This document shows positions 1 to 48,791 of a stretch of DNA of 48,791 nt, one piece after another; the first letter of the stretch is position 1; each line of letters starts with the position of its first letter. The stretch covers positions 1 through 48,791 of the forward strand of contig JAOZRW010000013.1 of NCBI GenBank assembly GCA_029939995.1. The letters run 5' to 3'. This DNA is from Acidimicrobiia bacterium (lineage in GTDB: Bacteria > Actinomycetota > Acidimicrobiia > Spongiisociales > UBA5794). The translations under genes and the position numbers were made by a program. A model generated the notes under the pieces. It had not been told where the DNA came from. It worked only from the letters and a program-made list of their open reading frames with translations, and searched no databases.

Positions 1-47
1 GACCTCTGCCGTGTGAAGGCAGCGCTCTCCCGCTGAGCTAAGCGCCC
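1..47 (-). tRNA. tRNA-Val (anticodon CAC), 3' part cut by the window edge
   Basis: Read on the minus strand this is the 5' part of a tRNA: acceptor strand GGGCGCT, a D arm, and the anticodon stem CTGCC/GGCAG enclosing loop TTCACAC, which gives anticodon CAC (Val, codon GTG). The T arm and 3' end lie outside the window. It is nearly identical to the complete tRNA-Val(GAC) at 10384-10455 outside the anticodon loop. Confidence 0.9.
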
Positions 48-77
48 GGGATCGGGAAGTGTAGCGCCGGTCGGGTC

Positions 78-83
78 TAGGCT
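78..83 (+). promoter_or_regulatory. -10 box TAGGCT
   Basis: TAGGCT lies 6 nt before a GTG at 90, the same geometry as the leaderless starts elsewhere in the window. It would drive the small leader ORF and the zincin gene. Confidence 0.4.
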
Positions 84-89
84 CGGAGC

Positions 90-161
90 GTGATCGTCGC
101 CGACACCTGCACCCCCCGACCGCTCTCCCCGGACATCCCGATGACGGGCGCCTGCCCGTGA
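90..161 (+). CDS. possible 23-residue leader peptide overlapping the zincin gene
   Basis: A GTG-started ORF of 23 codons follows the -10 box at 78-83 by 6 nt, so it could be translated from a leaderless mRNA. Its TGA stop (159-161) overlaps the GTG start of the next gene (158-160) as GTGA, the usual sign of translational coupling. The peptide has two cysteines and five prolines and resembles nothing I recognise. Short leaderless upstream ORFs coupled to a downstream gene are known from mycobacteria. Support is positional only; it could be chance. Confidence 0.35.
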   Translation: MIVADTCTPRPLSPDIPMTGACP

Positions 162-511
162 ACCGGAGGGAGTTCTCGGCCGTGGTGGACGAGGTACTCG
201 CCGAGCTCCCGGAGTGGGTTCTGGAGCGGATCGACAACCTCGTCATCGTCGTGGAGGATCGGCCGACGCCGGAACAGGATCCCGAAGGAACCGGCATCCT
301 CGGCATCTACGAGGGAGTGTCCCTCTCCGACCGTGGCTTCGACTACTTCGGGTACGCCCCGGACCGGATCGTCATCTTCTACCGGCCTCACCTCGAGCTC
401 GATCTCGATGATGAAGCACTCGCCGCTGAGATCCGGGTGACCGTGCTGCACGAGATCGCCCATCATCTCGGAATCGACGACGATCGCCTCCACCAACTCG
501 GCTGGGACTGA
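158..511 (+). CDS. zincin-like metallopeptidase family protein
   Basis: A 117-residue protein with the C-terminal motif HEIAHHLGIDDDRL, an HExxH zinc site (near residues 99-103) followed by the G-I-D/D-D-R-L signature of the small zincin-like family once called DUF1025 (Pfam Zincin_1). Length and the N-terminal pattern (MNRREFSAVVDEVLAELPEW) fit that family from the GTG at 158. GGAGGG at 165-170 could alternatively serve a GTG at 182, which would remove eight family-typical residues. The metal site suggests a peptidase, but no substrate is known for the family. The gene follows a possible leader ORF that overlaps its start codon. Confidence 0.85.
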   Translation: MNRREFSAVVDEVLAELPEWVLERIDNLVIVVEDRPTPEQDPEGTGILGIYEGVSLSDRGFDYFGYAPDRIVIFYRPHLELDLDDEALAAEIRVTVLHEIAHHLGIDDDRLHQLGWD

Positions 512-537
512 CCGAGAAACGCCCGGTCCTCCTGAGG

Positions 538-543
538 TACACT
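538..543 (+). promoter_or_regulatory. -10 box TACACT
   Basis: TACACT lies 25 nt before the GTG at 569, leaving room for a short leader carrying the strong AAGGAGG ribosome site at 558-564. No good -35 was found. Confidence 0.35.
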
Positions 544-568
544 CGGCACTCACGACGAAGGAGGATCC

Positions 569-856
569 GTGGACGAACTGATCGCGCAGATCACGGAAAA
601 GACGGGCGTCACGGCCGAGAAGGCCAAAGAGATGATCGGGATCACGACGGAGTGGATGAAGGACAAGCTCCCCGAGGATCTCGCGGGACAGGTCACAGCG
701 GCCCTCTCCGGTGCCGGTGAATGGGCTTCCACGGCCACGACCAAGGCGACCGAAGTCGCCGGGGGTGCCGCGGGAACGGCAGCAGGGGCGGCAGGCGGCC
801 TCTGGGACAAAGCCAAGGACACGGTCGGCGGCTTGACCGCCAAAGACGACGAGTAG
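569..856 (+). CDS. small helical protein of unknown function
   Basis: A 95-residue acidic protein, GTG start preceded by AAGGAGG. Residues 1-50 look like an amphipathic helical domain (TEKTGVTAEKAKEM, then a tryptophan and KDKLPEDL) loosely resembling DUF2267/DUF2780-like proteins. Residues 50-95 are Ala/Gly/Thr rich with a WDKAKDTVGGL tail that recalls CsbD or apolipoprotein-like stress proteins. No catalytic motif, signal peptide or membrane segment is seen. It ends 9 nt before plsB and could be co-transcribed with it. Function is not assignable from the sequence. Confidence 0.75.
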   Translation: MDELIAQITEKTGVTAEKAKEMIGITTEWMKDKLPEDLAGQVTAALSGAGEWASTATTKATEVAGGAAGTAAGAAGGLWDKAKDTVGGLTAKDDE

Positions 857-865
857 AGCCACACG

Positions 866-3226
866 ATGTCCCCGCCGTGGGATCCGCCGCTGACCGACGA
901 GCCCGAGTGGCCCGTCGGTTCGGCGGGGCCCGTCCTCCTGCTGATCGACGCCGACTCGCTGATCGAGCGCGAGCTCATCGAGGGCTGGATCAAGAGACAC
1001 CGGCCGGAAGGCGTCCGGATCGATCGCGCTGAGATCCCCGGGCGGCGGAAGCGGCGGCGGCGAAGCGACCCCCGTCTCGAGGCGCGGCTCTCGCAGGATG
1101 ACGATCCGATCATGATCCCGATCCGGGTCGTCTGGCTGGCCGACGAGCGTGACGGCCAGCGCAGGGTCCACCTCAAGGACGTCCTCATGTTCGGCGATCC
1201 ACGAGATCCCCGCATCCTGCGTCAGCGGTGGATCCGCACCTTCCGTCCGGATCGGATTCGAATCGTGGTGGCCGAACCGGCCACCAAGTCGGACCTCGAG
1301 GCACGATGGCAGGACCCGACCGGCCGGGGGCCGGCCGAGGGGACCTCGCTGAGCGAGTTCGTCGCACTCAAGGCATGGCTCGCTCTCGAGCGGGCGGAGC
1401 GGGCTCTGCGGGGAGCCCGCTACAAGGTCCCGAAGTTCCTCAGGGAAGACCTCTACTGGTCGCGCGGGTTCCAGCGGGGCGTCGCCCGGCTCGCGATCGA
1501 GGAAGACAAGCCGCTCGGACAGATGCAGCGGAAGACCGCCCGGTACCTCAAGGAGATCGCCGCCACCCACTCTCCGTACGTGATCGACATCGTGACGGGG
1601 ATCATGGCCTGGATCCTCAGCCTCGGCTACAAGCAGCTCGAGTACTCCGCCTCTGAGCTCCGCGAGCTCTACCAGATCGGCGAGACCCATCCACTCGTGT
1701 TCCTGCCGTCGCACAAGTCGAACTCGGACCACCTGGCGCTGCAGTACGTGCTCTACCAGAACGAGTTCCCCCCGAACCACACGGCGGGCGGGATCAACAT
1801 GAACTTCTTCCCCATCGGCCCGCTGCTGCGCCGCTCCGGGATCTTCTTCATCCGGCGCGAGTTCAAGAACAACGAGCCGTACAAGTTCGTGCTCCGCCAG
1901 TACATCGACTACCTCCTCGAGAAGCGGTTCCCCCTCGAGTGGTACCTCGAGGGTGGGCGCTCGCGAACGGGGAAGCTCCGGCCCCCGCGCCTGGGCATGC
2001 TCGCCTACGTCGTCGATACCTATCTCCGCGGCCTGGTCGAGGACGTCGTGTTCATCCCGGTCGCGATCAGCTACGACCAGATATCGGACATCCGGTCGTA
2101 TGCGACGGAGCAGCTCGGTGGGAAGAAGGAGCAGGAGAGCTTCGCCTGGGCGCTCCGATTCATCAGCAACCTCCACCGGCGCTACGGCTCCATCCACGTC
2201 CGCTTCGGAGAGCCCCTGTCCCTCGCCGACACGCTCCCCATGGGGACCGACCTCACGACCGAGCGGGGCCGCTACGTCATCCCGAAAATGGCGTTCGAGA
2301 TCTCGACCCGCATCAACGACGTCACCCCGATCACGCCGATCAGCCTCGTGACGTTGGCGCTTCTCAGTCGCCCCGGTCACGGCCTCACCGTTCCGGAGAC
2401 CGTCGAGGTCCTCGAGCCGTTCATCGACTACGTTCGACAGCGGGACCTCCCGACGACCTTCCCCGGTGAGCCGGTTACGGCGGCCGGCGTCGAAGTCGCT
2501 CTCGAAGAACTCGTCGGAAACAAGGTCGTCTCGCGCGTCGACGGACTCACCGACACCGTGTATGTGATCGAACCGGAGCAGGCACTCGCCGCCGCCTACT
2601 ACCGGAACACGATCATCCACTTCTTCGTCAACAGCTCGATCCTCGAAGCGGTCATCGCCGGCATGTGGAACGACGAAGCGTCCGGTATCGAAGAGTTCCT
2701 CGCTCGATCGTTCGGTTGGAGGGCTCTGCTCAAGTTCGACTTCTTCTTCGAAGGGCGAGACGGGTTCCGGGACTCCATGCTCGAAGAGCTTCTCCTGGCG
2801 TGCCCCGACGGTGTCGAACGCATCAACGCGGGGGACATCGCCGGCGTCGCCACTCATCTCATCCCGGCGACCAGCCCCGCCGTGCTCCTGCCCTTCGTCG
2901 AGGCCTATCGCATCGTTGCCGCCGTCATCGCCGCCGCGACGCCCGACGTGCCCATCGACCGCAAGACGATCCGAGCACGCGCCCTCCGTCTCGGTCGGCA
3001 GAACGCGGCGCAAGGTCTGATCAGCAGACCGGAGTCCCTGTCCACGGAGCTGTTCGAGTCGGGGATCTCCCTTGCCGCGAACGCCGGACTCCTCGAGGCA
3101 GCAGGAGCGCAGGAGCGAGCCGAGTTCCTCGCGGACATCGAGGATGCCCTCACGGATCTGCATGCGGTTCAGGACCACACCGCCCGGATCGTGACCATCG
3201 ACGACGCGCACGAAATGACTAGTTGA
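866..3226 (+). CDS. plsB: glycerol-3-phosphate 1-O-acyltransferase (PlsB family)
   Basis: A 786-residue protein with all four acyltransferase blocks: HKSNSD (catalytic HX4D, H283 and D288), GGINMNFFPIG, the FFIRR block and WYLEGGRSRTGKL. This is the membrane-associated enzyme that acylates sn-glycerol 3-phosphate at position 1, the first step of phospholipid synthesis. Length fits bacterial PlsB (about 800 residues). The N-terminal 250 residues and the helical C-terminal third are family-typical but less conserved. The ATG at 866 lies 9 nt after the preceding small gene with no clear ribosome site, so translation probably depends on the upstream gene. A possible promoter for the next gene starts at its stop codon. 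Confidence 0.92.
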   Translation: MSPPWDPPLTDEPEWPVGSAGPVLLLIDADSLIERELIEGWIKRHRPEGVRIDRAEIPGRRKRRRRSDPRLEARLSQDDDPIMIPIRVVWLADERDGQRRVHLKDVLMFGDPRDPRILRQRWIRTFRPDRIRIVVAEPATKSDLEARWQDPTGRGPAEGTSLSEFVALKAWLALERAERALRGARYKVPKFLREDLYWSRGFQRGVARLAIEEDKPLGQMQRKTARYLKEIAATHSPYVIDIVTGIMAWILSLGYKQLEYSASELRELYQIGETHPLVFLPSHKSNSDHLALQYVLYQNEFPPNHTAGGINMNFFPIGPLLRRSGIFFIRREFKNNEPYKFVLRQYIDYLLEKRFPLEWYLEGGRSRTGKLRPPRLGMLAYVVDTYLRGLVEDVVFIPVAISYDQISDIRSYATEQLGGKKEQESFAWALRFISNLHRRYGSIHVRFGEPLSLADTLPMGTDLTTERGRYVIPKMAFEISTRINDVTPITPISLVTLALLSRPGHGLTVPETVEVLEPFIDYVRQRDLPTTFPGEPVTAAGVEVALEELVGNKVVSRVDGLTDTVYVIEPEQALAAAYYRNTIIHFFVNSSILEAVIAGMWNDEASGIEEFLARSFGWRALLKFDFFFEGRDGFRDSMLEELLLACPDGVERINAGDIAGVATHLIPATSPAVLLPFVEAYRIVAAVIAAATPDVPIDRKTIRARALRLGRQNAAQGLISRPESLSTELFESGISLAANAGLLEAAGAQERAEFLADIEDALTDLHAVQDHTARIVTIDDAHEMTS

Positions 3227-3252
3227 CCACCATGCGTAGTTGGTGATACACT
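3223..3252 (+). promoter_or_regulatory. candidate sigma-70 type promoter for the DivIVA-like gene
   Basis: TTGACC (3223-3228), an 18-nt spacer and TACACT (3247-3252) form a recognisable -35/-10 pair at the end of plsB. The predicted transcript would start near 3259. Confidence 0.45.
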
Positions 3253-3309
3253 CTTTGTGGGCAGTCGGTGGATGGGGAGGCACCCGAGGACCAGATCTTG
3301 GGGTTGCTG

Positions 3310-4362
3310 ATGCGCACGAAGACGAAATACGACCGGTTCCCCGTCGTGAAGCGCGGCTACGACCCGCTAGCCGTGGAATCGCACCTCGAAGAGCTCGCAG
3401 CGGAGATGGACCAGACCCTCGATGAGGCGGCGGCTCAGATCGCCGCTCTCGAAGGATCCCTCGAACAGGCCCGGAGCCACGAAGAAGCCGTCCACCTGAC
3501 GATCCTCGCAGCCACACAGACCAAACAGGACATGCTCGAAGTCGCCGAGCGCCAGGCGGAGGAGCTCAAGGCGGAGGCCCGCCAGAAGAGCGACCAGATG
3601 ATGACCTACGCGAGGATGCAAGCGTTCCAGGTCGTAACCGAAGCCCGCACCGAAGCCGAGGCGATCGTCGCCGAGGCACGTGCCGAGGCTGCTTCGCTCG
3701 CCCGTGCGGAAGCCGCGACCGTCGCGTCGAACGATGGACCGTCGGAGCGTGAAGCGGCCCTGCAACAGCGGATCGATGAGATGCAGGCCGTCATCGAGGC
3801 CATGGAAACCGAGATCATCAACAGTTACGCCGCAGCCATGACGCGTAAGGAGCCTGCAGACACCTCAGCCGAGGAAGAAGCGGAAGACGACCTCGCCGAG
3901 ACACCGGACGCCTCAGACCCCGTCACCGACGTCGAAGTGACCGCAGCGGCCGACGAGACGACCGTCGACGAAGAAGACGACCCCGAAGATATCCAACCGA
4001 TCACGATCGACGAGCTGGCCGAAGAGCATCTCGAGATCATCGTGACCGACACCGCTCCGGTGACCGTTGACACCGAATCGGCCGCCGACTCCACCGATGT
4101 ACCGGAAACGGTCGAAGTCGAGATGGTCGCAACGGAGACGGAAACGGTCGAAGCCTCCACCGGCGACGGCGCGTCCGTCGACCAGGCATCCGGGATACGT
4201 CGTTCGTTCTACTCGCGGCGCTCGGCCAAGCTCCCCCGCATCGGCGTCGAGGCCGGCCGCGGGGCGATGGCCGCGGCAGCGGGTCTCCGGCCCAACCTCT
4301 CGGGACGTGACGACGAGGAGGAGGCGGAACCGGCACCGTCTCCGGAGTACGAAGCAGTTTGA
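3310..4362 (+). CDS. DivIVA-domain coiled-coil protein
   Basis: About 350 residues. The N-terminus (FPVVKRGYDPLAVESHLEEL) matches the DivIVA membrane-binding motif with its conserved GYDP. A long Ala/Glu-rich coiled coil (about 30-170) follows, then a very acidic Asp/Glu/Thr/Val stretch (about 185-290) and a short basic tail with RRSFYSRRSAK. DivIVA proteins bind curved membrane and organise septa or growing poles in actinobacteria. Start is uncertain: GTG at 3268, TTG at 3298 (GAGGA 7 nt upstream), or ATG at 3310, which directly begins the DivIVA motif. A 17-codon ORF from GTG 3257 ends by overlapping this ATG (TGATG). It follows plsB on the same strand but has its own likely promoter. Confidence 0.8.
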   Translation: MRTKTKYDRFPVVKRGYDPLAVESHLEELAAEMDQTLDEAAAQIAALEGSLEQARSHEEAVHLTILAATQTKQDMLEVAERQAEELKAEARQKSDQMMTYARMQAFQVVTEARTEAEAIVAEARAEAASLARAEAATVASNDGPSEREAALQQRIDEMQAVIEAMETEIINSYAAAMTRKEPADTSAEEEAEDDLAETPDASDPVTDVEVTAAADETTVDEEDDPEDIQPITIDELAEEHLEIIVTDTAPVTVDTESAADSTDVPETVEVEMVATETETVEASTGDGASVDQASGIRRSFYSRRSAKLPRIGVEAGRGAMAAAAGLRPNLSGRDDEEEAEPAPSPEYEAV

Positions 4363-4487
4363 CAGACTTGGCGAGGGCGGTTCCGACGCTCGGCTGCCCG
4401 CCCGTGTCGATGCCCCACCGGCACCGTCCTCGCCACCACTCCCCTCTCCGGCCCTGACCGGATGAGGCGTCCGCCGGGTGTCACCCG

Positions 4488-5102
4488 TTAGAAGTACGGG
4501 TTGACGCCCATCGAATGGTCGGTGGCGTCGACGACCTCGGTGATCTCGGGGATCAATTCGAGGATCGCCTTCTCGATGCCGTCTTGCAGCGTCACCGCCG
4601 CGAGCCCGCATCCCTGGCAACCTCCGCCCAGTTCCAGGATCGCTTTGGATCCGTCGATCGCCACCAGATTCGCGATCCCGCCGTGGGCGGCGATCGCCGG
4701 GTTGATCTGCTCGGCCAGGAGTTGCCGGACCTTCTCCTCCGGGGTTCCCGAGAGCTCGATCTCCCCTCCGAGTCCGAGGCCCGGGCTCGGCGTGTTCGGG
4801 TTCCTGATGACGAGTCCAACCGACGGCCCGGCCGTCGACAGGTCGAGCACGGCACCGCGAAGGTCTTCGACGGAGCCGGCGGCGATCGAGACGGGGAGAT
4901 CCCCGTGCTCCTCGATGTGGTCGACGGGCGAGAGATCCTCACCTCTGACGAACGCCGTCTCGTAGACGTACCCGTTCGCACCGACGCCGCTGATTCTCAA
5001 CGCGAGGTAGAGATCATCGATCGACTCCGCCGCTCGGAGTTCGAGGATCTTTTCGAGCGCTTCCGTCGTGATGTCGACGACGGGTGTTTCGATGTCAGTC
5101 AT
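4488..5102 (-). CDS. nfuA: NfuA-type Fe-S cluster scaffold/carrier protein
   Basis: A 204-residue two-domain protein. Residues 1-110 are an A-type (HesB/IscA-like) domain without its cysteines. Residues 120-200 are a Nfu domain with the cluster-binding CxxC in GGGCQGCG (C162, C165). Such proteins hold a [4Fe-4S] cluster between two subunits and hand it to apo-enzymes; MiaB and RimO, both in this window, are the kind of [4Fe-4S] client served. The ATG at 5102 is chosen because upstream codons lack family similarity and a -10-like box lies 10 nt before it. It is convergent with the DivIVA-like gene across a 125-bp gap with no clear terminator. Confidence 0.88.
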   Translation of the reverse strand: MTDIETPVVDITTEALEKILELRAAESIDDLYLALRISGVGANGYVYETAFVRGEDLSPVDHIEEHGDLPVSIAAGSVEDLRGAVLDLSTAGPSVGLVIRNPNTPSPGLGLGGEIELSGTPEEKVRQLLAEQINPAIAAHGGIANLVAIDGSKAILELGGGCQGCGLAAVTLQDGIEKAILELIPEITEVVDATDHSMGVNPYF

Positions 5103-5112
5103 GTGGCCGCGG

Positions 5113-5118
5113 ATGCTA
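5113..5118 (-). promoter_or_regulatory. -10 box TAGCAT of nfuA
   Basis: On the minus strand TAGCAT lies 10 nt before the nfuA ATG, suggesting a very short or absent leader and expression independent of the upstream AMP-binding gene. Confidence 0.4.
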
Positions 5119-5133
5119 CCGCCGCGTTCCCGG

Positions 5134-6846
5134 CTAGCGATACAGGTCTTCGACCAGTTCGGAGTACCGCTCGAGTACGACGGACCGGTGCACCGTTCCG
5201 TCCGCAGAACGCTCGTCGTCCTCGACGGAGAGAGGCCGTGGAAGCAGCCCGATCTTGCGGATCTGCTCGGATCTCGCGTAGTTCCCATTCACCGCTTTGA
5301 CGGCCGACTCGGCGACGGCGCGGGCATCCGCCGGGTTTCCCGCGGCTGCAGCATCATCGACCGCGACGAGCACCCCGAGTTGGTCGTGGCCGTCTCCGAC
5401 GACGATCGCATCGGTGATCCCCGGCATCGCCCGAAGGGAGGCCTCGACCGCCCGCGCACAGACGTTCTTGCCACCGGTGGTGATCACGATGTCCTTCTTC
5501 CTGCCGCTGATGGTCAGGAATCCGTCGATGCCGACGGTTCCGAGATCCCCAGTGTGCAGCCAACCCTCCCGCAGTGCCATCCGGGTTGCAGCGGGGTCGT
5601 CGAGGTAGCCGGAGAAGACGCTCCTCCCCCCGATGAGGATCTCGCCGTCGTCGGCGAGTTCGATCTGGACTCCCGGCATCGGCAGGCCGACGGTTCCGAA
5701 TCGCGTGTCGCCCTCCCTCGTGACCGCCGACGGTCCGGTGGCTTCCGAGAGCCCGTAGACCTCGCGGATGGGGAGGTCGATCCCGGAGAAGTATTCGAGC
5801 ATCGCCGTGTCCGCCGACGCCGCTCCGCTGAACGCCACCTTGAGGTTCGCGAATCCCATCGCGTGCTTGACCCGGTCCGTGAACAACCGCCGCGCGAGCG
5901 CCATCTTCGCCCGGGCGTAGATCGATCGGCGCCGACCGGCGTTCCGTGCGGCGATGTCGCGTCGCGACGTCTCCATGGCTTCGTCGGCGATCCTCCGATC
6001 GATCCCTTCGAGTGCGTCGAGCTTCTTCCGGAGTGCCCGTTCGAACCCGTTCCACACGAGGGGGACACCGAAGAAGATCGACGGTTGGATCTCCGGGAGG
6101 TCGACCCGGATGCGCCCGATCGATTGGGCGAACGCGACCCGATACCCGACCTGAGCCGGAGCGAGGATGGTGAAGATCTGCTCGGCGATGTGGCTCAGCG
6201 GCAGATACGAGAGCGCGCTGTCCGACGGCTCGATCTCGAACAGATCGACCGATGATTGGGAGGTGAACACGAGGTTGTCGTGGGTCAGCACGACGCCGAC
6301 CGCCGCTCCGTGCCCGGCCGCGGTGAAGATGATCGTCGCAGGATCCCCCGGTTGGAGCGCGGCGAGCCGCTCGTCGATGCGATCTCGTGCGACGTGCTCC
6401 CCCCGGGCGGCGAATTCGTTCCATGACATCACACCGTCGGGAGCGTCCTCCACGCACACGATCATGTCGAGATGCTCGTGGGCGGACGGGTCGATCTTCG
6501 CGGCATGACTCGACGTTTGTGCGAGGACGATCCGCGACCGGGTTCGTTCGAGGATGTCGGCGACTCCGTCGGCGGGGGTCGAGAAGTAGATGCCGACGGG
6601 CACGGCGCCGACGGCCATCGCCGCCACGTCGAAGATCACCCACTCCGGCGTGTTGTAGGAGTAGATCGCAACGCGGTCGCCCGGTTCGATCCCTGCGTCG
6701 ATCATCGCTGCTGCGATGCGCGTGACTTGAGCGGCGTACTCGTTCCACGTGGTCGTTCGCCACGAACCGTCGATCCGGGCGACGAACGCCGCTTCATCAC
6801 CGAACCGGTTCGCGTTCGCCAGCACCAGGTGTGGGATTGTCTTCAC
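5134..6846 (-). CDS. AMP-binding (long-chain acyl-CoA synthetase-like) protein, probable pseudoenzyme
   Basis: A 570-residue homologue of long-chain fatty acyl-CoA synthetases. Fold motifs are kept: LSYLPLSHIAEQ, YGLSEATGP, LHTGDLG and SGRKKDIVITTGGKNV. Two catalytic sites are not. The phosphate loop, normally TSGTTGxPKG, reads TAAGHGAAVG (about residues 175-184), losing the Ser/Thr residues and the lysine. The C-terminal A10 lysine (normally TPTxKxRR) is Thr at about residue 551 within SADGTVHRS. Both changes were checked in the nucleotides and the frame is intact. It may have lost adenylation and kept lipid binding or a regulatory role. GTG start at 6846, preceded by GGAGGG; divergent from malQ. 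Confidence 0.85.
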   Translation of the reverse strand: MKTIPHLVLANANRFGDEAAFVARIDGSWRTTTWNEYAAQVTRIAAAMIDAGIEPGDRVAIYSYNTPEWVIFDVAAMAVGAVPVGIYFSTPADGVADILERTRSRIVLAQTSSHAAKIDPSAHEHLDMIVCVEDAPDGVMSWNEFAARGEHVARDRIDERLAALQPGDPATIIFTAAGHGAAVGVVLTHDNLVFTSQSSVDLFEIEPSDSALSYLPLSHIAEQIFTILAPAQVGYRVAFAQSIGRIRVDLPEIQPSIFFGVPLVWNGFERALRKKLDALEGIDRRIADEAMETSRRDIAARNAGRRRSIYARAKMALARRLFTDRVKHAMGFANLKVAFSGAASADTAMLEYFSGIDLPIREVYGLSEATGPSAVTREGDTRFGTVGLPMPGVQIELADDGEILIGGRSVFSGYLDDPAATRMALREGWLHTGDLGTVGIDGFLTISGRKKDIVITTGGKNVCARAVEASLRAMPGITDAIVVGDGHDQLGVLVAVDDAAAAGNPADARAVAESAVKAVNGNYARSEQIRKIGLLPRPLSVEDDERSADGTVHRSVVLERYSELVEDLYR

Positions 6847-6896
6847 GGGCCCTCCACGAATCGCACTCCACCGACCTTCGGTACACAATGGGGGCC

Positions 6897-8411
6897 ATGC
6901 GAGGACTCCGTGACAGCGACCGATCGGCAGGCGTCATCCTACATCCAACGTCGCTCCCCGGCCCCTACGGGATCGGCGATCTCGGTCGGGAAGCGTACCG
7001 CTGGGTCGATCTGCTGGCCGACAGCGGCACTTCGCTCTGGCAGATCCTGCCTCTCGGACCGACCGGCTACGGCGATTCGCCGTATCAGTGCTTCTCGGCG
7101 TTCGCCGGCAACGTAAACCTGATCTCTCCGGATCTCCTCGTCGATGATGGGCTCCTCCCGGGCATCGACGGTCCCGGGCTGCCCGCCGATCACGTCGACT
7201 ACGGGACGGTCATCCCCTGGAAGCGGACGCTCCTCGCCGAGGCGCACCGCCGATTCATCGCCGGCGAGGGCGACCCGGCGATCCGCGACTCCTTCGAACG
7301 CTTCCGGGTCGAGCAAGTCTGGCTCGACGACTACGCCTTGTTCATGGCGGTCAAGGCGGCGTTCGGAGGCGGGACGTGGCAGGACTGGCCCGACGAGTTC
7401 CGTCTGCGCGAGACCGGCACGCTGGCGACCTTCCGGCAAGAGCACGCCGACGACCTGGAAAGGATCCGCTTCTCGCAGTTCCTCATCTTCCGCCAGTGGG
7501 GGTCGCTGCACGATCACGCGGCGCAAGCCGGTGTTCGCGTCATCGGCGACCTCCCGATCTTCGTCGCCGGAGACTCGGCCGACGTGTGGGCGTCGCCCGA
7601 GCGGTTCCTCCTCGACGCGAAGCGCCATCCGCTCGTCGTCGCCGGTGTGCCCCCGGACTACTTCTCGTCGACCGGCCAACTGTGGGGCAACCCCCTCTAC
7701 GACTGGGATCATCACGCCGAGACGGGCTTCATGTGGTGGGCCGATCGGCTCCGCTCCGCGTTCGAGTTGGCCGACATCGTGCGGATCGACCACTTCCGGG
7801 CGTTCGCCGACTACTGGGCGATCCCGGCCGATGCCGACACCGCGATCGAAGGCGAGTGGCGCGACGGGCCCGGGATGGCGATCTTCGATGCGCTTCGGGA
7901 GCGGCTCGGGGATCTGCCCATCATCGCTGAGGACCTCGGCGACCTCTCCGACAAGGTCCCGGCCCTCCTCGAACAGACCGGCTTCCCGGGGATGCGGGTC
8001 CTCACGTTCGGATTCTCGACCGACGAGTCGGACCCGTTCCTCCCCCACAACTACCCGGTCCGGACCGTCGCCTACACGGGCACGCACGACAACGACACGA
8101 CCCTCGGCTGGTGGAACTCGGCCCCGGCCGGCGAGCGGGAGTTCGCTCGACGGTACCTGTCCCTCGACCCGGCAGATCCGGTCGGCGGCTTCCTCGACGC
8201 GCTCTGGGACTCCCGGGCGATGTTCGCGATCGCCCCCGTGCAGGATCTGCTCCGCCTCGGTTCCTCCGCGAGGATGAACACCCCGGGAACGACCGATGGC
8301 AACTGGCGGTGGAGGCTTCTTCCGGATCAGCTCGTCGATGATCGGATCGCCGCGCAGTTGCGGGATCTCAACGATCGCTACGGCCGCGTGTCGGGAAGCC
8401 ACGTCTCGTGA
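6897..8411 (+). CDS. malQ: 4-alpha-glucanotransferase (amylomaltase)
   Basis: A 504-residue GH77 enzyme that transfers alpha-1,4-glucan segments between maltodextrins. It opens with GVILHPTSLPGPYGIGDLG, the GH77 N-terminal signature. It has the nucleophile in IVRIDHFRAF (D298), the acid/base in IIAEDLG (E345) and the third acid in GTHDNDTT. Length is normal for the short bacterial form. ATG at 6888 is an alternative start, adding three residues. The gene is divergent from the acyl-CoA synthetase homologue across about 50 bp. Its last 34 bp overlap the 3' end of the convergent gene at 8378-8773, so neither can have a classical terminator between them. Confidence 0.93.
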   Translation: MRGLRDSDRSAGVILHPTSLPGPYGIGDLGREAYRWVDLLADSGTSLWQILPLGPTGYGDSPYQCFSAFAGNVNLISPDLLVDDGLLPGIDGPGLPADHVDYGTVIPWKRTLLAEAHRRFIAGEGDPAIRDSFERFRVEQVWLDDYALFMAVKAAFGGGTWQDWPDEFRLRETGTLATFRQEHADDLERIRFSQFLIFRQWGSLHDHAAQAGVRVIGDLPIFVAGDSADVWASPERFLLDAKRHPLVVAGVPPDYFSSTGQLWGNPLYDWDHHAETGFMWWADRLRSAFELADIVRIDHFRAFADYWAIPADADTAIEGEWRDGPGMAIFDALRERLGDLPIIAEDLGDLSDKVPALLEQTGFPGMRVLTFGFSTDESDPFLPHNYPVRTVAYTGTHDNDTTLGWWNSAPAGEREFARRYLSLDPADPVGGFLDALWDSRAMFAIAPVQDLLRLGSSARMNTPGTTDGNWRWRLLPDQLVDDRIAAQLRDLNDRYGRVSGSHVS

Positions 8412-8773
8412 AGATGGATCCACCGCAGCCCGTTCGGGGCGTCCGGCGCCGCGGCCATGACCGCCGTTGAGATCCGTCCCGTGACGGCTCCTTCGACCGT
8501 CTGCCACTCTTCGTAGGTGCCGAAGCCCGCGTCCCGATTCACGCTCACGTTCCTGATCTCGATCGCCATCGAGCGTCGTCCGAAAGCCGCCGTGATCGAC
8601 GACACGACGGCGTCGGCGGTGAGCGAGCGGCCGTCGGGAGCGATCATGACGAAGGACGGGTCGAGTACGTCGAGACGGCTGATCTCGGACGGTTCTGCGG
8701 TTCCGGTGTACCAGTGTTCGAAGAAGGCGTGGAGTTCACGTACCTCCCGTTCGAACGCTGCCGGCTCGATCAC
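8378..8773 (-). CDS. DUF4440/SnoaL-like (NTF2 fold) protein
   Basis: A 131-residue protein with the look of the NTF2-like DUF4440 group: an N-terminal helix (VRELHAFFEHWYTG), then alternating strands with SFVMIAPDGRSLTADAV, and a C-terminal LRWIHLHETWLP. Such domains are cone-shaped pockets found in small enzymes and ligand-binding proteins; no catalytic residue can be named here. The GTG at 8773 overlaps the TGA of the upstream gene as GTGA, so the two are translationally coupled. Its 3' end overlaps malQ by 34 bp tail to tail. Confidence 0.75.
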   Translation of the reverse strand: MIEPAAFEREVRELHAFFEHWYTGTAEPSEISRLDVLDPSFVMIAPDGRSLTADAVVSSITAAFGRRSMAIEIRNVSVNRDAGFGTYEEWQTVEGAVTGRISTAVMAAAPDAPNGLRWIHLHETWLPDTRP

Positions 8774-9054
8774 TTCAGGTCGATGAGTTGGTTCGTCCTG
8801 AGGTCGAGCACCCGCTCCACCGGGCTCCCTGCGTCCGCGATCCACCGTGCGAGCGTCTCCCCAGGAACTCGCACGATCCACCAGGCGACGTCTCTGCTGC
8901 CCGATGCCCGAAAGTCGTTCCACGCCTTGCGTCCGGCCTCGATCGCAGCGGACTCCAGGTTGAATTGCCCGAGGACGCGTTCCTGTGTTCCGGTGAACAC
9001 TCCGCCCTCTTGGAACGCCGGTTCGACGAACTCGACGAGTTCATAGCCACTCAT
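8770..9054 (-). CDS. small conserved-looking protein of unknown function
   Basis: 94 residues, starting MSGYELVEFVEPAFQ, with no signal peptide, membrane helix or known motif. Composition is mixed alpha/beta (GKAWNDF-like helix, then WWIVRVPGETLARWIADAG and a final LDLRTNQLIDL strand). I do not recognise the family. It is the first gene of a two-gene unit with the DUF4440-like protein (GTGA overlap), so the two products may act together. The start is fixed by a ribosome site seven bases upstream of ATG 9054; a GTG at 9060 would be too close to it. Confidence 0.7.
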   Translation of the reverse strand: MSGYELVEFVEPAFQEGGVFTGTQERVLGQFNLESAAIEAGRKAWNDFRASGSRDVAWWIVRVPGETLARWIADAGSPVERVLDLRTNQLIDLK

Positions 9055-9061
9055 ATGCACT

Positions 9062-9066
9062 CCTCC
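9062..9066 (-). promoter_or_regulatory. ribosome binding site GGAGG deciding the start at 9054
   Basis: Minus-strand GGAGG with a 7-nt spacer to ATG 9054. Confidence 0.7.
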
Positions 9067-9110
9067 TCTAGCCCCCCAACATGGTATCGCATTCCGCGTG
9101 CCGCGTGTCG

Positions 9111-9116
9111 TAGGAT
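9111..9116 (+). promoter_or_regulatory. -10 box TAGGAT of hpt (leaderless)
   Basis: TAGGAT lies 7 nt before the hpt ATG and no Shine-Dalgarno sequence fits between, which predicts a leaderless transcript. Confidence 0.5.
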
Positions 9117-9123
9117 TCTCCTC

Positions 9124-9630
9124 ATGGAACTCGAACCCCGCTTCAGTGCCGAGCAGATCGCGACCGCCGTCCGACGAGTCGCAGAGGAGATCTCGACCGA
9201 CTACCCGGACCGAACGCCGCTGATGGTCGGCATCCTGACCGGTTCGTTCGTTTTCCTCGCCGATCTCGTACGTGCCATGTCGATCCCCGTGGAGATCGAT
9301 TTCATCCGTGCCCGGTCCTATGGGAAGGGCACCGTCTCAACCGGTGCCGTCGAGATCACGAAGGACATCGAGCACGACATCACCGCCCGAACGGTCATCC
9401 TCGTCGAGGACATCCTCGACACGGGGCTGACTCTGAACTTCGTCGGTGATCGCGTTCGTGCCGGCCATCCGGCGGAGGTCAAGACGTGTTCGCTCCTCGT
9501 TCGTGAAGGTGCAACGCCCCCCGACTACATGGGCCTGTGGATCCCGCAGGGCTTCGTCGTGGGCTACGGGATCGACTACGCGGAGCAGTACCGCGGCCTG
9601 CCCGACATCAAGAGCGTGCCGGGCACCTGA
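9124..9630 (+). CDS. hpt: hypoxanthine phosphoribosyltransferase
   Basis: A 168-residue purine salvage enzyme converting hypoxanthine or guanine plus PRPP to the nucleotide. It has GILTGSFVFLADLVR, the flexible-loop SYG segment, the PRPP-binding motif VILVEDILDTGLTL (residues 91-104) and the C-terminal FVVGYGIDYAEQYRGLP. Base-recognition differs slightly from E. coli: the usual LLDK segment reads LLVRE and the following loop is shorter, so the conserved lysine that contacts the purine is missing at that position. The ATG at 9124 sits 7 nt after a -10 box. Single-gene unit. In many bacteria hpt lies near ftsH and tilS, which are not here. Confidence 0.92.
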   Translation: MELEPRFSAEQIATAVRRVAEEISTDYPDRTPLMVGILTGSFVFLADLVRAMSIPVEIDFIRARSYGKGTVSTGAVEITKDIEHDITARTVILVEDILDTGLTLNFVGDRVRAGHPAEVKTCSLLVREGATPPDYMGLWIPQGFVVGYGIDYAEQYRGLPDIKSVPGT

Positions 9631-9660
9631 CGGACCGTCGACCGATCCGGTTTGGCGGTC

Positions 9661-9666
9661 TACTCT
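9661..9666 (+). promoter_or_regulatory. -10 box TACTCT upstream of the ABM-domain gene
   Basis: TACTCT precedes ATG 9686 by 19 nt; the leader between them carries GAGGAGG. Confidence 0.4.
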
Positions 9667-9685
9667 TGGAGATGAGGAGGTTCCC

Positions 9686-9976
9686 ATGTTCGTCGTGACC
9701 TATCGGATCCATGTCCGGCCGGAACAGCGCCAGCCTTTCTCCGTCTGCTGGAGAACGATCGCCGAAGCGAAACGGGACCACTGTGGAAGCCTCGGATCCC
9801 AGCTCTTCGCTCAGCCGGACGGAAACCACGTCGTGTTCGAGCGATGGCCGGACAAGGCGACCTTCGACGCCTGCTCGTTGCCGGACAACTATGCGGGCCT
9901 CGACTCGGAGCTCCACGAGCTCTGCGACGCCTGGCAGAAGACCGGCGAGTTGGAGCTCGCCGAAGAGGTGCGGTAG
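9686..9976 (+). CDS. antibiotic biosynthesis monooxygenase (ABM) domain protein
   Basis: A 96-residue single-domain protein with the ABM ferredoxin-like pattern: first strand MFVVTYRIHVRPEQR, helix ending in AKRDHCGSLGSQLF, the strand HVVFERWPDKATFDAC and a C-terminal helix. The family includes small cofactor-free monooxygenases, heme-degrading proteins and many of unknown substrate; nothing here picks out a substrate. GAGGAGG with a 5-nt spacer supports ATG 9686. It stands alone between hpt and a small zinc-binding-type protein, both on the same strand. Confidence 0.75.
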   Translation: MFVVTYRIHVRPEQRQPFSVCWRTIAEAKRDHCGSLGSQLFAQPDGNHVVFERWPDKATFDACSLPDNYAGLDSELHELCDAWQKTGELELAEEVR

Positions 9977-10085
9977 CCGCAACGTGAGGACCGACGATCT
10001 GCCGGGGCGCGGTGGCTAGTTCCTCCGGAATCGGACGGAACCCTTCTGGACGAACGGCCCTCCGTGCGCCATCCTTATCTCAGGT

Positions 10086-10280
10086 ATGGAAGGCACAGAC
10101 ACACAGCACCCCACCGGATACGTCTGCCACATCTGCGACGGCATCGCCGTCGTGGAACTCGAGGGCAAGTACCTGTGCGCGGCACACGCGATCGAAGCGA
10201 TGACCACGATCGAGATCGACCTCCGGGCAGAGGAAGATCTCCGCATCGACGACCGCGTCCCGTCGGGGCTGAAGAAATAG
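10086..10280 (+). CDS. small CxxC/CxxxH protein, possibly zinc-binding
   Basis: 64 residues. YVCHICDGIAVV near the N-terminus and KYLCAAHAIEA about 15 residues later place three cysteines and a histidine as in a small zinc ribbon or treble-clef knuckle. The C-terminal half is acidic and ends in basic residues. The function cannot be assigned. The ATG at 10086 has only a weak AGG upstream. The gene lies between the ABM gene and the tRNA cluster and is followed by two hairpins. Confidence 0.65.
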   Translation: MEGTDTQHPTGYVCHICDGIAVVELEGKYLCAAHAIEAMTTIEIDLRAEEDLRIDDRVPSGLKK

Positions 10281-10291
10281 CAGCAACCCGC

Positions 10292-10312
10292 ACCGGTCGG
10301 AACACGACCGGT
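10292..10312 (+). terminator. hairpin after the small CxxC gene
   Basis: Perfect inverted repeat ACCGGTCG / CGACCGGT with a 5-nt loop, 11 nt after the stop codon. No T tract follows, so termination is uncertain. Confidence 0.35.
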
Positions 10313-10355
10313 ACGGACCTATAGACGTCGGACGGGTCGACCCTCCGGACGGACG

Positions 10356-10379
10356 AAACCCCTTGTAAGCAAGGGGTTT
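10356..10379. terminator. hairpin between the small gene and the convergent tRNA operon
   Basis: AAACCCCTTG and CAAGGGGTTT form a perfect 10-bp stem with a 4-nt loop, directly 3' of the leftward tRNA-Val. The A/T ends of the stem could act as a terminator for both converging transcripts. Confidence 0.6.
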
Positions 10380-10383
10380 CTTG

Positions 10384-10455
10384 TGGGCGCTACTGGGATT
10401 GAACCAGTGACCTCTGCCGTGTCGAGGCAGCGCTCTGCCGCTGAGCTAAGCGCCC
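10384..10455 (-). tRNA. tRNA-Val (anticodon GAC)
   Basis: Complete cloverleaf: acceptor GGGCGCT/AGCGCCC, anticodon stem CTGCC/GGCAG with loop TCGACAC (anticodon GAC), T arm CTGG-TTCAATC-CCAG, discriminator A. CCA is not encoded. Last gene of a Gly-Cys-Val tRNA operon. Confidence 0.95.
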
Positions 10456-10478
10456 GTTGTGGGCATTGTATCCCGACG

Positions 10479-10549
10479 AGGCGACGCCGGGAATCGAACC
10501 CGGGTAGAGGGTTTTGCAGACCCTTGCCTGGCCACTCGGCCACGTCGCC
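10479..10549 (-). tRNA. tRNA-Cys (anticodon GCA)
   Basis: Acceptor GGCGACG/CGTCGCC, anticodon stem AGGGT/ACCCT with loop CTGCAAA (anticodon GCA), T loop TTCGATT, discriminator U as expected for Cys. No encoded CCA. Middle gene of the tRNA operon. Confidence 0.95.
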
Positions 10550-10589
10550 GAGACCTTTGTCAACAGAAGACGGTCGAGACCGTCCTCCG

Positions 10590-10662
10590 AGCGGATGACC
10601 GGGTTCGAACCGGCGACCTCAACCTTGGCAAGGTTGCGCTCTACCAACTGAGCTACATCCGC
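10590..10662 (-). tRNA. tRNA-Gly (anticodon GCC)
   Basis: Acceptor GCGGATG/CATCCGC, anticodon stem CAACC/GGTTG with loop TTGCCAA (anticodon GCC), T loop TTCGAAC, discriminator U. No encoded CCA. First gene of the tRNA operon. Confidence 0.95.
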
Positions 10663-10672
10663 GCAGGGCTGA

Positions 10673-10678
10673 AGAGTA
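10673..10678 (-). promoter_or_regulatory. -10 box TACTCT of the tRNA operon
   Basis: Minus-strand TACTCT ends 10 nt before the tRNA-Gly 5' end, the right distance for a short 5' leader. Confidence 0.4.
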
Positions 10679-10699
10679 CCACGGTGCCAACTGAATCAC

Positions 10700-11128
10700 T
10701 CACGCGCCCGTCGACCCGAAACCACCGGATCCGCGCCCCGAATCAGGCAGTTCATCGACCACAACGAACTCCTGGATCGCTACGGGAACCACAACCAGCT
10801 GGGCGATTCGATCACCTCGATCGATCGTGAACGGCTCCGACGACAGGTTGACGAGAACGACCTTGATCTCGCCGCGGTAGCCGGCGTCGATGAGTCCGGG
10901 GCCGTTGACGACCGAGATGCCGTGCCGGGCCGCCAGGCCGCTGCGGGGCGTCACGAGACCGGCGAATCCCATGGGGATGGCGACCGCGATCCCGGTCGGA
11001 ACCACCGCACGTTCGCCCGGGTCGAGCCGTGCCGGCGTACGAGCATGAAGGTCCACTCCTCCGTCCCCAGGATGGGCATGACCGGGAATCGGGAGTTCGT
11101 CGTCGAGCCGCTGAATCGATATCTCCAC
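10700..11128 (-). CDS. dut: dUTP diphosphatase
   Basis: A 142-residue trimeric-type dUTPase, which hydrolyses dUTP to dUMP, keeping uracil out of DNA and feeding thymidylate synthesis. All five motifs are present: [28 protein letters not shown] (with the catalytic Asp), [10 protein letters not shown] and the C-terminal P-loop-like [10 protein letters not shown]. The GTG at 11128 is preceded by GAGGTGA and gives the family-typical N-terminus ([15 protein letters not shown]). It lies just upstream of the tRNA operon on the same strand and is divergent from the membrane protein at 11234. dut near the SOS genes is common in actinobacteria. Confidence 0.95.
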
Positions 11129-11233
11129 GTGGTCACCTCGGTTGCGTGGGCAGATGGTATCGCCCCGACGGCGGAGGTACCTCAACTGTCCGGCCCGCGG
11201 CGGTATCTTGTCCCCAATCGATCCAACGGACCC

Positions 11234-12343
11234 ATGACCAGGAAGAAACAGGACGCCCCGTTGCCGGGCAACGACGGCCGCTGGTTCCTCGAACTCGCAG
11301 GAGTCGTCGAACCGCCGCCGAGTCCGACTTCGACGTACACACAGCTCCAAGACCTCGAAGCCCCGCCCCCGCTCGTCGCTTCCGAGACGGCCGGGCTGAC
11401 CGCCGGGGCGGCCGCCGTGAGCGGTTCTCTCGCCGGCGACGCTCAGGACGGAGAGTTCGTCGCCGTCGCGCCCCGCACTGCCGGGCCGCTCGACGATTGG
11501 CAACCGGACGACGTCTCTCCGAGTCTCGCCCGTCGCGGCTGGGGACGTTGGGTCGTCGCATTCCTCGTCATCGCCCTCCTGGCGGCAGCCGGAGCCGCTG
11601 CGATCCTCCTGCCACGGTCTGTTCAGAGCCAGGCGGATCTACTCGCCGCCGACTACCGCGTCTCGCTCACGGATCTGCGCAACGAGCTCCCGCAGTCGCA
11701 GACCTCCCTCGGTGTGCTCACCGACCCGACCACCTCCTCCGAAGCCGTCTCGGCATCCGTTCCGGCGATCGGCGATCTCAATACACGAGCAGCCATCGTG
11801 GTCGGCCAGGCCACGACGCCGCTTCCATCCACTCTGCCGCTCGTGCCCCGCACGGCCTTCGAAGCGCTCCAACCCACGCGGACGACGATGCTCATCCTCG
11901 GGGCGGAGGCGGAAGGCATCGCCGGCCGACTGGCGACGACCTTCACGTACCGGTCGACGGTGCCGGCGCTCTTCGATACGCCCGATCTGCCGACCGAAGC
12001 GAACTCGGCCACCGTCGACGCTTTGAGCGTGACCCTCGCAGAATCTCTGGCCGACACGGCACGACTCGTTGCGGACCTGCCACCCGATCCCACCTTCGGA
12101 GCGACACGGGACCTCGCAGCCCGGGCGTCCGAACGTTATGCGACGTGGCAGCTCGAGTACCTCGACTCCCTTCGCGAAGGGGATACGGAGCGAGCCACGG
12201 CCCTCGTCGAGGAGCTCTCCACGTCGAAGAACGCGATCTCACGGGAGCTCGCTCTCGCGCTGGAGACCGTCCGGACGGAAGTAGATCCTCGCATCGTGAC
12301 CCTCGCCAGCGAGACCGAAACGGCGATCGACGCCATCCCCTAG
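11234..12343 (+). CDS. single-pass membrane protein of unknown function
   Basis: 369 residues: an Ala/Pro-rich, probably disordered cytoplasmic N-terminus (1-100), a basic RRGWGRW segment, one membrane helix (about 106-126, [20 protein letters not shown]) and a mostly helical extracytoplasmic part of about 240 residues rich in Thr, Ala and acidic residues. No catalytic motif was recognised. The predicted topology (basic inner flank) puts the C-terminal domain outside. ATG 11234 follows TATCTT at 11208-11213 by about 20 nt. It is divergent from dut and convergent with nrdR (19-bp gap). Nothing in the context assigns a function. Confidence 0.75.
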
Positions 12344-12362
12344 CGACTCCGGCGTCGTCGGG

Positions 12363-12812
12363 TCAGGGCTGCTGCTCGAGCGCGGCGACTTCCCGCTCGA
12401 AGTCTCTCGCGCCCTGGAACTCCTTGTAGACCGAAGCGAATCGCAGGTATGCGACCTCGTCGAGTTCGCGAAGCTCGGAGAGGACCGCCCGACCGAGCTC
12501 GTCGCTCGTGACGACGCCGGACCCGCCTTTCGACGATGCTTCGATCCGATCGACGATTCCATCGATCGCCCCCGTCGGCACGGGACGATCTGCTAGAGCC
12601 GATTCGAGACCGCGCCGGATCTTCTCCCGGTCGAACGGCTCGCGCGAACGGCTGCGCTTGACCACCATCGTTGTGACGGCCGAGCGTTCGAACGTCGTGA
12701 ACCGTTCGCCGCAGGCCACGCACTCACGGCGGCGGCGGATCGCCATCCCGTCTTCGGCGGGACGCGAATCGATCACCCTCGTGTCTTCGGTGGCGCACAA
12801 CGGACAACGCAT
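12363..12812 (-). CDS. nrdR: transcriptional repressor NrdR
   Basis: A 149-residue zinc-ribbon/ATP-cone repressor that senses ATP/dATP and shuts off ribonucleotide reductase genes. The zinc ribbon has CPLC (C3, C6) and CVACGERF (C31, C34), with the signature DSRPAEDGMAIRRRREC between. The ATP-cone starts at about residue 47 with VVKRSRSREPFDREKI. Length and start are canonical. It lies downstream of the LysM gene, the same order as nrdR-LysM-lexA in Mycobacterium (Rv2718c-Rv2719c-Rv2720). A -10-like box sits 10 nt before the ATG. Confidence 0.96.
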   Translation of the reverse strand: MRCPLCATEDTRVIDSRPAEDGMAIRRRRECVACGERFTTFERSAVTTMVVKRSRSREPFDREKIRRGLESALADRPVPTGAIDGIVDRIEASSKGGSGVVTSDELGRAVLSELRELDEVAYLRFASVYKEFQGARDFEREVAALEQQP

Positions 12813-12822
12813 CGTGTCGAAG

Positions 12823-12828
12823 ATCGTA
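12823..12828 (-). promoter_or_regulatory. -10 box TACGAT of nrdR
   Basis: Minus-strand TACGAT ends 10 nt before the nrdR ATG, allowing a nearly leaderless transcript separate from the LysM gene. Confidence 0.4.
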
Positions 12829-12895
12829 CCGTTGCCCGGATGCGAATGAACACGGACCGGGTCGTCGACCGGCCTCCCGGCACCCGGCCCGGACT

Positions 12896-13192
12896 TCACG
12901 CTTCGTCGGGAGCGGGGACGATGAGGACCTGCCCGACGCCGATCACCGAGGTCGTGAGGCCGTTCAGGTCCCGAATCTCGGCGACGACCCCGCGCACGTC
13001 ATCACCATCGTCCGCGAGATCGGAAGCGATGGACCACAGCGTCTCCCCGGCGTGAACACGGTGATCGCTCGTTTCCGCCGGAGTTCCGGCGCTCATCGCA
13101 TGAACGGCAGTCGCGAGGAGGAGCACGAACACTGCAACCGTCGTGGAGATGATGACCAGCGCTCTGGCGCTGGTGCTGCGTTGCGTGATCAT
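12896..13192 (-). CDS. LysM-domain membrane/envelope protein, likely SOS cell-division regulator
   Basis: 98 residues: a short basic N-terminus, one hydrophobic segment (about 13-33, VIISTTVAVFVLLLATAVHA) and a C-terminal LysM domain (HRVHAGETLWSIASDL to GVGQVLIVP). This build, and the divergent placement next to lexA, match Bacillus YneA, Corynebacterium DivS-type and Mycobacterium Rv2719c (ChiZ), damage-induced proteins that delay division. GAGGAGGAG upstream supports ATG 13192. The control region carries three LexA boxes and one copy of the TCTGTCACA-N9-TACGTT motif, so induction by both routes is likely. nrdR follows on the same strand. Confidence 0.85.
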   Translation of the reverse strand: MITQRSTSARALVIISTTVAVFVLLLATAVHAMSAGTPAETSDHRVHAGETLWSIASDLADDGDDVRGVVAEIRDLNGLTTSVIGVGQVLIVPAPDEA

Positions 13193-13274
13193 ATTCGTGT
13201 CTCCTCCTCGGATACCGACCTGCCGTTCGCCGGCTCTCGCCGGCCCTACGCGGTGGGTTGATGCCCACGGTCCG

Positions 13275-13298
13275 AACGTACCGCCCGGGTGTGACAGA
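13275..13298 (-). promoter_or_regulatory. TCTGTCACA-N9-TACGTT motif (RecA-NDp/PafBC-like) before the LysM gene
   Basis: Minus-strand TCTGTCACA (13290-13298), 9 nt, TACGTT (13275-13280). The same elements with identical spacing occur before recA and the DUF222-HNH gene. It would start a transcript near 13268 with a leader of about 75 nt to the LysM ATG. Confidence 0.6.
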
Positions 13299-13320
13299 AA
13301 GTGGAGTGCCTTCGCCACAT

Positions 13321-13334
13321 CGAACGTGTGTTCG
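13321..13334. promoter_or_regulatory. LexA (SOS) box 1
   Basis: CGAACGTGTGTTCG fits the Gram-positive/actinobacterial operator CGAAC-N4-GTTCG perfectly. Confidence 0.85.
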
Positions 13335-13349
13335 TATCCCGAACGATAC

Positions 13350-13363
13350 CGAACATCTGTTCG
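13350..13363. promoter_or_regulatory. LexA (SOS) box 2
   Basis: CGAACATCTGTTCG, a perfect operator, identical in sequence to the recA box at 21156-21169. Confidence 0.9.
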
Positions 13364-13373
13364 CCCGTCAAGT

Positions 13374-13387
13374 CGAACATATGTTTG
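13374..13387. promoter_or_regulatory. LexA (SOS) box 3, overlapping the lexA -35
   Basis: CGAACATATGTTTG matches the operator with one allowed change (GTTTG). It overlaps the -35 element of lexA, consistent with autorepression. Confidence 0.85.
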
Positions 13388-13413
13388 GTCCGCGAAACGA
13401 AAGCCACTAGCCT
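13385..13413 (+). promoter_or_regulatory. lexA promoter
   Basis: TTGGTC (13385-13390), 17-nt spacer, TAGCCT (13408-13413). The predicted start near 13420 lies after a GTG at 13414, so translation should begin at GTG 13441. Confidence 0.55.
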
Positions 13414-13440
13414 GTGGCTCACGCGAATGAGGGGCACCCC

Positions 13441-14076
13441 GTGGACGGCAGACACGATCTCACCGACAGGCAACGGCAGATCCTCGATCTGATCAGCGCG
13501 ACCGTGCACGATCGCGGCTATCCCCCGTCGGTTCGTGAGATCGGCGAGGCCGTCGGCCTGTCCTCCCCTTCCACCGTTCACAGCCATCTCTCCGCACTCG
13601 AGCGGGAGGGCTACCTCCGTCGAGATCCGAGCAAGCCGCGGGCGATCGAAGTCATCGACGACGGGAGACCCGAAATGGCCCTGCATCGGGCCCCCACGCG
13701 CGACGTGCCCCTCGTCGGCCGCATCGCCGCCGGGTCACCGATCCTGGCCGAGCAGGACATCCAGGAGATCTACCCCCTGCCTACCGAACTCGTAGGCAAC
13801 GACCCCGTGTTCATGCTCGACGTGCGCGGCGACTCCATGATCGACGTCGGGATCTTCGACGGCGACTACGTCGTCGTCCGACGGCAGTCGACGGCGCAGA
13901 ACGGCCAGCTCGTCGCGGCGCTCGTGGGTGAGGACGAGGCCACCGTCAAGCGTCTCAAGCGCAAGGACGGGCGCGTCATCCTCGAAGCGGAGAACGAAGC
14001 CTACGCTCCGATGGTCTTCACGGAAGGCGTCGAGATCCTCGGAATCGTCGTCGCCGTGCTCCGACGCGTCGAGTAG
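13441..14076 (+). CDS. lexA: SOS repressor LexA
   Basis: A 211-residue repressor/self-cleaving protease. The winged-helix DNA-binding domain (LTDRQRQILDLI, then SVREIGEAVGLSSPSTVHSHL) is followed by the cleavage site Ala97-Gly98 in VGRIAAGSP and the catalytic dyad Ser132 (RGDSMIDVG) and Lys170 (ATVKRL). RecA filaments trigger cleavage and release the SOS genes. GTG 13441 is preferred over GTG 13414: it has GAGGGG 6 nt upstream, gives the usual LexA N-terminus and lies after the predicted transcription start. The three operators between lexA and the divergent LysM gene imply tight joint control. Confidence 0.97.
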   Translation: MDGRHDLTDRQRQILDLISATVHDRGYPPSVREIGEAVGLSSPSTVHSHLSALEREGYLRRDPSKPRAIEVIDDGRPEMALHRAPTRDVPLVGRIAAGSPILAEQDIQEIYPLPTELVGNDPVFMLDVRGDSMIDVGIFDGDYVVVRRQSTAQNGQLVAALVGEDEATVKRLKRKDGRVILEAENEAYAPMVFTEGVEILGIVVAVLRRVE

Positions 14077-14098
14077 CGCTCCGCAGCCGGGCCTCGCG

Positions 14099-14857
14099 TC
14101 AGTCGAACGATCCCCGGAACACGATGGACGCCGGACCCGTCATCCACGCGCCGGCGTCGTCGAACTCGATCAGGAGCTCCCCACCCGGGAGTTCGACCGT
14201 GACACCGTCCCCGAGCTCGGCGACTTCCCTCGCGCTGAAGGCGGCGGCGGTGGCTCCCGTACCCGAGGCGAGCGTCTCGCCGACGCCCCGTTCCCAGACC
14301 CGGACCTTGATCCGGTTGGCTTCGCCCAGTTCGACGAACTCCACGTTCGCGCCGTCCGGGAAGATCGCATCGTGCTCGATCACCGACCCGATCCCGGACA
14401 CGTCGGCTCCGTCGACATCATCGACGAAGAGCACCGCGTGCGGGTTGCCGACGCCGATCGGCCGGACCGTGTGGCCGGCAACGTTCAGTTCCTCGGTGCG
14501 GAACGCGTGCGGCTCACCCACGAACGCTCGCACGATCCCACCGGGGAGCACCGTTGCGGGATGATCTCCGACGGCCGAGCGAACGACGAGCGATGGACCG
14601 TGAACCATGCCGGACTCAACGGCGATCAGAGCCACGCATCGCAGGCCGTTGCCGCACATCTCGGCGGCACTGCCGTCGGCGTTCCAGTACCGCATCGCGA
14701 CGGTGGTCTCATCGATCGGCGTGATCTCGAGGACGCCGTCGGCACCGATCCCCGTCTTCCGCTCACAGAGCCGGGCGATGCGCTCCCCGGGAATGTCCAA
14801 CGGTTCCGTCACGACGATGAAGTCGTTTCCCAGGCCCTCGGCTTTCACGAAGTTCAC
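14099..14857 (-). CDS. dapF: diaminopimelate epimerase homologue with Ser in place of the second catalytic Cys
   Basis: 252 residues, converting LL- to meso-diaminopimelate for lysine and peptidoglycan. The N-terminal lobe has GLGNDFIVV, NADGSAAEMCGNGLRC (first catalytic Cys, C68) and GNPHAV. The second active-site motif, normally ET-x-A-C-G-T-G, reads ETLASGTGA with Ser198; the codon was checked as TCG. Length and the remaining residues are normal, so this is a natural variant or a changed specificity, not decay. The GTG at 14857 overlaps the miaA stop (GTGA), with GGAGGG upstream. Last gene of the miaB-miaA-dapF unit and convergent with lexA. Confidence 0.9.
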   Translation of the reverse strand: MNFVKAEGLGNDFIVVTEPLDIPGERIARLCERKTGIGADGVLEITPIDETTVAMRYWNADGSAAEMCGNGLRCVALIAVESGMVHGPSLVVRSAVGDHPATVLPGGIVRAFVGEPHAFRTEELNVAGHTVRPIGVGNPHAVLFVDDVDGADVSGIGSVIEHDAIFPDGANVEFVELGEANRIKVRVWERGVGETLASGTGATAAAFSAREVAELGDGVTVELPGGELLIEFDDAGAWMTGPASIVFRGSFD

Positions 14858-15768
14858 GTTGATCCCTCCTGGAGGTGGCTGATCACGTCGTCGAGCATGT
14901 GTCGAGCATCATGGTGCCACGGAATCCATCGAATGCGTGGATCCCTGCGGAAGTAGGTACGTTGACGCTTCGCCAGCGCGCCGGTGGCCCGGATGGCCCG
15001 GTCGCGGGCGTCGGCCGGTGTCGCTGTGCCGTCGACCACGCCCAGGAGTTCGCGATATCCCACGGCCTGACGCGCCGTACGCCCCATCACCGGGGCCAAT
15101 CGTGCGACCTCGTCGAGGAAGCCCGCTTCGAGCATGGCGTCGAAACGCCCCGCGATCCGTCCGGCGAGCATCGGACCGGGGTCGATCCCGACGGCCGTGA
15201 AGGATCGGATCGGCCGGTAGGAGCGCACGGCCTCGGCTTGTTCTGTGGCCGCTCGCTCGGTCGGTGTTCCCCCGCCGAGGCGGACGATCTCCACCGCCCG
15301 CAAGACCCGTCTCGGGTTGTCGAGATCCACGGCGCCGGCGGCCTCCGGATCGGCGGAGAGCAGCTCTCTGCGAAGATCCGCAGCCGGGATCTGTTCCAGT
15401 TCCTCGCGAACGTCCCGGTCGGTTCCGGGAAACTCGAGGGGATCGACGAGAGAGCGGAAGTGCAGACCCGATCCGCCGGCGATCACGATCGGGCGCCCCC
15501 CGTCCCGGTCGGCGGCATCGAGGATCGCCGTTCCCATCGTCTGGAACTCCGCGACGGTGAACTCCCGGGAGGGATCCACCACGTCGACCATGTGATACCC
15601 GAATCGTTCACGAGCCGCCGGATCCGGTTTCGCCGTTCCGATGTCCATGCCGCGGAACACCTGCATCGAGTCGACGGACAGGATCTCCGCGCCCAGGCGG
15701 TCGGCGAGGCCCTCGGCCAGGTCGGACTTCCCGGCGGCCGTCGGCCCGAGTACGGCGATGATGCTCAG
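14854..15768 (-). CDS. miaA: tRNA dimethylallyltransferase
   Basis: A 304-residue enzyme that adds dimethylallyl to N6 of A37 in tRNAs reading UNN codons; its product is the substrate of MiaB, encoded just upstream. It has the P-loop GPTAAGKS at residues 8-15, SVDSMQVFRGMDIGTAKP, VIAGGSGLHFRSL and the tRNA-binding ARQAVGYREL plus AKRQRTYFRRD. No ATG, GTG or TTG lies in frame near the N-terminus. The only start giving the family N-terminus is a CTG at 15768, which overlaps the miaB stop (CTGA) and has AAGGAG exactly 7 nt upstream. An internal start would delete the P-loop. Confidence 0.94.
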   Translation of the reverse strand: MSIIAVLGPTAAGKSDLAEGLADRLGAEILSVDSMQVFRGMDIGTAKPDPAARERFGYHMVDVVDPSREFTVAEFQTMGTAILDAADRDGGRPIVIAGGSGLHFRSLVDPLEFPGTDRDVREELEQIPAADLRRELLSADPEAAGAVDLDNPRRVLRAVEIVRLGGGTPTERAATEQAEAVRSYRPIRSFTAVGIDPGPMLAGRIAGRFDAMLEAGFLDEVARLAPVMGRTARQAVGYRELLGVVDGTATPADARDRAIRATGALAKRQRTYFRRDPRIRWIPWHHDARHMLDDVISHLQEGST

Positions 15769-17153
15769 ACTTGGACTCCTTCGAGGTAGTGCGGGGCCGC
15801 CCGGGTGATCCGCACATCGAAGAAGCGGCCGGGCTCGAAGACGCCATCGACGTGCACGATCCGGTTCCCTTCGGTACGTGTCGTGGCCACGAGCGGGTTC
15901 CGCTTCGACGGGCCTTCGACGAGCACCGTCTCGATCCTGCCGACGCGCTCCCGGTTCCGTTCGTGAGTGATGGCGTTCTGGAGGGTGACGAGGCGGTCGA
16001 ACCGTTCCTGGATCGCGTCCGCCGGAACGGCGTCTCCCATCTCGGCGGCGGGGGTCCCGGGCCGTGGGGAGAACTGGAACATGTAGGCGCTGTCGAACCG
16101 GGCCTCTCGCACGACCTCGAGCGTTCGCTCGAAGTCCGCTTCGGTCTCCCCCGGGAAGCCGACGATGATGTCGGTCGAGACGCTCAGATCGGGAACGATG
16201 TCCCGGGCCATCGCGAGCTTCTCGAGGAACCTCGTGCCCGTGTAACCGCGATGCATGGCGGCGAGGATGCGGTCGCTCCCGGACTGGAGCGGCAGATGGA
16301 GTTGAGCGGCCACGGCGGCCGTCTCCGCCATGGCGAGAGCGACGTCTTCTTTGATGTCCTTCGGATGGGGACTCGTGTACCGGATACGGCCGATGCCTTC
16401 GATCTCCCCGGCTCGGCGCAGCAGATCCGCGAACAGCGGTTGCCGCCCGTTGAGGTCCAGGTCTCGGCCGTACGAGTTGACGTTCTGGCCGAGCAGCGTC
16501 ACTTCGACGACCCCGTCGTCGGCCAGACGCCGGATCTCGCTGATGACGTCGCCGGGTCGTCGGCTGATCTCGGGGCCGCGCACGATCGGAACGATGCAGA
16601 ACGTGCAACTGTTGTTGCATCCGGTGGTGATCGTCACCCATGCCGAGTGATCAGACTCCCTGCGCGACGGCAACATCGATGGAGCGTCGTCCGGGTTGCC
16701 CGACTCTTCCCAGATCTCGGTGACGGGCCCCCACTCGTCGACGCGGTCGAGCAGGTCGACGACACGGTGCGTGTTGTGCGTGCCGAACACGACGTCCACC
16801 CATCCGGCCCGCTCCCGGACGGCGTCCTTGTCCTTCTGCGCTGCGCATCCCCCGACGACGATCCGCAACCCCGGATTCCGCTGCTTCTCCGCCTTCAGCG
16901 AACCAAGGTATCCGTAGAGGCGCTGGTCGGCGTTCTCCCGGATGGTGCACGTGTTGACGATCACGACGTCGGCCCGGCGTACGTCCCCGGTCGGCACCAT
17001 CCCGTCCGCCTCGAGGAGTCCTGCGATCCGTTCGGAGTCGTGTTCGTTCATCTGGCATCCGAACGTGCGGATGAAGTACGACCGGCCCGCTCGTCGCGGC
17101 ACGCGTTCCTCGTGTACGGCGGGCATCCCGATCGGCGTTACGTCGGTCGTCAT
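15765..17153 (-). CDS. miaB: tRNA-2-methylthio-N6-dimethylallyladenosine synthase
   Basis: A 462-residue methylthiotransferase that adds the 2-methylthio group to i6A37 of tRNA. The UPF0004 domain has its three cluster cysteines (FGCQMNEHDSE, NTCTIRE, GGCAAQ). The radical-SAM domain has GCNNSCTFCIVP, and a TRAM domain closes the C-terminus. Two [4Fe-4S] clusters are expected, which NfuA may supply. ATG 17153 lies 16 nt after the rny stop, and the gene is coupled to miaA by a CTGA overlap. Confidence 0.96.
   Translation of the reverse strand: MTTDVTPIGMPAVHEERVPRRAGRSYFIRTFGCQMNEHDSERIAGLLEADGMVPTGDVRRADVVIVNTCTIRENADQRLYGYLGSLKAEKQRNPGLRIVVGGCAAQKDKDAVRERAGWVDVVFGTHNTHRVVDLLDRVDEWGPVTEIWEESGNPDDAPSMLPSRRESDHSAWVTITTGCNNSCTFCIVPIVRGPEISRRPGDVISEIRRLADDGVVEVTLLGQNVNSYGRDLDLNGRQPLFADLLRRAGEIEGIGRIRYTSPHPKDIKEDVALAMAETAAVAAQLHLPLQSGSDRILAAMHRGYTGTRFLEKLAMARDIVPDLSVSTDIIVGFPGETEADFERTLEVVREARFDSAYMFQFSPRPGTPAAEMGDAVPADAIQERFDRLVTLQNAITHERNRERVGRIETVLVEGPSKRNPLVATTRTEGNRIVHVDGVFEPGRFFDVRITRAAPHYLEGVQV
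15776..15781 (-). promoter_or_regulatory. ribosome binding site supporting the CTG start of miaA
   Basis: Minus-strand AAGGAG inside the end of miaB, 7 nt from the CTG at 15768. Confidence 0.65.
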
Positions 17154-17169
17154 CGTGAACCGTCCGCGA

Positions 17170-18690
17170 TCAGCGGGCGTAGTCCCGCGCCCGGTACTCG
17201 CGGATGACCGTCACCTCGATCTGACCGGGGTACTGGAGGTTCTCCTCCAGCTTCCTGGCGATCTTCCTCGCCAGATCGCCCGCTTGCAGATCGTCGACGC
17301 TCACGGGATCGACGACGACCCGGATCTCCCGACCGGCCTGGAGGGCGAACACCTTCGCGACACCGGAGAACGCTCCGGCGATCTCTTCGAGCTTCTCGAG
17401 GCGACGGACGTAGGACTCGAGCGCTTCGCGTCTCGCGCCGGGACGGGCTGCGGACACCGCATCCGCTGCCTGGACGATGACGGCCGTCAGCGTCCGCGGC
17501 TCCACCTCGTTGTGGTGTGCCTCGATGGCATGAACGATCGCGGGGTCCTCTCCGAATCGTCTCGCGATCTCGGCGCCGATGATGGCGTGCGAGCCTCCGA
17601 CCTCATGCGACACCGCTTTCCCGATGTCGTGGAGGAACGCGGCCCGCTTCGCTTCCTTCTGGTCGACGCCGAGCTCGGCGGCGAGCATCCCCGCGATGTG
17701 GGCCGATTGGACCAGGTGGTTGAGGACGTTCTGTCCGTAGCTCGTCCGGTACTGCAGGCGCCCGAGCAGGGTGATGAGCTCCGGGTGCATCTTGGTGAGC
17801 CCGACCTCGAGCAACGCCCACTCGCCGGAGTCCCTGATCGACTGTTCGACCTCTTCCCGGGATTTCTCGTACGCCTCTTCGATGGATGAGGGGTGGATGC
17901 GCCCGCTCTCGACGAGCTTCTCGAGTGCTCTGCGAGCGACTTCTCTCCGGACCGGATCGAACGTCGACACGGACACTGCTTCCGGTGTGTCGTCGACGAT
18001 CAGGTTGACGCCGGCGACCGCCTCGAAGGTGCGGATGTTGCGTCCGTCTCTGCCGATGATCCGGCCCTTCATGTCATCCGACTCGAGCGGAACGACCGAC
18101 ACGGTCGTCTCCGACACAACCTCGGCCGCGAGCCGCTGGATGACGGTCGCGAGGATCCGGCGGCCTCGCCTCTCCGATTCCTCGCGTGCACGAACTTCGA
18201 GATCCCGGACGAGCACCATCGCTTCGCGCCGGGCCTCCGCCTCCACCTGTTCGAGGAGTTCGGCTTTCGCCGCCTTCGAGTCGAATCCTGCGATCCGTTC
18301 GAGGGCGCCTCTTGCTTCTTCCTTCACCGCTTCGGCCTGCGCCACCGCCTCGGCCGCGGCGCTCTCCCGCGCGAGGATCATCTCCTCGCGTTGGGCGAGG
18401 TTCGCCGCGCGTTGTTCCAGGGTCGCTTCGCGTTGGGCGAGCCGGGCTTCCTGAGAGCCGATCTCCACCCGTCGGTGTTCGAGCGTCGCATCTTCACGGT
18501 CGCGGTAGGTCTCTGCCTTCGAGCGGGCTTCCTCTTCCGCTCTCGCCAGGATCCGCTGCGCCTCGAGGCGAGCATCTCCGAGCGTTTCGTCGGGCGTCGC
18601 CTGACGGCTCCCCCTTCGCGACAGCATGTACCCTGCGATGACCGCGAGGCCGACGACGGCGACTACGAGTCCCGCCAGGAGCCACTGCAT
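17170..18690 (-). CDS. rny: ribonuclease Y
   Basis: A 506-residue membrane-anchored endoribonuclease that starts mRNA decay. Order of parts: N-terminal membrane helix (about 2-22), a long Ala/Glu/Arg coiled coil (about 30-200), a KH domain with GRIIGRDGRNIRTFE (about 209-225) and an HD domain with AAFLHDIGKAVSHE (near 350). Three ATG codons are tandem (18696, 18693, 18690); GGAG directly abuts the first, so the third, six bases on, is the likeliest start. It sits between recA and miaB where many actinobacteria have recX and other genes; no recX is seen here. A perfect hairpin lies 34 nt upstream. Confidence 0.94.
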   Translation of the reverse strand: MQWLLAGLVVAVVGLAVIAGYMLSRRGSRQATPDETLGDARLEAQRILARAEEEARSKAETYRDREDATLEHRRVEIGSQEARLAQREATLEQRAANLAQREEMILARESAAAEAVAQAEAVKEEARGALERIAGFDSKAAKAELLEQVEAEARREAMVLVRDLEVRAREESERRGRRILATVIQRLAAEVVSETTVSVVPLESDDMKGRIIGRDGRNIRTFEAVAGVNLIVDDTPEAVSVSTFDPVRREVARRALEKLVESGRIHPSSIEEAYEKSREEVEQSIRDSGEWALLEVGLTKMHPELITLLGRLQYRTSYGQNVLNHLVQSAHIAGMLAAELGVDQKEAKRAAFLHDIGKAVSHEVGGSHAIIGAEIARRFGEDPAIVHAIEAHHNEVEPRTLTAVIVQAADAVSAARPGARREALESYVRRLEKLEEIAGAFSGVAKVFALQAGREIRVVVDPVSVDDLQAGDLARKIARKLEENLQYPGQIEVTVIREYRARDYAR

Positions 18691-18723
18691 CATCATCTCC
18701 AGTTCTGTGAACCAGATCGCAGC

Positions 18724-18748
18724 GTGCCGAGCCCATCAGGCTCGGCAC
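18724..18748. terminator. perfect hairpin between recA and rny
   Basis: GTGCCGAGCC / GGCTCGGCAC, a 10-bp stem with a 5-nt loop, about 170 nt after the recA stop and 34 nt before rny. No T tract follows on either strand, so it may be a weak terminator, an RNA-stability element or a processing site. Confidence 0.45.
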
Positions 18749-18919
18749 ACACCGGTCGCAGCGTCGCACTTCGGGGCGTCTAGCCCCGTTTCCATCCCAG
18801 ATTCGCTGTTTTCGGTATCGACATCTGCGTTCTCGTTCGCTTTGGTATTCAGTGTTTGGTGTGTGTCTGATCCGATGGTACCGCACATTCGCCTTCGCGA
18901 AGCGCGAAATCCGGCGGAC

Positions 18920-21052
18920 CTACCCCGCGGTCGGCTCGGCATCGTCCGTCTCGGCGACTTCCGCCTCCGCGTCTTCCTCGATCACGCCGACGGCCCGGAG
19001 GACCTGGTCCTGGAGTTGAACTGCAAGTTGAGGGTTCTCCCTGAGGAAGAGCTTCGCCTTCTCACGGCCCTGTCCGAGCTGATCCCCGTCGTAGGTGTAC
19101 CAGGCGCCCGCCTTCTTGACGATGCCCTCTTCGACGGCGACGTCGAGCAGGCTTCCCTCCCGGGAGATCCCCTCGCCGAACATGATGTCGAACTCTGCAA
19201 GGCGGAACGGCGGAGCGACCTTGTTCTTGGCGATCTTCGCTCGGACCCGGTTCCCGACGTTGTCGGTTCCCGACTTGATCGCCTCGATCCTCCGAACGTC
19301 GATACGGACGCTCGCGTAGAACTTGAGGGCACGCCCACCCGGGGTCGTCTCAGGTGAATTGTGCACCATCACGCCGTCGACCAGGTAGTTGTGATGCCCC
19401 TCGACCTCGAGGTCGAACTTCCGCATCGAGCGCGTGGCCGGTTTCTCGTGGATGTCGACGATGGGGACGGGTGTGAGATTCATCCGTTCGATGGCCGGCT
19501 CGACATACACCGCATAGCGGCCGCGATGATGCCGCAGCAGCTTGTACGACATGGCCTCGGGAACGTACGGGGCGATGAGCGCGTGCAACGCCTCGGTACC
19601 GTCCTTGTCGAACACGATGACGGCCTTGCCCGCCCGGTCCTTGAGCCCGCATGAGAGCCCGTACGTGTCGTTCAGGAGTTGAACGAGACGGGTCCTGGAC
19701 GTGCGTTCCATCGCTTCGACGCAGACGTCGGAGCGCCCGGCAGAGCCGTCGATCCGACGCTCGGCGAATGTCCCATCGTCCATGTACCAGACCGCGAGGG
19801 CGAAGGGTGTGAGCTCCTTGAGATAGTCCCAACTGAATACCTTCTTGTCGCCGACGTACACGGCATCCCGAAGGCCGTCGAGTTCGACCAGCGGTGTCGT
19901 CTCGACCATCAGGCCACCCTTCGCATGCGGGCTGATGCCGAGGGGGACGCCTTCGAGCAGCGACGCCTTCCACCGTGCATAGTCATCCTGCTTGGGGCCG
20001 TGACCGAAACGGAACCGGGACTTCATCGTCACGCCGACCTCGTGAACCGGTTTGGGAGAGATCGACCCGTCTCCCATGAGCCCTCCGAGAACGAGTTGGC
20101 GTTGCTGATCGGACAGGTAGTGCTTCATCGGCATCAGGACCGAGTCCCCGACCGCGAGATCCCCCGCCTCCCGCCAACCCATCGGCGTTGCGATCTTGTG
20201 CGGCTCCGTCGCGGCGAACTGGGCCCTGCCGTTCCCCTCCGGCTTGTAGACCGTGAACTGCAGGAAGCGCTCGGCGTTGCCGTTGTCGAACCAGTTCACG
20301 ACTCGTGCCGGCTCGACCTTGCCTGTCTCGGGATCGACGGCGAGAACCTCGACGGGAAGCTTCTGGTTGACGATCTTGCCGATCTTCTCCTGCGTTCCGT
20401 CGGCGAGCGTCACCCGGGTTCCGTACTGGAAGCAGCCGAACATCACACCGATCTTCTCGCGAAGCTGGTTGATGAAGATGACGGTCGTGTGAGAGCGGTT
20501 GACGGTCCCGGCCAGTTTCCGCAGGGCCTGGGACATGAGACGGGCCTGGAGACCGACGTGGGTGTCCCCCATGTCTCCTTCGAGCTCGGCGCGCGGCACG
20601 AGGGCTGCGACCGAATCGATGACCACGATGTCGAGCGCCCCGGATCGGATCAGCATGTCGGTGATCTCGAGCGCCTGCTCCCCCGTGTCCGGCTGGGAGA
20701 TGAGCAGTTCGTCGACGTCGACACCGATCGCCCTGGCGTAGACGGGGTCGAGGGCATGCTCGGCGTCGATGAACGCGGCGAGGCCGCCGTTGCGCTGCGC
20801 TTCGGCGACGATGTGCAGAGCGAGGGTCGTCTTCCCCGAGCTCTCAGGCCCGTAGATCTCGACGATGCGTCCGCGGGGCACCCCGCCGATGCCGAGTGCG
20901 AGATCGAGCGAGAGGGCTCCGGTGGGGATCGAGTCCATCATACGGATCTCTTCGTCGCCCATTCTCATGATGGCGCCCTTGCCGAATTGCCGTTCGATCT
21001 GGGACATCGCCATCTCGATGTTCTTGTCCCGGTCTTTGTGGTCCTGGGCCAC
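18920..21052 (-). CDS. recA: recombinase RecA precursor with intein
   Basis: A 710-residue precursor. Residues 1-206 and 566-710 together make a normal 351-residue RecA: Walker A GPESSGKT (68-75), [12 protein letters not shown], the L2-region [12 protein letters not shown], then [18 protein letters not shown] and an acidic C-terminus. Residues 207-565 are an in-frame intein after the Gly of GVMFG. RecA drives strand exchange and triggers LexA self-cleavage. The GTG at 21052 has AAGGAG 5 nt upstream. Two control elements precede it: a RecA-NDp-like motif at 21079-21102 and a LexA box at 21156-21169. No recX follows. Confidence 0.97.
19358..20434 (-). mobile_element. RecA intein with LAGLIDADG homing endonuclease
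   Basis: A 359-residue class 1 intein. It begins with Cys ([13 protein letters not shown], block A) and has a TEPHKIAT block B. A two-motif LAGLIDADG endonuclease follows ([11 protein letters not shown] at about 114-124, [12 protein letters not shown] at about 212-223). It ends with block F ([13 protein letters not shown]) and block G (VMVHN, then Ser as +1 residue). All splicing residues are intact. The insertion point after GVMFG is the one I recall for the Mycobacterium leprae RecA intein, not the M. tuberculosis site further downstream. The intact endonuclease acids (Asp in both motifs) suggest recent or continuing mobility. Confidence 0.96.
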
Positions 21053-21078
21053 GATGTCTCCTTCTTCGACGTCCCCGC

Positions 21079-21102
21079 AACGTACCGGGTGCCTGTGACA
21101 GA
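21079..21102 (-). promoter_or_regulatory. TCTGTCACA-N9-TACGTT motif, proximal recA promoter
   Basis: Minus-strand TCTGTCACA (21094-21102), 9 nt, TACGTT (21079-21084). A start near 21072 would give a 20-nt leader carrying the AAGGAG site. The arrangement mirrors mycobacterial recA, where a LexA-independent promoter lies nearer the gene than the LexA-controlled one. Confidence 0.65.
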
Positions 21103-21155
21103 TTCTGTTCCGCGAACCACAACCATGGTATTCGCGGGAGGTTCCGTACGATAGT

Positions 21156-21169
21156 CGAACATCTGTTCG
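21156..21169. promoter_or_regulatory. LexA (SOS) box of recA
   Basis: CGAACATCTGTTCG, a perfect operator, about 105 nt before the recA start. TATCGT just downstream (minus strand, 21148-21153) may be the -10 it controls. Confidence 0.9.
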
Positions 21170-21266
21170 ATGTCGAGGAAATGGCGTCGTGCGCGCGAAT
21201 CCGGATCCTCATGCTCGTTGGCGGCTCCAAGACGACCCGGACACGACCCGGGGCACGGCCGACCGG

Positions 21267-21809
21267 TCAGAGGAGGACTTCGTCGACGACCTCGTAGCGG
21301 GCACCGTCGCGGCCGAGTTCGCTCCGGTAGAGCGTCAGCCGGTCGACCCTCATCGTCAGCGGGAATCGGGGCACCCGGTCGATGAGTCCGCGGACGTCCT
21401 GCGGTGGGCGGATCCGGGAGAGCGTGAGATGCGGATGGAACGGGCGGTCCTCCGGATCGAAGCCCGCCGAGACCGCGGCCGCCTCGCAGACGGCCGCCGC
21501 CGAGGCCACCTCGGACCTGCCGCGATCGACGCCGAGCCACAGCACCGTCGCTCGCGACGGCTTCGGGAACGCGCCGAGCGTGTCGAACCCGAGTGTGAAC
21601 GGCTCGACCGTCAGATGATCGTCGAGGAACTCCAAGATCCGGTCTCGTTGGACCGCCCCGGTCGGCCCGAGGAACCGCAGCGTGAGATGCCAGTTGTCCG
21701 GAGGAGTCGGGCGCCCCGGGAGCCGCATCGTGTGTTCCATGAGGAACGAGGCGAGGCCGTGGCGGACTTCATCGGACAAGGCCACGGCGACGAAGAGCCG
21801 CTCGCTCAC
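21267..21809 (-). CDS. thpR: RNA 2',3'-cyclic phosphodiesterase
   Basis: A 180-residue member of the 2H phosphoesterase family (LigT/ThpR), with both catalytic HxTx motifs: NWHLTLRFLG (near residue 40) and FHPHLTLSRI (near residue 125). It opens 2',3'-cyclic phosphates at RNA ends; the cellular role is unclear. Its GTG at 21809 overlaps the cinA stop (GTGA), so it is the last gene of rimO-cinA-thpR. A thpR-like gene between cinA and recA is a familiar actinobacterial arrangement. Confidence 0.9.
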   Translation of the reverse strand: MSERLFVAVALSDEVRHGLASFLMEHTMRLPGRPTPPDNWHLTLRFLGPTGAVQRDRILEFLDDHLTVEPFTLGFDTLGAFPKPSRATVLWLGVDRGRSEVASAAAVCEAAAVSAGFDPEDRPFHPHLTLSRIRPPQDVRGLIDRVPRFPLTMRVDRLTLYRSELGRDGARYEVVDEVLL

Positions 21810-23050
21810 CCGCTCCCCCAGGCGATGCCGAGGAGCGACATGCGGGTGAGGTGCAACGCTGCCGTGGTCGCGAACGTCCTGACCCGTTCACGGTCACCCG
21901 GGAGTCTCAGCGTCTTGACCCGTGTCCCGTCCGGCGTCGCCACCGCGATGATCACGGTACCGACGGGCTGTTCCTGCGGGTCGGGGCCGGCCGAACCCGT
22001 CACCGCCACGGCCAGATCAACGTCGAGACGGGCCCGGGCTCCGGCCGCCATCGCCACGGCCGCCGCTTCGCTCACGACGCCGTGTTCCGCCACGACGGTA
22101 TGGGGAACGTCGAGCAGTCGCTCTTTCACCCCGGTCGCGTAGGCGACGATGGCGCCCCGGAACACGCGGCTCGCACCGGGTATCGAAGTGATGCGGCCTG
22201 CGACGAGCCCTCCGGTCACGGACTCAGCAGTCCCGAACGACCACCCTCGCTCTTCGAGCATGCGCAGTACCACGACTTCGACGGTGTCGGTGTCCGTGCC
22301 GAAGATCCGCTCACCGAGGCGTTCCCGGACGAGGGACTCCATGGGGGCGATCAACGCTTCCGCCTCGCGGCTCGTCGCCGCCTTCGCCGTGATCCTGATC
22401 TTGATCTCACCGGCGGACGCGAGGAAGGCGATGCTCGGATTGGTCGACGTGTCGTAGAGGTCCGCGAGTCGTTCGCCGATCGCCGACTCCGACTCGCCCC
22501 ACGTGCGAAGCAGGCGGCTCGCAACGACCGTTTCGTCGGCGCCCCGGAGGAACGGGATGACCTCGTCTTCGAGCATGGGGATCATCTCGGCGGGAACGCC
22601 GGGGAGTGCGAAGATCCAGGTCCCTGCGATCTGCATCCGGATTCCGGGAGCGGTCCCCTTCGGGTTGCGGATCAACGTCGAACCTTCCGGACGTTCCGCC
22701 TGCTGGAGGTTCGAATCCGGCATCACCCGGCCGCTGCGCTCCCACCGCAGGCGCAGCGCCTCTGCCTGCGTCTCGTCGAATATGAGCGGGACTCCGGCGG
22801 CACGTGCGAGCGCCTCCCTGGTCAGGTCGTCTTTCGTGGGCCCGAGGCCGCCGGTGATGATCAGCGCGTCCGCCCGGCCGCAGGCTGCGGTGACGGCGTC
22901 GGCGATCCGCGCCTCGTTGTCGCCGACCACGGTCTGTTGGAAGTGGTCGAGGCCGGCGTCTGCGAGACGCTCACCGATCCGCGTCGCGTTCGAGTTGACG
23001 ATCTGCCCGAGCAGCAGCTCCGTTCCGACGGCCAGGACCTCGACGATCAT
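21806..23050 (-). CDS. cinA: CinA family protein (competence/damage-inducible, NMN deamidase domain)
   Basis: 414 residues with two domains: an N-terminal MoaB/MogA-like domain (VGTELLLGQIVNSNATRI, TGGLGPTKDDLTREALA) and a C-terminal CinA amidase domain (TAESVTGGLVAGRITSIPGAS, VVSEAAAVAMAAGARARL, AVTGSAGPD). Family members cleave ADP-ribose and/or deamidate NMN in pyridine-nucleotide repair and recycling. The ATG at 23050 overlaps the rimO stop (ATGA). cinA upstream of recA is an old conserved pairing. Confidence 0.94.
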   Translation of the reverse strand: MIVEVLAVGTELLLGQIVNSNATRIGERLADAGLDHFQQTVVGDNEARIADAVTAACGRADALIITGGLGPTKDDLTREALARAAGVPLIFDETQAEALRLRWERSGRVMPDSNLQQAERPEGSTLIRNPKGTAPGIRMQIAGTWIFALPGVPAEMIPMLEDEVIPFLRGADETVVASRLLRTWGESESAIGERLADLYDTSTNPSIAFLASAGEIKIRITAKAATSREAEALIAPMESLVRERLGERIFGTDTDTVEVVVLRMLEERGWSFGTAESVTGGLVAGRITSIPGASRVFRGAIVAYATGVKERLLDVPHTVVAEHGVVSEAAAVAMAAGARARLDVDLAVAVTGSAGPDPQEQPVGTVIIAVATPDGTRVKTLRLPGDRERVRTFATTAALHLTRMSLLGIAWGSG

Positions 23051-24372
23051 GCCGGTCCCCGAACCACGGCTTCGAGATCGGTGCCGAACCCGCCGGTCAC
23101 CTCCGCGGTGACCCACTCCCCCGGCTCGCCGTGATCGAGGATGATCACGCCGTCGATCTCGGGCGCTTCCCGATACGAGCGTCCGACGGGCATCCCTTCT
23201 TCGACCTGGTCGACGACGACGGTGACCGTCCGGCCGATCTGCTCGATCGTTCGGCTGGTCGTGATCTCGTCCTGGATCGCCTGGAGGTATCGCAAGCGTT
23301 CCTGTTTCTCCCCTTCGGGGATCTGCCCGTCCATGACGGCGGCTTCGGTGCCCTCCTCCGGCGAGTACGGGAAGAATCCGGCCCAGTCCAGTTCGACTTC
23401 GGAGAGGAACGCCGCGAGATCGTCGACGTCGTCGTCGGTCTCGCCCGGGAAACCGACGATGAACGAAGATCGCAGGGCGGCGTCCGGAGCCGCCCGGCGG
23501 ATGCGTGCGATGAGATCTCGATGCTGCTCACCCGAACCGGGGCGCTTCATCGCGCGCAACAGCGACACCGCCGTGTGTTGGAGGGACAGATCGAAGTAGT
23601 CGGCGACGAGCGGATTCCCTGCCATCTCTTCGATGAGGGCGGGGCGGATCTCCTTCGGATAGAGGTAGTAGAGGCGCAATCTGCGCAGGCCATCCACGCT
23701 CGTCACCGACCGGACGAGGTCGACGATGCCCGGCGCGTCGATGTCCCGGCCGTACGCCGCGAGGTCCTGGGCGACGAGCCCGATCTCGGCGACGCCGGCT
23801 CCCGTGAGTTCGGCGACCTCTGCCCTGATGTTCTCCGGATCGCGGGATCGTTGCTTCCCCCGGAACTGCGGGATCGCACAGAAGGTGCAGGGCTTGTCGC
23901 ACCCCTCCGCGACCTTGACGTACGCGTAGGGAGTCGTCGGTGTCGGCCGCCGCGTCTCGTAGAGGATGTCCATGTGCGAACGTCGTGCCGTTCCGATCGT
24001 GATCGGAGTCCATCGGCGCATCGCGTCGAGGCGGTCGATCAGCTCCGGGTAGCGATCGAGTCCGATGACGGCGTCGGCTTCGGGGAGCGCATCTGCGAGC
24101 TCCTTCTCGTACCGCTGCGCCATGCAGCCGATCACGACGAGGCTGGCGTCCTCGCGTTTCGCCCCGGCGACGTCGAGGATGGTGTCGACCGACTCTCGAC
24201 GCGCCGGCTCGATGAACCCGCACGTGTTGACCATCACGACGTCGGCGGTCTCCGGCGAGATCGCGTTCCGGTAGCCGGCCGCAGAGAGCATCCCGGTGAT
24301 CTTGTCGGAATCGACCTGGTTCTTCGCGCAGCCGAGGGTGGTCAGCCAGACGGTGGGGGCATCTGCGGTCAT
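23047..24372 (-). CDS. rimO: ribosomal protein S12 methylthiotransferase
   Basis: A 441-residue radical-SAM methylthiotransferase that modifies the aspartate of ribosomal protein S12. It has LGCAKNQVDSD, NTCGFIEPARRES and GCMAQRY in the UPF0004 domain, GCDKPCTFCAIPQFRGKQRSR in the radical-SAM domain and a C-terminal TRAM domain. The sequence details (CAKNQVDSD, CGFI) are RimO-type, not MiaB-type. The ATG follows a TACGCT box by 8 nt. First gene of rimO-cinA-thpR. Confidence 0.96.
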   Translation of the reverse strand: MTADAPTVWLTTLGCAKNQVDSDKITGMLSAAGYRNAISPETADVVMVNTCGFIEPARRESVDTILDVAGAKREDASLVVIGCMAQRYEKELADALPEADAVIGLDRYPELIDRLDAMRRWTPITIGTARRSHMDILYETRRPTPTTPYAYVKVAEGCDKPCTFCAIPQFRGKQRSRDPENIRAEVAELTGAGVAEIGLVAQDLAAYGRDIDAPGIVDLVRSVTSVDGLRRLRLYYLYPKEIRPALIEEMAGNPLVADYFDLSLQHTAVSLLRAMKRPGSGEQHRDLIARIRRAAPDAALRSSFIVGFPGETDDDVDDLAAFLSEVELDWAGFFPYSPEEGTEAAVMDGQIPEGEKQERLRYLQAIQDEITTSRTIEQIGRTVTVVVDQVEEGMPVGRSYREAPEIDGVIILDHGEPGEWVTAEVTGGFGTDLEAVVRGPA

Positions 24373-24380
24373 CGGGCCTC

Positions 24381-24386
24381 AGCGTA
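24381..24386 (-). promoter_or_regulatory. -10 box TACGCT of rimO (leaderless)
   Basis: Minus-strand TACGCT with 8 nt to the rimO ATG and no Shine-Dalgarno sequence. Confidence 0.5.
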
Positions 24387-24442
24387 CCGTCCGCATGCGA
24401 CGGATCGGTGGCAGACCCGAAAGGAGCTTCGTTTCGCCCTTT

Positions 24443-25180
24443 CTACGTGAGAGCGAGCCGGGCGGCGGCGATCACGGCCGCTCCGACGAGCACCCATCGG
24501 ATCCACGCGGCGCCCTTCAGCACGGCGAGACGGGACCCCACCCATGCGCCGGACATCTGCCCCGCGGCGAGCACGCCACCGACGGCGAGATCCACCTGCG
24601 ACGCCCGGGCGAAGAGCAGGATCGCGATCGGCGAATACGCGGCGATGAGCACCACCTTCGCGGCGTTTCCCTTGACGAGGTTCATGCCGGCGCCGAGGAC
24701 GAGCCCGGCGAGGAGCAGGAATCCGACACCGGCCTGCACGAAACCGCCGTAGAACCCGATGCCGAAGAACACGAGCGACCGCAGCGGCTCGTGCAACGCG
24801 ACATCGCGCTCCTCGAGCCACCTCGACGGACGCAGCAGCACGGAAGCGGCGACGAGCAGCAGCACGGCGGCGAACACCTTGCGGAGGACGTCGGGTGGGG
24901 TGATCGTCGAGAGCCAGGCTCCGACGGCTGCGCCGAGGACCGTCGGGATGACGAGGACACCGACACGTTTCCAGGGAATGGCTTCGCCCTTCTGATACCC
25001 GGCGATGGCCGTCAGGTTCGCGAGGAAGATGGCGATCCGGTTCGTGCCGTTCGCGGTGTTGATCCCGACCATGGCCGTCAGGATCGGGATCGTGATCGCC
25101 GACCCCCCGCCGGCGAGCGCGTTGATGAACCCCGCAACCAGGCCGGCGACCAGGAGCACGACGGCTTCGAGCACGGTCAT
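24443..25180 (-). CDS. TSUP (TauE/SafE) family membrane transporter
   Basis: A 245-residue protein with about seven to eight membrane helices and the family pattern of two related halves (GLVAGFINALAGGGSAITIP near the N-terminus and GFYGGFVQAGVGFLLLAGL in the middle). TSUP proteins export or import small organosulfur or carboxylate anions such as sulfite, taurine or sulfoacetate; the substrate cannot be told here. It lies 31 bp after the pabB-pabC fusion on the same strand and has no own -10 box near the ATG, so it is probably co-transcribed with it. Confidence 0.88.
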   Translation of the reverse strand: MTVLEAVVLLVAGLVAGFINALAGGGSAITIPILTAMVGINTANGTNRIAIFLANLTAIAGYQKGEAIPWKRVGVLVIPTVLGAAVGAWLSTITPPDVLRKVFAAVLLLVAASVLLRPSRWLEERDVALHEPLRSLVFFGIGFYGGFVQAGVGFLLLAGLVLGAGMNLVKGNAAKVVLIAAYSPIAILLFARASQVDLAVGGVLAAGQMSGAWVGSRLAVLKGAAWIRWVLVGAAVIAAARLALT

Positions 25181-25211
25181 GGCGAGAACCGGATCGGCAT
25201 GGTTGGAGAGG

Positions 25212-27017
25212 CTACTCGTGCACGAGACGGGCCGGTCGCCATCCGCTCACCGAACTGAGAACGGCGATCGCGTCGGCAACCGCGAGATCTTCCGCCAGAA
25301 CGACCTCTTCGACCAGAACGCCCTCTTCGATCAACACGCTCCGGAGAACACCCGGCATGCATCCGCATGCGAGCGGCGGAGTCACCCAGACCCCCGCGAT
25401 CTGGACGGCGACGTTGTGCCCCGTGCCTTCCGTGATCTCGCCGCGCTCGTTCATCATCAGCACTTCATCGATGCTGCCGTGTGTGTCGAGGCGTTCCTCG
25501 TACGGACGGCGCGCCGTCGTCTTGTGGAACCGATAGACGCTCCCCGACGTGATCGGGTCGGGACTCAGCCGGCAGAGAACCGCTTCACCGACGTCGTTCG
25601 GCCACCACGCCGCGGGGAGGAGATCATCGTCGTCGACTTCCGCCGAGACGTGCCCGAACCGGTCGACTTCGATCCGGACGGAAGCCGGAGTAGTCCGCCC
25701 CGTGATCGCGTTCTCGAGCGCTCCTCGAACCGCCTCCTCGTCGTACCGGAACCCGAAATAGTCGGCAGATCCTCTGAGCCGTTCGAGATGCCGGTCCAGC
25801 CAGCGGAATCCATGGTCCGGCTCCCAGCGGATCCGCTCGAGCAAGGCCATCTCGGGGCGCCGTTGCGTGAGGATCCTCGCCTTCTCGAGTGCTTCGTGGA
25901 ACTCGCCTCGCAACGCCGATGCTGCGGTGATGCCGGCTCCGACGCCGTACTCGCCGATGCCTTCTTCCACGTCGATCACCATCGTCCGGATCGCGACGTT
26001 GAAGCTGGCGTCGGGCCGACCTCCCTCTGTCGGGGAGAAGAATCCGATCGCGCCTCCGTAGATGCCGCGCGATCGCCCTTCGAGCGTCGCGATCGTCTCC
26101 ATCGCCGAACGCTTCGGATCGCCGGTCACGGCGGCGGAGGGGAAGAGTGCCCGGAACACGTCGATGATCCGCGCCTCTTCATCGAGGTTCGCCGTGACCT
26201 GCGAGACGAGTTGCCACACCGTTTCGAAGGGCCGGAGATCCAGCGACGCCTCGGAGACGACGGTGCCGGGAGCGCTGACCGTCGCGAGTTCCTCGCGCAT
26301 CTGCTCCACGATCCTCATGTGCTCGGCCCGGTACCGTTCCGATGTGCGGAGCCGCTCCGCGTGGCGTCGATCCTCCTCGACCCACCGGCCGCGCCCGACG
26401 GATCCCTTCATGGGGTGGATGCTGATCCTCGATCCTTCGACCTTGAAGAATCCCTCCGGGGACGCGCTCAGTACCCGGTAGCGACCGAGATCCAGGTAGG
26501 CGCCCCACTCTCCACGTTGCGCGAGAACGAGGTCCCGGTAGAGCTCCATCGTGTCACCGCTTCCCGCGGCGTCGAGGCGAAGCGAGTAGTTCACCTGGGT
26601 GAGGTCACCCGACGTGATCAACCGCCGGATCCGGCGAACGTTGTCGTGGTACTCGTCCTCGACCTGAGTCGGGATCCACGGCGACACCGTGTACGGCGAT
26701 GTGTCGAGCCGCGCCTCTCCGATGAACGGCGGGACCTCGGAGAGTCCCGGGAAGAGCGCGAACCATGCGAGGGGCAGATCGGCGAACTGCTCGCCGGCCT
26801 CGACCGGCCTCACCGGGAGAGACGGGTTGAGCCCAGGTGTCGCGTCGTATGCGACGTACCCGACGGCCCATTGACCGGATCCGGCCGCCTCTTCCGCCTC
26901 GGTGAGAACGTCGACGACCTCACCGACGTCGTATGCGGCGATGATCCGCGTCGGTTCGGCGAACTCCATCGAGCGTCCGCCCGTGGCGCCGAGTCTGTCG
27001 AGGCGTGCTGTGGTCAT
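25212..27017 (-). CDS. aminodeoxychorismate synthase component I fused to aminodeoxychorismate lyase (PabB-PabC)
   Basis: A 601-residue fusion for p-aminobenzoate/folate synthesis. Residues 1-370 are a chorismate-utilising PabB domain: TQVNYSLRL, SASPEGFF, the catalytic-lysine segment PMKGSVGRG (K204), VTGDPKRSAME, YGGAIGFFSP and ASFNVAIRTM. Residues about 375-601 are a class IV PLP-dependent domain with FHKTTARRPYEE (PLP lysine), EVLMMNERGEITEGTGHN and TPPLACGCMPGVLR. Such fusions are known in several phyla. The amidotransferase PabA is not in the window. The ATG is placed 7 nt after a TAGGCT box. Confidence 0.92.
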   Translation of the reverse strand: MTTARLDRLGATGGRSMEFAEPTRIIAAYDVGEVVDVLTEAEEAAGSGQWAVGYVAYDATPGLNPSLPVRPVEAGEQFADLPLAWFALFPGLSEVPPFIGEARLDTSPYTVSPWIPTQVEDEYHDNVRRIRRLITSGDLTQVNYSLRLDAAGSGDTMELYRDLVLAQRGEWGAYLDLGRYRVLSASPEGFFKVEGSRISIHPMKGSVGRGRWVEEDRRHAERLRTSERYRAEHMRIVEQMREELATVSAPGTVVSEASLDLRPFETVWQLVSQVTANLDEEARIIDVFRALFPSAAVTGDPKRSAMETIATLEGRSRGIYGGAIGFFSPTEGGRPDASFNVAIRTMVIDVEEGIGEYGVGAGITAASALRGEFHEALEKARILTQRRPEMALLERIRWEPDHGFRWLDRHLERLRGSADYFGFRYDEEAVRGALENAITGRTTPASVRIEVDRFGHVSAEVDDDDLLPAAWWPNDVGEAVLCRLSPDPITSGSVYRFHKTTARRPYEERLDTHGSIDEVLMMNERGEITEGTGHNVAVQIAGVWVTPPLACGCMPGVLRSVLIEEGVLVEEVVLAEDLAVADAIAVLSSVSGWRPARLVHE

Positions 27018-27024
27018 CGGGTTC

Positions 27025-27030
27025 AGCCTA
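27025..27030 (-). promoter_or_regulatory. -10 box TAGGCT of pabB-pabC (leaderless)
   Basis: Minus-strand TAGGCT with 7 nt to the ATG at 27017. Confidence 0.5.
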
Positions 27031-27090
27031 CGCGACGATCTTGCGACATGGAGGGCGCACGTGAGTCCCCAGGGACGGTGCGGATCCGGC

Positions 27091-29358
27091 TCATCCGATC
27101 AGGGCCGGGAGCTCCTCTTCGGTGACGAGCACCGACCGGGCCTTCGATCCTTCGGACGGGCCGACGATGCCCTTGTTCTCCATGATGTCCATCACCCGTC
27201 CCGCCCGCGCGAAGCCGATCCGCAGCTTGCGCTGCAACATCGATGTGGAGCCGAGCTGGCTGCGCACGACGAGCTCGATCGCCTGGCGGATGATCTCGGG
27301 GTCCTCCCCCTCGAAGTCCTCTGCCACGTCGGCCGCCTGTTTCGCCGCTTCGAACACCTCGGCGTCCCGGTAGGCGGCCCGCCGCTGGTCCCGAATGAAC
27401 TCGACGATCCGATGAACCTCGCGTTCCGAGACCCAGGCGCCCTGAATCCGCTCCGGCTTCGGCTCCCGTGCCGTGACGACGAGCATGTCGCCGAGACCGA
27501 CGAGCTTCTCCGCTCCTCCCTGATCGATGATCACACGCGAGTCGGTCTGTGAAGCGACCGAGAACGCGAGGCGGGAGGGGACGTTCGCTTTGATCACGCC
27601 GGTGATCACGTTCACCGATGGTCGCTGTGTCGCGAGCACCAGGTGGATACCGACGGCTCTCGCCATCTGGGCGATCCGAACGATCGAATCCTCGACGACG
27701 CGCCCGGCGACCATCATCAGGTCGTTCAACTCGTCCACGACCACCACGATGTACGGGAACCGATCGAACATCTCTTCGTCGAGACCGCCGGCGGCGTGTT
27801 TCTCCCGGTATGACTCGATGTCGCGCACACCCGCGTCGGCGAGCAGGTCGTAGCGGCGATCCATCTCGGCGACGGCCCACTGCAGTGCATCCGCCGCCTT
27901 CTTAGGGCTGGTGATGACGCGAGTCAGGAGGTGGGGGACGTCGTTGTACTGCCCGAGCTCCACCCGCTTCGGGTCGACGAGGATCAGGCGAACCTCATCC
28001 GGGGTGGCTCGCATGAGGATCGACGTCAGCAGGGCATTGAGACACGAGGACTTGCCGGCACCGGTCGCACCGGCGATGAGGACGTGCGGCAACTCGGTGA
28101 GACGCAGCATCCTGGCGCGCCCGCTGACGTCCTTACCGAGGGCGACGAGCATCGGGTCGTGGTCCTCAGACGCATCCGGGCCCCGCAAGATGTCACCGAG
28201 CGTGACCATCTGCCGGTGCCGGTTCGGAACTTCGATCCCGATGGCGCTCTTCCCGGGGATCGGGGCGAGGATCCGCACGTCCGGGGACGCGAGGGCGTAT
28301 GCGATGTCGTGCGACAGGTTCGTGACGCGAGAGACCTTGACGCCGGGAGCGAGCTCGATCTCGTAACGGGTGACGGTCGGACCGGGCACGATGCGCGTGA
28401 GACGGGCGTCGACTCCGTGTTGCGTCAATGCGTCCTGGAGCTCACCGGCCGTCTGCTCGAGGCTCGTGCGATCCGGGCCGGCCTCTCTCGACGACTCGAG
28501 GATGTCGAGCGGAGGGAGCACGTACCCGTCCCCCGACGCCGCTGCCGGTACCGGTGCCGGCAGCTGTTTCGGCTTCGGCTTCTTCGGTGCTCTGGTCGAA
28601 GCCTTCGGACCCTTCTTCGGAGCGGTCTTGGGCGTCTCGGCGACGGGGTCGTGCATCACGATCGGTGCGTCGACGGCCGCGTCGCTCTTCTTCGATCCGT
28701 CGTCGCTTCCGAATCCGATCAGCGTCTGGAAGTCTTTCAGATACGCGCCGATCGCGACGGCCACATCGCGAACGGTCGACCGTGTCAGGAGGAGCGTCCC
28801 GAGGGCCACGCCTGCGAACAAGACGATGAACGCTCCCCAGAATCCGATGATGCGCCGGAGCGGGAACGCGACCAATGCGCCGACCGCGCCGCCACTCTCT
28901 CTGACCTGGTCGACGTTGCCCGCCAGCGCGAGTGATCCGGTCATGAGATGGAACATGGCGAGCGATGAGACGAAGACGACCGTCACGCCGGCGATCAGCC
29001 GTCCTCGATCCTCGCTGCAACAGACGCTCATGAGCGACAGGCCGATGAGAGCGATGACCAACGGAACGACGTAGGCCCACATGCCGAACAGGAACCGCAG
29101 CACGCCGGAGATGGCGGCACCCACCGGGCCCGACAAACCGAGGAAGGAGAGCGCTACGAGCGCGGCCAGCACGATGAGCACCATGCCCCATACGTCGTCG
29201 CTCTGACGCGACAACCGGCCGCGGACCCGCTCCCGACCCGTCCGTAGCGCCCGGACGATCTTCGCTCGGAGCGAGATCCGTGGTTGTTTCTTCTTCGTCT
29301 TCTTCGGGGTTGCTTTGCTCCGCCCCGACGCCCCGCGGCTCTTGGTCCGCGTTGCCAT
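27091..29358 (-). CDS. ftsK: DNA translocase FtsK
   Basis: A 755-residue septal DNA pump for chromosome segregation. A basic N-terminus (KSRGASGRSKATPKKTKKK) is followed by four to five membrane helices (about 55-190), a Pro/Lys/Ala-rich linker (about 230-290), the RecA-like motor with Walker A GATGAGKSSCLNAL (near 430) and Walker B YIVVVVDELNDLM, and a C-terminal winged-helix gamma domain (SQLGSTSMLQRKLRIGFARAGRVMD) that reads polar KOPS sequences. The short linker makes it SpoIIIE-sized. ATG 29358 is preferred over ATG 29364 because the -10 box TATCGT is only 2 nt from the latter. Confidence 0.95.
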   Translation of the reverse strand: MATRTKSRGASGRSKATPKKTKKKQPRISLRAKIVRALRTGRERVRGRLSRQSDDVWGMVLIVLAALVALSFLGLSGPVGAAISGVLRFLFGMWAYVVPLVIALIGLSLMSVCCSEDRGRLIAGVTVVFVSSLAMFHLMTGSLALAGNVDQVRESGGAVGALVAFPLRRIIGFWGAFIVLFAGVALGTLLLTRSTVRDVAVAIGAYLKDFQTLIGFGSDDGSKKSDAAVDAPIVMHDPVAETPKTAPKKGPKASTRAPKKPKPKQLPAPVPAAASGDGYVLPPLDILESSREAGPDRTSLEQTAGELQDALTQHGVDARLTRIVPGPTVTRYEIELAPGVKVSRVTNLSHDIAYALASPDVRILAPIPGKSAIGIEVPNRHRQMVTLGDILRGPDASEDHDPMLVALGKDVSGRARMLRLTELPHVLIAGATGAGKSSCLNALLTSILMRATPDEVRLILVDPKRVELGQYNDVPHLLTRVITSPKKAADALQWAVAEMDRRYDLLADAGVRDIESYREKHAAGGLDEEMFDRFPYIVVVVDELNDLMMVAGRVVEDSIVRIAQMARAVGIHLVLATQRPSVNVITGVIKANVPSRLAFSVASQTDSRVIIDQGGAEKLVGLGDMLVVTAREPKPERIQGAWVSEREVHRIVEFIRDQRRAAYRDAEVFEAAKQAADVAEDFEGEDPEIIRQAIELVVRSQLGSTSMLQRKLRIGFARAGRVMDIMENKGIVGPSEGSKARSVLVTEEELPALIG

Positions 29359-29366
29359 TGGCATGA

Positions 29367-29372
29367 ACGATA
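29367..29372 (-). promoter_or_regulatory. -10 box TATCGT of ftsK (leaderless)
   Basis: Minus-strand TATCGT with 8 nt to ATG 29358; used to choose that start. Confidence 0.5.
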
Positions 29373-29503
29373 CCGCACTGTCTCGCAGATGGAAACCACC
29401 CTCGGCGCGATCCGTCGCGCTGAGAGTTACATCGATGTGATTTCCTCCCCGATCGGGAACCGCCGTTCCACGAGTTTCGCCCCAACCGACGGCCGGACGG
29501 GGG

Positions 29504-29509
29504 TATCCT
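29504..29509 (+). promoter_or_regulatory. -10 box TATCCT of the GUN4 gene (leaderless)
   Basis: TATCCT with 7 nt to ATG 29517. Divergent from the ftsK promoter. Confidence 0.5.
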
Positions 29510-29516
29510 GCGAGCC

Positions 29517-29984
29517 ATGTCCGACGTCACCTCCCCCTTGCGTGTCCTGCTCGCCGCCGGCGAGTGGCAGGCCGCCGATGCCGAAACCCGCCGGCTCCTG
29601 ATCGCCGACGCCGACGTGGGCGGCTACGTCGGGCTCGATCCCGACGAGGCCGCACGGATCGACTGCGGCTTGCTCCTGGCGATCGACGACGCCTGGGCCG
29701 GCGCGTCGGACGGCCGGTTCGGGTTGACCGCCCAATCCCGCATCCTCAACGAGGTTCGGGCCCGGGATCTCCCTCGCTCCGACACCTGGAGGATGTTCGG
29801 ACGAACCGTGGGATGGGTCGACGGCCGCGAATGGCTCGAGGAAGACGGTTTGCAATACGGGGCCGACGCACCGGCCGGCCATCTTCCGTGGATCCCCGGA
29901 ACGACTACCGCGGTCAACACGGGACGCGTCTACGAGGGATTCTTCCTCTTCTACGCCAGGTTCGCCGACTGCGCGGCGACCTGA
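29517..29984 (+). CDS. stand-alone GUN4-domain protein
   Basis: A 155-residue protein that is almost wholly a GUN4 domain: LRVLLAAGEWQAADAETRRLL (family: L-LLAAGxWKEADxET), IDCGLLLAIDDAWAGASDGRFG (family: CEDLRxIDxLWxxxSxGRFG), LTAQSRI, FGRTVGWVDGREWLEEDG and APAGHLPW (family: APxGHLP). GUN4 binds protoporphyrin IX and Mg-protoporphyrin and stimulates Mg-chelatase in oxygenic phototrophs. Nothing else in the window concerns chlorophyll, so here it may bind heme precursors or another tetrapyrrole. No membrane or signal segment. It is divergent from ftsK and convergent with an SDR gene, 16 bp away. Confidence 0.88.
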   Translation: MSDVTSPLRVLLAAGEWQAADAETRRLLIADADVGGYVGLDPDEAARIDCGLLLAIDDAWAGASDGRFGLTAQSRILNEVRARDLPRSDTWRMFGRTVGWVDGREWLEEDGLQYGADAPAGHLPWIPGTTTAVNTGRVYEGFFLFYARFADCAAT

Positions 29985-30000
29985 GCGGTCCGGCGAACGA

Positions 30001-30945
30001 TCACGGGCATCCGCGGGAGACGAGACCCGCCACGTCGAACTCGATGCCGGTCGCCTCTTCCGAGAGATCCCAGAGCAGCGTTGCATCCTCGGCCCGATTG
30101 CTGCGGCCGGTGATCGGCCGGCGAACGGCGGCCCCCGCCGTCACCCACTTCGGCGTGTAGATGCCTCCGCCGCGAGCGAGCGGGTCCGTCGCCGCCCGGA
30201 GTTGGGGTCGAGCTCCGCGGTCCGGTGGCATCCCGATCCACGCCGCTGCTCTCTCGAAGAAACGCTGGCTCGCCCCACCGGAGGATCGAACGCTCTGCGC
30301 CTGCAGATCGGTGTTGGACAATCCCGGGTGCGCAGCGAAGCTCCGGACCGTGGATCCGGCGTCGACGAGTCGCCGATCGAGCTCGAGGGCGAAGTCCATG
30401 TTCGCCTTCTTCGCCCTGCCGTACGCCCCCCAGGGCGTGTAATTCACATCGAGGTTCAGATCGTCTCGGTCGAGCCGGGTCCTGAAGTGCCTGGCCGTGC
30501 TGGTGACGGTCACGATCCTCGCGTCGGTTCCGCATAGGAGAGCCGGCATCAGCAGAGCGGTCAGTGCGAAGTGGCCGAGATGGTTCGTTCCGAATTGGAG
30601 CTCGAAACCGTCTTCGGTCTCCTGATGCGGTGTGGCCATCACCCCGGCGTTGTTGACGAGGAGATCGATCCGGGGGTGCGCTGCGACGACATCGGCGGCG
30701 AAACTACGCACCGATGCGAGGGAAGCAAGATCCAGCGGATACATCTCCAGGAGAGCATCGGGGATCGTCGAGAGGATCTCTGTTCTCGCTCGCTCGGCCT
30801 TCTCGAGGTTCCGGACCCCCATGATGACGAGGGCGCCGTGTCGCGCGAGTTCCTTCGCCGTTTCGAGACCGAGGCCGCCGTTCGCTCCCGTGACTACGGC
30901 GACGCGGCCCGTCAGGTCCGGGATGTCGTCCGGTGTCCATGCCAT
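30001..30945 (-). CDS. SDR family NAD(P)-dependent oxidoreductase
   Basis: A 314-residue short-chain dehydrogenase with the cofactor motif TGANGGLG (19-26), NNAGVM (98-103) and the catalytic Ser149, Tyr175 and Lys179 (AYGRAKKAN). The length and NHLGHFALTALLMP pattern put it with the retinol dehydrogenase / WW-oxidoreductase / protochlorophyllide-reductase-like branch, commonly annotated only as oxidoreductase. Substrate unknown. AGAGAGG lies 7 nt before the ATG. It follows rnj by 37 bp on the same strand, so it may be the last gene of dapA-rnj-SDR, and is convergent with the GUN4 gene. Confidence 0.9.
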   Translation of the reverse strand: MAWTPDDIPDLTGRVAVVTGANGGLGLETAKELARHGALVIMGVRNLEKAERARTEILSTIPDALLEMYPLDLASLASVRSFAADVVAAHPRIDLLVNNAGVMATPHQETEDGFELQFGTNHLGHFALTALLMPALLCGTDARIVTVTSTARHFRTRLDRDDLNLDVNYTPWGAYGRAKKANMDFALELDRRLVDAGSTVRSFAAHPGLSNTDLQAQSVRSSGGASQRFFERAAAWIGMPPDRGARPQLRAATDPLARGGGIYTPKWVTAGAAVRRPITGRSNRAEDATLLWDLSEEATGIEFDVAGLVSRGCP

Positions 30946-30982
30946 GCGATGGCCTCTCTCGGTCTACGGCTCCGCCGATCGG

Positions 30983-32611
30983 TCAGACTTCGATGACGAC
31001 CGGGATGACGACGGGCCGGCGCTTGATGCGGCTCTGAACGGCTTTTCGTCCCGCATTCCGGATGCGGCGTCGCAGCGCGTCGGGATCGATGGGTCGATCG
31101 AGTGTGGCGATTCCCTGCTCGACCCGCGCCTTGACGGCGTCGTGGAGTTCCTTCGAGTCGCCGGTGACGCCGTGGCTGTCGACGTCGGGACCGAACACGA
31201 TGTCACCCTTCCTGATGTCGACGCCGACCGTGATCAGCATGACACCGTCGTCGGCGAGGTGCCGCCGATCGCGGATGACCCCCTCGGACTCTCCAACCTC
31301 GAGGCCGTCGACGTAGACGTAGCCCGCCGAGACCGCTCCCCGCTCCACACTGATCCGGCCGTTGTCGAGAACGACGACGTCGCCGTCGGAGCACACTTCG
31401 ACCTCCGGGATACCGACCGACCGGGCGAGCTCGGCGTTCGCGTGCATGTGCCGGTGTTCCCCGTGGACCGGAACCATCGCCTGGGGCTTGATGACGTTGT
31501 AGAGGACCTTCAACTCCTCGGCGGCGGCATGCCCGGACACGTGCACGTGCGTGTTGCGGCCGTGATGGACCGTGACGCCGAGTCGCGACAGGTTGTTGAT
31601 CACCCGCGACACCCGCTTCTCGTTCCCGGGAATCGGCGTCGCCGAGATGATCACCGTGTCGCTCGGATCGAGGGTGATCGATCGGTGCTCCCCCGCCGCC
31701 ATGAGCGACAGGGCGGCGAACGGCTCCCCCTGGCTTCCGGTCGAGATGACCGCCGCCTCGCCGGCCGGAAGGGCAAGCAGCTCGGCGAGCTCTACGAGGC
31801 TCCCGTCCGGGATGCTGAGCGCACCGATCGGTTCGGCGATCTCGCTGTTGCGCAACATCGATCGTCCGATGAACGCGAACTTGCGTCCGTCGGCGACCAC
31901 GGCGTCGATCGACTGCTGCACCCGGTGCAGATGGCTGGCGAAGCAGGCGACGAGGACCCGGCCCTCCGCCTCGTGCACGAGTTCGGCGATCCGCACACCG
32001 ACCGTCTTCTCCGAATCGACGACGCCGGGACGTTCGGCGTTGGTGGAATCGGCGAGCAGGAGCCGAACACCTCTGCGGCCGAAGCCGGCGAAGCTCTGCA
32101 GATCGGTGATCACGCCGTCGATGGGTGTCGGATCGAGTTTGATGTCCCCCGTGTGGAGGATGATGCCTTCGGGGGTCTCGAATGCGATCGCCGTGGCGTC
32201 CGGCACCGAGTGGGTCACGGGGATGAACGCGAAGCGGAACCGTCCGTGTTCGATCCAGGTTCCGGTTTCGACGACGCGGAAATCGGCGTCGATCCCGAGT
32301 TCGGAGACCCGGGCCCGCGCGAGTTCGACCGTCAGAAGCGTTCCGTACACCGGCACGTTGGCTTCGCGTAGGAGGTATCCGAGCGAACCGATGTGGTCCT
32401 CGTGACCGTGTGTCAGCGCCACGAAGGAGAGATCACCCGGCCCCTCGAAGACCGACGTGAAGTCCGGGAGGACGAGGTCGACGCCGAGCATGTCCTCCTC
32501 GGGGAACATCAGCCCCGCATCGACCATGGCCATCTCTCCGTCGATGTCGATCGTCGCGCAGTTCCTGCCGATCTCTCCGAGACCGCCGTGGAAGGCGACC
32601 CGGACGCTCAT
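30983..32611 (-). CDS. rnj: ribonuclease J
   Basis: A 542-residue metallo-beta-lactamase/beta-CASP nuclease with 5'-3' exo- and endonuclease activity in rRNA and mRNA processing. It has the zinc motif LTHGHEDHIG (H68, H70, D72, H73), THSVPDATAIAF, LHTGDIKLD, the beta-CASP segment with STGSQGEP and HVSGHAAAEEL, PVHGEHRHM and a C-terminal domain ending in basic residues. The ATG at 32611 overlaps the dapA stop (ATGA). The dapA-rnj pair is conserved in actinobacteria. Confidence 0.96.
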   Translation of the reverse strand: MSVRVAFHGGLGEIGRNCATIDIDGEMAMVDAGLMFPEEDMLGVDLVLPDFTSVFEGPGDLSFVALTHGHEDHIGSLGYLLREANVPVYGTLLTVELARARVSELGIDADFRVVETGTWIEHGRFRFAFIPVTHSVPDATAIAFETPEGIILHTGDIKLDPTPIDGVITDLQSFAGFGRRGVRLLLADSTNAERPGVVDSEKTVGVRIAELVHEAEGRVLVACFASHLHRVQQSIDAVVADGRKFAFIGRSMLRNSEIAEPIGALSIPDGSLVELAELLALPAGEAAVISTGSQGEPFAALSLMAAGEHRSITLDPSDTVIISATPIPGNEKRVSRVINNLSRLGVTVHHGRNTHVHVSGHAAAEELKVLYNVIKPQAMVPVHGEHRHMHANAELARSVGIPEVEVCSDGDVVVLDNGRISVERGAVSAGYVYVDGLEVGESEGVIRDRRHLADDGVMLITVGVDIRKGDIVFGPDVDSHGVTGDSKELHDAVKARVEQGIATLDRPIDPDALRRRIRNAGRKAVQSRIKRRPVVIPVVIEV

Positions 32612-33504
32612 GTCTGCTCGAGCGCTTCGAGCGCCCGTCGGATCGCTTCACCCGTTTCGTCCGATGCCGGGATGAGGGGGAGCCTCGGAGGCCCGACCGG
32701 ATCCCACGCCAGGTCGAGGCCTGCCTTGAGCGGCATCGGGTTCGGTTCGATGAAGAGCGCTTCGTTGAGGGGCCGGAGGAGCGCGTCGAGCCGGTCGGCT
32801 TCCTCGTCATCTCCGGCGACGGCCGCTTCGACCATCGCCTTGATGGTGTCGCCGGCCAGGTGGGCGGCGACCGATACGACGCCGACACCGCCGGCTCGAA
32901 CGATCTCGCGTGTGTGGCCGTCGGAGCCCGAGTAGACGGCGAACCCGTCGGGGAGGGCTTCGATCTCGCGCCTGGTGAAGTCGAGATCGTCGACGGCGTC
33001 TTTGACGGCCACGATCCTCGGATGCTCCGCGAGTCGGACGAGCGTCTCGATCTCGATGAGCCGGCACGTCCGGCCCGGGATGTTGTAGAGGAGCACGGGA
33101 AGGTCGGTTGCGTCGGCAATGGCGGTGAAGTGGCGGGCGATCCCCTCCTGCGGTGGTTTGGAGTAGTACGGGGTGACCGCCATCACGCCGTGCACGCCGG
33201 AACCGGCAGCGCGTTCCGTCAGTTCGATCGACTCTCGCGTGTCGTACGTTCCCGTGCCCGCGAGCACGGTCATCCGATCGCCGACGGCGTCGACGGCGGC
33301 TTTGAACAGCGCCACTTTCTCGACCTTCGAGAGCGTCGGCGACTCCCCCGTCGTACCTCCGACGACGATGCCGTCGGACCCGTGCTCCGCGAGAAATCGC
33401 GTCAGTCTCCAGAAGGTTCCGTAATCGATGGATCCGTCGTCGCCGAATGGTGTGATCACGGCGGTGAGGACCCGGCCGAATGGTGCGTTTGGTCTGCTTT
33501 CCAT
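32608..33504 (-). CDS. dapA: 4-hydroxy-tetrahydrodipicolinate synthase
   Basis: A 298-residue TIM-barrel aldolase condensing pyruvate with aspartate semialdehyde, the first committed step to diaminopimelate and lysine. It has GGTTGESPTL, MAVTPYYSKPPQEG, the catalytic Tyr140 in LLYNIPGRT and the Schiff-base Lys168 in IVAVKDA. The ATG at 33504 has a TAGCGT box 7 nt upstream. Coupled to rnj by an ATGA overlap and divergent from the thioredoxin-TPR gene. Confidence 0.96.
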   Translation of the reverse strand: MESRPNAPFGRVLTAVITPFGDDGSIDYGTFWRLTRFLAEHGSDGIVVGGTTGESPTLSKVEKVALFKAAVDAVGDRMTVLAGTGTYDTRESIELTERAAGSGVHGVMAVTPYYSKPPQEGIARHFTAIADATDLPVLLYNIPGRTCRLIEIETLVRLAEHPRIVAVKDAVDDLDFTRREIEALPDGFAVYSGSDGHTREIVRAGGVGVVSVAAHLAGDTIKAMVEAAVAGDDEEADRLDALLRPLNEALFIEPNPMPLKAGLDLAWDPVGPPRLPLIPASDETGEAIRRALEALEQT

Positions 33505-33511
33505 GACGTCG

Positions 33512-33517
33512 ACGCTA
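33512..33517 (-). promoter_or_regulatory. -10 box TAGCGT of dapA (leaderless)
   Basis: Minus-strand TAGCGT with 7 nt to ATG 33504. Only 16 bp separate it from the -10 of the divergent gene. Confidence 0.5.
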
Positions 33518-33533
33518 GCAGGGCACCCCCCGG

Positions 33534-33539
33534 TATTCT
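33534..33539 (+). promoter_or_regulatory. -10 box TATTCT of the thioredoxin-TPR gene (leaderless)
   Basis: TATTCT with 7 nt to ATG 33547 and no Shine-Dalgarno sequence. Confidence 0.5.
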
Positions 33540-33546
33540 CGTTTCT

Positions 33547-34392
33547 ATGAGCATTCCAAACGACTTCGTCAAGAACGTCGACACGGCGAACTTCCCCGAG
33601 GAAGTCCTCCAGCGAAGCCGTGAAGTGCCCGTGGTGGTGGACTTCTGGGCCGAGTGGTGTCAGCCGTGTCGGATCATCGGACCGATCCTCGAGCGACTCG
33701 CCGCCGAATCGAACGGAGCGTTCGATCTCGTGAAGGTCGACGTGGACGCGAACCAGCAGCTCGCCGCCCAGTACCGGGTCCAGGGCATCCCGATGGTCGT
33801 CGCCTTCCGGGACGGGAAGATCTCCGACACCTTCACCGGAGCGATCCCCGAGCCCGCGATCCGCCAGTGGATCGAAGGCATCCTCCCGACCGAACTGGAT
33901 CTGATGGTCGACCAGGCACGGTCGGCACGCCTCTCCGGTGACGACGTCGCGGCAGAGCACATCCTTCGCCAGGTTCTCGACCAGAACCCGGAACACGCCG
34001 AAGCCGGCACGAGCCTGGCTTCGATGCTGATCGACCGGGGTGAGACCGATGAGGCGCTCGCCGTCCTCGATCGTCTCGTGCCGGATCCCGAGGTGGAGCG
34101 GCTCCAGTCGGCGGCCCGTCTCCGGGCGTCGAGCGGAGAGGACATCCCCGAGCTCGAAGCGGCCGTCGCGAACGATCCGTCCGACGAGGCCGCTCGCATC
34201 GAGCTCGCCAAGGCGCTCGCCGCCCGCGGCGAGTTCGAGCCTGCGCTCGATCATCTCCTCACGGTCGTTCGTGCCAAGGGAGCGATGAAGGACGATGCGA
34301 GGGTCGCGATGCTGGACATCTTCGGTGTCCTGGGCGACGACCAGCCGCTGACCCAGACCTACCGCCGCCAGCTCGCAACCGCCCTCTTCTAA
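33547..34392 (+). CDS. thioredoxin-domain protein with TPR-like C-terminus (CnoX/YbbN type)
   Basis: 281 residues. Residues 10-115 are a thioredoxin domain with VVDFWAEWCQPCRIIGPIL (WCQPC in place of WCGPC) and the cis-Pro segment GIPMVVAF. Residues 120-281 are helical repeats of TPR type (EHAEAGTSLASMLIDRGETDEALAVLDRL, then a second unit around AARIELAKALAARGEFEPALDHL). This build is that of CnoX/YbbN, a holdase that protects proteins from oxidation and works with chaperonins. WCQPC keeps both cysteines, so redox activity is possible. It stands alone between dapA and dapB. Confidence 0.9.
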   Translation: MSIPNDFVKNVDTANFPEEVLQRSREVPVVVDFWAEWCQPCRIIGPILERLAAESNGAFDLVKVDVDANQQLAAQYRVQGIPMVVAFRDGKISDTFTGAIPEPAIRQWIEGILPTELDLMVDQARSARLSGDDVAAEHILRQVLDQNPEHAEAGTSLASMLIDRGETDEALAVLDRLVPDPEVERLQSAARLRASSGEDIPELEAAVANDPSDEAARIELAKALAARGEFEPALDHLLTVVRAKGAMKDDARVAMLDIFGVLGDDQPLTQTYRRQLATALF

Positions 34393-34396
34393 CCCC

Positions 34397-34419
34397 CCTG
34401 CGAACCCAGGGCTCGCAGG
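34397..34419. terminator. weak hairpin between the converging thioredoxin-TPR and dapB genes
   Basis: CCTGCGA / TCGCAGG, a 7-bp stem with a 9-nt loop, 4 nt after the stop codon at 34392. No T tract. Confidence 0.3.
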
Positions 34420-34485
34420 CGGACATAGGCGCGTTCCCGGCCCACAGAACGCGACTGCTCCGGCCGGTGTCGAACCGGTGCGGGG

Positions 34486-35244
34486 TCAGATCCCCAGAAC
34501 GGCGTCCAGACCCACCGTGACCGGATCTTCGAGGTTCTCCACGGCGCGGATCGCTGCGAGCACTCCCGGCATGAAGGCCGTCCGGTCGGTCGTATCGTGC
34601 CGGATCGTGAGCGTCTCCCCGGTGCCGCCGAACAGCACCTGTTGGTGGGCCACCAGCCCCGGCAGCCGGACGGCGTGCACGGGAACGCCGGCCACCGAGG
34701 CTCCACGAGCTCCGGGGATCAGTTCGGCCGATTCGACGGTGCGCGTCTGATCGGCGGCACGCGAGATCCGTTCCGCGGTGGCGATCGCCGTGCCCGATGG
34801 GGCATCGACCTTCCGGTCGTGATGCAGTTCGATCACCTCCGCAGCAGCGAAGTGCGGGGCGGCGATCTCGGCAAGGCGCATCATCAGGACCGCCCCGATC
34901 GAGAAGTTCGGCACGACGAGGAGGTTCGGCGGTCCCTCTCCCCACGCCTCTCGAACGGCTTCGAGACGGTCCCGATCGAACCCTGAGGTGCCGACGACCG
35001 CGTGCAGCCCGAGCGAGCGCCACCGGTCGAGGTTCGCCATCACGACGCCGGGTTCGGTGAACTCGACGACGACATCGGCCGAAGCGAGCTTCGCAGGATC
35101 GGCGTCGATCACCTGTCCGGCGACAGCGTCGCCGATGTGCCCCGGGTCGTAGAGCGGGCCGAGTTCGAGATCGGAGGCGTCGCGAATCGTCTCCGCCACG
35201 AGGCTTCCCATGCGGCCCCCGGCGCCGGACACTGCGACGATCAT
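34486..35244 (-). CDS. dapB: 4-hydroxy-tetrahydrodipicolinate reductase
   Basis: A 252-residue NAD(P)H-dependent reductase, the step after DapA. It has the nucleotide motif VSGAGGRMG, VVGTSGF, PNFSIGAVLMM, the catalytic ELHHDRKVDAPSGTA and the C-terminal FMPGVLAAIRAVE with GLDAVLG. Length fits the compact actinobacterial form. The ATG at 35244 overlaps the M16 peptidase stop (ATGA). dapA lies 8 kb window-left of the M16 gene start in a separate unit, so the two steps are not in one operon. Confidence 0.96.
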   Translation of the reverse strand: MIVAVSGAGGRMGSLVAETIRDASDLELGPLYDPGHIGDAVAGQVIDADPAKLASADVVVEFTEPGVVMANLDRWRSLGLHAVVGTSGFDRDRLEAVREAWGEGPPNLLVVPNFSIGAVLMMRLAEIAAPHFAAAEVIELHHDRKVDAPSGTAIATAERISRAADQTRTVESAELIPGARGASVAGVPVHAVRLPGLVAHQQVLFGGTGETLTIRHDTTDRTAFMPGVLAAIRAVENLEDPVTVGLDAVLGI

Positions 35245-36494
35245 CGGACGAACTCCTCCAGGTCGGAGGCCTCGAACGGCCCGGCCGCGCCGATGACGTA
35301 CGGCCCGCTGTAGGCGACGCGAGCGATCTCCGCCACGTCGCTCCCGGTGACCGCATCGACCTTCTCGACGATCTCGGCGACGGACCGGTGCTCCATGCCC
35401 GTGATCTCGTTCCGACCGAGACGGTTCATGCGACCGTCCGCATCTTCGAGCGAGAGCGCAAGGGAACCCTGGATGTGCCCCTTCGCCCTCGTGAGCTCCT
35501 CTTCGGTGATGCCGGAGCCCATCATCTTGTCGAGCTCCCCCCGAACGAGCTTCAGGACCTCGGAGGTCTGGGTCGGCGTCGTTCCCACGTACACGGCGTT
35601 GGCTCCGGCATCGGTGAACGGGAGCCGGAACGCATGGACGGCGTAGGCGAGGCCTCGCATCTCCCGGATCTCGTGGAACAGGCGGCTCGACATGCCTCCG
35701 CCGAGCACGTGGTCGGCAACGAAGAGCGCGTAGCGTCGGTCGTCGTCGCGAGTGATGCTCGGTCCTCCGAGGATGAGATGCGCCTGTTCGGTGTCGCGAT
35801 GCCGCACAGCAACGGCGGCGGCCGGATCGGGCGTGCTCAACGTACGCCCGATCTCCTCACCTTGCCAGTCGCCGAGAGCGTCGGCGACGACGGAGACGAG
35901 ATGCTCATGGTCGACCCGGCCGGCGGCGGCGATGACCGTCGACTTCGGGGAGTACCGGCGAGCCCAGTAGGAGCGGATCGTGTCCCTGCTCATCGTCGTG
36001 ATCGACTCGGGCGTGCCGAGAATCGGCGGGGCGAGAGCATGGCCGTTCCAGAGGGCCTCGATGAACTGCTCGTGGGCGACGTCGGTGGGGTCGTCCTCGT
36101 TCATGTTGATCTCCTCGAGCACGACGCCGCGCTCGAGATCGATCTCCTCCTGTCGGAACGCCGGACGCCGCACCATCTCAGCGAGGATCTCCACACCGAG
36201 GTCCAGGTGCGCATCGCGCATACGCGCCCAGTAGCACGTGTACTCCTTCGACGTGAAGGCGTTGTGTCGTGCGCCGATGGAGTCGAAGGCGTCGCTGATC
36301 CGTCGTGCAGGCCACTCGTCCGACCCTTTGAAGAGGAGGTGCTCGAGGAAGTGGCTGGCGCCGGCTTCGATGGGCTCCTCGTCGCGGCTCCCGGTTCCGA
36401 CCCATGCCCCGACGGAGAGGGAGTGAAGGGAGGGCATGTCCTCAGAGATGATGCGAAGGCCGTTCGGCAGAGTCGTCAGGTCGTAATGCTGCAT
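35241..36494 (-). CDS. M16 family zinc metallopeptidase
   Basis: A 417-residue single-chain M16B peptidase (pitrilysin/processing-peptidase type) with the inverted zinc motif HFLEHLLFKGS (H48, E51, H52), the distal Glu in RGVVLEEINMNEDDP and the C-terminal half carrying HEIREMRGLAYAV. The nearest known actinobacterial relative is PepR (Rv2782c), which lies next to pnp and near dapB. The ATG at 36494 is placed 8 nt after a TATCAT box and gives the family N-terminus (LPNGLRII). Coupled to dapB by ATGA. Confidence 0.93.
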   Translation of the reverse strand: MQHYDLTTLPNGLRIISEDMPSLHSLSVGAWVGTGSRDEEPIEAGASHFLEHLLFKGSDEWPARRISDAFDSIGARHNAFTSKEYTCYWARMRDAHLDLGVEILAEMVRRPAFRQEEIDLERGVVLEEINMNEDDPTDVAHEQFIEALWNGHALAPPILGTPESITTMSRDTIRSYWARRYSPKSTVIAAAGRVDHEHLVSVVADALGDWQGEEIGRTLSTPDPAAAVAVRHRDTEQAHLILGGPSITRDDDRRYALFVADHVLGGGMSSRLFHEIREMRGLAYAVHAFRLPFTDAGANAVYVGTTPTQTSEVLKLVRGELDKMMGSGITEEELTRAKGHIQGSLALSLEDADGRMNRLGRNEITGMEHRSVAEIVEKVDAVTGSDVAEIARVAYSGPYVIGAAGPFEASDLEEFVR

Positions 36495-36502
36495 AGCGAT
36501 CG

Positions 36503-36508
36503 ATGATA
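36503..36508 (-). promoter_or_regulatory. -10 box TATCAT of the M16-dapB unit (leaderless)
   Basis: Minus-strand TATCAT with 8 nt to ATG 36494. Confidence 0.5.
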
Positions 36509-36564
36509 GGGAGATGCCTCCCGAACGCCGGGGGCAATCTCCGACGTCATGCCCGTCCCGCCGG

Positions 36565-36570
36565 TAGCCT
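36565..36570 (+). promoter_or_regulatory. -10 box TAGCCT of the gene at 36580 (leaderless)
   Basis: TAGCCT with 9 nt to ATG 36580, divergent from the M16 promoter. Confidence 0.45.
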
Positions 36571-36579
36571 GCGCGTCGC

Positions 36580-37914
36580 ATGAACAACAACGACACATCG
36601 GATCAACGACCGGGCACCTCCGGCGAGACGCAACCGTACATCGAAGAGATCGAGGCACTTCGTTCCGAGAACGCGGCCCTTCGGGCCAAGAGCAACTCCG
36701 GTCGCGGGTCGCGAAACGGATCCGGCGTGCGCCGGTTCTTCGCCTGGTTCCTTGCGATCGTCGCCATCGTCTCGATCCTCACGGCCGCCACCGTCGGCTG
36801 GGTGAAAACGACGATTCTGGATACCGACGCGTTCGTCGCGACCCTCGCCCCCCTCCCCAAGAACCCTGCGGTCGCCGAGGCGCTCTCGATACGGATCGGC
36901 GACGCGGTCATCGAGGCGTCGGACCTCGAAGCGGTCATCGGTGAGGCTCTCCCCGACGGATTGACGTTCATCGCCGTCCCGGTCGCCTCGGCGACATCCA
37001 AGGCGGTCGCCGCAGCCGCCGAGCAGATCATCCTGCATGACGTCTTCACCGCCGCCTGGAACGCTGCACTTCGCACGACCCATGAGGCGGTGCTCGTCGT
37101 CCTGACCGGGAACGGCCCGATCGTCGCAGAGGAAGGGACCGTGGCCATCGACCTCGACACGCTCGCGGAACCGGTCGTCGTGTCGCTCGCCGAACGGGGC
37201 CTCGATCTGCGAACCCTGGTCGCGGAGGACTTCACCTTCGGCCGGATCGTCCTCGCCGAATCGGATGCCCTCGCACAAGCGCATGCGGCGGTTCGCGCCC
37301 TCAATGTCCTGGGCTGGCTCACCGTAGCTCTGGCGCTCCTCTTGATCGCCGGAGCGATACTGGTGGCCCCCGATCGTCGGAAACAAACCGCCATCCTGGG
37401 TTTCGGCACCGCCATCGCGGGGTTGATCGATCTCGTGCTGCTGCGCTTCGGACGAGGTCTGACGGTCGGATCGATCGGCAACGACGTGGACCGGAGAGCC
37501 GGTCTGGCAGTATGGGACGCTTTGATGCACAGCTTGACGAGCACCCTGTGGGCCCTCTCTTTCCTCGCGCTCGTCATCGGGATCGCCGCGTGGCTCGTCG
37601 GCCCGGGTGAGCGAGCGGTACGTCTGCGGACCGCGGCCGGCGACGGTGTGGACCGGTGGAGGGGTCGACAGTCGGCGTCGTCGACGAGCCTCAACCTCTT
37701 CTTCGCCAGATGGCGACGCCCCCTCGAATGGGGTGTCTTCGGCCTCGGTGTGATCGTCCTTCTGGTCGCTCCGGTCGTCTCCCTGGCGCTGGCCGTCGTC
37801 GTCGTGCTCGTAGGCCTTCTCCTCGTCGGCCTCGTCGAACTGATCGCAGGGCCTCCTACGAAGTCGCCGGACGCTGCGACGGACGAGGCCGCCGAGCGAG
37901 TCGACGCCGGCTGA
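36580..37914 (+). CDS. multi-pass membrane protein of unknown function
   Basis: 444 residues. A short cytoplasmic N-terminus has a coiled-coil stretch (IEEIEALRSENAALRAK) and a first membrane helix at about 51-73. An extracytoplasmic domain of about 165 residues follows, then four or five helices (about 242-262, 268-290, 318-338, 375-415). It resembles large actinobacterial integral membrane proteins without assigned function; no transport or catalytic motif is seen. It is divergent from the M16-dapB unit and nearly touches the convergent SLC12-type gene (7-bp gap). Confidence 0.8.
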   Translation: MNNNDTSDQRPGTSGETQPYIEEIEALRSENAALRAKSNSGRGSRNGSGVRRFFAWFLAIVAIVSILTAATVGWVKTTILDTDAFVATLAPLPKNPAVAEALSIRIGDAVIEASDLEAVIGEALPDGLTFIAVPVASATSKAVAAAAEQIILHDVFTAAWNAALRTTHEAVLVVLTGNGPIVAEEGTVAIDLDTLAEPVVVSLAERGLDLRTLVAEDFTFGRIVLAESDALAQAHAAVRALNVLGWLTVALALLLIAGAILVAPDRRKQTAILGFGTAIAGLIDLVLLRFGRGLTVGSIGNDVDRRAGLAVWDALMHSLTSTLWALSFLALVIGIAAWLVGPGERAVRLRTAAGDGVDRWRGRQSASSTSLNLFFARWRRPLEWGVFGLGVIVLLVAPVVSLALAVVVVLVGLLLVGLVELIAGPPTKSPDAATDEAAERVDAG

Positions 37915-37921
37915 GATCGGC

Positions 37922-40156
37922 TCAGCTGAGCTTGGTACCGGGTCGTTCGACGCCGAGGAGCTGTCCGCGGAACGGGCCGGAGTTCCTCACCAGCAGGACG
38001 GTGCGAAGACCCGACATGAGGCTCAGCAGCCGCTCGACGTAGTCGTCGGCTTCATCGGCCTCGATCGCCTTGAGACCGAGGAACACCACGTCGGCGTGCT
38101 CGGACCGGTCGTGGATGATCTCCTGAATCGTCCGACCCTCCGGTTTCCGGATGACTTCGAACCGGGCCCCGATCCTCGCTGCGGAGATCATCTCCGTGAG
38201 GGTGGCCTCCGTGCGCTGGGCCATCATCTCGGTCGTCGCGATCGACTTGATGTTGATCGAGGCGTCGCGCCACCCCGGGTCGAGCGAGAGCAGGTGGGCG
38301 AACAGCACGAGCAGATCGCCGTTCTGCTGCAATCCGCCCCACCAGACGTCGATCGTCCTGCCGGTCGGGGCGAGACGTTGAGAGACGGGACGGCAGATCA
38401 CGCTGGACTTGTGGAGCAGGGAGAGTTCCTCGATGGACCGAAGCACCATCGCCATCTCGTCGCGTCGCTCACGCCAGCCGAACAGCACGGTGTTCGATGC
38501 GATGCCGGCGATGCCGTTGGACTGGGCGACCGAGACGATCCCCCGTCCGAAGTCGGGCACGATCTCCACCTCTCCGAACGCGGTGATGCCCGCCTTGTCG
38601 AGCGACCGGTTCAGGTCTTCGACGAGGTCGGGAACCTCGGCGACGTGATCGGCGATGGCGCCTTCGATGAGGTAGTTGACCGTGAGGATTCCCCGATCTT
38701 GGACCATCCAGTTCGCGAACCGGGCCGTCGGCAGGTCACGGTCCGGATCCGTGGTGAACATCAGCACGTTCGGACGCCAGTTGCGCGGCTCCTCGGGGAG
38801 CCGCCGCAGCTGGAGCACCGTTGATCGCACGAGCGACACGAGGGCGCTGCGACGGACGTCCCCCCATCGGGCTGTGAGCGCCCGCCGCCGGACCATCAGG
38901 TACACCCCGAGTTCGACCGAGAGCGCGAATACCGACGCGATCGGGTTGATGAGGAACATCGCCCAGAAGCACGCCGCCGCTCCCCCGAGCGACACGATCC
39001 AATGGACCTTCATCGTCGGACGGAACGACGGATCTCCGCTGAGCCGTTCGATGCCGGCGACGAGGTTCACCATCCCGTACGTCGTGAGGAAGAACATCGT
39101 GAGGATGGGGGCGACGGCGTTCAACCCACCGAGCGCCACGGCGCCGAGAGCGATCGCCGTGGTGATGAGCAGCGGCACGCCCGGCCCTTCGATCTTCCCG
39201 ATCTTCGCTGCGATCCGCGCGGGGAGGATCCGGTCGTGCACAAGCGCTTCGAGCGTACGCGGGGCCCCGAGGACGCTCCCGACGGCGGATGAGAAGATGG
39301 CCCCCCACAGCCCCGGGAAGATCAGGAAGGCGAGCCCTCCGGCGATCGTGAACCAGATGAGCGGGTCGTCGACGAGTTCGCGGGGGCTCGCCGCCAGCGA
39401 CAGCCCGACGGTCACGGCCAGGTACACGGCGAAACCCACGAGGACCGCGGCGATCGTGCCCTTCGGGATGGACTTCGTCGGATCCTTCAGATCGCCCGAC
39501 AGCGAGATGCCGGCCATGATCCCCGTCACAGCCGGGAAGAAGACCGCGAAGACGGTCCAGAACCCGGCGGGGTCGGAGATGTGTCCGAAGAGATCCGCGC
39601 TCCGTGACATCGATCCTGCGACGCCGACGAACAGCACGATCAAGGACACCACGATGGCGACGACGATCGGGATCTGCAGCTTGAGCGCGACCCCGGCCCC
39701 CCGGGCTGCGAGGAGGGCGACGAGCAGCACGGTGAGCGCCGCGATCGGCATCTGGGGAAGGTCGGGCCAGACGAACTGCAGCGACTCGGCGAGGCCGTAG
39801 GCGTAGAGCGTGATCGAGACGGCCTGTGCGAGGAAGAGCGGCAGGCCGATCGCCGCCCCGATCTCCACGCCGAGGCTGCGCGAGATGATGTAGTAGGCGC
39901 CCCCCGGTCCGACCTCCATGTTCGTGGCGACCGACGACACGGATAGCGCGGTGGCGAGCGTGATCATGTTCGCTAGGACGACGATCCCGAGCGCACCGAC
40001 GAGGCCGACGTTGCCGACGACCCATCCGGTGCGCAGATAGAGGATGACGCCGAGGATCGTCAGCATCGACGGTGTGAACACGCCGATGAACGTTCCGAGC
40101 TTGCCGTGGCGGTCCCCGCGGATCATGTCACGCAGGCGCTCGAGGGAAGCGGTCAT
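37922..40156 (-). CDS. SLC12/CCC-type amino acid or cation-chloride transporter
   Basis: A 744-residue APC-superfamily transporter. About twelve membrane helices span residues 20-440, beginning with GVFTPSMLTILGVILYLRTGWVVG, a signature of cation-chloride cotransporters, and including GPGGAYYIISRSLGVEIG and GISLSGDLKDPTKSIPKGT. The cytoplasmic C-terminal domain (about 300 residues) matches the CCC-type regulatory domain in placement and length (NWRPNVLMF, ADVVFLGLKA, VLLVRNSGPFRG). Substrate could be K+/Na+ with Cl- or an amino acid. The ATG at 40156 overlaps the stop of the small MscS-like gene (ATGA), tying it to an osmotic context. Confidence 0.88.
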   Translation of the reverse strand: MTASLERLRDMIRGDRHGKLGTFIGVFTPSMLTILGVILYLRTGWVVGNVGLVGALGIVVLANMITLATALSVSSVATNMEVGPGGAYYIISRSLGVEIGAAIGLPLFLAQAVSITLYAYGLAESLQFVWPDLPQMPIAALTVLLVALLAARGAGVALKLQIPIVVAIVVSLIVLFVGVAGSMSRSADLFGHISDPAGFWTVFAVFFPAVTGIMAGISLSGDLKDPTKSIPKGTIAAVLVGFAVYLAVTVGLSLAASPRELVDDPLIWFTIAGGLAFLIFPGLWGAIFSSAVGSVLGAPRTLEALVHDRILPARIAAKIGKIEGPGVPLLITTAIALGAVALGGLNAVAPILTMFFLTTYGMVNLVAGIERLSGDPSFRPTMKVHWIVSLGGAAACFWAMFLINPIASVFALSVELGVYLMVRRRALTARWGDVRRSALVSLVRSTVLQLRRLPEEPRNWRPNVLMFTTDPDRDLPTARFANWMVQDRGILTVNYLIEGAIADHVAEVPDLVEDLNRSLDKAGITAFGEVEIVPDFGRGIVSVAQSNGIAGIASNTVLFGWRERRDEMAMVLRSIEELSLLHKSSVICRPVSQRLAPTGRTIDVWWGGLQQNGDLLVLFAHLLSLDPGWRDASINIKSIATTEMMAQRTEATLTEMISAARIGARFEVIRKPEGRTIQEIIHDRSEHADVVFLGLKAIEADEADDYVERLLSLMSGLRTVLLVRNSGPFRGQLLGVERPGTKLS

Positions 40157-40506
40157 CCGGTCCCGCCGCCATCTCCCCACCACAGCGTGCGCTGGGGGAA
40201 CGGGATCACGATGCCGGCCCCTGCGAAGCCGCTCACGATGGTGAGCATCACGATCGGGATGACGGCCGGGCCCAGGTCGACTCCGAGGATCGTGAGAGCG
40301 GTGACGAAGCCGATGAGCATAACCGTCGCGACCGACATGGAGGAGAAGCGTCGCAGGCTTCGACGCACGACCACTCTCGCCACCCGGGCGAGGATCAGCG
40401 TGAAGACGATGGTGATTCCCGCCCACAGGAAGTCGGTCGCCGTCCAATCGTCCGCGCCGACGAACTCCTCGATGTCGTCGGCTGATGGAACCTGCTGCCA
40501 CCACAT
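40153..40506 (-). CDS. truncated MscS-like membrane protein
   Basis: 117 residues. The N-terminal part has the MscS-type helices (FLWAGITIVFTLILARVARVVVRR, then VATVMLIGFVTALTILGVDLG). After a third hydrophobic run it jumps to AGIVIPFPQRTLWW, which looks like the extreme C-terminal beta strand of MscS channels (GIxIPFPQR). The pore helix and most of the beta domain, about 100-150 residues in MscS, are absent. The frame is open and the ATGA overlap with the SLC12-type gene is intact, so it may be expressed as a small membrane protein, not only a decayed channel. Confidence 0.7.
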   Translation of the reverse strand: MWWQQVPSADDIEEFVGADDWTATDFLWAGITIVFTLILARVARVVVRRSLRRFSSMSVATVMLIGFVTALTILGVDLGPAVIPIVMLTIVSGFAGAGIVIPFPQRTLWWGDGGGTG

Positions 40507-40626
40507 GGTGTCGTGCCCTCGATCGGTCTGGATGTCGTTCAGACGAGGTTACCGGACGACCGGCGACCGTGGACGGCCGTTGTCCTCCATCTTCCCCGAT
40601 AGCGGAGGTCGACGGCCGGGAGCCGA

Positions 40627-41046
40627 CTACTCCTCGATGCGAGGCCTCTTCCGCAGCTCCTTCGTCTTCGAACGGGCCCGCTTGTCGTCGGCCCGCCGGC
40701 GTTTGGCCGCACGGCTCGGCTTCGTCGGACGACGGGGCGGCGGGTCCGGCTTGAGCACCTCGCGGAGGCGATCGATCAGCCGGCGCCGTGCGATCTGACG
40801 GTTCCGCCACTGTGAACGGGTCTCGTCCACGATGATCGTGATCACGGGACCGTCGGCGAGGTGGCGCAGGGCCCGGGACCGCGTGCCGTCGTCGAAGGCG
40901 CGGGATGCCGCTACGTCGAAGCGGAGTTCGGCGCGCGTCGACGACCGGTTGGCGTGCTGGCCGCCGGGCCCTCCGGTCGGCGAGAACGTCCAGTGGAGCT
41001 CGTCCGCCGGGATCACGACGGTTTCGGATACGGGAAGGTCGTCCAC
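40627..41046 (-). CDS. arfB: peptidyl-tRNA hydrolase ArfB (YaeJ-type ribosome rescue factor)
   Basis: A 139-residue release-factor-like protein. The catalytic GGQ is in FSPTGGPGGQHANR (residues 28-30), and the basic C-terminal tail (RRPTKPSRAAKRRRADDKRARSKTKELRKRPR) enters the empty mRNA channel of stalled ribosomes. It rescues ribosomes on non-stop mRNA, next to tmRNA. The GTG at 41046 is preferred to GTG 41052 because the -10 box TACGGT directly abuts the latter. First gene of a possible arfB-mscS-SLC12 unit, although 120 bp separate it from the next gene. Confidence 0.92.
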   Translation of the reverse strand: MDDLPVSETVVIPADELHWTFSPTGGPGGQHANRSSTRAELRFDVAASRAFDDGTRSRALRHLADGPVITIIVDETRSQWRNRQIARRRLIDRLREVLKPDPPPRRPTKPSRAAKRRRADDKRARSKTKELRKRPRIEE

Positions 41047-41052
41047 GCCCAC

Positions 41053-41058
41053 ACCGTA
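41053..41058 (-). promoter_or_regulatory. -10 box TACGGT of arfB (leaderless)
   Basis: Minus-strand TACGGT with 6 nt to GTG 41046. Confidence 0.4.
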
Positions 41059-41105
41059 CCTTGTGATCGGCGCAGATTCACCGTGAAGAGGCTTGACGGA
41101 TACCG

Positions 41106-41111
41106 TACAAT
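41106..41111 (+). promoter_or_regulatory. -10 box TACAAT of the VWA/AAA+/YajQ operon (leaderless)
   Basis: TACAAT with 9 nt to ATG 41121. A nearby TTGACG (41093-41098) is too close to be its -35. Confidence 0.5.
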
Positions 41112-41120
41112 TCCGAGTTC

Positions 41121-43331
41121 ATGCGCGCGCAGAACGAAACATTCCTCGCCGAGGTGCTCCCCCCGGAGGATCGGGTCATCGAGGCCGTCGTTGCCCGATA
41201 TCAAAGGGTCGCGCCGGCCGTCACGCGTTTCGCTCGAAGCATCGCCGGGAATGAGGAGCTTCGTGTTCGGCTCGGATCGCAGGCGTCGGCGTCGAAGGAC
41301 GAGATCGTCATCGATCCCGGCGTGTTCCAGGCGGCGTATTCGAGAAGCGCACCGGTGACGCCCACCGAAGTGGCGTTGACGTCCGCTCTGCACGAGGCGA
41401 TCCACCTCATCGCCACCGACCTCGACGAAGAGCGGCCGATCCCCGAGTCGTGGCTGGCGCACCATCGCTCGCTCGAGGACGACGGTGCCGAGGCCCCTCC
41501 CCTGGCAGAGCTCACGTCCTACGACTGGTCGGAGCCGGAAGCATCTATCGAGAACGAGCCGATCGAAGAGGACCTCCACGCCGACGGCCTCGTCGGGGCA
41601 TCGACGGGGGCGGTCGCTCTCCTCGATGCACTCAACACGGTCGCCGGCCCTGCAGCGGAAGCGATGTTCCTCTCGATCGAAGACGCCCGCCAGGAACGCC
41701 GCCACCTCGCCCACTTCCCCGGAGCCCGTTCGGTCCTCTCCGACCTCTACCGGGCGGCCGTCCCCGGGGCATCCGCGAACGCCCGGCCGCTCGGGCAGTA
41801 CGCCCTGGCTTGCTTCCTCATCGTCGGCGACTATTTCACGACGGATGATCTCCAGCGACGGGTCTCCCCGCACGTGGCGCTGGCCATCGGCGACGCGGAG
41901 CCGTTCCTCGCTCCCGTCGACGATCTCGACGATCCGTGGGCCGTCGGCGGCGTCGCCTTGCAACTCGTCGAAGTCGCCCGCATGCACGGTCTCCTGACGG
42001 AAGGGGCCGCATCGGACTCCGCCGTCGGCCGCAAGGGCGAGATGCAATCCGATCAGTCCGCCATCGCCGAGGGGGTCGACGCCGTACGCATCGTCACTCC
42101 GCCGCTCGCCGATCGCGAGCATTACGACGAGACGCGCCAGGCCGCACAATCGGTCTCCGCGGAGGAGGGACGTCACGGCGACGTGGATCAGGCGGGAGAT
42201 CCCGCCGCGGATCAGCTGATGAAAGTGTCCACGGCGCCGACCGTGTACCTGCCTACGGGCCAGTCCGGGAAGCTCGTCGTCGGCGGCTTTCCCATGGAGT
42301 TCAGACGGTTCTCCGCGGAGGGGCGCGACCTGCTCACGAACGCCGCCCGAGAATGGGGCGTCGCCCAGCATCGTGTCTCCGGAGAGCTGTATCCCCTCTT
42401 CCTCGCCAATCAGCGACGCGGTCTGCGCACCGGCTTCGATGCGGGGGATCTCTCGCCCTACACGCCGCTGCTCCTCGGCGCCGGCCTGTACGAGCGGATG
42501 TTCGAGCGGAGGGATCTCCCGAATCGCCGTTCGTACGGGGTCAGCCTCCTCGTGGACGGCTCGGCTTCGATGCTTCAGCCCCGCGAGATGCGGGCCGGCC
42601 GCAAACGGCCGTGGGCGTTGGCGTCCGCCACGCTCGGAGCCTGGACGCTCGCCCGCCTCGCAGACGAGCTCCAGATCGAGTTCGAAGTCGCCATCTTCAA
42701 CCGCGGGTTCGTCGCCGCCGTCGGCGACACGGAGCGGACGTTCACGGAACGCCGGGGACGGGCGACCGGGGCGCTGCGCCGCTCGCAGGGCGGTTCCGCC
42801 GAACGTCTCACACGCACGGTCAATCACTACATCGTCAAGTCCTTCTCCGATCGATGGCGCGCAGCCGAGGACGTGCTCGCCGGTCTCTTCTGGATGGCTG
42901 CGACGCCGCAGGACGCCGCCAAGGAAGCCAGGAAGGAGCCGGCAACGGCCCCCCCGATCTCCATGTTCGACAAGGCCGCCAACGTCGACGAGTTCAACCT
43001 CGCATACGCCGCTCAGCGGCTCGCCTCGCGCAACGTCTCGCATCGAATCCTCGTCGTCCTGGCGGACGGCATGACCCGCGGCTCGGTCGAGGCGCTCGCG
43101 GAAACCGTCGAATCGATCGAGCGCGGCGGGACCATGGTGCTCGGCATCGGCATCGGTGACGAGACGGTCCAGGCGGCCTACGGCCGCAACCGGGTCGTGG
43201 AGCGACCCGAAACACTTGCGACGGCCATGGTCGACGGCGTCCGATCCGCCCTCTTCCGCTCGATCGCCGACGAAGGTGGGGGCACGTGGTGGAGCCAAGC
43301 AGCAGAACCAACCGCTCAACTCATCAGTTAG
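41121..43331 (+). CDS. VWA-domain protein with N-terminal HExxH motif (CobT/NorD/DUF2201-like)
   Basis: 736 residues. The N-terminal part has a zincin-type motif, ALHEAIHLIATD (H91-E92, H95), then FLSIEDARQERRH (about 183-195), the IED-R-E signature shared with CobT and NorD/CbbO proteins. An acidic, low-complexity linker (about 295-370) leads to a C-terminal VWA domain with the MIDAS start LLVDGSASM (D479, S481, S483) and later VVLADGMTRG. VWA proteins of this type pair with MoxR/CobS-class AAA+ ATPases to insert metals or remodel target proteins, and the AAA+ partner follows 8 nt later. Whether it is a peptidase, a chelatase-like subunit or both is unknown. Confidence 0.88.
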   Translation: MRAQNETFLAEVLPPEDRVIEAVVARYQRVAPAVTRFARSIAGNEELRVRLGSQASASKDEIVIDPGVFQAAYSRSAPVTPTEVALTSALHEAIHLIATDLDEERPIPESWLAHHRSLEDDGAEAPPLAELTSYDWSEPEASIENEPIEEDLHADGLVGASTGAVALLDALNTVAGPAAEAMFLSIEDARQERRHLAHFPGARSVLSDLYRAAVPGASANARPLGQYALACFLIVGDYFTTDDLQRRVSPHVALAIGDAEPFLAPVDDLDDPWAVGGVALQLVEVARMHGLLTEGAASDSAVGRKGEMQSDQSAIAEGVDAVRIVTPPLADREHYDETRQAAQSVSAEEGRHGDVDQAGDPAADQLMKVSTAPTVYLPTGQSGKLVVGGFPMEFRRFSAEGRDLLTNAAREWGVAQHRVSGELYPLFLANQRRGLRTGFDAGDLSPYTPLLLGAGLYERMFERRDLPNRRSYGVSLLVDGSASMLQPREMRAGRKRPWALASATLGAWTLARLADELQIEFEVAIFNRGFVAAVGDTERTFTERRGRATGALRRSQGGSAERLTRTVNHYIVKSFSDRWRAAEDVLAGLFWMAATPQDAAKEARKEPATAPPISMFDKAANVDEFNLAYAAQRLASRNVSHRILVVLADGMTRGSVEALAETVESIERGGTMVLGIGIGDETVQAAYGRNRVVERPETLATAMVDGVRSALFRSIADEGGGTWWSQAAEPTAQLIS

Positions 43332-43339
43332 GAGCATCC

Positions 43340-44332
43340 ATGACGAAGACCGTCACGTTCGAAGACCCGACCGGGTTCGGTGAGCCGATCACGCTCATCA
43401 AGGGATCGGTGCCGGAAGATCTCCCCGATGCGAAGACGCGTCTCGATCACATCCCGGCACCGGACCCCTACTACGTCGATCTCGGGATGCTGTACCGTCT
43501 CGCCGCGCTCGAGCGGGTTCGGGAACGCCGCTTCACCGGGATCCCGCTCCATCTGGCTTTGCGCGGGCACATGGGGACCGGCAAGGACCATGATCTCGAA
43601 CAGTTCGCCGCCCTCCTCGAGATTCCCTACTACCGGATCCCGCTGACCGGTGAGGTACGGGACATCACGCTCATCGGCTCGGTGAAGCTCCACGGCGACG
43701 GCAAAGGCGGCACGGAGAGCCGGTGGGAGGATGGAGACATCACCCGTGCGCTCCGGGGACCGGCCCTCGTGAATCTGTCGGAGCTGAACGCGGCGGGGGC
43801 CGAGACCCTCTTCGCCCTCCATGGCCTCCTCGACCGTCACCAGGCTCTCGAGTTGCCGACGGGCGAGCTCGTGAGGCTCCGGTCCGACGTGCGCATCTTC
43901 GGCACGCTCAACCCGACCGACCTTCGCGACTACGCCGGGACGCAGACGCTCAACAAGGCGTTCTCGGACAGGTGGATCATCTGGGAAAAGGAGTTCCCTG
44001 CAGAAGAAGAGCTCCGGACGATGATCGAACGGCGCCACCCGACGATGAAGCGCGAGGTAGTCGAGCTCATCTCGAAGCTCGCGGTCGAGCTGAACGAGTC
44101 GTTCACGTCCACCGACACCCGGACACGCGTTGAGACGCCGATGAGCCTGCGAACGGTCCTCGACCGGATCCCCGCAGGCCTCGACATGTACTCGGCCGCG
44201 GAGGATCCGCTTCGCCGGTCGTGGGAAGAGTTCGTGCTTCCGCACATCGACCCGTACGATCGTGATCATTACGAGACCGTATGGGCGGCGGTCGTCCGCC
44301 GCGGTCCGTCCGGCCCGCCGTTTTCCAAGTAG
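43340..44332 (+). CDS. MoxR/CobS-class AAA+ protein with altered Walker motifs
   Basis: 330 residues. The AAA+ core matches CobS-like proteins (LRGHMGTGK-xxxLEQFA, then SELNAAGAETLFALHGLLD and FGTLNPTD with the sensor-1 Asn). The P-loop reads GHMGTGKD, with Asp83 where Mg2+-binding Thr/Ser is expected. Walker B reads LVNLSEL, with Ser147 in place of the Mg2+-binding Asp; the catalytic Glu148 is kept. Both were checked in the nucleotides. ATP binding through Lys82 may remain, but hydrolysis is doubtful. GGAG lies 5 nt before ATG 43340. Operon with the VWA gene upstream and yajQ 9 nt downstream. Confidence 0.87.
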   Translation: MTKTVTFEDPTGFGEPITLIKGSVPEDLPDAKTRLDHIPAPDPYYVDLGMLYRLAALERVRERRFTGIPLHLALRGHMGTGKDHDLEQFAALLEIPYYRIPLTGEVRDITLIGSVKLHGDGKGGTESRWEDGDITRALRGPALVNLSELNAAGAETLFALHGLLDRHQALELPTGELVRLRSDVRIFGTLNPTDLRDYAGTQTLNKAFSDRWIIWEKEFPAEEELRTMIERRHPTMKREVVELISKLAVELNESFTSTDTRTRVETPMSLRTVLDRIPAGLDMYSAAEDPLRRSWEEFVLPHIDPYDRDHYETVWAAVVRRGPSGPPFSK

Positions 44333-44341
44333 GAGGAAGCC

Positions 44342-44827
44342 ATGCCGTCGTTCGACATCGTCTCGCAGGTCGACATGCAGGAAGTCCGTAACGCCGTCGA
44401 TCAGGCGATGCGCGAGGTCGTCAATCGCTACGACTTCAAGGGCACCGACACGAAGATCACGCTCACCGACGAGGGCATCAGCATCGAATCCGCCTCCGAC
44501 CACCGGGTCGAAGCGGCCATCGACGTCCTCAAGGGCAAGCTCGTGAAGCGGAAGGTGTCGCTCAAATCGATCTCCGGCGGGGAGATCAAGCCGGCGAGCG
44601 GCGGTCGCGCCCGGGCCGAGTTCACCCTCAACCAGGGCATCGCCCAGGACGACGCCAAGGAGCTGTCCAAGGCCATCCGGGACATGAAGCTGAAGGTCCA
44701 GGCGCAGATCCAGGGTGACCAGTTGCGCGTCCAGGCGAAGAAGCGCGACGACCTTCAGACCGTCATCGCGGAGATCAAGGCACTCGACTTCCGGGTCCCG
44801 CTCCAGTTCGTCAACTACCGGGACTGA
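44342..44827 (+). CDS. YajQ family nucleotide-binding protein
   Basis: A 161-residue protein matching YajQ along its length: MPSFDIVSQVDMQEVRNAVD, NRYDFKGTD, then KRKVSLKSI and GDQLRVQAKKRDDLQTVI, ending in PLQFVNYRD. YajQ has two ferredoxin-like folds; in Xanthomonas a member is a c-di-GMP effector and others bind nucleotides or RNA. AGGAGG with a 6-nt spacer precedes the ATG. Third gene of the VWA-AAA+ operon. Its last 17 bp overlap the convergent HAD gene. Confidence 0.94.
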   Translation: MPSFDIVSQVDMQEVRNAVDQAMREVVNRYDFKGTDTKITLTDEGISIESASDHRVEAAIDVLKGKLVKRKVSLKSISGGEIKPASGGRARAEFTLNQGIAQDDAKELSKAIRDMKLKVQAQIQGDQLRVQAKKRDDLQTVIAEIKALDFRVPLQFVNYRD

Positions 44828-45491
44828 CGCCTTCGGCAGCGAACAGGTGACCGAACGCTTCGACGATGGTCGGGGCGATGAAGTTCGGTCTGAAGCCCTC
44901 CGTCGTCCACTCCCGGCCGCGCGAGATCCAGATGGTCCGCAACCCTGCGTCCCGGCCTCCCCCGATGTCCGACGTCGGGCTGTCCCCGGCCATCCACCCG
45001 CCATCGAGCGTCGCGCCCGCCGCCTCGGCGACCGCGGCGAAGATCCCCGGATCGGGCTTGCTCACACCGATTTCCTCCGACACACACACGCCGTCGACGT
45101 GGGAGAGCAGGCCGGCCGCAGCCATCTTCGGACGCTGCGCCCGCGAGCCGTTCGTGGCCACACCGATCTTCCATCCTCGTTCCCGCAGGCGCTCCAGGCC
45201 GTCTACGACCGCGCGATCGGGCACGAAGTAGCTCGGGATGTCCCGGTAGAACTCGTCGACGAGGTCCGCGGCCGCATCGCCGAGGTCGAAGCGCCGGACG
45301 GCGGCCGAGAAGAGCTCCGTTCGGGGGCGATCGCTGTCCAGGTCCGCTTCGATCAACCACGCCGCTCCCTCCGGTCCGAGGCCACGACGATCCGCCCAGG
45401 TCCGCGCCCATCGGGCGAACGCCGAGCGGCGGTCGACGAGCGTGTCGTCCAGGTCGAAGATGATGATCGGTGTCGGCTGCGAGATCCCCAT
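44811..45491 (-). CDS. HAD family hydrolase
   Basis: A 226-residue haloacid-dehalogenase-type phosphatase with all motifs: IIFDLDDTLVD (motif I, nucleophile Asp), VATNGSRAQ (motif II), SKPDPGIF (motif III Lys) and MAGDSPTSDIGGG (motif IV acids). A C1-type helical cap lies between motifs I and II. Small phosphorylated metabolites are the usual substrates; the sequence resembles general nucleotidase/phosphoglycolate-phosphatase-like members without a firm assignment. GGGAGG lies just upstream of ATG 45491. It is divergent from the isomerase-like gene and overlaps the 3' end of yajQ. Confidence 0.9.
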   Translation of the reverse strand: MGISQPTPIIIFDLDDTLVDRRSAFARWARTWADRRGLGPEGAAWLIEADLDSDRPRTELFSAAVRRFDLGDAAADLVDEFYRDIPSYFVPDRAVVDGLERLRERGWKIGVATNGSRAQRPKMAAAGLLSHVDGVCVSEEIGVSKPDPGIFAAVAEAAGATLDGGWMAGDSPTSDIGGGRDAGLRTIWISRGREWTTEGFRPNFIAPTIVEAFGHLFAAEGVSPGS

Positions 45492-45566
45492 CGGCCTCCC
45501 GGGTCGGCAGCGGGACACCCTACCCGCCGGAACACCAAGCCGGAACGGCCACCTCCGTGTTGCGAG

Positions 45567-45572
45567 TAGATT
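45567..45572 (+). promoter_or_regulatory. -10 box TAGATT of the isomerase-like gene (leaderless)
   Basis: TAGATT with 6 nt to ATG 45579. Confidence 0.45.
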
Positions 45573-45578
45573 GACGCC

Positions 45579-46772
45579 ATGTTCACTATCACCCCCATCG
45601 CATCGTCCATCCACGACCCGGAATCGGTCGAGCGGATCGTCGATGAGTACCGCGCCGCCTTCGCCACCGTCGGCGGGAGCCTCGACCCGACCGACGGACC
45701 GACGCTGCCGTTCATCCTCACCGGCGGAACCGAGGCACAGATCCTCGAACAGTGGAACGTCGAAGAGCCGCTGTTCCTGATCGCCCACCCGAACCAGAAC
45801 TCGCTCCCGTCGTCCCTCGAAGCGCTCGCCCGCGTCGGACAGCTCGGCGGTCGGGGACGCATCCTCTACCTGAGCGGCCCGGACGACGTCGACGGTCTCG
45901 AACGACTCGCCGAGGCGGTCCACGACCTCGACGTGTACCGCCACATGCGAGAGAAGACGATCGGCGTCGTCGGCCCGCCGTCGGACTGGCTGGTCGCCTC
46001 GATGCCCGACCCCGAAACACTGAAGGCCGCATGGGGACCGACCGCGATCCCGATCGGACTCGACCGCCTCTACAAGGTCTACACGACCGACCCGGACGTG
46101 GAACCGCTCCCCGCCGGCGAGACGAGGGTCACGATCGGGGAGATCAACAAGGCGGAGGGCGTCTACCGCGGGTTGCAAGACCTCGTCGCAGGCGAGCACC
46201 TCGACGCGCTCAGCCTCCGTTGCTTCGACGTGATCAGCGACATCGACACCACCGGGTGTCTGGCTCTCGCCCGCCTCAACGACGAGGGGATCATCGCAGG
46301 GTGCGAGGGCGACCTGGTCAGCACCGTCACGATGATGTGGGTTCGTGAACTGCTCGGTGAGGTGGCGTGGATGGCCAATCCGTCGCGCGCGAACCCGGTG
46401 GAGGACACGCTCTGGCTGGCGCACTGCACGGTGCCGCCCAGCCTCATCTCCAACCTCCGGCTCGACACCCACTTCGAATCGGACCGAGGCGTCGGCATGC
46501 ACGGCGAGTTCGCTCCCGGGCCGATCACGGTCATCCGCGTCGGCGGCAACGACATGGAGCGCATCTGGCTCGCAGAGGGTGAGATCCTCCACCCCGGTGA
46601 CGAGCCCGATCTGTGCCGCACGCAGGTGGAGCTCGGTCTGGAAGAGGGCGCCGTCGCCGAGCTCCTCAGCGACCCGCTCGGGAACCACCTGGTGATGATC
46701 CGGGGCCACCATGCCGGACGGCTGTGGTCGTGGTGGGAGGCCATGGTCGCTCCCGCTCCGAGCGACCGCTAG
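45579..46772 (+). CDS. L-fucose/L-arabinose isomerase-like protein
   Basis: A 397-residue protein with the fold pattern of the FucI/AraA C-terminal family: an N-terminal Rossmann-like part (LPFILTGGTEAQILEQ, LIAHPNQNSLPSSLEAL), then GCEGDLVSTVTMMWVRELLG (metal-ligand Glu/Asp region) and LWLAHCTVPPS (possible ligand His). It is shorter than true L-fucose isomerase (about 590) and like the shorter homologues found in archaea and diverse bacteria, whose substrates are mostly unknown. It sits alone, with no sugar transporter or kinase nearby. The ATG has a TAGATT box 6 nt upstream. Confidence 0.8.
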   Translation: MFTITPIASSIHDPESVERIVDEYRAAFATVGGSLDPTDGPTLPFILTGGTEAQILEQWNVEEPLFLIAHPNQNSLPSSLEALARVGQLGGRGRILYLSGPDDVDGLERLAEAVHDLDVYRHMREKTIGVVGPPSDWLVASMPDPETLKAAWGPTAIPIGLDRLYKVYTTDPDVEPLPAGETRVTIGEINKAEGVYRGLQDLVAGEHLDALSLRCFDVISDIDTTGCLALARLNDEGIIAGCEGDLVSTVTMMWVRELLGEVAWMANPSRANPVEDTLWLAHCTVPPSLISNLRLDTHFESDRGVGMHGEFAPGPITVIRVGGNDMERIWLAEGEILHPGDEPDLCRTQVELGLEEGAVAELLSDPLGNHLVMIRGHHAGRLWSWWEAMVAPAPSDR

Positions 46773-46814
46773 GACCGGCGGATCCCTGCGACGGCTCCCG
46801 CCGTACCGGCGGGG

Positions 46815-46820
46815 TACGCT
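46815..46820 (+). promoter_or_regulatory. -10 box TACGCT of tam (leaderless)
   Basis: TACGCT with 6 nt to ATG 46827. Confidence 0.45.
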
Positions 46821-46826
46821 CGTGCC

Positions 46827-47597
46827 ATGCCGTGGGATCCCGACCAGTATCTGAAGTTCGTCGATCACCGGACCCGTCCCGGGATCGAACTGCTCTCCCG
46901 CGTCCCCGACTTCGAGCCGCACACGATCGTCGATCTGGGCTGCGGCACGGGGAACCTCACCCGACTCCTCCAGGAGCGATGGCCCGACGCCGACATCGTC
47001 GGCATCGACTCGTCGACGGAGATGATCGATCGAGCCCAACGGGATCATCCGGACATGAGGTGGTCGGTCGCAGACGTCGCCTCCTGGGAACCGTCCGAGC
47101 CGATCGACCTCGTCTTCTCGAACGCGACGCTCCACTGGCTCGACGACCACGATCAGTTGTTCCCCCGCCTCCGCTCTCTTCTGTCGACCAACGGCGTGCT
47201 TGCCGTGCAGATGCCGGACAACTGGGCCGCGCCGACACATCGCATCCCCGCCGAGGTACTCGGCGATGGAACCTGGCCCGACGCGGCCCCTTCGGCGCTC
47301 CTCCGCGACCGTCTCGCCCGCCCCGCCGAGTACGCCCGGTGGGTCCAGCCGGCCGACGTCGATCTGTGGAGGACGACCTACTTTCAGCGCCTGAGCGGCG
47401 ATGATCCCGTCTGGAACTGGGTGACGGGGTCGGTGCTGCGGCCGGTCCTCGCAGCACTCGACGACGCCGACAGGCGGCGGTTCTCGGATCTCTGCCGCGA
47501 GCGGTACCTCGAGGCGTACCCGCCCGACGGGGACGACTTCACGACGCTGCCCTTCTCGCGCCTGTTCATCGTCGCAGGCGCGCGCCCTCCCGGGTAA
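46827..47597 (+). CDS. tam: trans-aconitate 2-methyltransferase
   Basis: A 256-residue class I SAM-dependent methyltransferase. The opening WDPDQYLKFVDHRTRPGIELL is diagnostic of Tam; then come the SAM motif VDLGCGTGNLTRLL (36-43 core), GIDSSTEMIDRA and SNATLHWLDDH. Tam methylates trans-aconitate, an inhibitor formed from cis-aconitate in the TCA cycle. The ATG lies 6 nt after a TACGCT box. Convergent with the DUF222-HNH gene across 53 bp, which contains only a 6-bp hairpin (GACCGC/GCGGTC, 47623-47644). Confidence 0.92.
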   Translation: MPWDPDQYLKFVDHRTRPGIELLSRVPDFEPHTIVDLGCGTGNLTRLLQERWPDADIVGIDSSTEMIDRAQRDHPDMRWSVADVASWEPSEPIDLVFSNATLHWLDDHDQLFPRLRSLLSTNGVLAVQMPDNWAAPTHRIPAEVLGDGTWPDAAPSALLRDRLARPAEYARWVQPADVDLWRTTYFQRLSGDDPVWNWVTGSVLRPVLAALDDADRRRFSDLCRERYLEAYPPDGDDFTTLPFSRLFIVAGARPPG

Positions 47598-47650
47598 CGG
47601 TTGATGGAACATCGATCAGGTCCGACCGCCCGTGTGTGAGCGGTCAACGA

Positions 47651-48757
47651 TCATCGACGAGGCGGCGCGTGCGTGGGTGGGAGAAGCCGGCGCCGTTGGG
47701 GCGGCGAGTCCGGGTCGATGGCGAAGCCCCTCCCGTGGATGGCGACGTGGTGGTGGTACCAGCAGACGGTGGCGAGGTTCGCCGCGTCGGTCGCTCCCCC
47801 TTCCGACCACGGCGTCACGTGATGAACCTGGAGGCGATACCGGGAGGTGCACCCAGCGATCGTGCATCCCCCGTCCCGGGCGAGGACGAACCGCCGCAGC
47901 CGCGGAGGGATGACGCGCGTCCGGCGCCCCATGTCGAGCGGGACGCCGTCCGGAGCCCGGCCGGTGACCTCGACGACGCCGTCGCACAGGATCGCGTCGA
48001 GCGCGTCGAGTCCGATCCGGGGTCCCGCCTCGATCCACGCACCGGCCTCGCCGTTCGTGGGAGCCGCGTCCCGGGCGTCCATGAAGACCGTCAGGACCGG
48101 TGCGTGGCTCTCGATCGAGGCTCCGTCCGAGCCATGGAGCGCGTCGAGGCTCATCTGCCACAGGGCATCCGCCCGCCTGGTGGAGCGGGTCTCGCTTCGA
48201 TCGTTGGGGAGCTCATCGGCCTTGTGGTCCAGAGCTTCGATCAGTGCCTGCCCGGCCGTCCCCGGGAGCTGCGCGTGGATCCGCCAGGACGACTCATCCA
48301 GGTTCGGCTGGGCGACAACGTAGCGACGGTCGAACGCCTCGCGCTCCCGGCGGCGCGTCAGCCGGTGTCGCCGGGAAACAACGCGAGCCAAGCCATCGAC
48401 GCCGTAGCGCCAGCAGGTTTCGAGCAGATCGGAGTCGTCCTCCCCCGGCGCCGCCGCCCGGGCCGTGGCCCATGCCCGCTCGAACGTCACCGCCCCGTGA
48501 CGGACCGCCCGCTCAACGTTGGGAAGCGTCTCCAGGCGGCGTGCCGTCGAAACCAGTTTCCTCGCCGTGTCCGAGGAGACGTCAAGACGACCGGCGACCC
48601 ACTCGGCCAGGCTTCGGGCTCCGTCCGCAGTGTGGGTCTGGCGCCGGTCGATCTCGCCCAGCAGCACCATCTGCGCAGCGCGGATCCGGGCGATCGCAGC
48701 TTCCCCGTCGATCAGCTGTTGCTCGATCGCATCCGTCGTGACCCCGGTCGTCTTCAT
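47651..48757 (-). CDS. DUF222 / HNH endonuclease-domain protein (13E12 type)
   Basis: A 368-residue protein of the actinobacterial 13E12-repeat type. The N-terminal two-thirds is the helical DUF222 domain (QMVLLGEIDRR, GARSLAEWVAGRLDVSSDTARKLVSTARRL). The C-terminal HNH nuclease motif reads HHVTPWSEGGATDAANLATVCWYHHH, preceded by CTIAGC. These genes are often multicopy; in M. tuberculosis some 13E12 members are damage-inducible. ATG 48757 is 6 nt after the TACGTT half of the TCTGTCACA-N9-TACGTT motif, which also precedes recA and the LysM gene. That suggests a leaderless, damage-responsive transcript. Confidence 0.92.
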   Translation of the reverse strand: MKTTGVTTDAIEQQLIDGEAAIARIRAAQMVLLGEIDRRQTHTADGARSLAEWVAGRLDVSSDTARKLVSTARRLETLPNVERAVRHGAVTFERAWATARAAAPGEDDSDLLETCWRYGVDGLARVVSRRHRLTRRREREAFDRRYVVAQPNLDESSWRIHAQLPGTAGQALIEALDHKADELPNDRSETRSTRRADALWQMSLDALHGSDGASIESHAPVLTVFMDARDAAPTNGEAGAWIEAGPRIGLDALDAILCDGVVEVTGRAPDGVPLDMGRRTRVIPPRLRRFVLARDGGCTIAGCTSRYRLQVHHVTPWSEGGATDAANLATVCWYHHHVAIHGRGFAIDPDSPPQRRRLLPPTHAPPRR

Positions 48758-48763
48758 GCGATC

Positions 48764-48787
48764 AACGTATCACCCGGCTGTGACAGA
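48764..48787 (-). promoter_or_regulatory. TCTGTCACA-N9-TACGTT motif before the DUF222-HNH gene
   Basis: Minus-strand TCTGTCACA (48779-48787), 9 nt, TACGTT (48764-48769), then 6 nt to the ATG. Third copy of the motif at 13275-13298 and 21079-21102. Confidence 0.6.
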
Positions 48788-48791
48788 AAAG

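Follow-up and report, generated by a model that had tools for sequence, protein, structure and literature searches.

In a 48,791-nucleotide stretch of DNA from an Acidimicrobiia bacterium (hereafter the window), the element TCTGTCACA-N9-TACGTT stands upstream of recA, a LysM gene and a DUF222-HNH gene, and it is proposed to be a PafBC-dependent DNA-damage promoter of this genome, a reading to which a probability of close to nine in ten is given. The case rests on the sites themselves, their geometry and conservation, the set of genes behind them, a pafBC operon in the genome and a phyletic match with PafB. If so, the damage response known for PafBC in mycobacteria would reach a large class with few cultured members, and would have a concrete regulon there.

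The Motif and Its Geometry

An exact-match scan of the window returned three sites, all on the minus strand and all where the original prediction had placed them (Table 1); tolerance of up to two mismatches yielded no fourth TCTGTCACA-N9-TACGTT site in the window. The chance expectation is 0.02, and three sites were reached in 0 of 100 shuffles. The relaxed pattern TGTCACA-N8-11-TANNNT identified the same three sites, every one with N9. The spacers (CCCGGGCGG, GGCACCCGG and GCCGGGTGA) are unlike one another, as had been noted at the outset, and the assignment of the sites to the three genes was likewise borne out.

Table 1. Features of the window associated with the PafBC-type sites.
Feature	Position	Strand	Evidence or remark
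LysM protein, 98 aa, YneA-like (cell-division suppressor family)	12896..13192	minus	Pfam LysM 33.8 bits
PafBC-type promoter of the LysM gene	13275..13298	minus	exact match; same gene of relatives carries the site
LexA box CGAACACACGTTCG between lexA and LysM gene	13321..13334	minus	sequence
LexA box CGAACAGATGTTCG between lexA and LysM gene	13350..13363	minus	sequence
lexA, divergent from LysM gene	13414..14076	plus	TIGR00498 lexA 246.7 bits
recA, 710 aa with intein, GTG start 26 nt past -10	18920..21052	minus	Pfam RecA E=1.4e-133; TIGR02012 540.6 bits
PafBC-type promoter of recA, TC-TGTCACA (-26 element)-N9-TACGTT (-10)	21079..21102	minus	exact match; kept at recA across order and class
LexA box CGAACAGATGTTCG 5' of the recA PafBC-type promoter	21156..21169	minus	sequence; order kept in relatives
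DUF222-HNH endonuclease-like gene, predicted leaderless	47651..48757	minus	Pfam DUF222 1.4e-17, HNH 8.6e-08
PafBC-type promoter of the DUF222-HNH gene	48764..48787	minus	exact match; ATG (48757) exactly 6 nt after TACGTT

The leader of recA carries an AAGGAGA ribosome site. The RecA intein, with its LAGLIDADG endonuclease domain, was located at 19355-20434 on the minus strand (Pfam and TIGR intein models), and recA is split likewise in genomes G002, G017, G031, G042, G293, G198 and G346; upstream of recA, and sharing its strand, is cinA (21806-23116), the gene of a competence/damage-inducible protein. The LysM protein scored 44 bits against the NCBIfam YneA model, under its cut-off of 60. The prediction of LexA-independent damage genes fails for recA and the LysM gene, both of which possess LexA boxes; these two genes look to be under dual control, with a candidate PafBC-type promoter combined with a LexA box.

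The relatives contribute 85 distinct exact sites once the G041 repeats are excluded; in 43 of these an ATG begins exactly 6 nt past TACGTT, and in another 7 it begins at 7 nt, against a base-composition expectation of about 1 per position, and this placement argues for TACGTT as the -10 and for TGTCACA at -28 to -22. The fixed distance fits leaderless transcripts, with +1 presumably the A of the ATG, and TACGTT would then occupy -12 to -7. Upstream, the element is flanked by A/T-rich sequence (WWT followed by C), and its spacer opens with S-S-C. Spacers of N8-11 were allowed, but the TGTC-N12-TANNNT spacing was held by all 12 matches in the genome; this is the spacing of the PafBC motif. Both the promoter geometry and the resemblance to PafBC promoters put forward in the original prediction were upheld.

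Occurrence Across Genomes

The sites were sought by pattern searches of incomplete genomes. Within the 2.55 Mb of this one (208 contigs), TGTCACA-N8-11-TANNNT was matched 12 times, always with N9, and never in the reversed control. With three mismatches tolerated, 30 matches were obtained versus 12 in the control; sites at this level are mostly near background and were left out of the analysis, whereas those with zero or one mismatch are clearly real. Of 60 relatives, 48 possess TGTCACA-N9-TACGTT, and the control matched none of the genomes; TGTCACA-N9-TANGTT, present in 42 of 297 genomes, also reaches further families within the class and the phylum. Aquihabitans and Acidimicrobiales are among the named organisms whose RecA is closest to that of this genome, in agreement with the class Acidimicrobiia.

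Some of the sites lie in apparent dispersed repeats. In genus g25 (genome G041, L363-L377; also G054), approximately 25 copies of TGTCACA-N9-TACGTT occur with no obvious gene, and recurring peptide strings such as VVAGEGP follow the copies, as if a mobile repeat had carried the damage promoter to many places. In Planctomonas (G363), seven near-identical TGTCGCAGGTCNGCGATAGCGT copies inflate the count of C-type sites discussed below.

Conservation was followed most closely at recA orthologues. A TGTC-N12-TANNNT element was found 5' of recA in 31 of 37 named Actinomycetota, usually just downstream of a LexA box, taking the form TGTCGGTG, TGTCAGTG or TGTCGGAC in actinomycetes and TGTCACAC or TGTCACAG in Acidimicrobiia. 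Among 20 members of the order, 18 have the recA element with a LexA box upstream (15 as TGTCACA, one as TGTCGGTG and two with T at position 6), and no element was found upstream of recA in G031. The recA sites of class members were located by position, and only degenerate ones were seen in G090, G171 and G224; G198 has TGTCACACCCCGCAGCTAGGTT 44 bp upstream of its recA match.

Genes Behind the Promoter

A check for enrichment at repair genes found that the good sites of this genome precede recA, the LysM gene, several DUF222-HNH genes, radA (TIGR00416, above cut-off), ssb, rmuC, comM followed by dprA, and a DUF3263 gene, together with a comF-like gene recognized by a weak match. Domain matches among the 98 proteins encoded downstream, in this genome or a relative, were DUF222 in 24, ChlI in 12, LysM in 10, RecA in 9 and SSB in 4; ten of the 12 ChlI proteins also matched Mg_chelatase, i.e., they are ComM. 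By these annotations, the downstream genes are a DNA-damage set that leans toward recombination and DNA uptake. The comM-dprA pair lies at 3478-5876 (minus strand) of L413 (G000:C124), and the comM site recurs in many relatives; its position behind a PafBC-type site suggests a damage-induced handling of incoming DNA.

The same observations bear on a proposal that this is primarily the promoter of a competence (DNA uptake) regulon, given that the motif is found at each of comM-dprA, the comF-like gene, recA, ssb and radA. This is considered unlikely: DUF222-HNH genes dominate the set, the LysM gene divergent from lexA is an SOS gene, and the promoter matches that of a damage regulator, PafBC. 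It is possible that a competence regulon overlaps with the PafBC reading and is not an alternative to it.

Two further groups of proteins were encountered. In several genomes the gene immediately following the motif encodes a protein of about 420 aa (L322, L336 and L382); L322 matched neither Pfam nor NCBIfam and L382 did not match Pfam, and these may represent a novel damage-response gene. The second group, conserved proteins of about 240 aa (RWERSELGKALRRLG...IPVPKGTLSYWC; L041, L327, L349, L352 and L358), follows the motif in several genera, and its searched member, L041, had no Pfam or NCBIfam match. Literature searches combining DUF222 with DNA damage, and 13E12 with PafBC, returned nothing useful.

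PafBC as the Putative Reader

The genome was searched for a pafBC operon, and one is present: exactly two WYL-domain matches were found, adjacent on contig C61, and these are PafB and PafC within the gene order pafA-pafB-pafC-tatA-tatC (pafA and the tat genes named by reading of their sequences). PafC matched Pfam HTH_PafC with 104 bits (cut-off 32), while PafB has WYL and WCX domains and matches the PafB chain of an RNA polymerase complex (PDB 7p5x) at 5e-28. In a second set of genomes from the phylum, the recA element was present in 18 of 18 genomes with a clear PafB and in none of 8 PafB-negative genomes (p ~6e-7); three genomes with doubtful PafB matches were without it.

A regulator other than PafBC might use the motif, be it a different WYL protein or a specialized activator, with pafBC present by coincidence; actinobacteria possess many WYL proteins. 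Such a regulator is nevertheless very unlikely, as both WYL matches in this genome are PafB and PafC, the motif and PafB co-occur as above, and residue 43 of PafB tracks a base of the motif (see below).

For M. smegmatis, the winged helix of PafB has been shown to bind the -26 motif and PafC to bind domain 4 of SigA, the dimer being activated by single-stranded DNA (PMC11804915). Transferred to this genome, damage would yield single-stranded DNA that binds the PafBC heterodimer, the product of the pafABC-tatAC operon, a step proposed by homology to M. smegmatis, as damage induction would be by analogy with mycobacteria. TGTCACA (-28 to -22) would serve as the -26 element, and the housekeeping sigma factor would recognize TACGTT (-12 to -7) as its -10, there being no usable -35; PafB would read the -26 element through its winged helix, with sigma region 4 held by PafC. 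RNA polymerase would then start at recA, the LysM division suppressor, DUF222-HNH genes, radA, ssb, comM-dprA, the comF-like gene and rmuC, with recA and the LysM gene presumably repressed by LexA as well. Position 6 of the element is C and not the G of actinomycetes, probably because residue 43 of the PafB recognition helix is Arg or His.

Position 6 of the Element and Residue 43 of PafB

Sites of the forms TGTCRGWS and TGTCRCWS, each followed by N8-TASSKT, were tallied in 50 genomes, and the counts split these almost cleanly into G- and C-dominated groups. The recognition helix of PafB, FxRxFERDK, has Arg44 directly after residue 43 (A. aurescens numbering); Arg44 and Arg48 are exposed, conserved arginines of A. 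aurescens PafBC (PMC6789036). All 24 C-dominated genomes have Arg or His as residue 43, versus 1 of 24 G-dominated ones. Summed over sites, Arg/His genomes hold 194 C-type and 22 G-type, and the other genomes 37 and 242, respectively; at recA alone, all 29 sites with C at position 6 and a readable helix go with Arg or His. Exceptions are G192, which has His and mostly G-type sites, and G050, with Arg and a recA site of TGTCGGTG. Three genomes with lysine (G345, G353 and G369) use G, which indicates that basic charge alone does not decide. Aquihabitans, with Lys at this residue, five G-type sites and two C-type sites, hints at an independent case of the change; its PafB groups among those of same-class genomes.

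Arg or His at residue 43 could read the G opposite C6. The match rests on two to three changes on the tree, so that shared ancestry could produce the pattern, and with so few changes an independent-pairs test of residue 43 against base 6 cannot attain significance; the tracking is a lead, not a proof. On a midpoint-rooted tree, the G-type actinomycete clade is nested among C-type rows, and this suggests, without proving it, that the C form is older than the G form. It is therefore offered only tentatively, with the balance tipped slightly toward doubt, that residue 43 is a specificity switch of PafBC: Arg or His would read C6 in Acidimicrobiia and other families, its replacement would have coincided with a genome-wide rewriting of promoters to G6 in Actinomycetia, and the mycobacterial motif would be derived. 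If true, a C6 regulon that includes comM-dprA and the comF-like gene would tie DNA damage to the processing of DNA taken up. The relationship provides a rare testable case in which a one-base change across the regulon of an activator is matched to one residue of that activator.

Comparison with Known Systems

The view that the motif is lineage-specific, as in the original prediction, and unrelated to PafBC finds in its favour that TGTCACA dominates this class while Actinomycetia use TGTCRG. It is now scarcely credible: the element has the same place at recA and the same spacing, the PafBC operon is present, the C form occurs across the class and in other actinobacterial families, and the forms of the PafBC motif given for M. 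tuberculosis in transcriptome work are TGTCGG, TGTCAG and TGTCAC-N10-TA-N3-T (PMC8151990).

The least plausible assignment, to ECF41 sigma factors, whose -35 consensus is literally TGTCACA and whose -10s are CGTC or TGTT (PMC3426412), so that CGTT would be the -10 here, is rejected on spacing, which is an invariant 11 bp across the genome matches and not the required 16 ± 1 bp to CGTC (PMC3426412), and conflicts also with the element grading into TGTCRG at recA across the phylum and with its repair and DUF222-HNH genes, recA included, where ECF41 serves COE genes (carboxymuconolactone decarboxylase, oxidoreductase or epimerase) that neighbour its own gene (PMC3426412). No TGTCACA-N14-18-CGTC was found in the window. 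ECF41 is a sigma factor and PafBC an adaptor, and the heptamer is common to both; TGTCACA alone cannot tell their promoters apart, but the spacer can.

Read as a PafBC promoter, the element shares with the mycobacterial PafBC/RecA-NDp (P1) promoter, TGTCRGTG-N8-TAN3T, the distance of 12 between TGTC and TANNNT, the lack of a -35, a place downstream of a LexA box at recA, a repair regulon and a pafABC operon. It differs in having C at position 6 and Arg or His at PafB residue 43, and in that many promoters here appear leaderless; the -10 is mostly TACGTT or TAGGTT, compared to TAGCGT for mycobacterial RecA-NDp. Of the difference between TGTCACA and TGTCRGTG to which attention had first been drawn, the change of G to C at position 6 is consistent, the G of the TGTCRG extension being C in these lineages, but the A and C/G that follow are shared with actinomycete recA promoters (e.g., TGTCGGACC of Mycobacterium). 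C at position 6 is a difference of consensus and no bar to membership, TGTCAC being a reported M. tuberculosis variant.

The actinobacterial LexA/SOS box, CGAAC-N4-GTTCG, has recA and the LysM gene as targets in common with the element; it is a repressor palindrome upstream of the element at both genes, with another sequence and another reader protein. The promoter type is already known, and its core pattern is identical to TGTCAC-N10-TA-N3-T of M. tuberculosis (PMC8151990). What seems new is the lineage-level change at position 6, C here and G in Actinomycetia, by which TGTCAC, a minor variant beside TGTCGG and TGTCAG in M. tuberculosis, is the dominant form genome-wide and over whole lineages.

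Follow-up and report, generated by a model that had tools for sequence, protein, structure and literature searches.

The gun4-like gene considered here lies within a contig of 48,791 nucleotides, referred to as the window, that belongs to a draft genome of 2.55 Mb with a completeness of 94%. The gene and its surroundings are laid out as follows.

27091 to 29364, minus strand: ftsK, the left edge of the insertion site, which adjoins rnj in family genomes without gun4.
29365 to 29516, no strand: the divergent ftsK-gun4 intergenic region of 152 bp, compared by alignment.
29517 to 29984, plus strand: the gun4-like gene, encoding 155 amino acids with the GUN4 domain at residues 6-126 followed by a C-terminal extension (PF05419, nine orthologs, dN/dS).
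29877 to 29906, plus strand: the GHLPWIPGTT stretch, residues 121-130, where alignments place GHLPLxNxLR in canonical GUN4.
30001 to 30945, minus strand: an SDR oxidoreductase of the PRK06197 subfamily, convergent with gun4 and not an LPOR.
30983 to 32611, minus strand: rnj, encoding RNase J, the right edge of the insertion site.

The window also carries, at 18920-21052 on the minus strand, a recA gene of 710 codons that is interrupted in frame by an intein, with both its N- and C-terminal intein regions matched and with a LAGLIDADG endonuclease (PF03161, E 8.7e-28); in a relative of the same genus (L021) recA encodes 398 amino acids and is intein-free.

The gun4-like frame runs uninterrupted from ATG to stop over 155 codons, and its product matches PF05419 with an E-value of 4.9e-21 and 75.8 bits, against a curated cut-off of 29.2 bits, across positions 9-125 of the 141 in the profile. 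As a single sequence it also finds the solved GUN4 proteins of Arabidopsis (4.8e-6) and Chlamydomonas (3.1e-5), and a profile of the actinobacterial sequences alone aligns with one of four canonical GUN4 proteins at 98.6% probability (hhalign, E 1.4e-15). These results bear out the first-pass annotation, which had read the frame as a 155-residue GUN4 protein, and it was equally correct in describing it as stand-alone and as belonging to an actinobacterium, here a member of the Acidimicrobiia. Beyond the GUN4 domain Pfam finds no second domain, and what follows is a short conserved extension, PGxxxxVNTGRxYEGFFLFYxRFxxC, at residues 127-155. The motifs on which the annotation had relied fare less evenly, since AADAET, SDGRFG, VGW and GHLPW are indeed present but VDGREW, together with the C-terminal NTGRxYEGF, is a trait of the actinobacterial clade and not of GUN4 in general. 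NCBIfam holds no model for the protein. An AlphaFold model built from a shallow alignment is of low confidence (mean pLDDT 51, pTM 0.42), and its top three PDB matches are all GUN4 chains at non-significant E-values of 0.25-0.65.

How widely is such a gene distributed? A survey spanning order, class and phylum samples of the Actinomycetota places GUN4 in all seven genomes of the window's genus and in two further family members, each of another genus. These nine are the only carriers above the cut-off among the 138 genomes of the order, no others appear among 395 genomes of the class, and in the phylum sample of 396 genomes the window's own genome is the sole carrier. A weak match in a further genome of the order (G396) was rejected, as its score is below the cut-off and the match extends over 50 residues of a dissimilar protein. 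The named relatives are metagenome-assembled genomes, four assigned to Acidimicrobiia and one to 'Actinomycetes', and two of the orthologs bear the CSMAG label of a cold-seep sediment genome catalogue (PMC10491686), making it unlikely that light is needed. An alignment of the nine copies has no internal gaps and 55 invariant columns; eight of the copies have a common start codon, the ninth beginning about two residues later. Within the genus dN/dS lies between 0.06 and 0.18, which identifies a real, selected gene as opposed to a chance reading frame.

In all seven members of the genus gun4 adjoins ftsK in divergent orientation, with rnj on the opposite side wherever the contig extends far enough. 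On the far side of gun4, four members, the window's genome among them, have the SDR gene; in two others (G472 and G476) it does not occur between gun4 and rnj, and in G474 the contig stops there. This SDR neighbour was considered as a protochlorophyllide reductase and rejected, as it scores 92 bits against an LPOR cut-off of 331, is of the PRK06197 type, and is absent from the site in the two genomes just named. In four GUN4-less family genomes (G489, G487, G449 and G455) rnj and ftsK are directly adjacent, and the comparison with the interrupted arrangement in the genus indicates that gun4 was gained at this site. In the two more distant carriers, from other genera (G488 and G482), GUN4 occupies sites other than ftsK-rnj, either adjoining the genes of a GNAT protein and an MMPL transporter or, close to the end of a contig, in the vicinity of a sulfate permease. 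The neighbours of gun4 are not conserved beyond the genus. Part of the intergenic region is itself conserved, namely a promoter-like block upstream of ftsK at 29365-29450; in the direction of gun4 it reads GATACC...GAACCACCCT...GCGCGA...GAGTTACA. Because the ftsK-proximal elements also align in G489, the family member without gun4, the block belongs with ftsK, for which it is likely to be a promoter or regulatory element.

A maximum-likelihood tree of 31 GUN4 domains over 119 columns, in which the cyanobacterial paralogs are plasmid-borne only, gathers the nine actinobacterial copies into one clade (support 100/99) and joins this clade at 100/98 to a Leptolyngbya WD40-GUN4 and two Nostocaceae ankyrin-GUN4 proteins. 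The four canonical GUN4s group separately (96/94), so that the phylogeny proposed in the first-pass annotation sets the actinobacterial clade among the ankyrin and WD40 paralogs and apart from the canonical proteins. With canonical GUN4 (Synechocystis sll0558, PDB 1Y6I and 7E2T; Arabidopsis 7E2R; Chlamydomonas 4YKB) the window protein has in common the domain over residues 6-126 and the elements ADxxT, LxxIDxxW, SxGxFGxxxQ, GW and APxGHLP; unlike them, it has no LxNxLR motif, no equivalents of F191, R211 or W192, a different C-terminal segment, no extra N-terminal domain and no ChlH in its genome. The closest relatives found, at 39-44% identity, are the ankyrin- and WD40-GUN4 proteins of Trichormus (WP_236577847.1), Nostoc (WP_258169874.1) and Leptolyngbya (WP_198808484.1), which likewise have GHLPW and no LxNxLR; in these the domain sits within a long repeat protein and has an insert after GHLPW, whereas the window protein is shorter and stands alone. 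Together the tree and the missing canonical motifs define the window protein as a paralog-type GUN4. All 25 plasmid records that match it are cyanobacterial. The gene is most naturally read as one transferred from cyanobacteria, with the direction presumed and the donor lineage uncertain given a paralog sample drawn from plasmids only. A phage or viral origin was rejected, as relatives were found neither in phages nor on viral contigs. Among the plasmid copies, one of 207 amino acids on Acaryochloris marina plasmid pREC2 (L035, 2306-2929) is encoded within an RND efflux operon, where the adaptor gene and the permease gene flank it, and a gene for a hexameric tyrosine-coordinated heme protein is nearby.

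What such a protein may bind depends on the residues that line the canonical site. Full porphyrin affinity of Arabidopsis GUN4 requires F191 and R211 (PMC8967248), and the Asn of LxNxLR is required for bilin binding, the motif being missing in cyanobacterial paralogs (PMC10156173); the cyanobacterial plasmid GUN4s aligned here lack it too. In residue correspondences counted by hand from printed alignments, Synechocystis L209-R214 (LLNQLR) falls on window W125-T130 (WIPGTT), such that the bilin-binding Asn becomes P127 and the porphyrin-binding Arg, Arabidopsis R211, becomes T130; Arabidopsis F191, equivalent to Synechocystis F196, becomes L112, and a deletion of one residue removes the counterpart of Synechocystis W192. 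A porphyrin or heme ligand is possible, but the lost residues weaken the case for it. A bilin made by the cell was rejected as ligand, since none of the GUN4-carrying genomes has a heme oxygenase (PF01126) and the heme oxygenase route to bilin is consequently closed.

Eight of the nine carriers have a heme-copper oxidase and seven lack matches for ALA dehydratase and ferrochelatase, and it is on these grounds that heme becomes the leading ligand candidate, although some of the missing matches may be assembly gaps given that the two genes lie less than 5 kb apart in G000 and G473. However, ALA dehydratase, present in two of the nine carriers and in 11 of the 41 GUN4-less family genomes, is missing equally often without GUN4 (30/41), and a link between heme and GUN4 hence finds no statistical support. 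The hem gene search that the first-pass annotation had suggested accordingly led to the rejection of any association with heme synthesis, there being no co-occurrence across the family. Regardless of GUN4, ALA dehydratase is found in 13 of the 50 family genomes (two of seven in the genus) and heme-copper oxidase in 48, a distribution that suggests widespread heme auxotrophy in this family of Acidimicrobiia.

Could the protein nevertheless be a true porphyrin or heme binder, a cytosolic buffer or carrier for heme or coproporphyrin that resembles GUN4 in its handling of protoporphyrin but relies on non-canonical residues? Membership of the GUN4 family speaks for this, as does the non-conservative N219G variant of Chlamydomonas GUN4, which still bound porphyrin (PMC10156173), and the carriers combine an evident need for heme with a biosynthetic deficit that may be covered by import. 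Set against this are the aliphatic and non-Arg replacements of F191 and R211, the absent W192, the failure of GUN4 to track heme synthesis, and the lack of any hem gene near gun4, which leave such a dedicated binder an unlikely, if still the strongest, alternative.

Less probable again is that ligand binding has been lost altogether, so that the protein would serve purely to contact other proteins or would be a component of a conflict- or defence-type system. In cyanobacteria GUN4 is fused to kinases, caspases and proteins of MoxR-vWA systems, the window protein belongs to the same clade as the ankyrin and WD40 fusions, its key ligand residues are missing, and it gives a match to the PADLOC profile PD-T4-6, over the C-terminal part of that profile, with an E-value of 1.4e-16. 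That match, however, probably only reflects kinase-GUN4 fusions within the profile; in the loci that were read, gun4 has no effector beside it, whether kinase, STAND, caspase or another, and stable inheritance across the genus under strong purifying selection is unlike the behaviour of a fast-turning defence gene. As PD-T4-6 apparently includes GUN4 fusions, it could give false defence calls elsewhere.

The best-known role of GUN4, activation of Mg-chelatase in phototrophs, raises the question of a chelatase partner, and the first-pass annotation had pointed to a CobS/CobT-like pair in the window. This pair, at 41121-44332, consists of a vWA-type protein, whose CobT_C match is weak and below the cut-off, and a MoxR-type AAA_5 protein (43286-44332, 13 kb from gun4). 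The AAA_5 gene belongs to the core of the family: 45 of the 50 genomes have it, most of them GUN4-less, and its occurrence irrespective of GUN4 makes the supposed link coincidental. The recommended search for chlH/bchH and cobN was equally unproductive, as PF02514 (ChlH/BchH/CobN) has no match in any of the 50 family genomes, the window's own and all nine carriers among them, in a search that was positive in five control genomes. As far as these genomes show, a role as Mg- or Co-chelatase cofactor is thereby excluded and the window GUN4 serves neither enzyme, which takes away the one target of GUN4 that has been studied well; with LxNxLR absent as well, action on a cobalt chelatase or another CobN/ChlH-type chelatase through the CobS/CobT-like pair has hardly any probability left. 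The description of the family as exclusively cyanobacterial and plastidic (PMC10156173, PMC8195603) might prompt suspicion of a cyanobacterial contig or a stray gene in the bin, but this practically negligible possibility is refuted by the placement of gun4 within a contig of 48.8 kb, flanked by ftsK on one side and by SDR/rnj on the other, by a GC content of 69% and GC3 of 85% that are like those of the neighbouring genes, and by its recurrence next to ftsK in the six other members of the genus.

With no chelatase to serve in these non-photosynthetic actinobacteria, and with a sequence diverged from the side-branch GUN4s, the protein must have another function, and a stand-alone domain of the paralog branch that has long been kept in chelatase-free cells has most likely retained the binding of a ligand or of a partner. 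The explanation that is somewhat favoured is a non-canonical single-domain GUN4, horizontally acquired and acting as a small regulator that binds a ligand or a partner. The gene, a member of the cyanobacterial paralog branch nearest to the ankyrin-GUN4 and WD40-GUN4 proteins, was gained between rnj and ftsK in an ancestor of the genus, most likely by a horizontal route, and purifying selection has retained it. Its product would most likely act as a small cytosolic regulator in which the GUN4 cup, with a floor rebuilt from GHLPWxPG...TGRxY and the new C-terminal segment, may bind a ligand such that binding alters contact with a partner protein, as is thought for the cyanobacterial domains in fusion with kinases, proteases or repeats. 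GUN4 domains fused to kinases, caspases, TIR domains and others have been proposed as allosteric tetrapyrrole sensors (PMC7159879). The conflict and signalling GUN4 proteins of cyanobacteria, with kinase, caspase, TIR or MoxR-vWA partners, resemble the window protein in their non-chelatase use (PMC7159879, PMC8195603), and differ from it in that the latter has no fused or adjacent effector and is not cyanobacterial. Heme or porphyrin would be the first candidate for the ligand, with the chances leaning against it.

The protein is notable in view of the range described for GUN4. A 2023 study found GUN4 apparently confined to oxygenic phototrophs and without a rigorous outgroup (PMC10156173), the family has been called cyanobacteria-specific (PMC8195603), and the same term has been applied to the GUN4 domains of conflict and signalling proteins (PMC7159879, PMC8195603). 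Compared with these papers, a GUN4 beyond the oxygenic phototrophs is a novelty, though not necessarily so compared with every database; since the actinobacterial proteins nest with paralogs they do not by themselves root the canonical GUN4 tree. A bolder reading, less likely than not, is a GUN4 function independent of both chelatases and photosynthesis, in the form of a self-standing cytosolic sensor of heme, porphyrin or another ligand that has become fixed in an actinobacterial lineage with members from dark sediments and, possibly, importers of heme. The window protein offers a small, single-domain representative of an uncharacterised paralog branch that in cyanobacteria occurs mostly within larger proteins, and a GUN4 under selection in chelatase-free actinobacteria amounts to a natural experiment, in which whatever binding has been retained would reveal those functions of the fold that are independent of Mg-chelatase.
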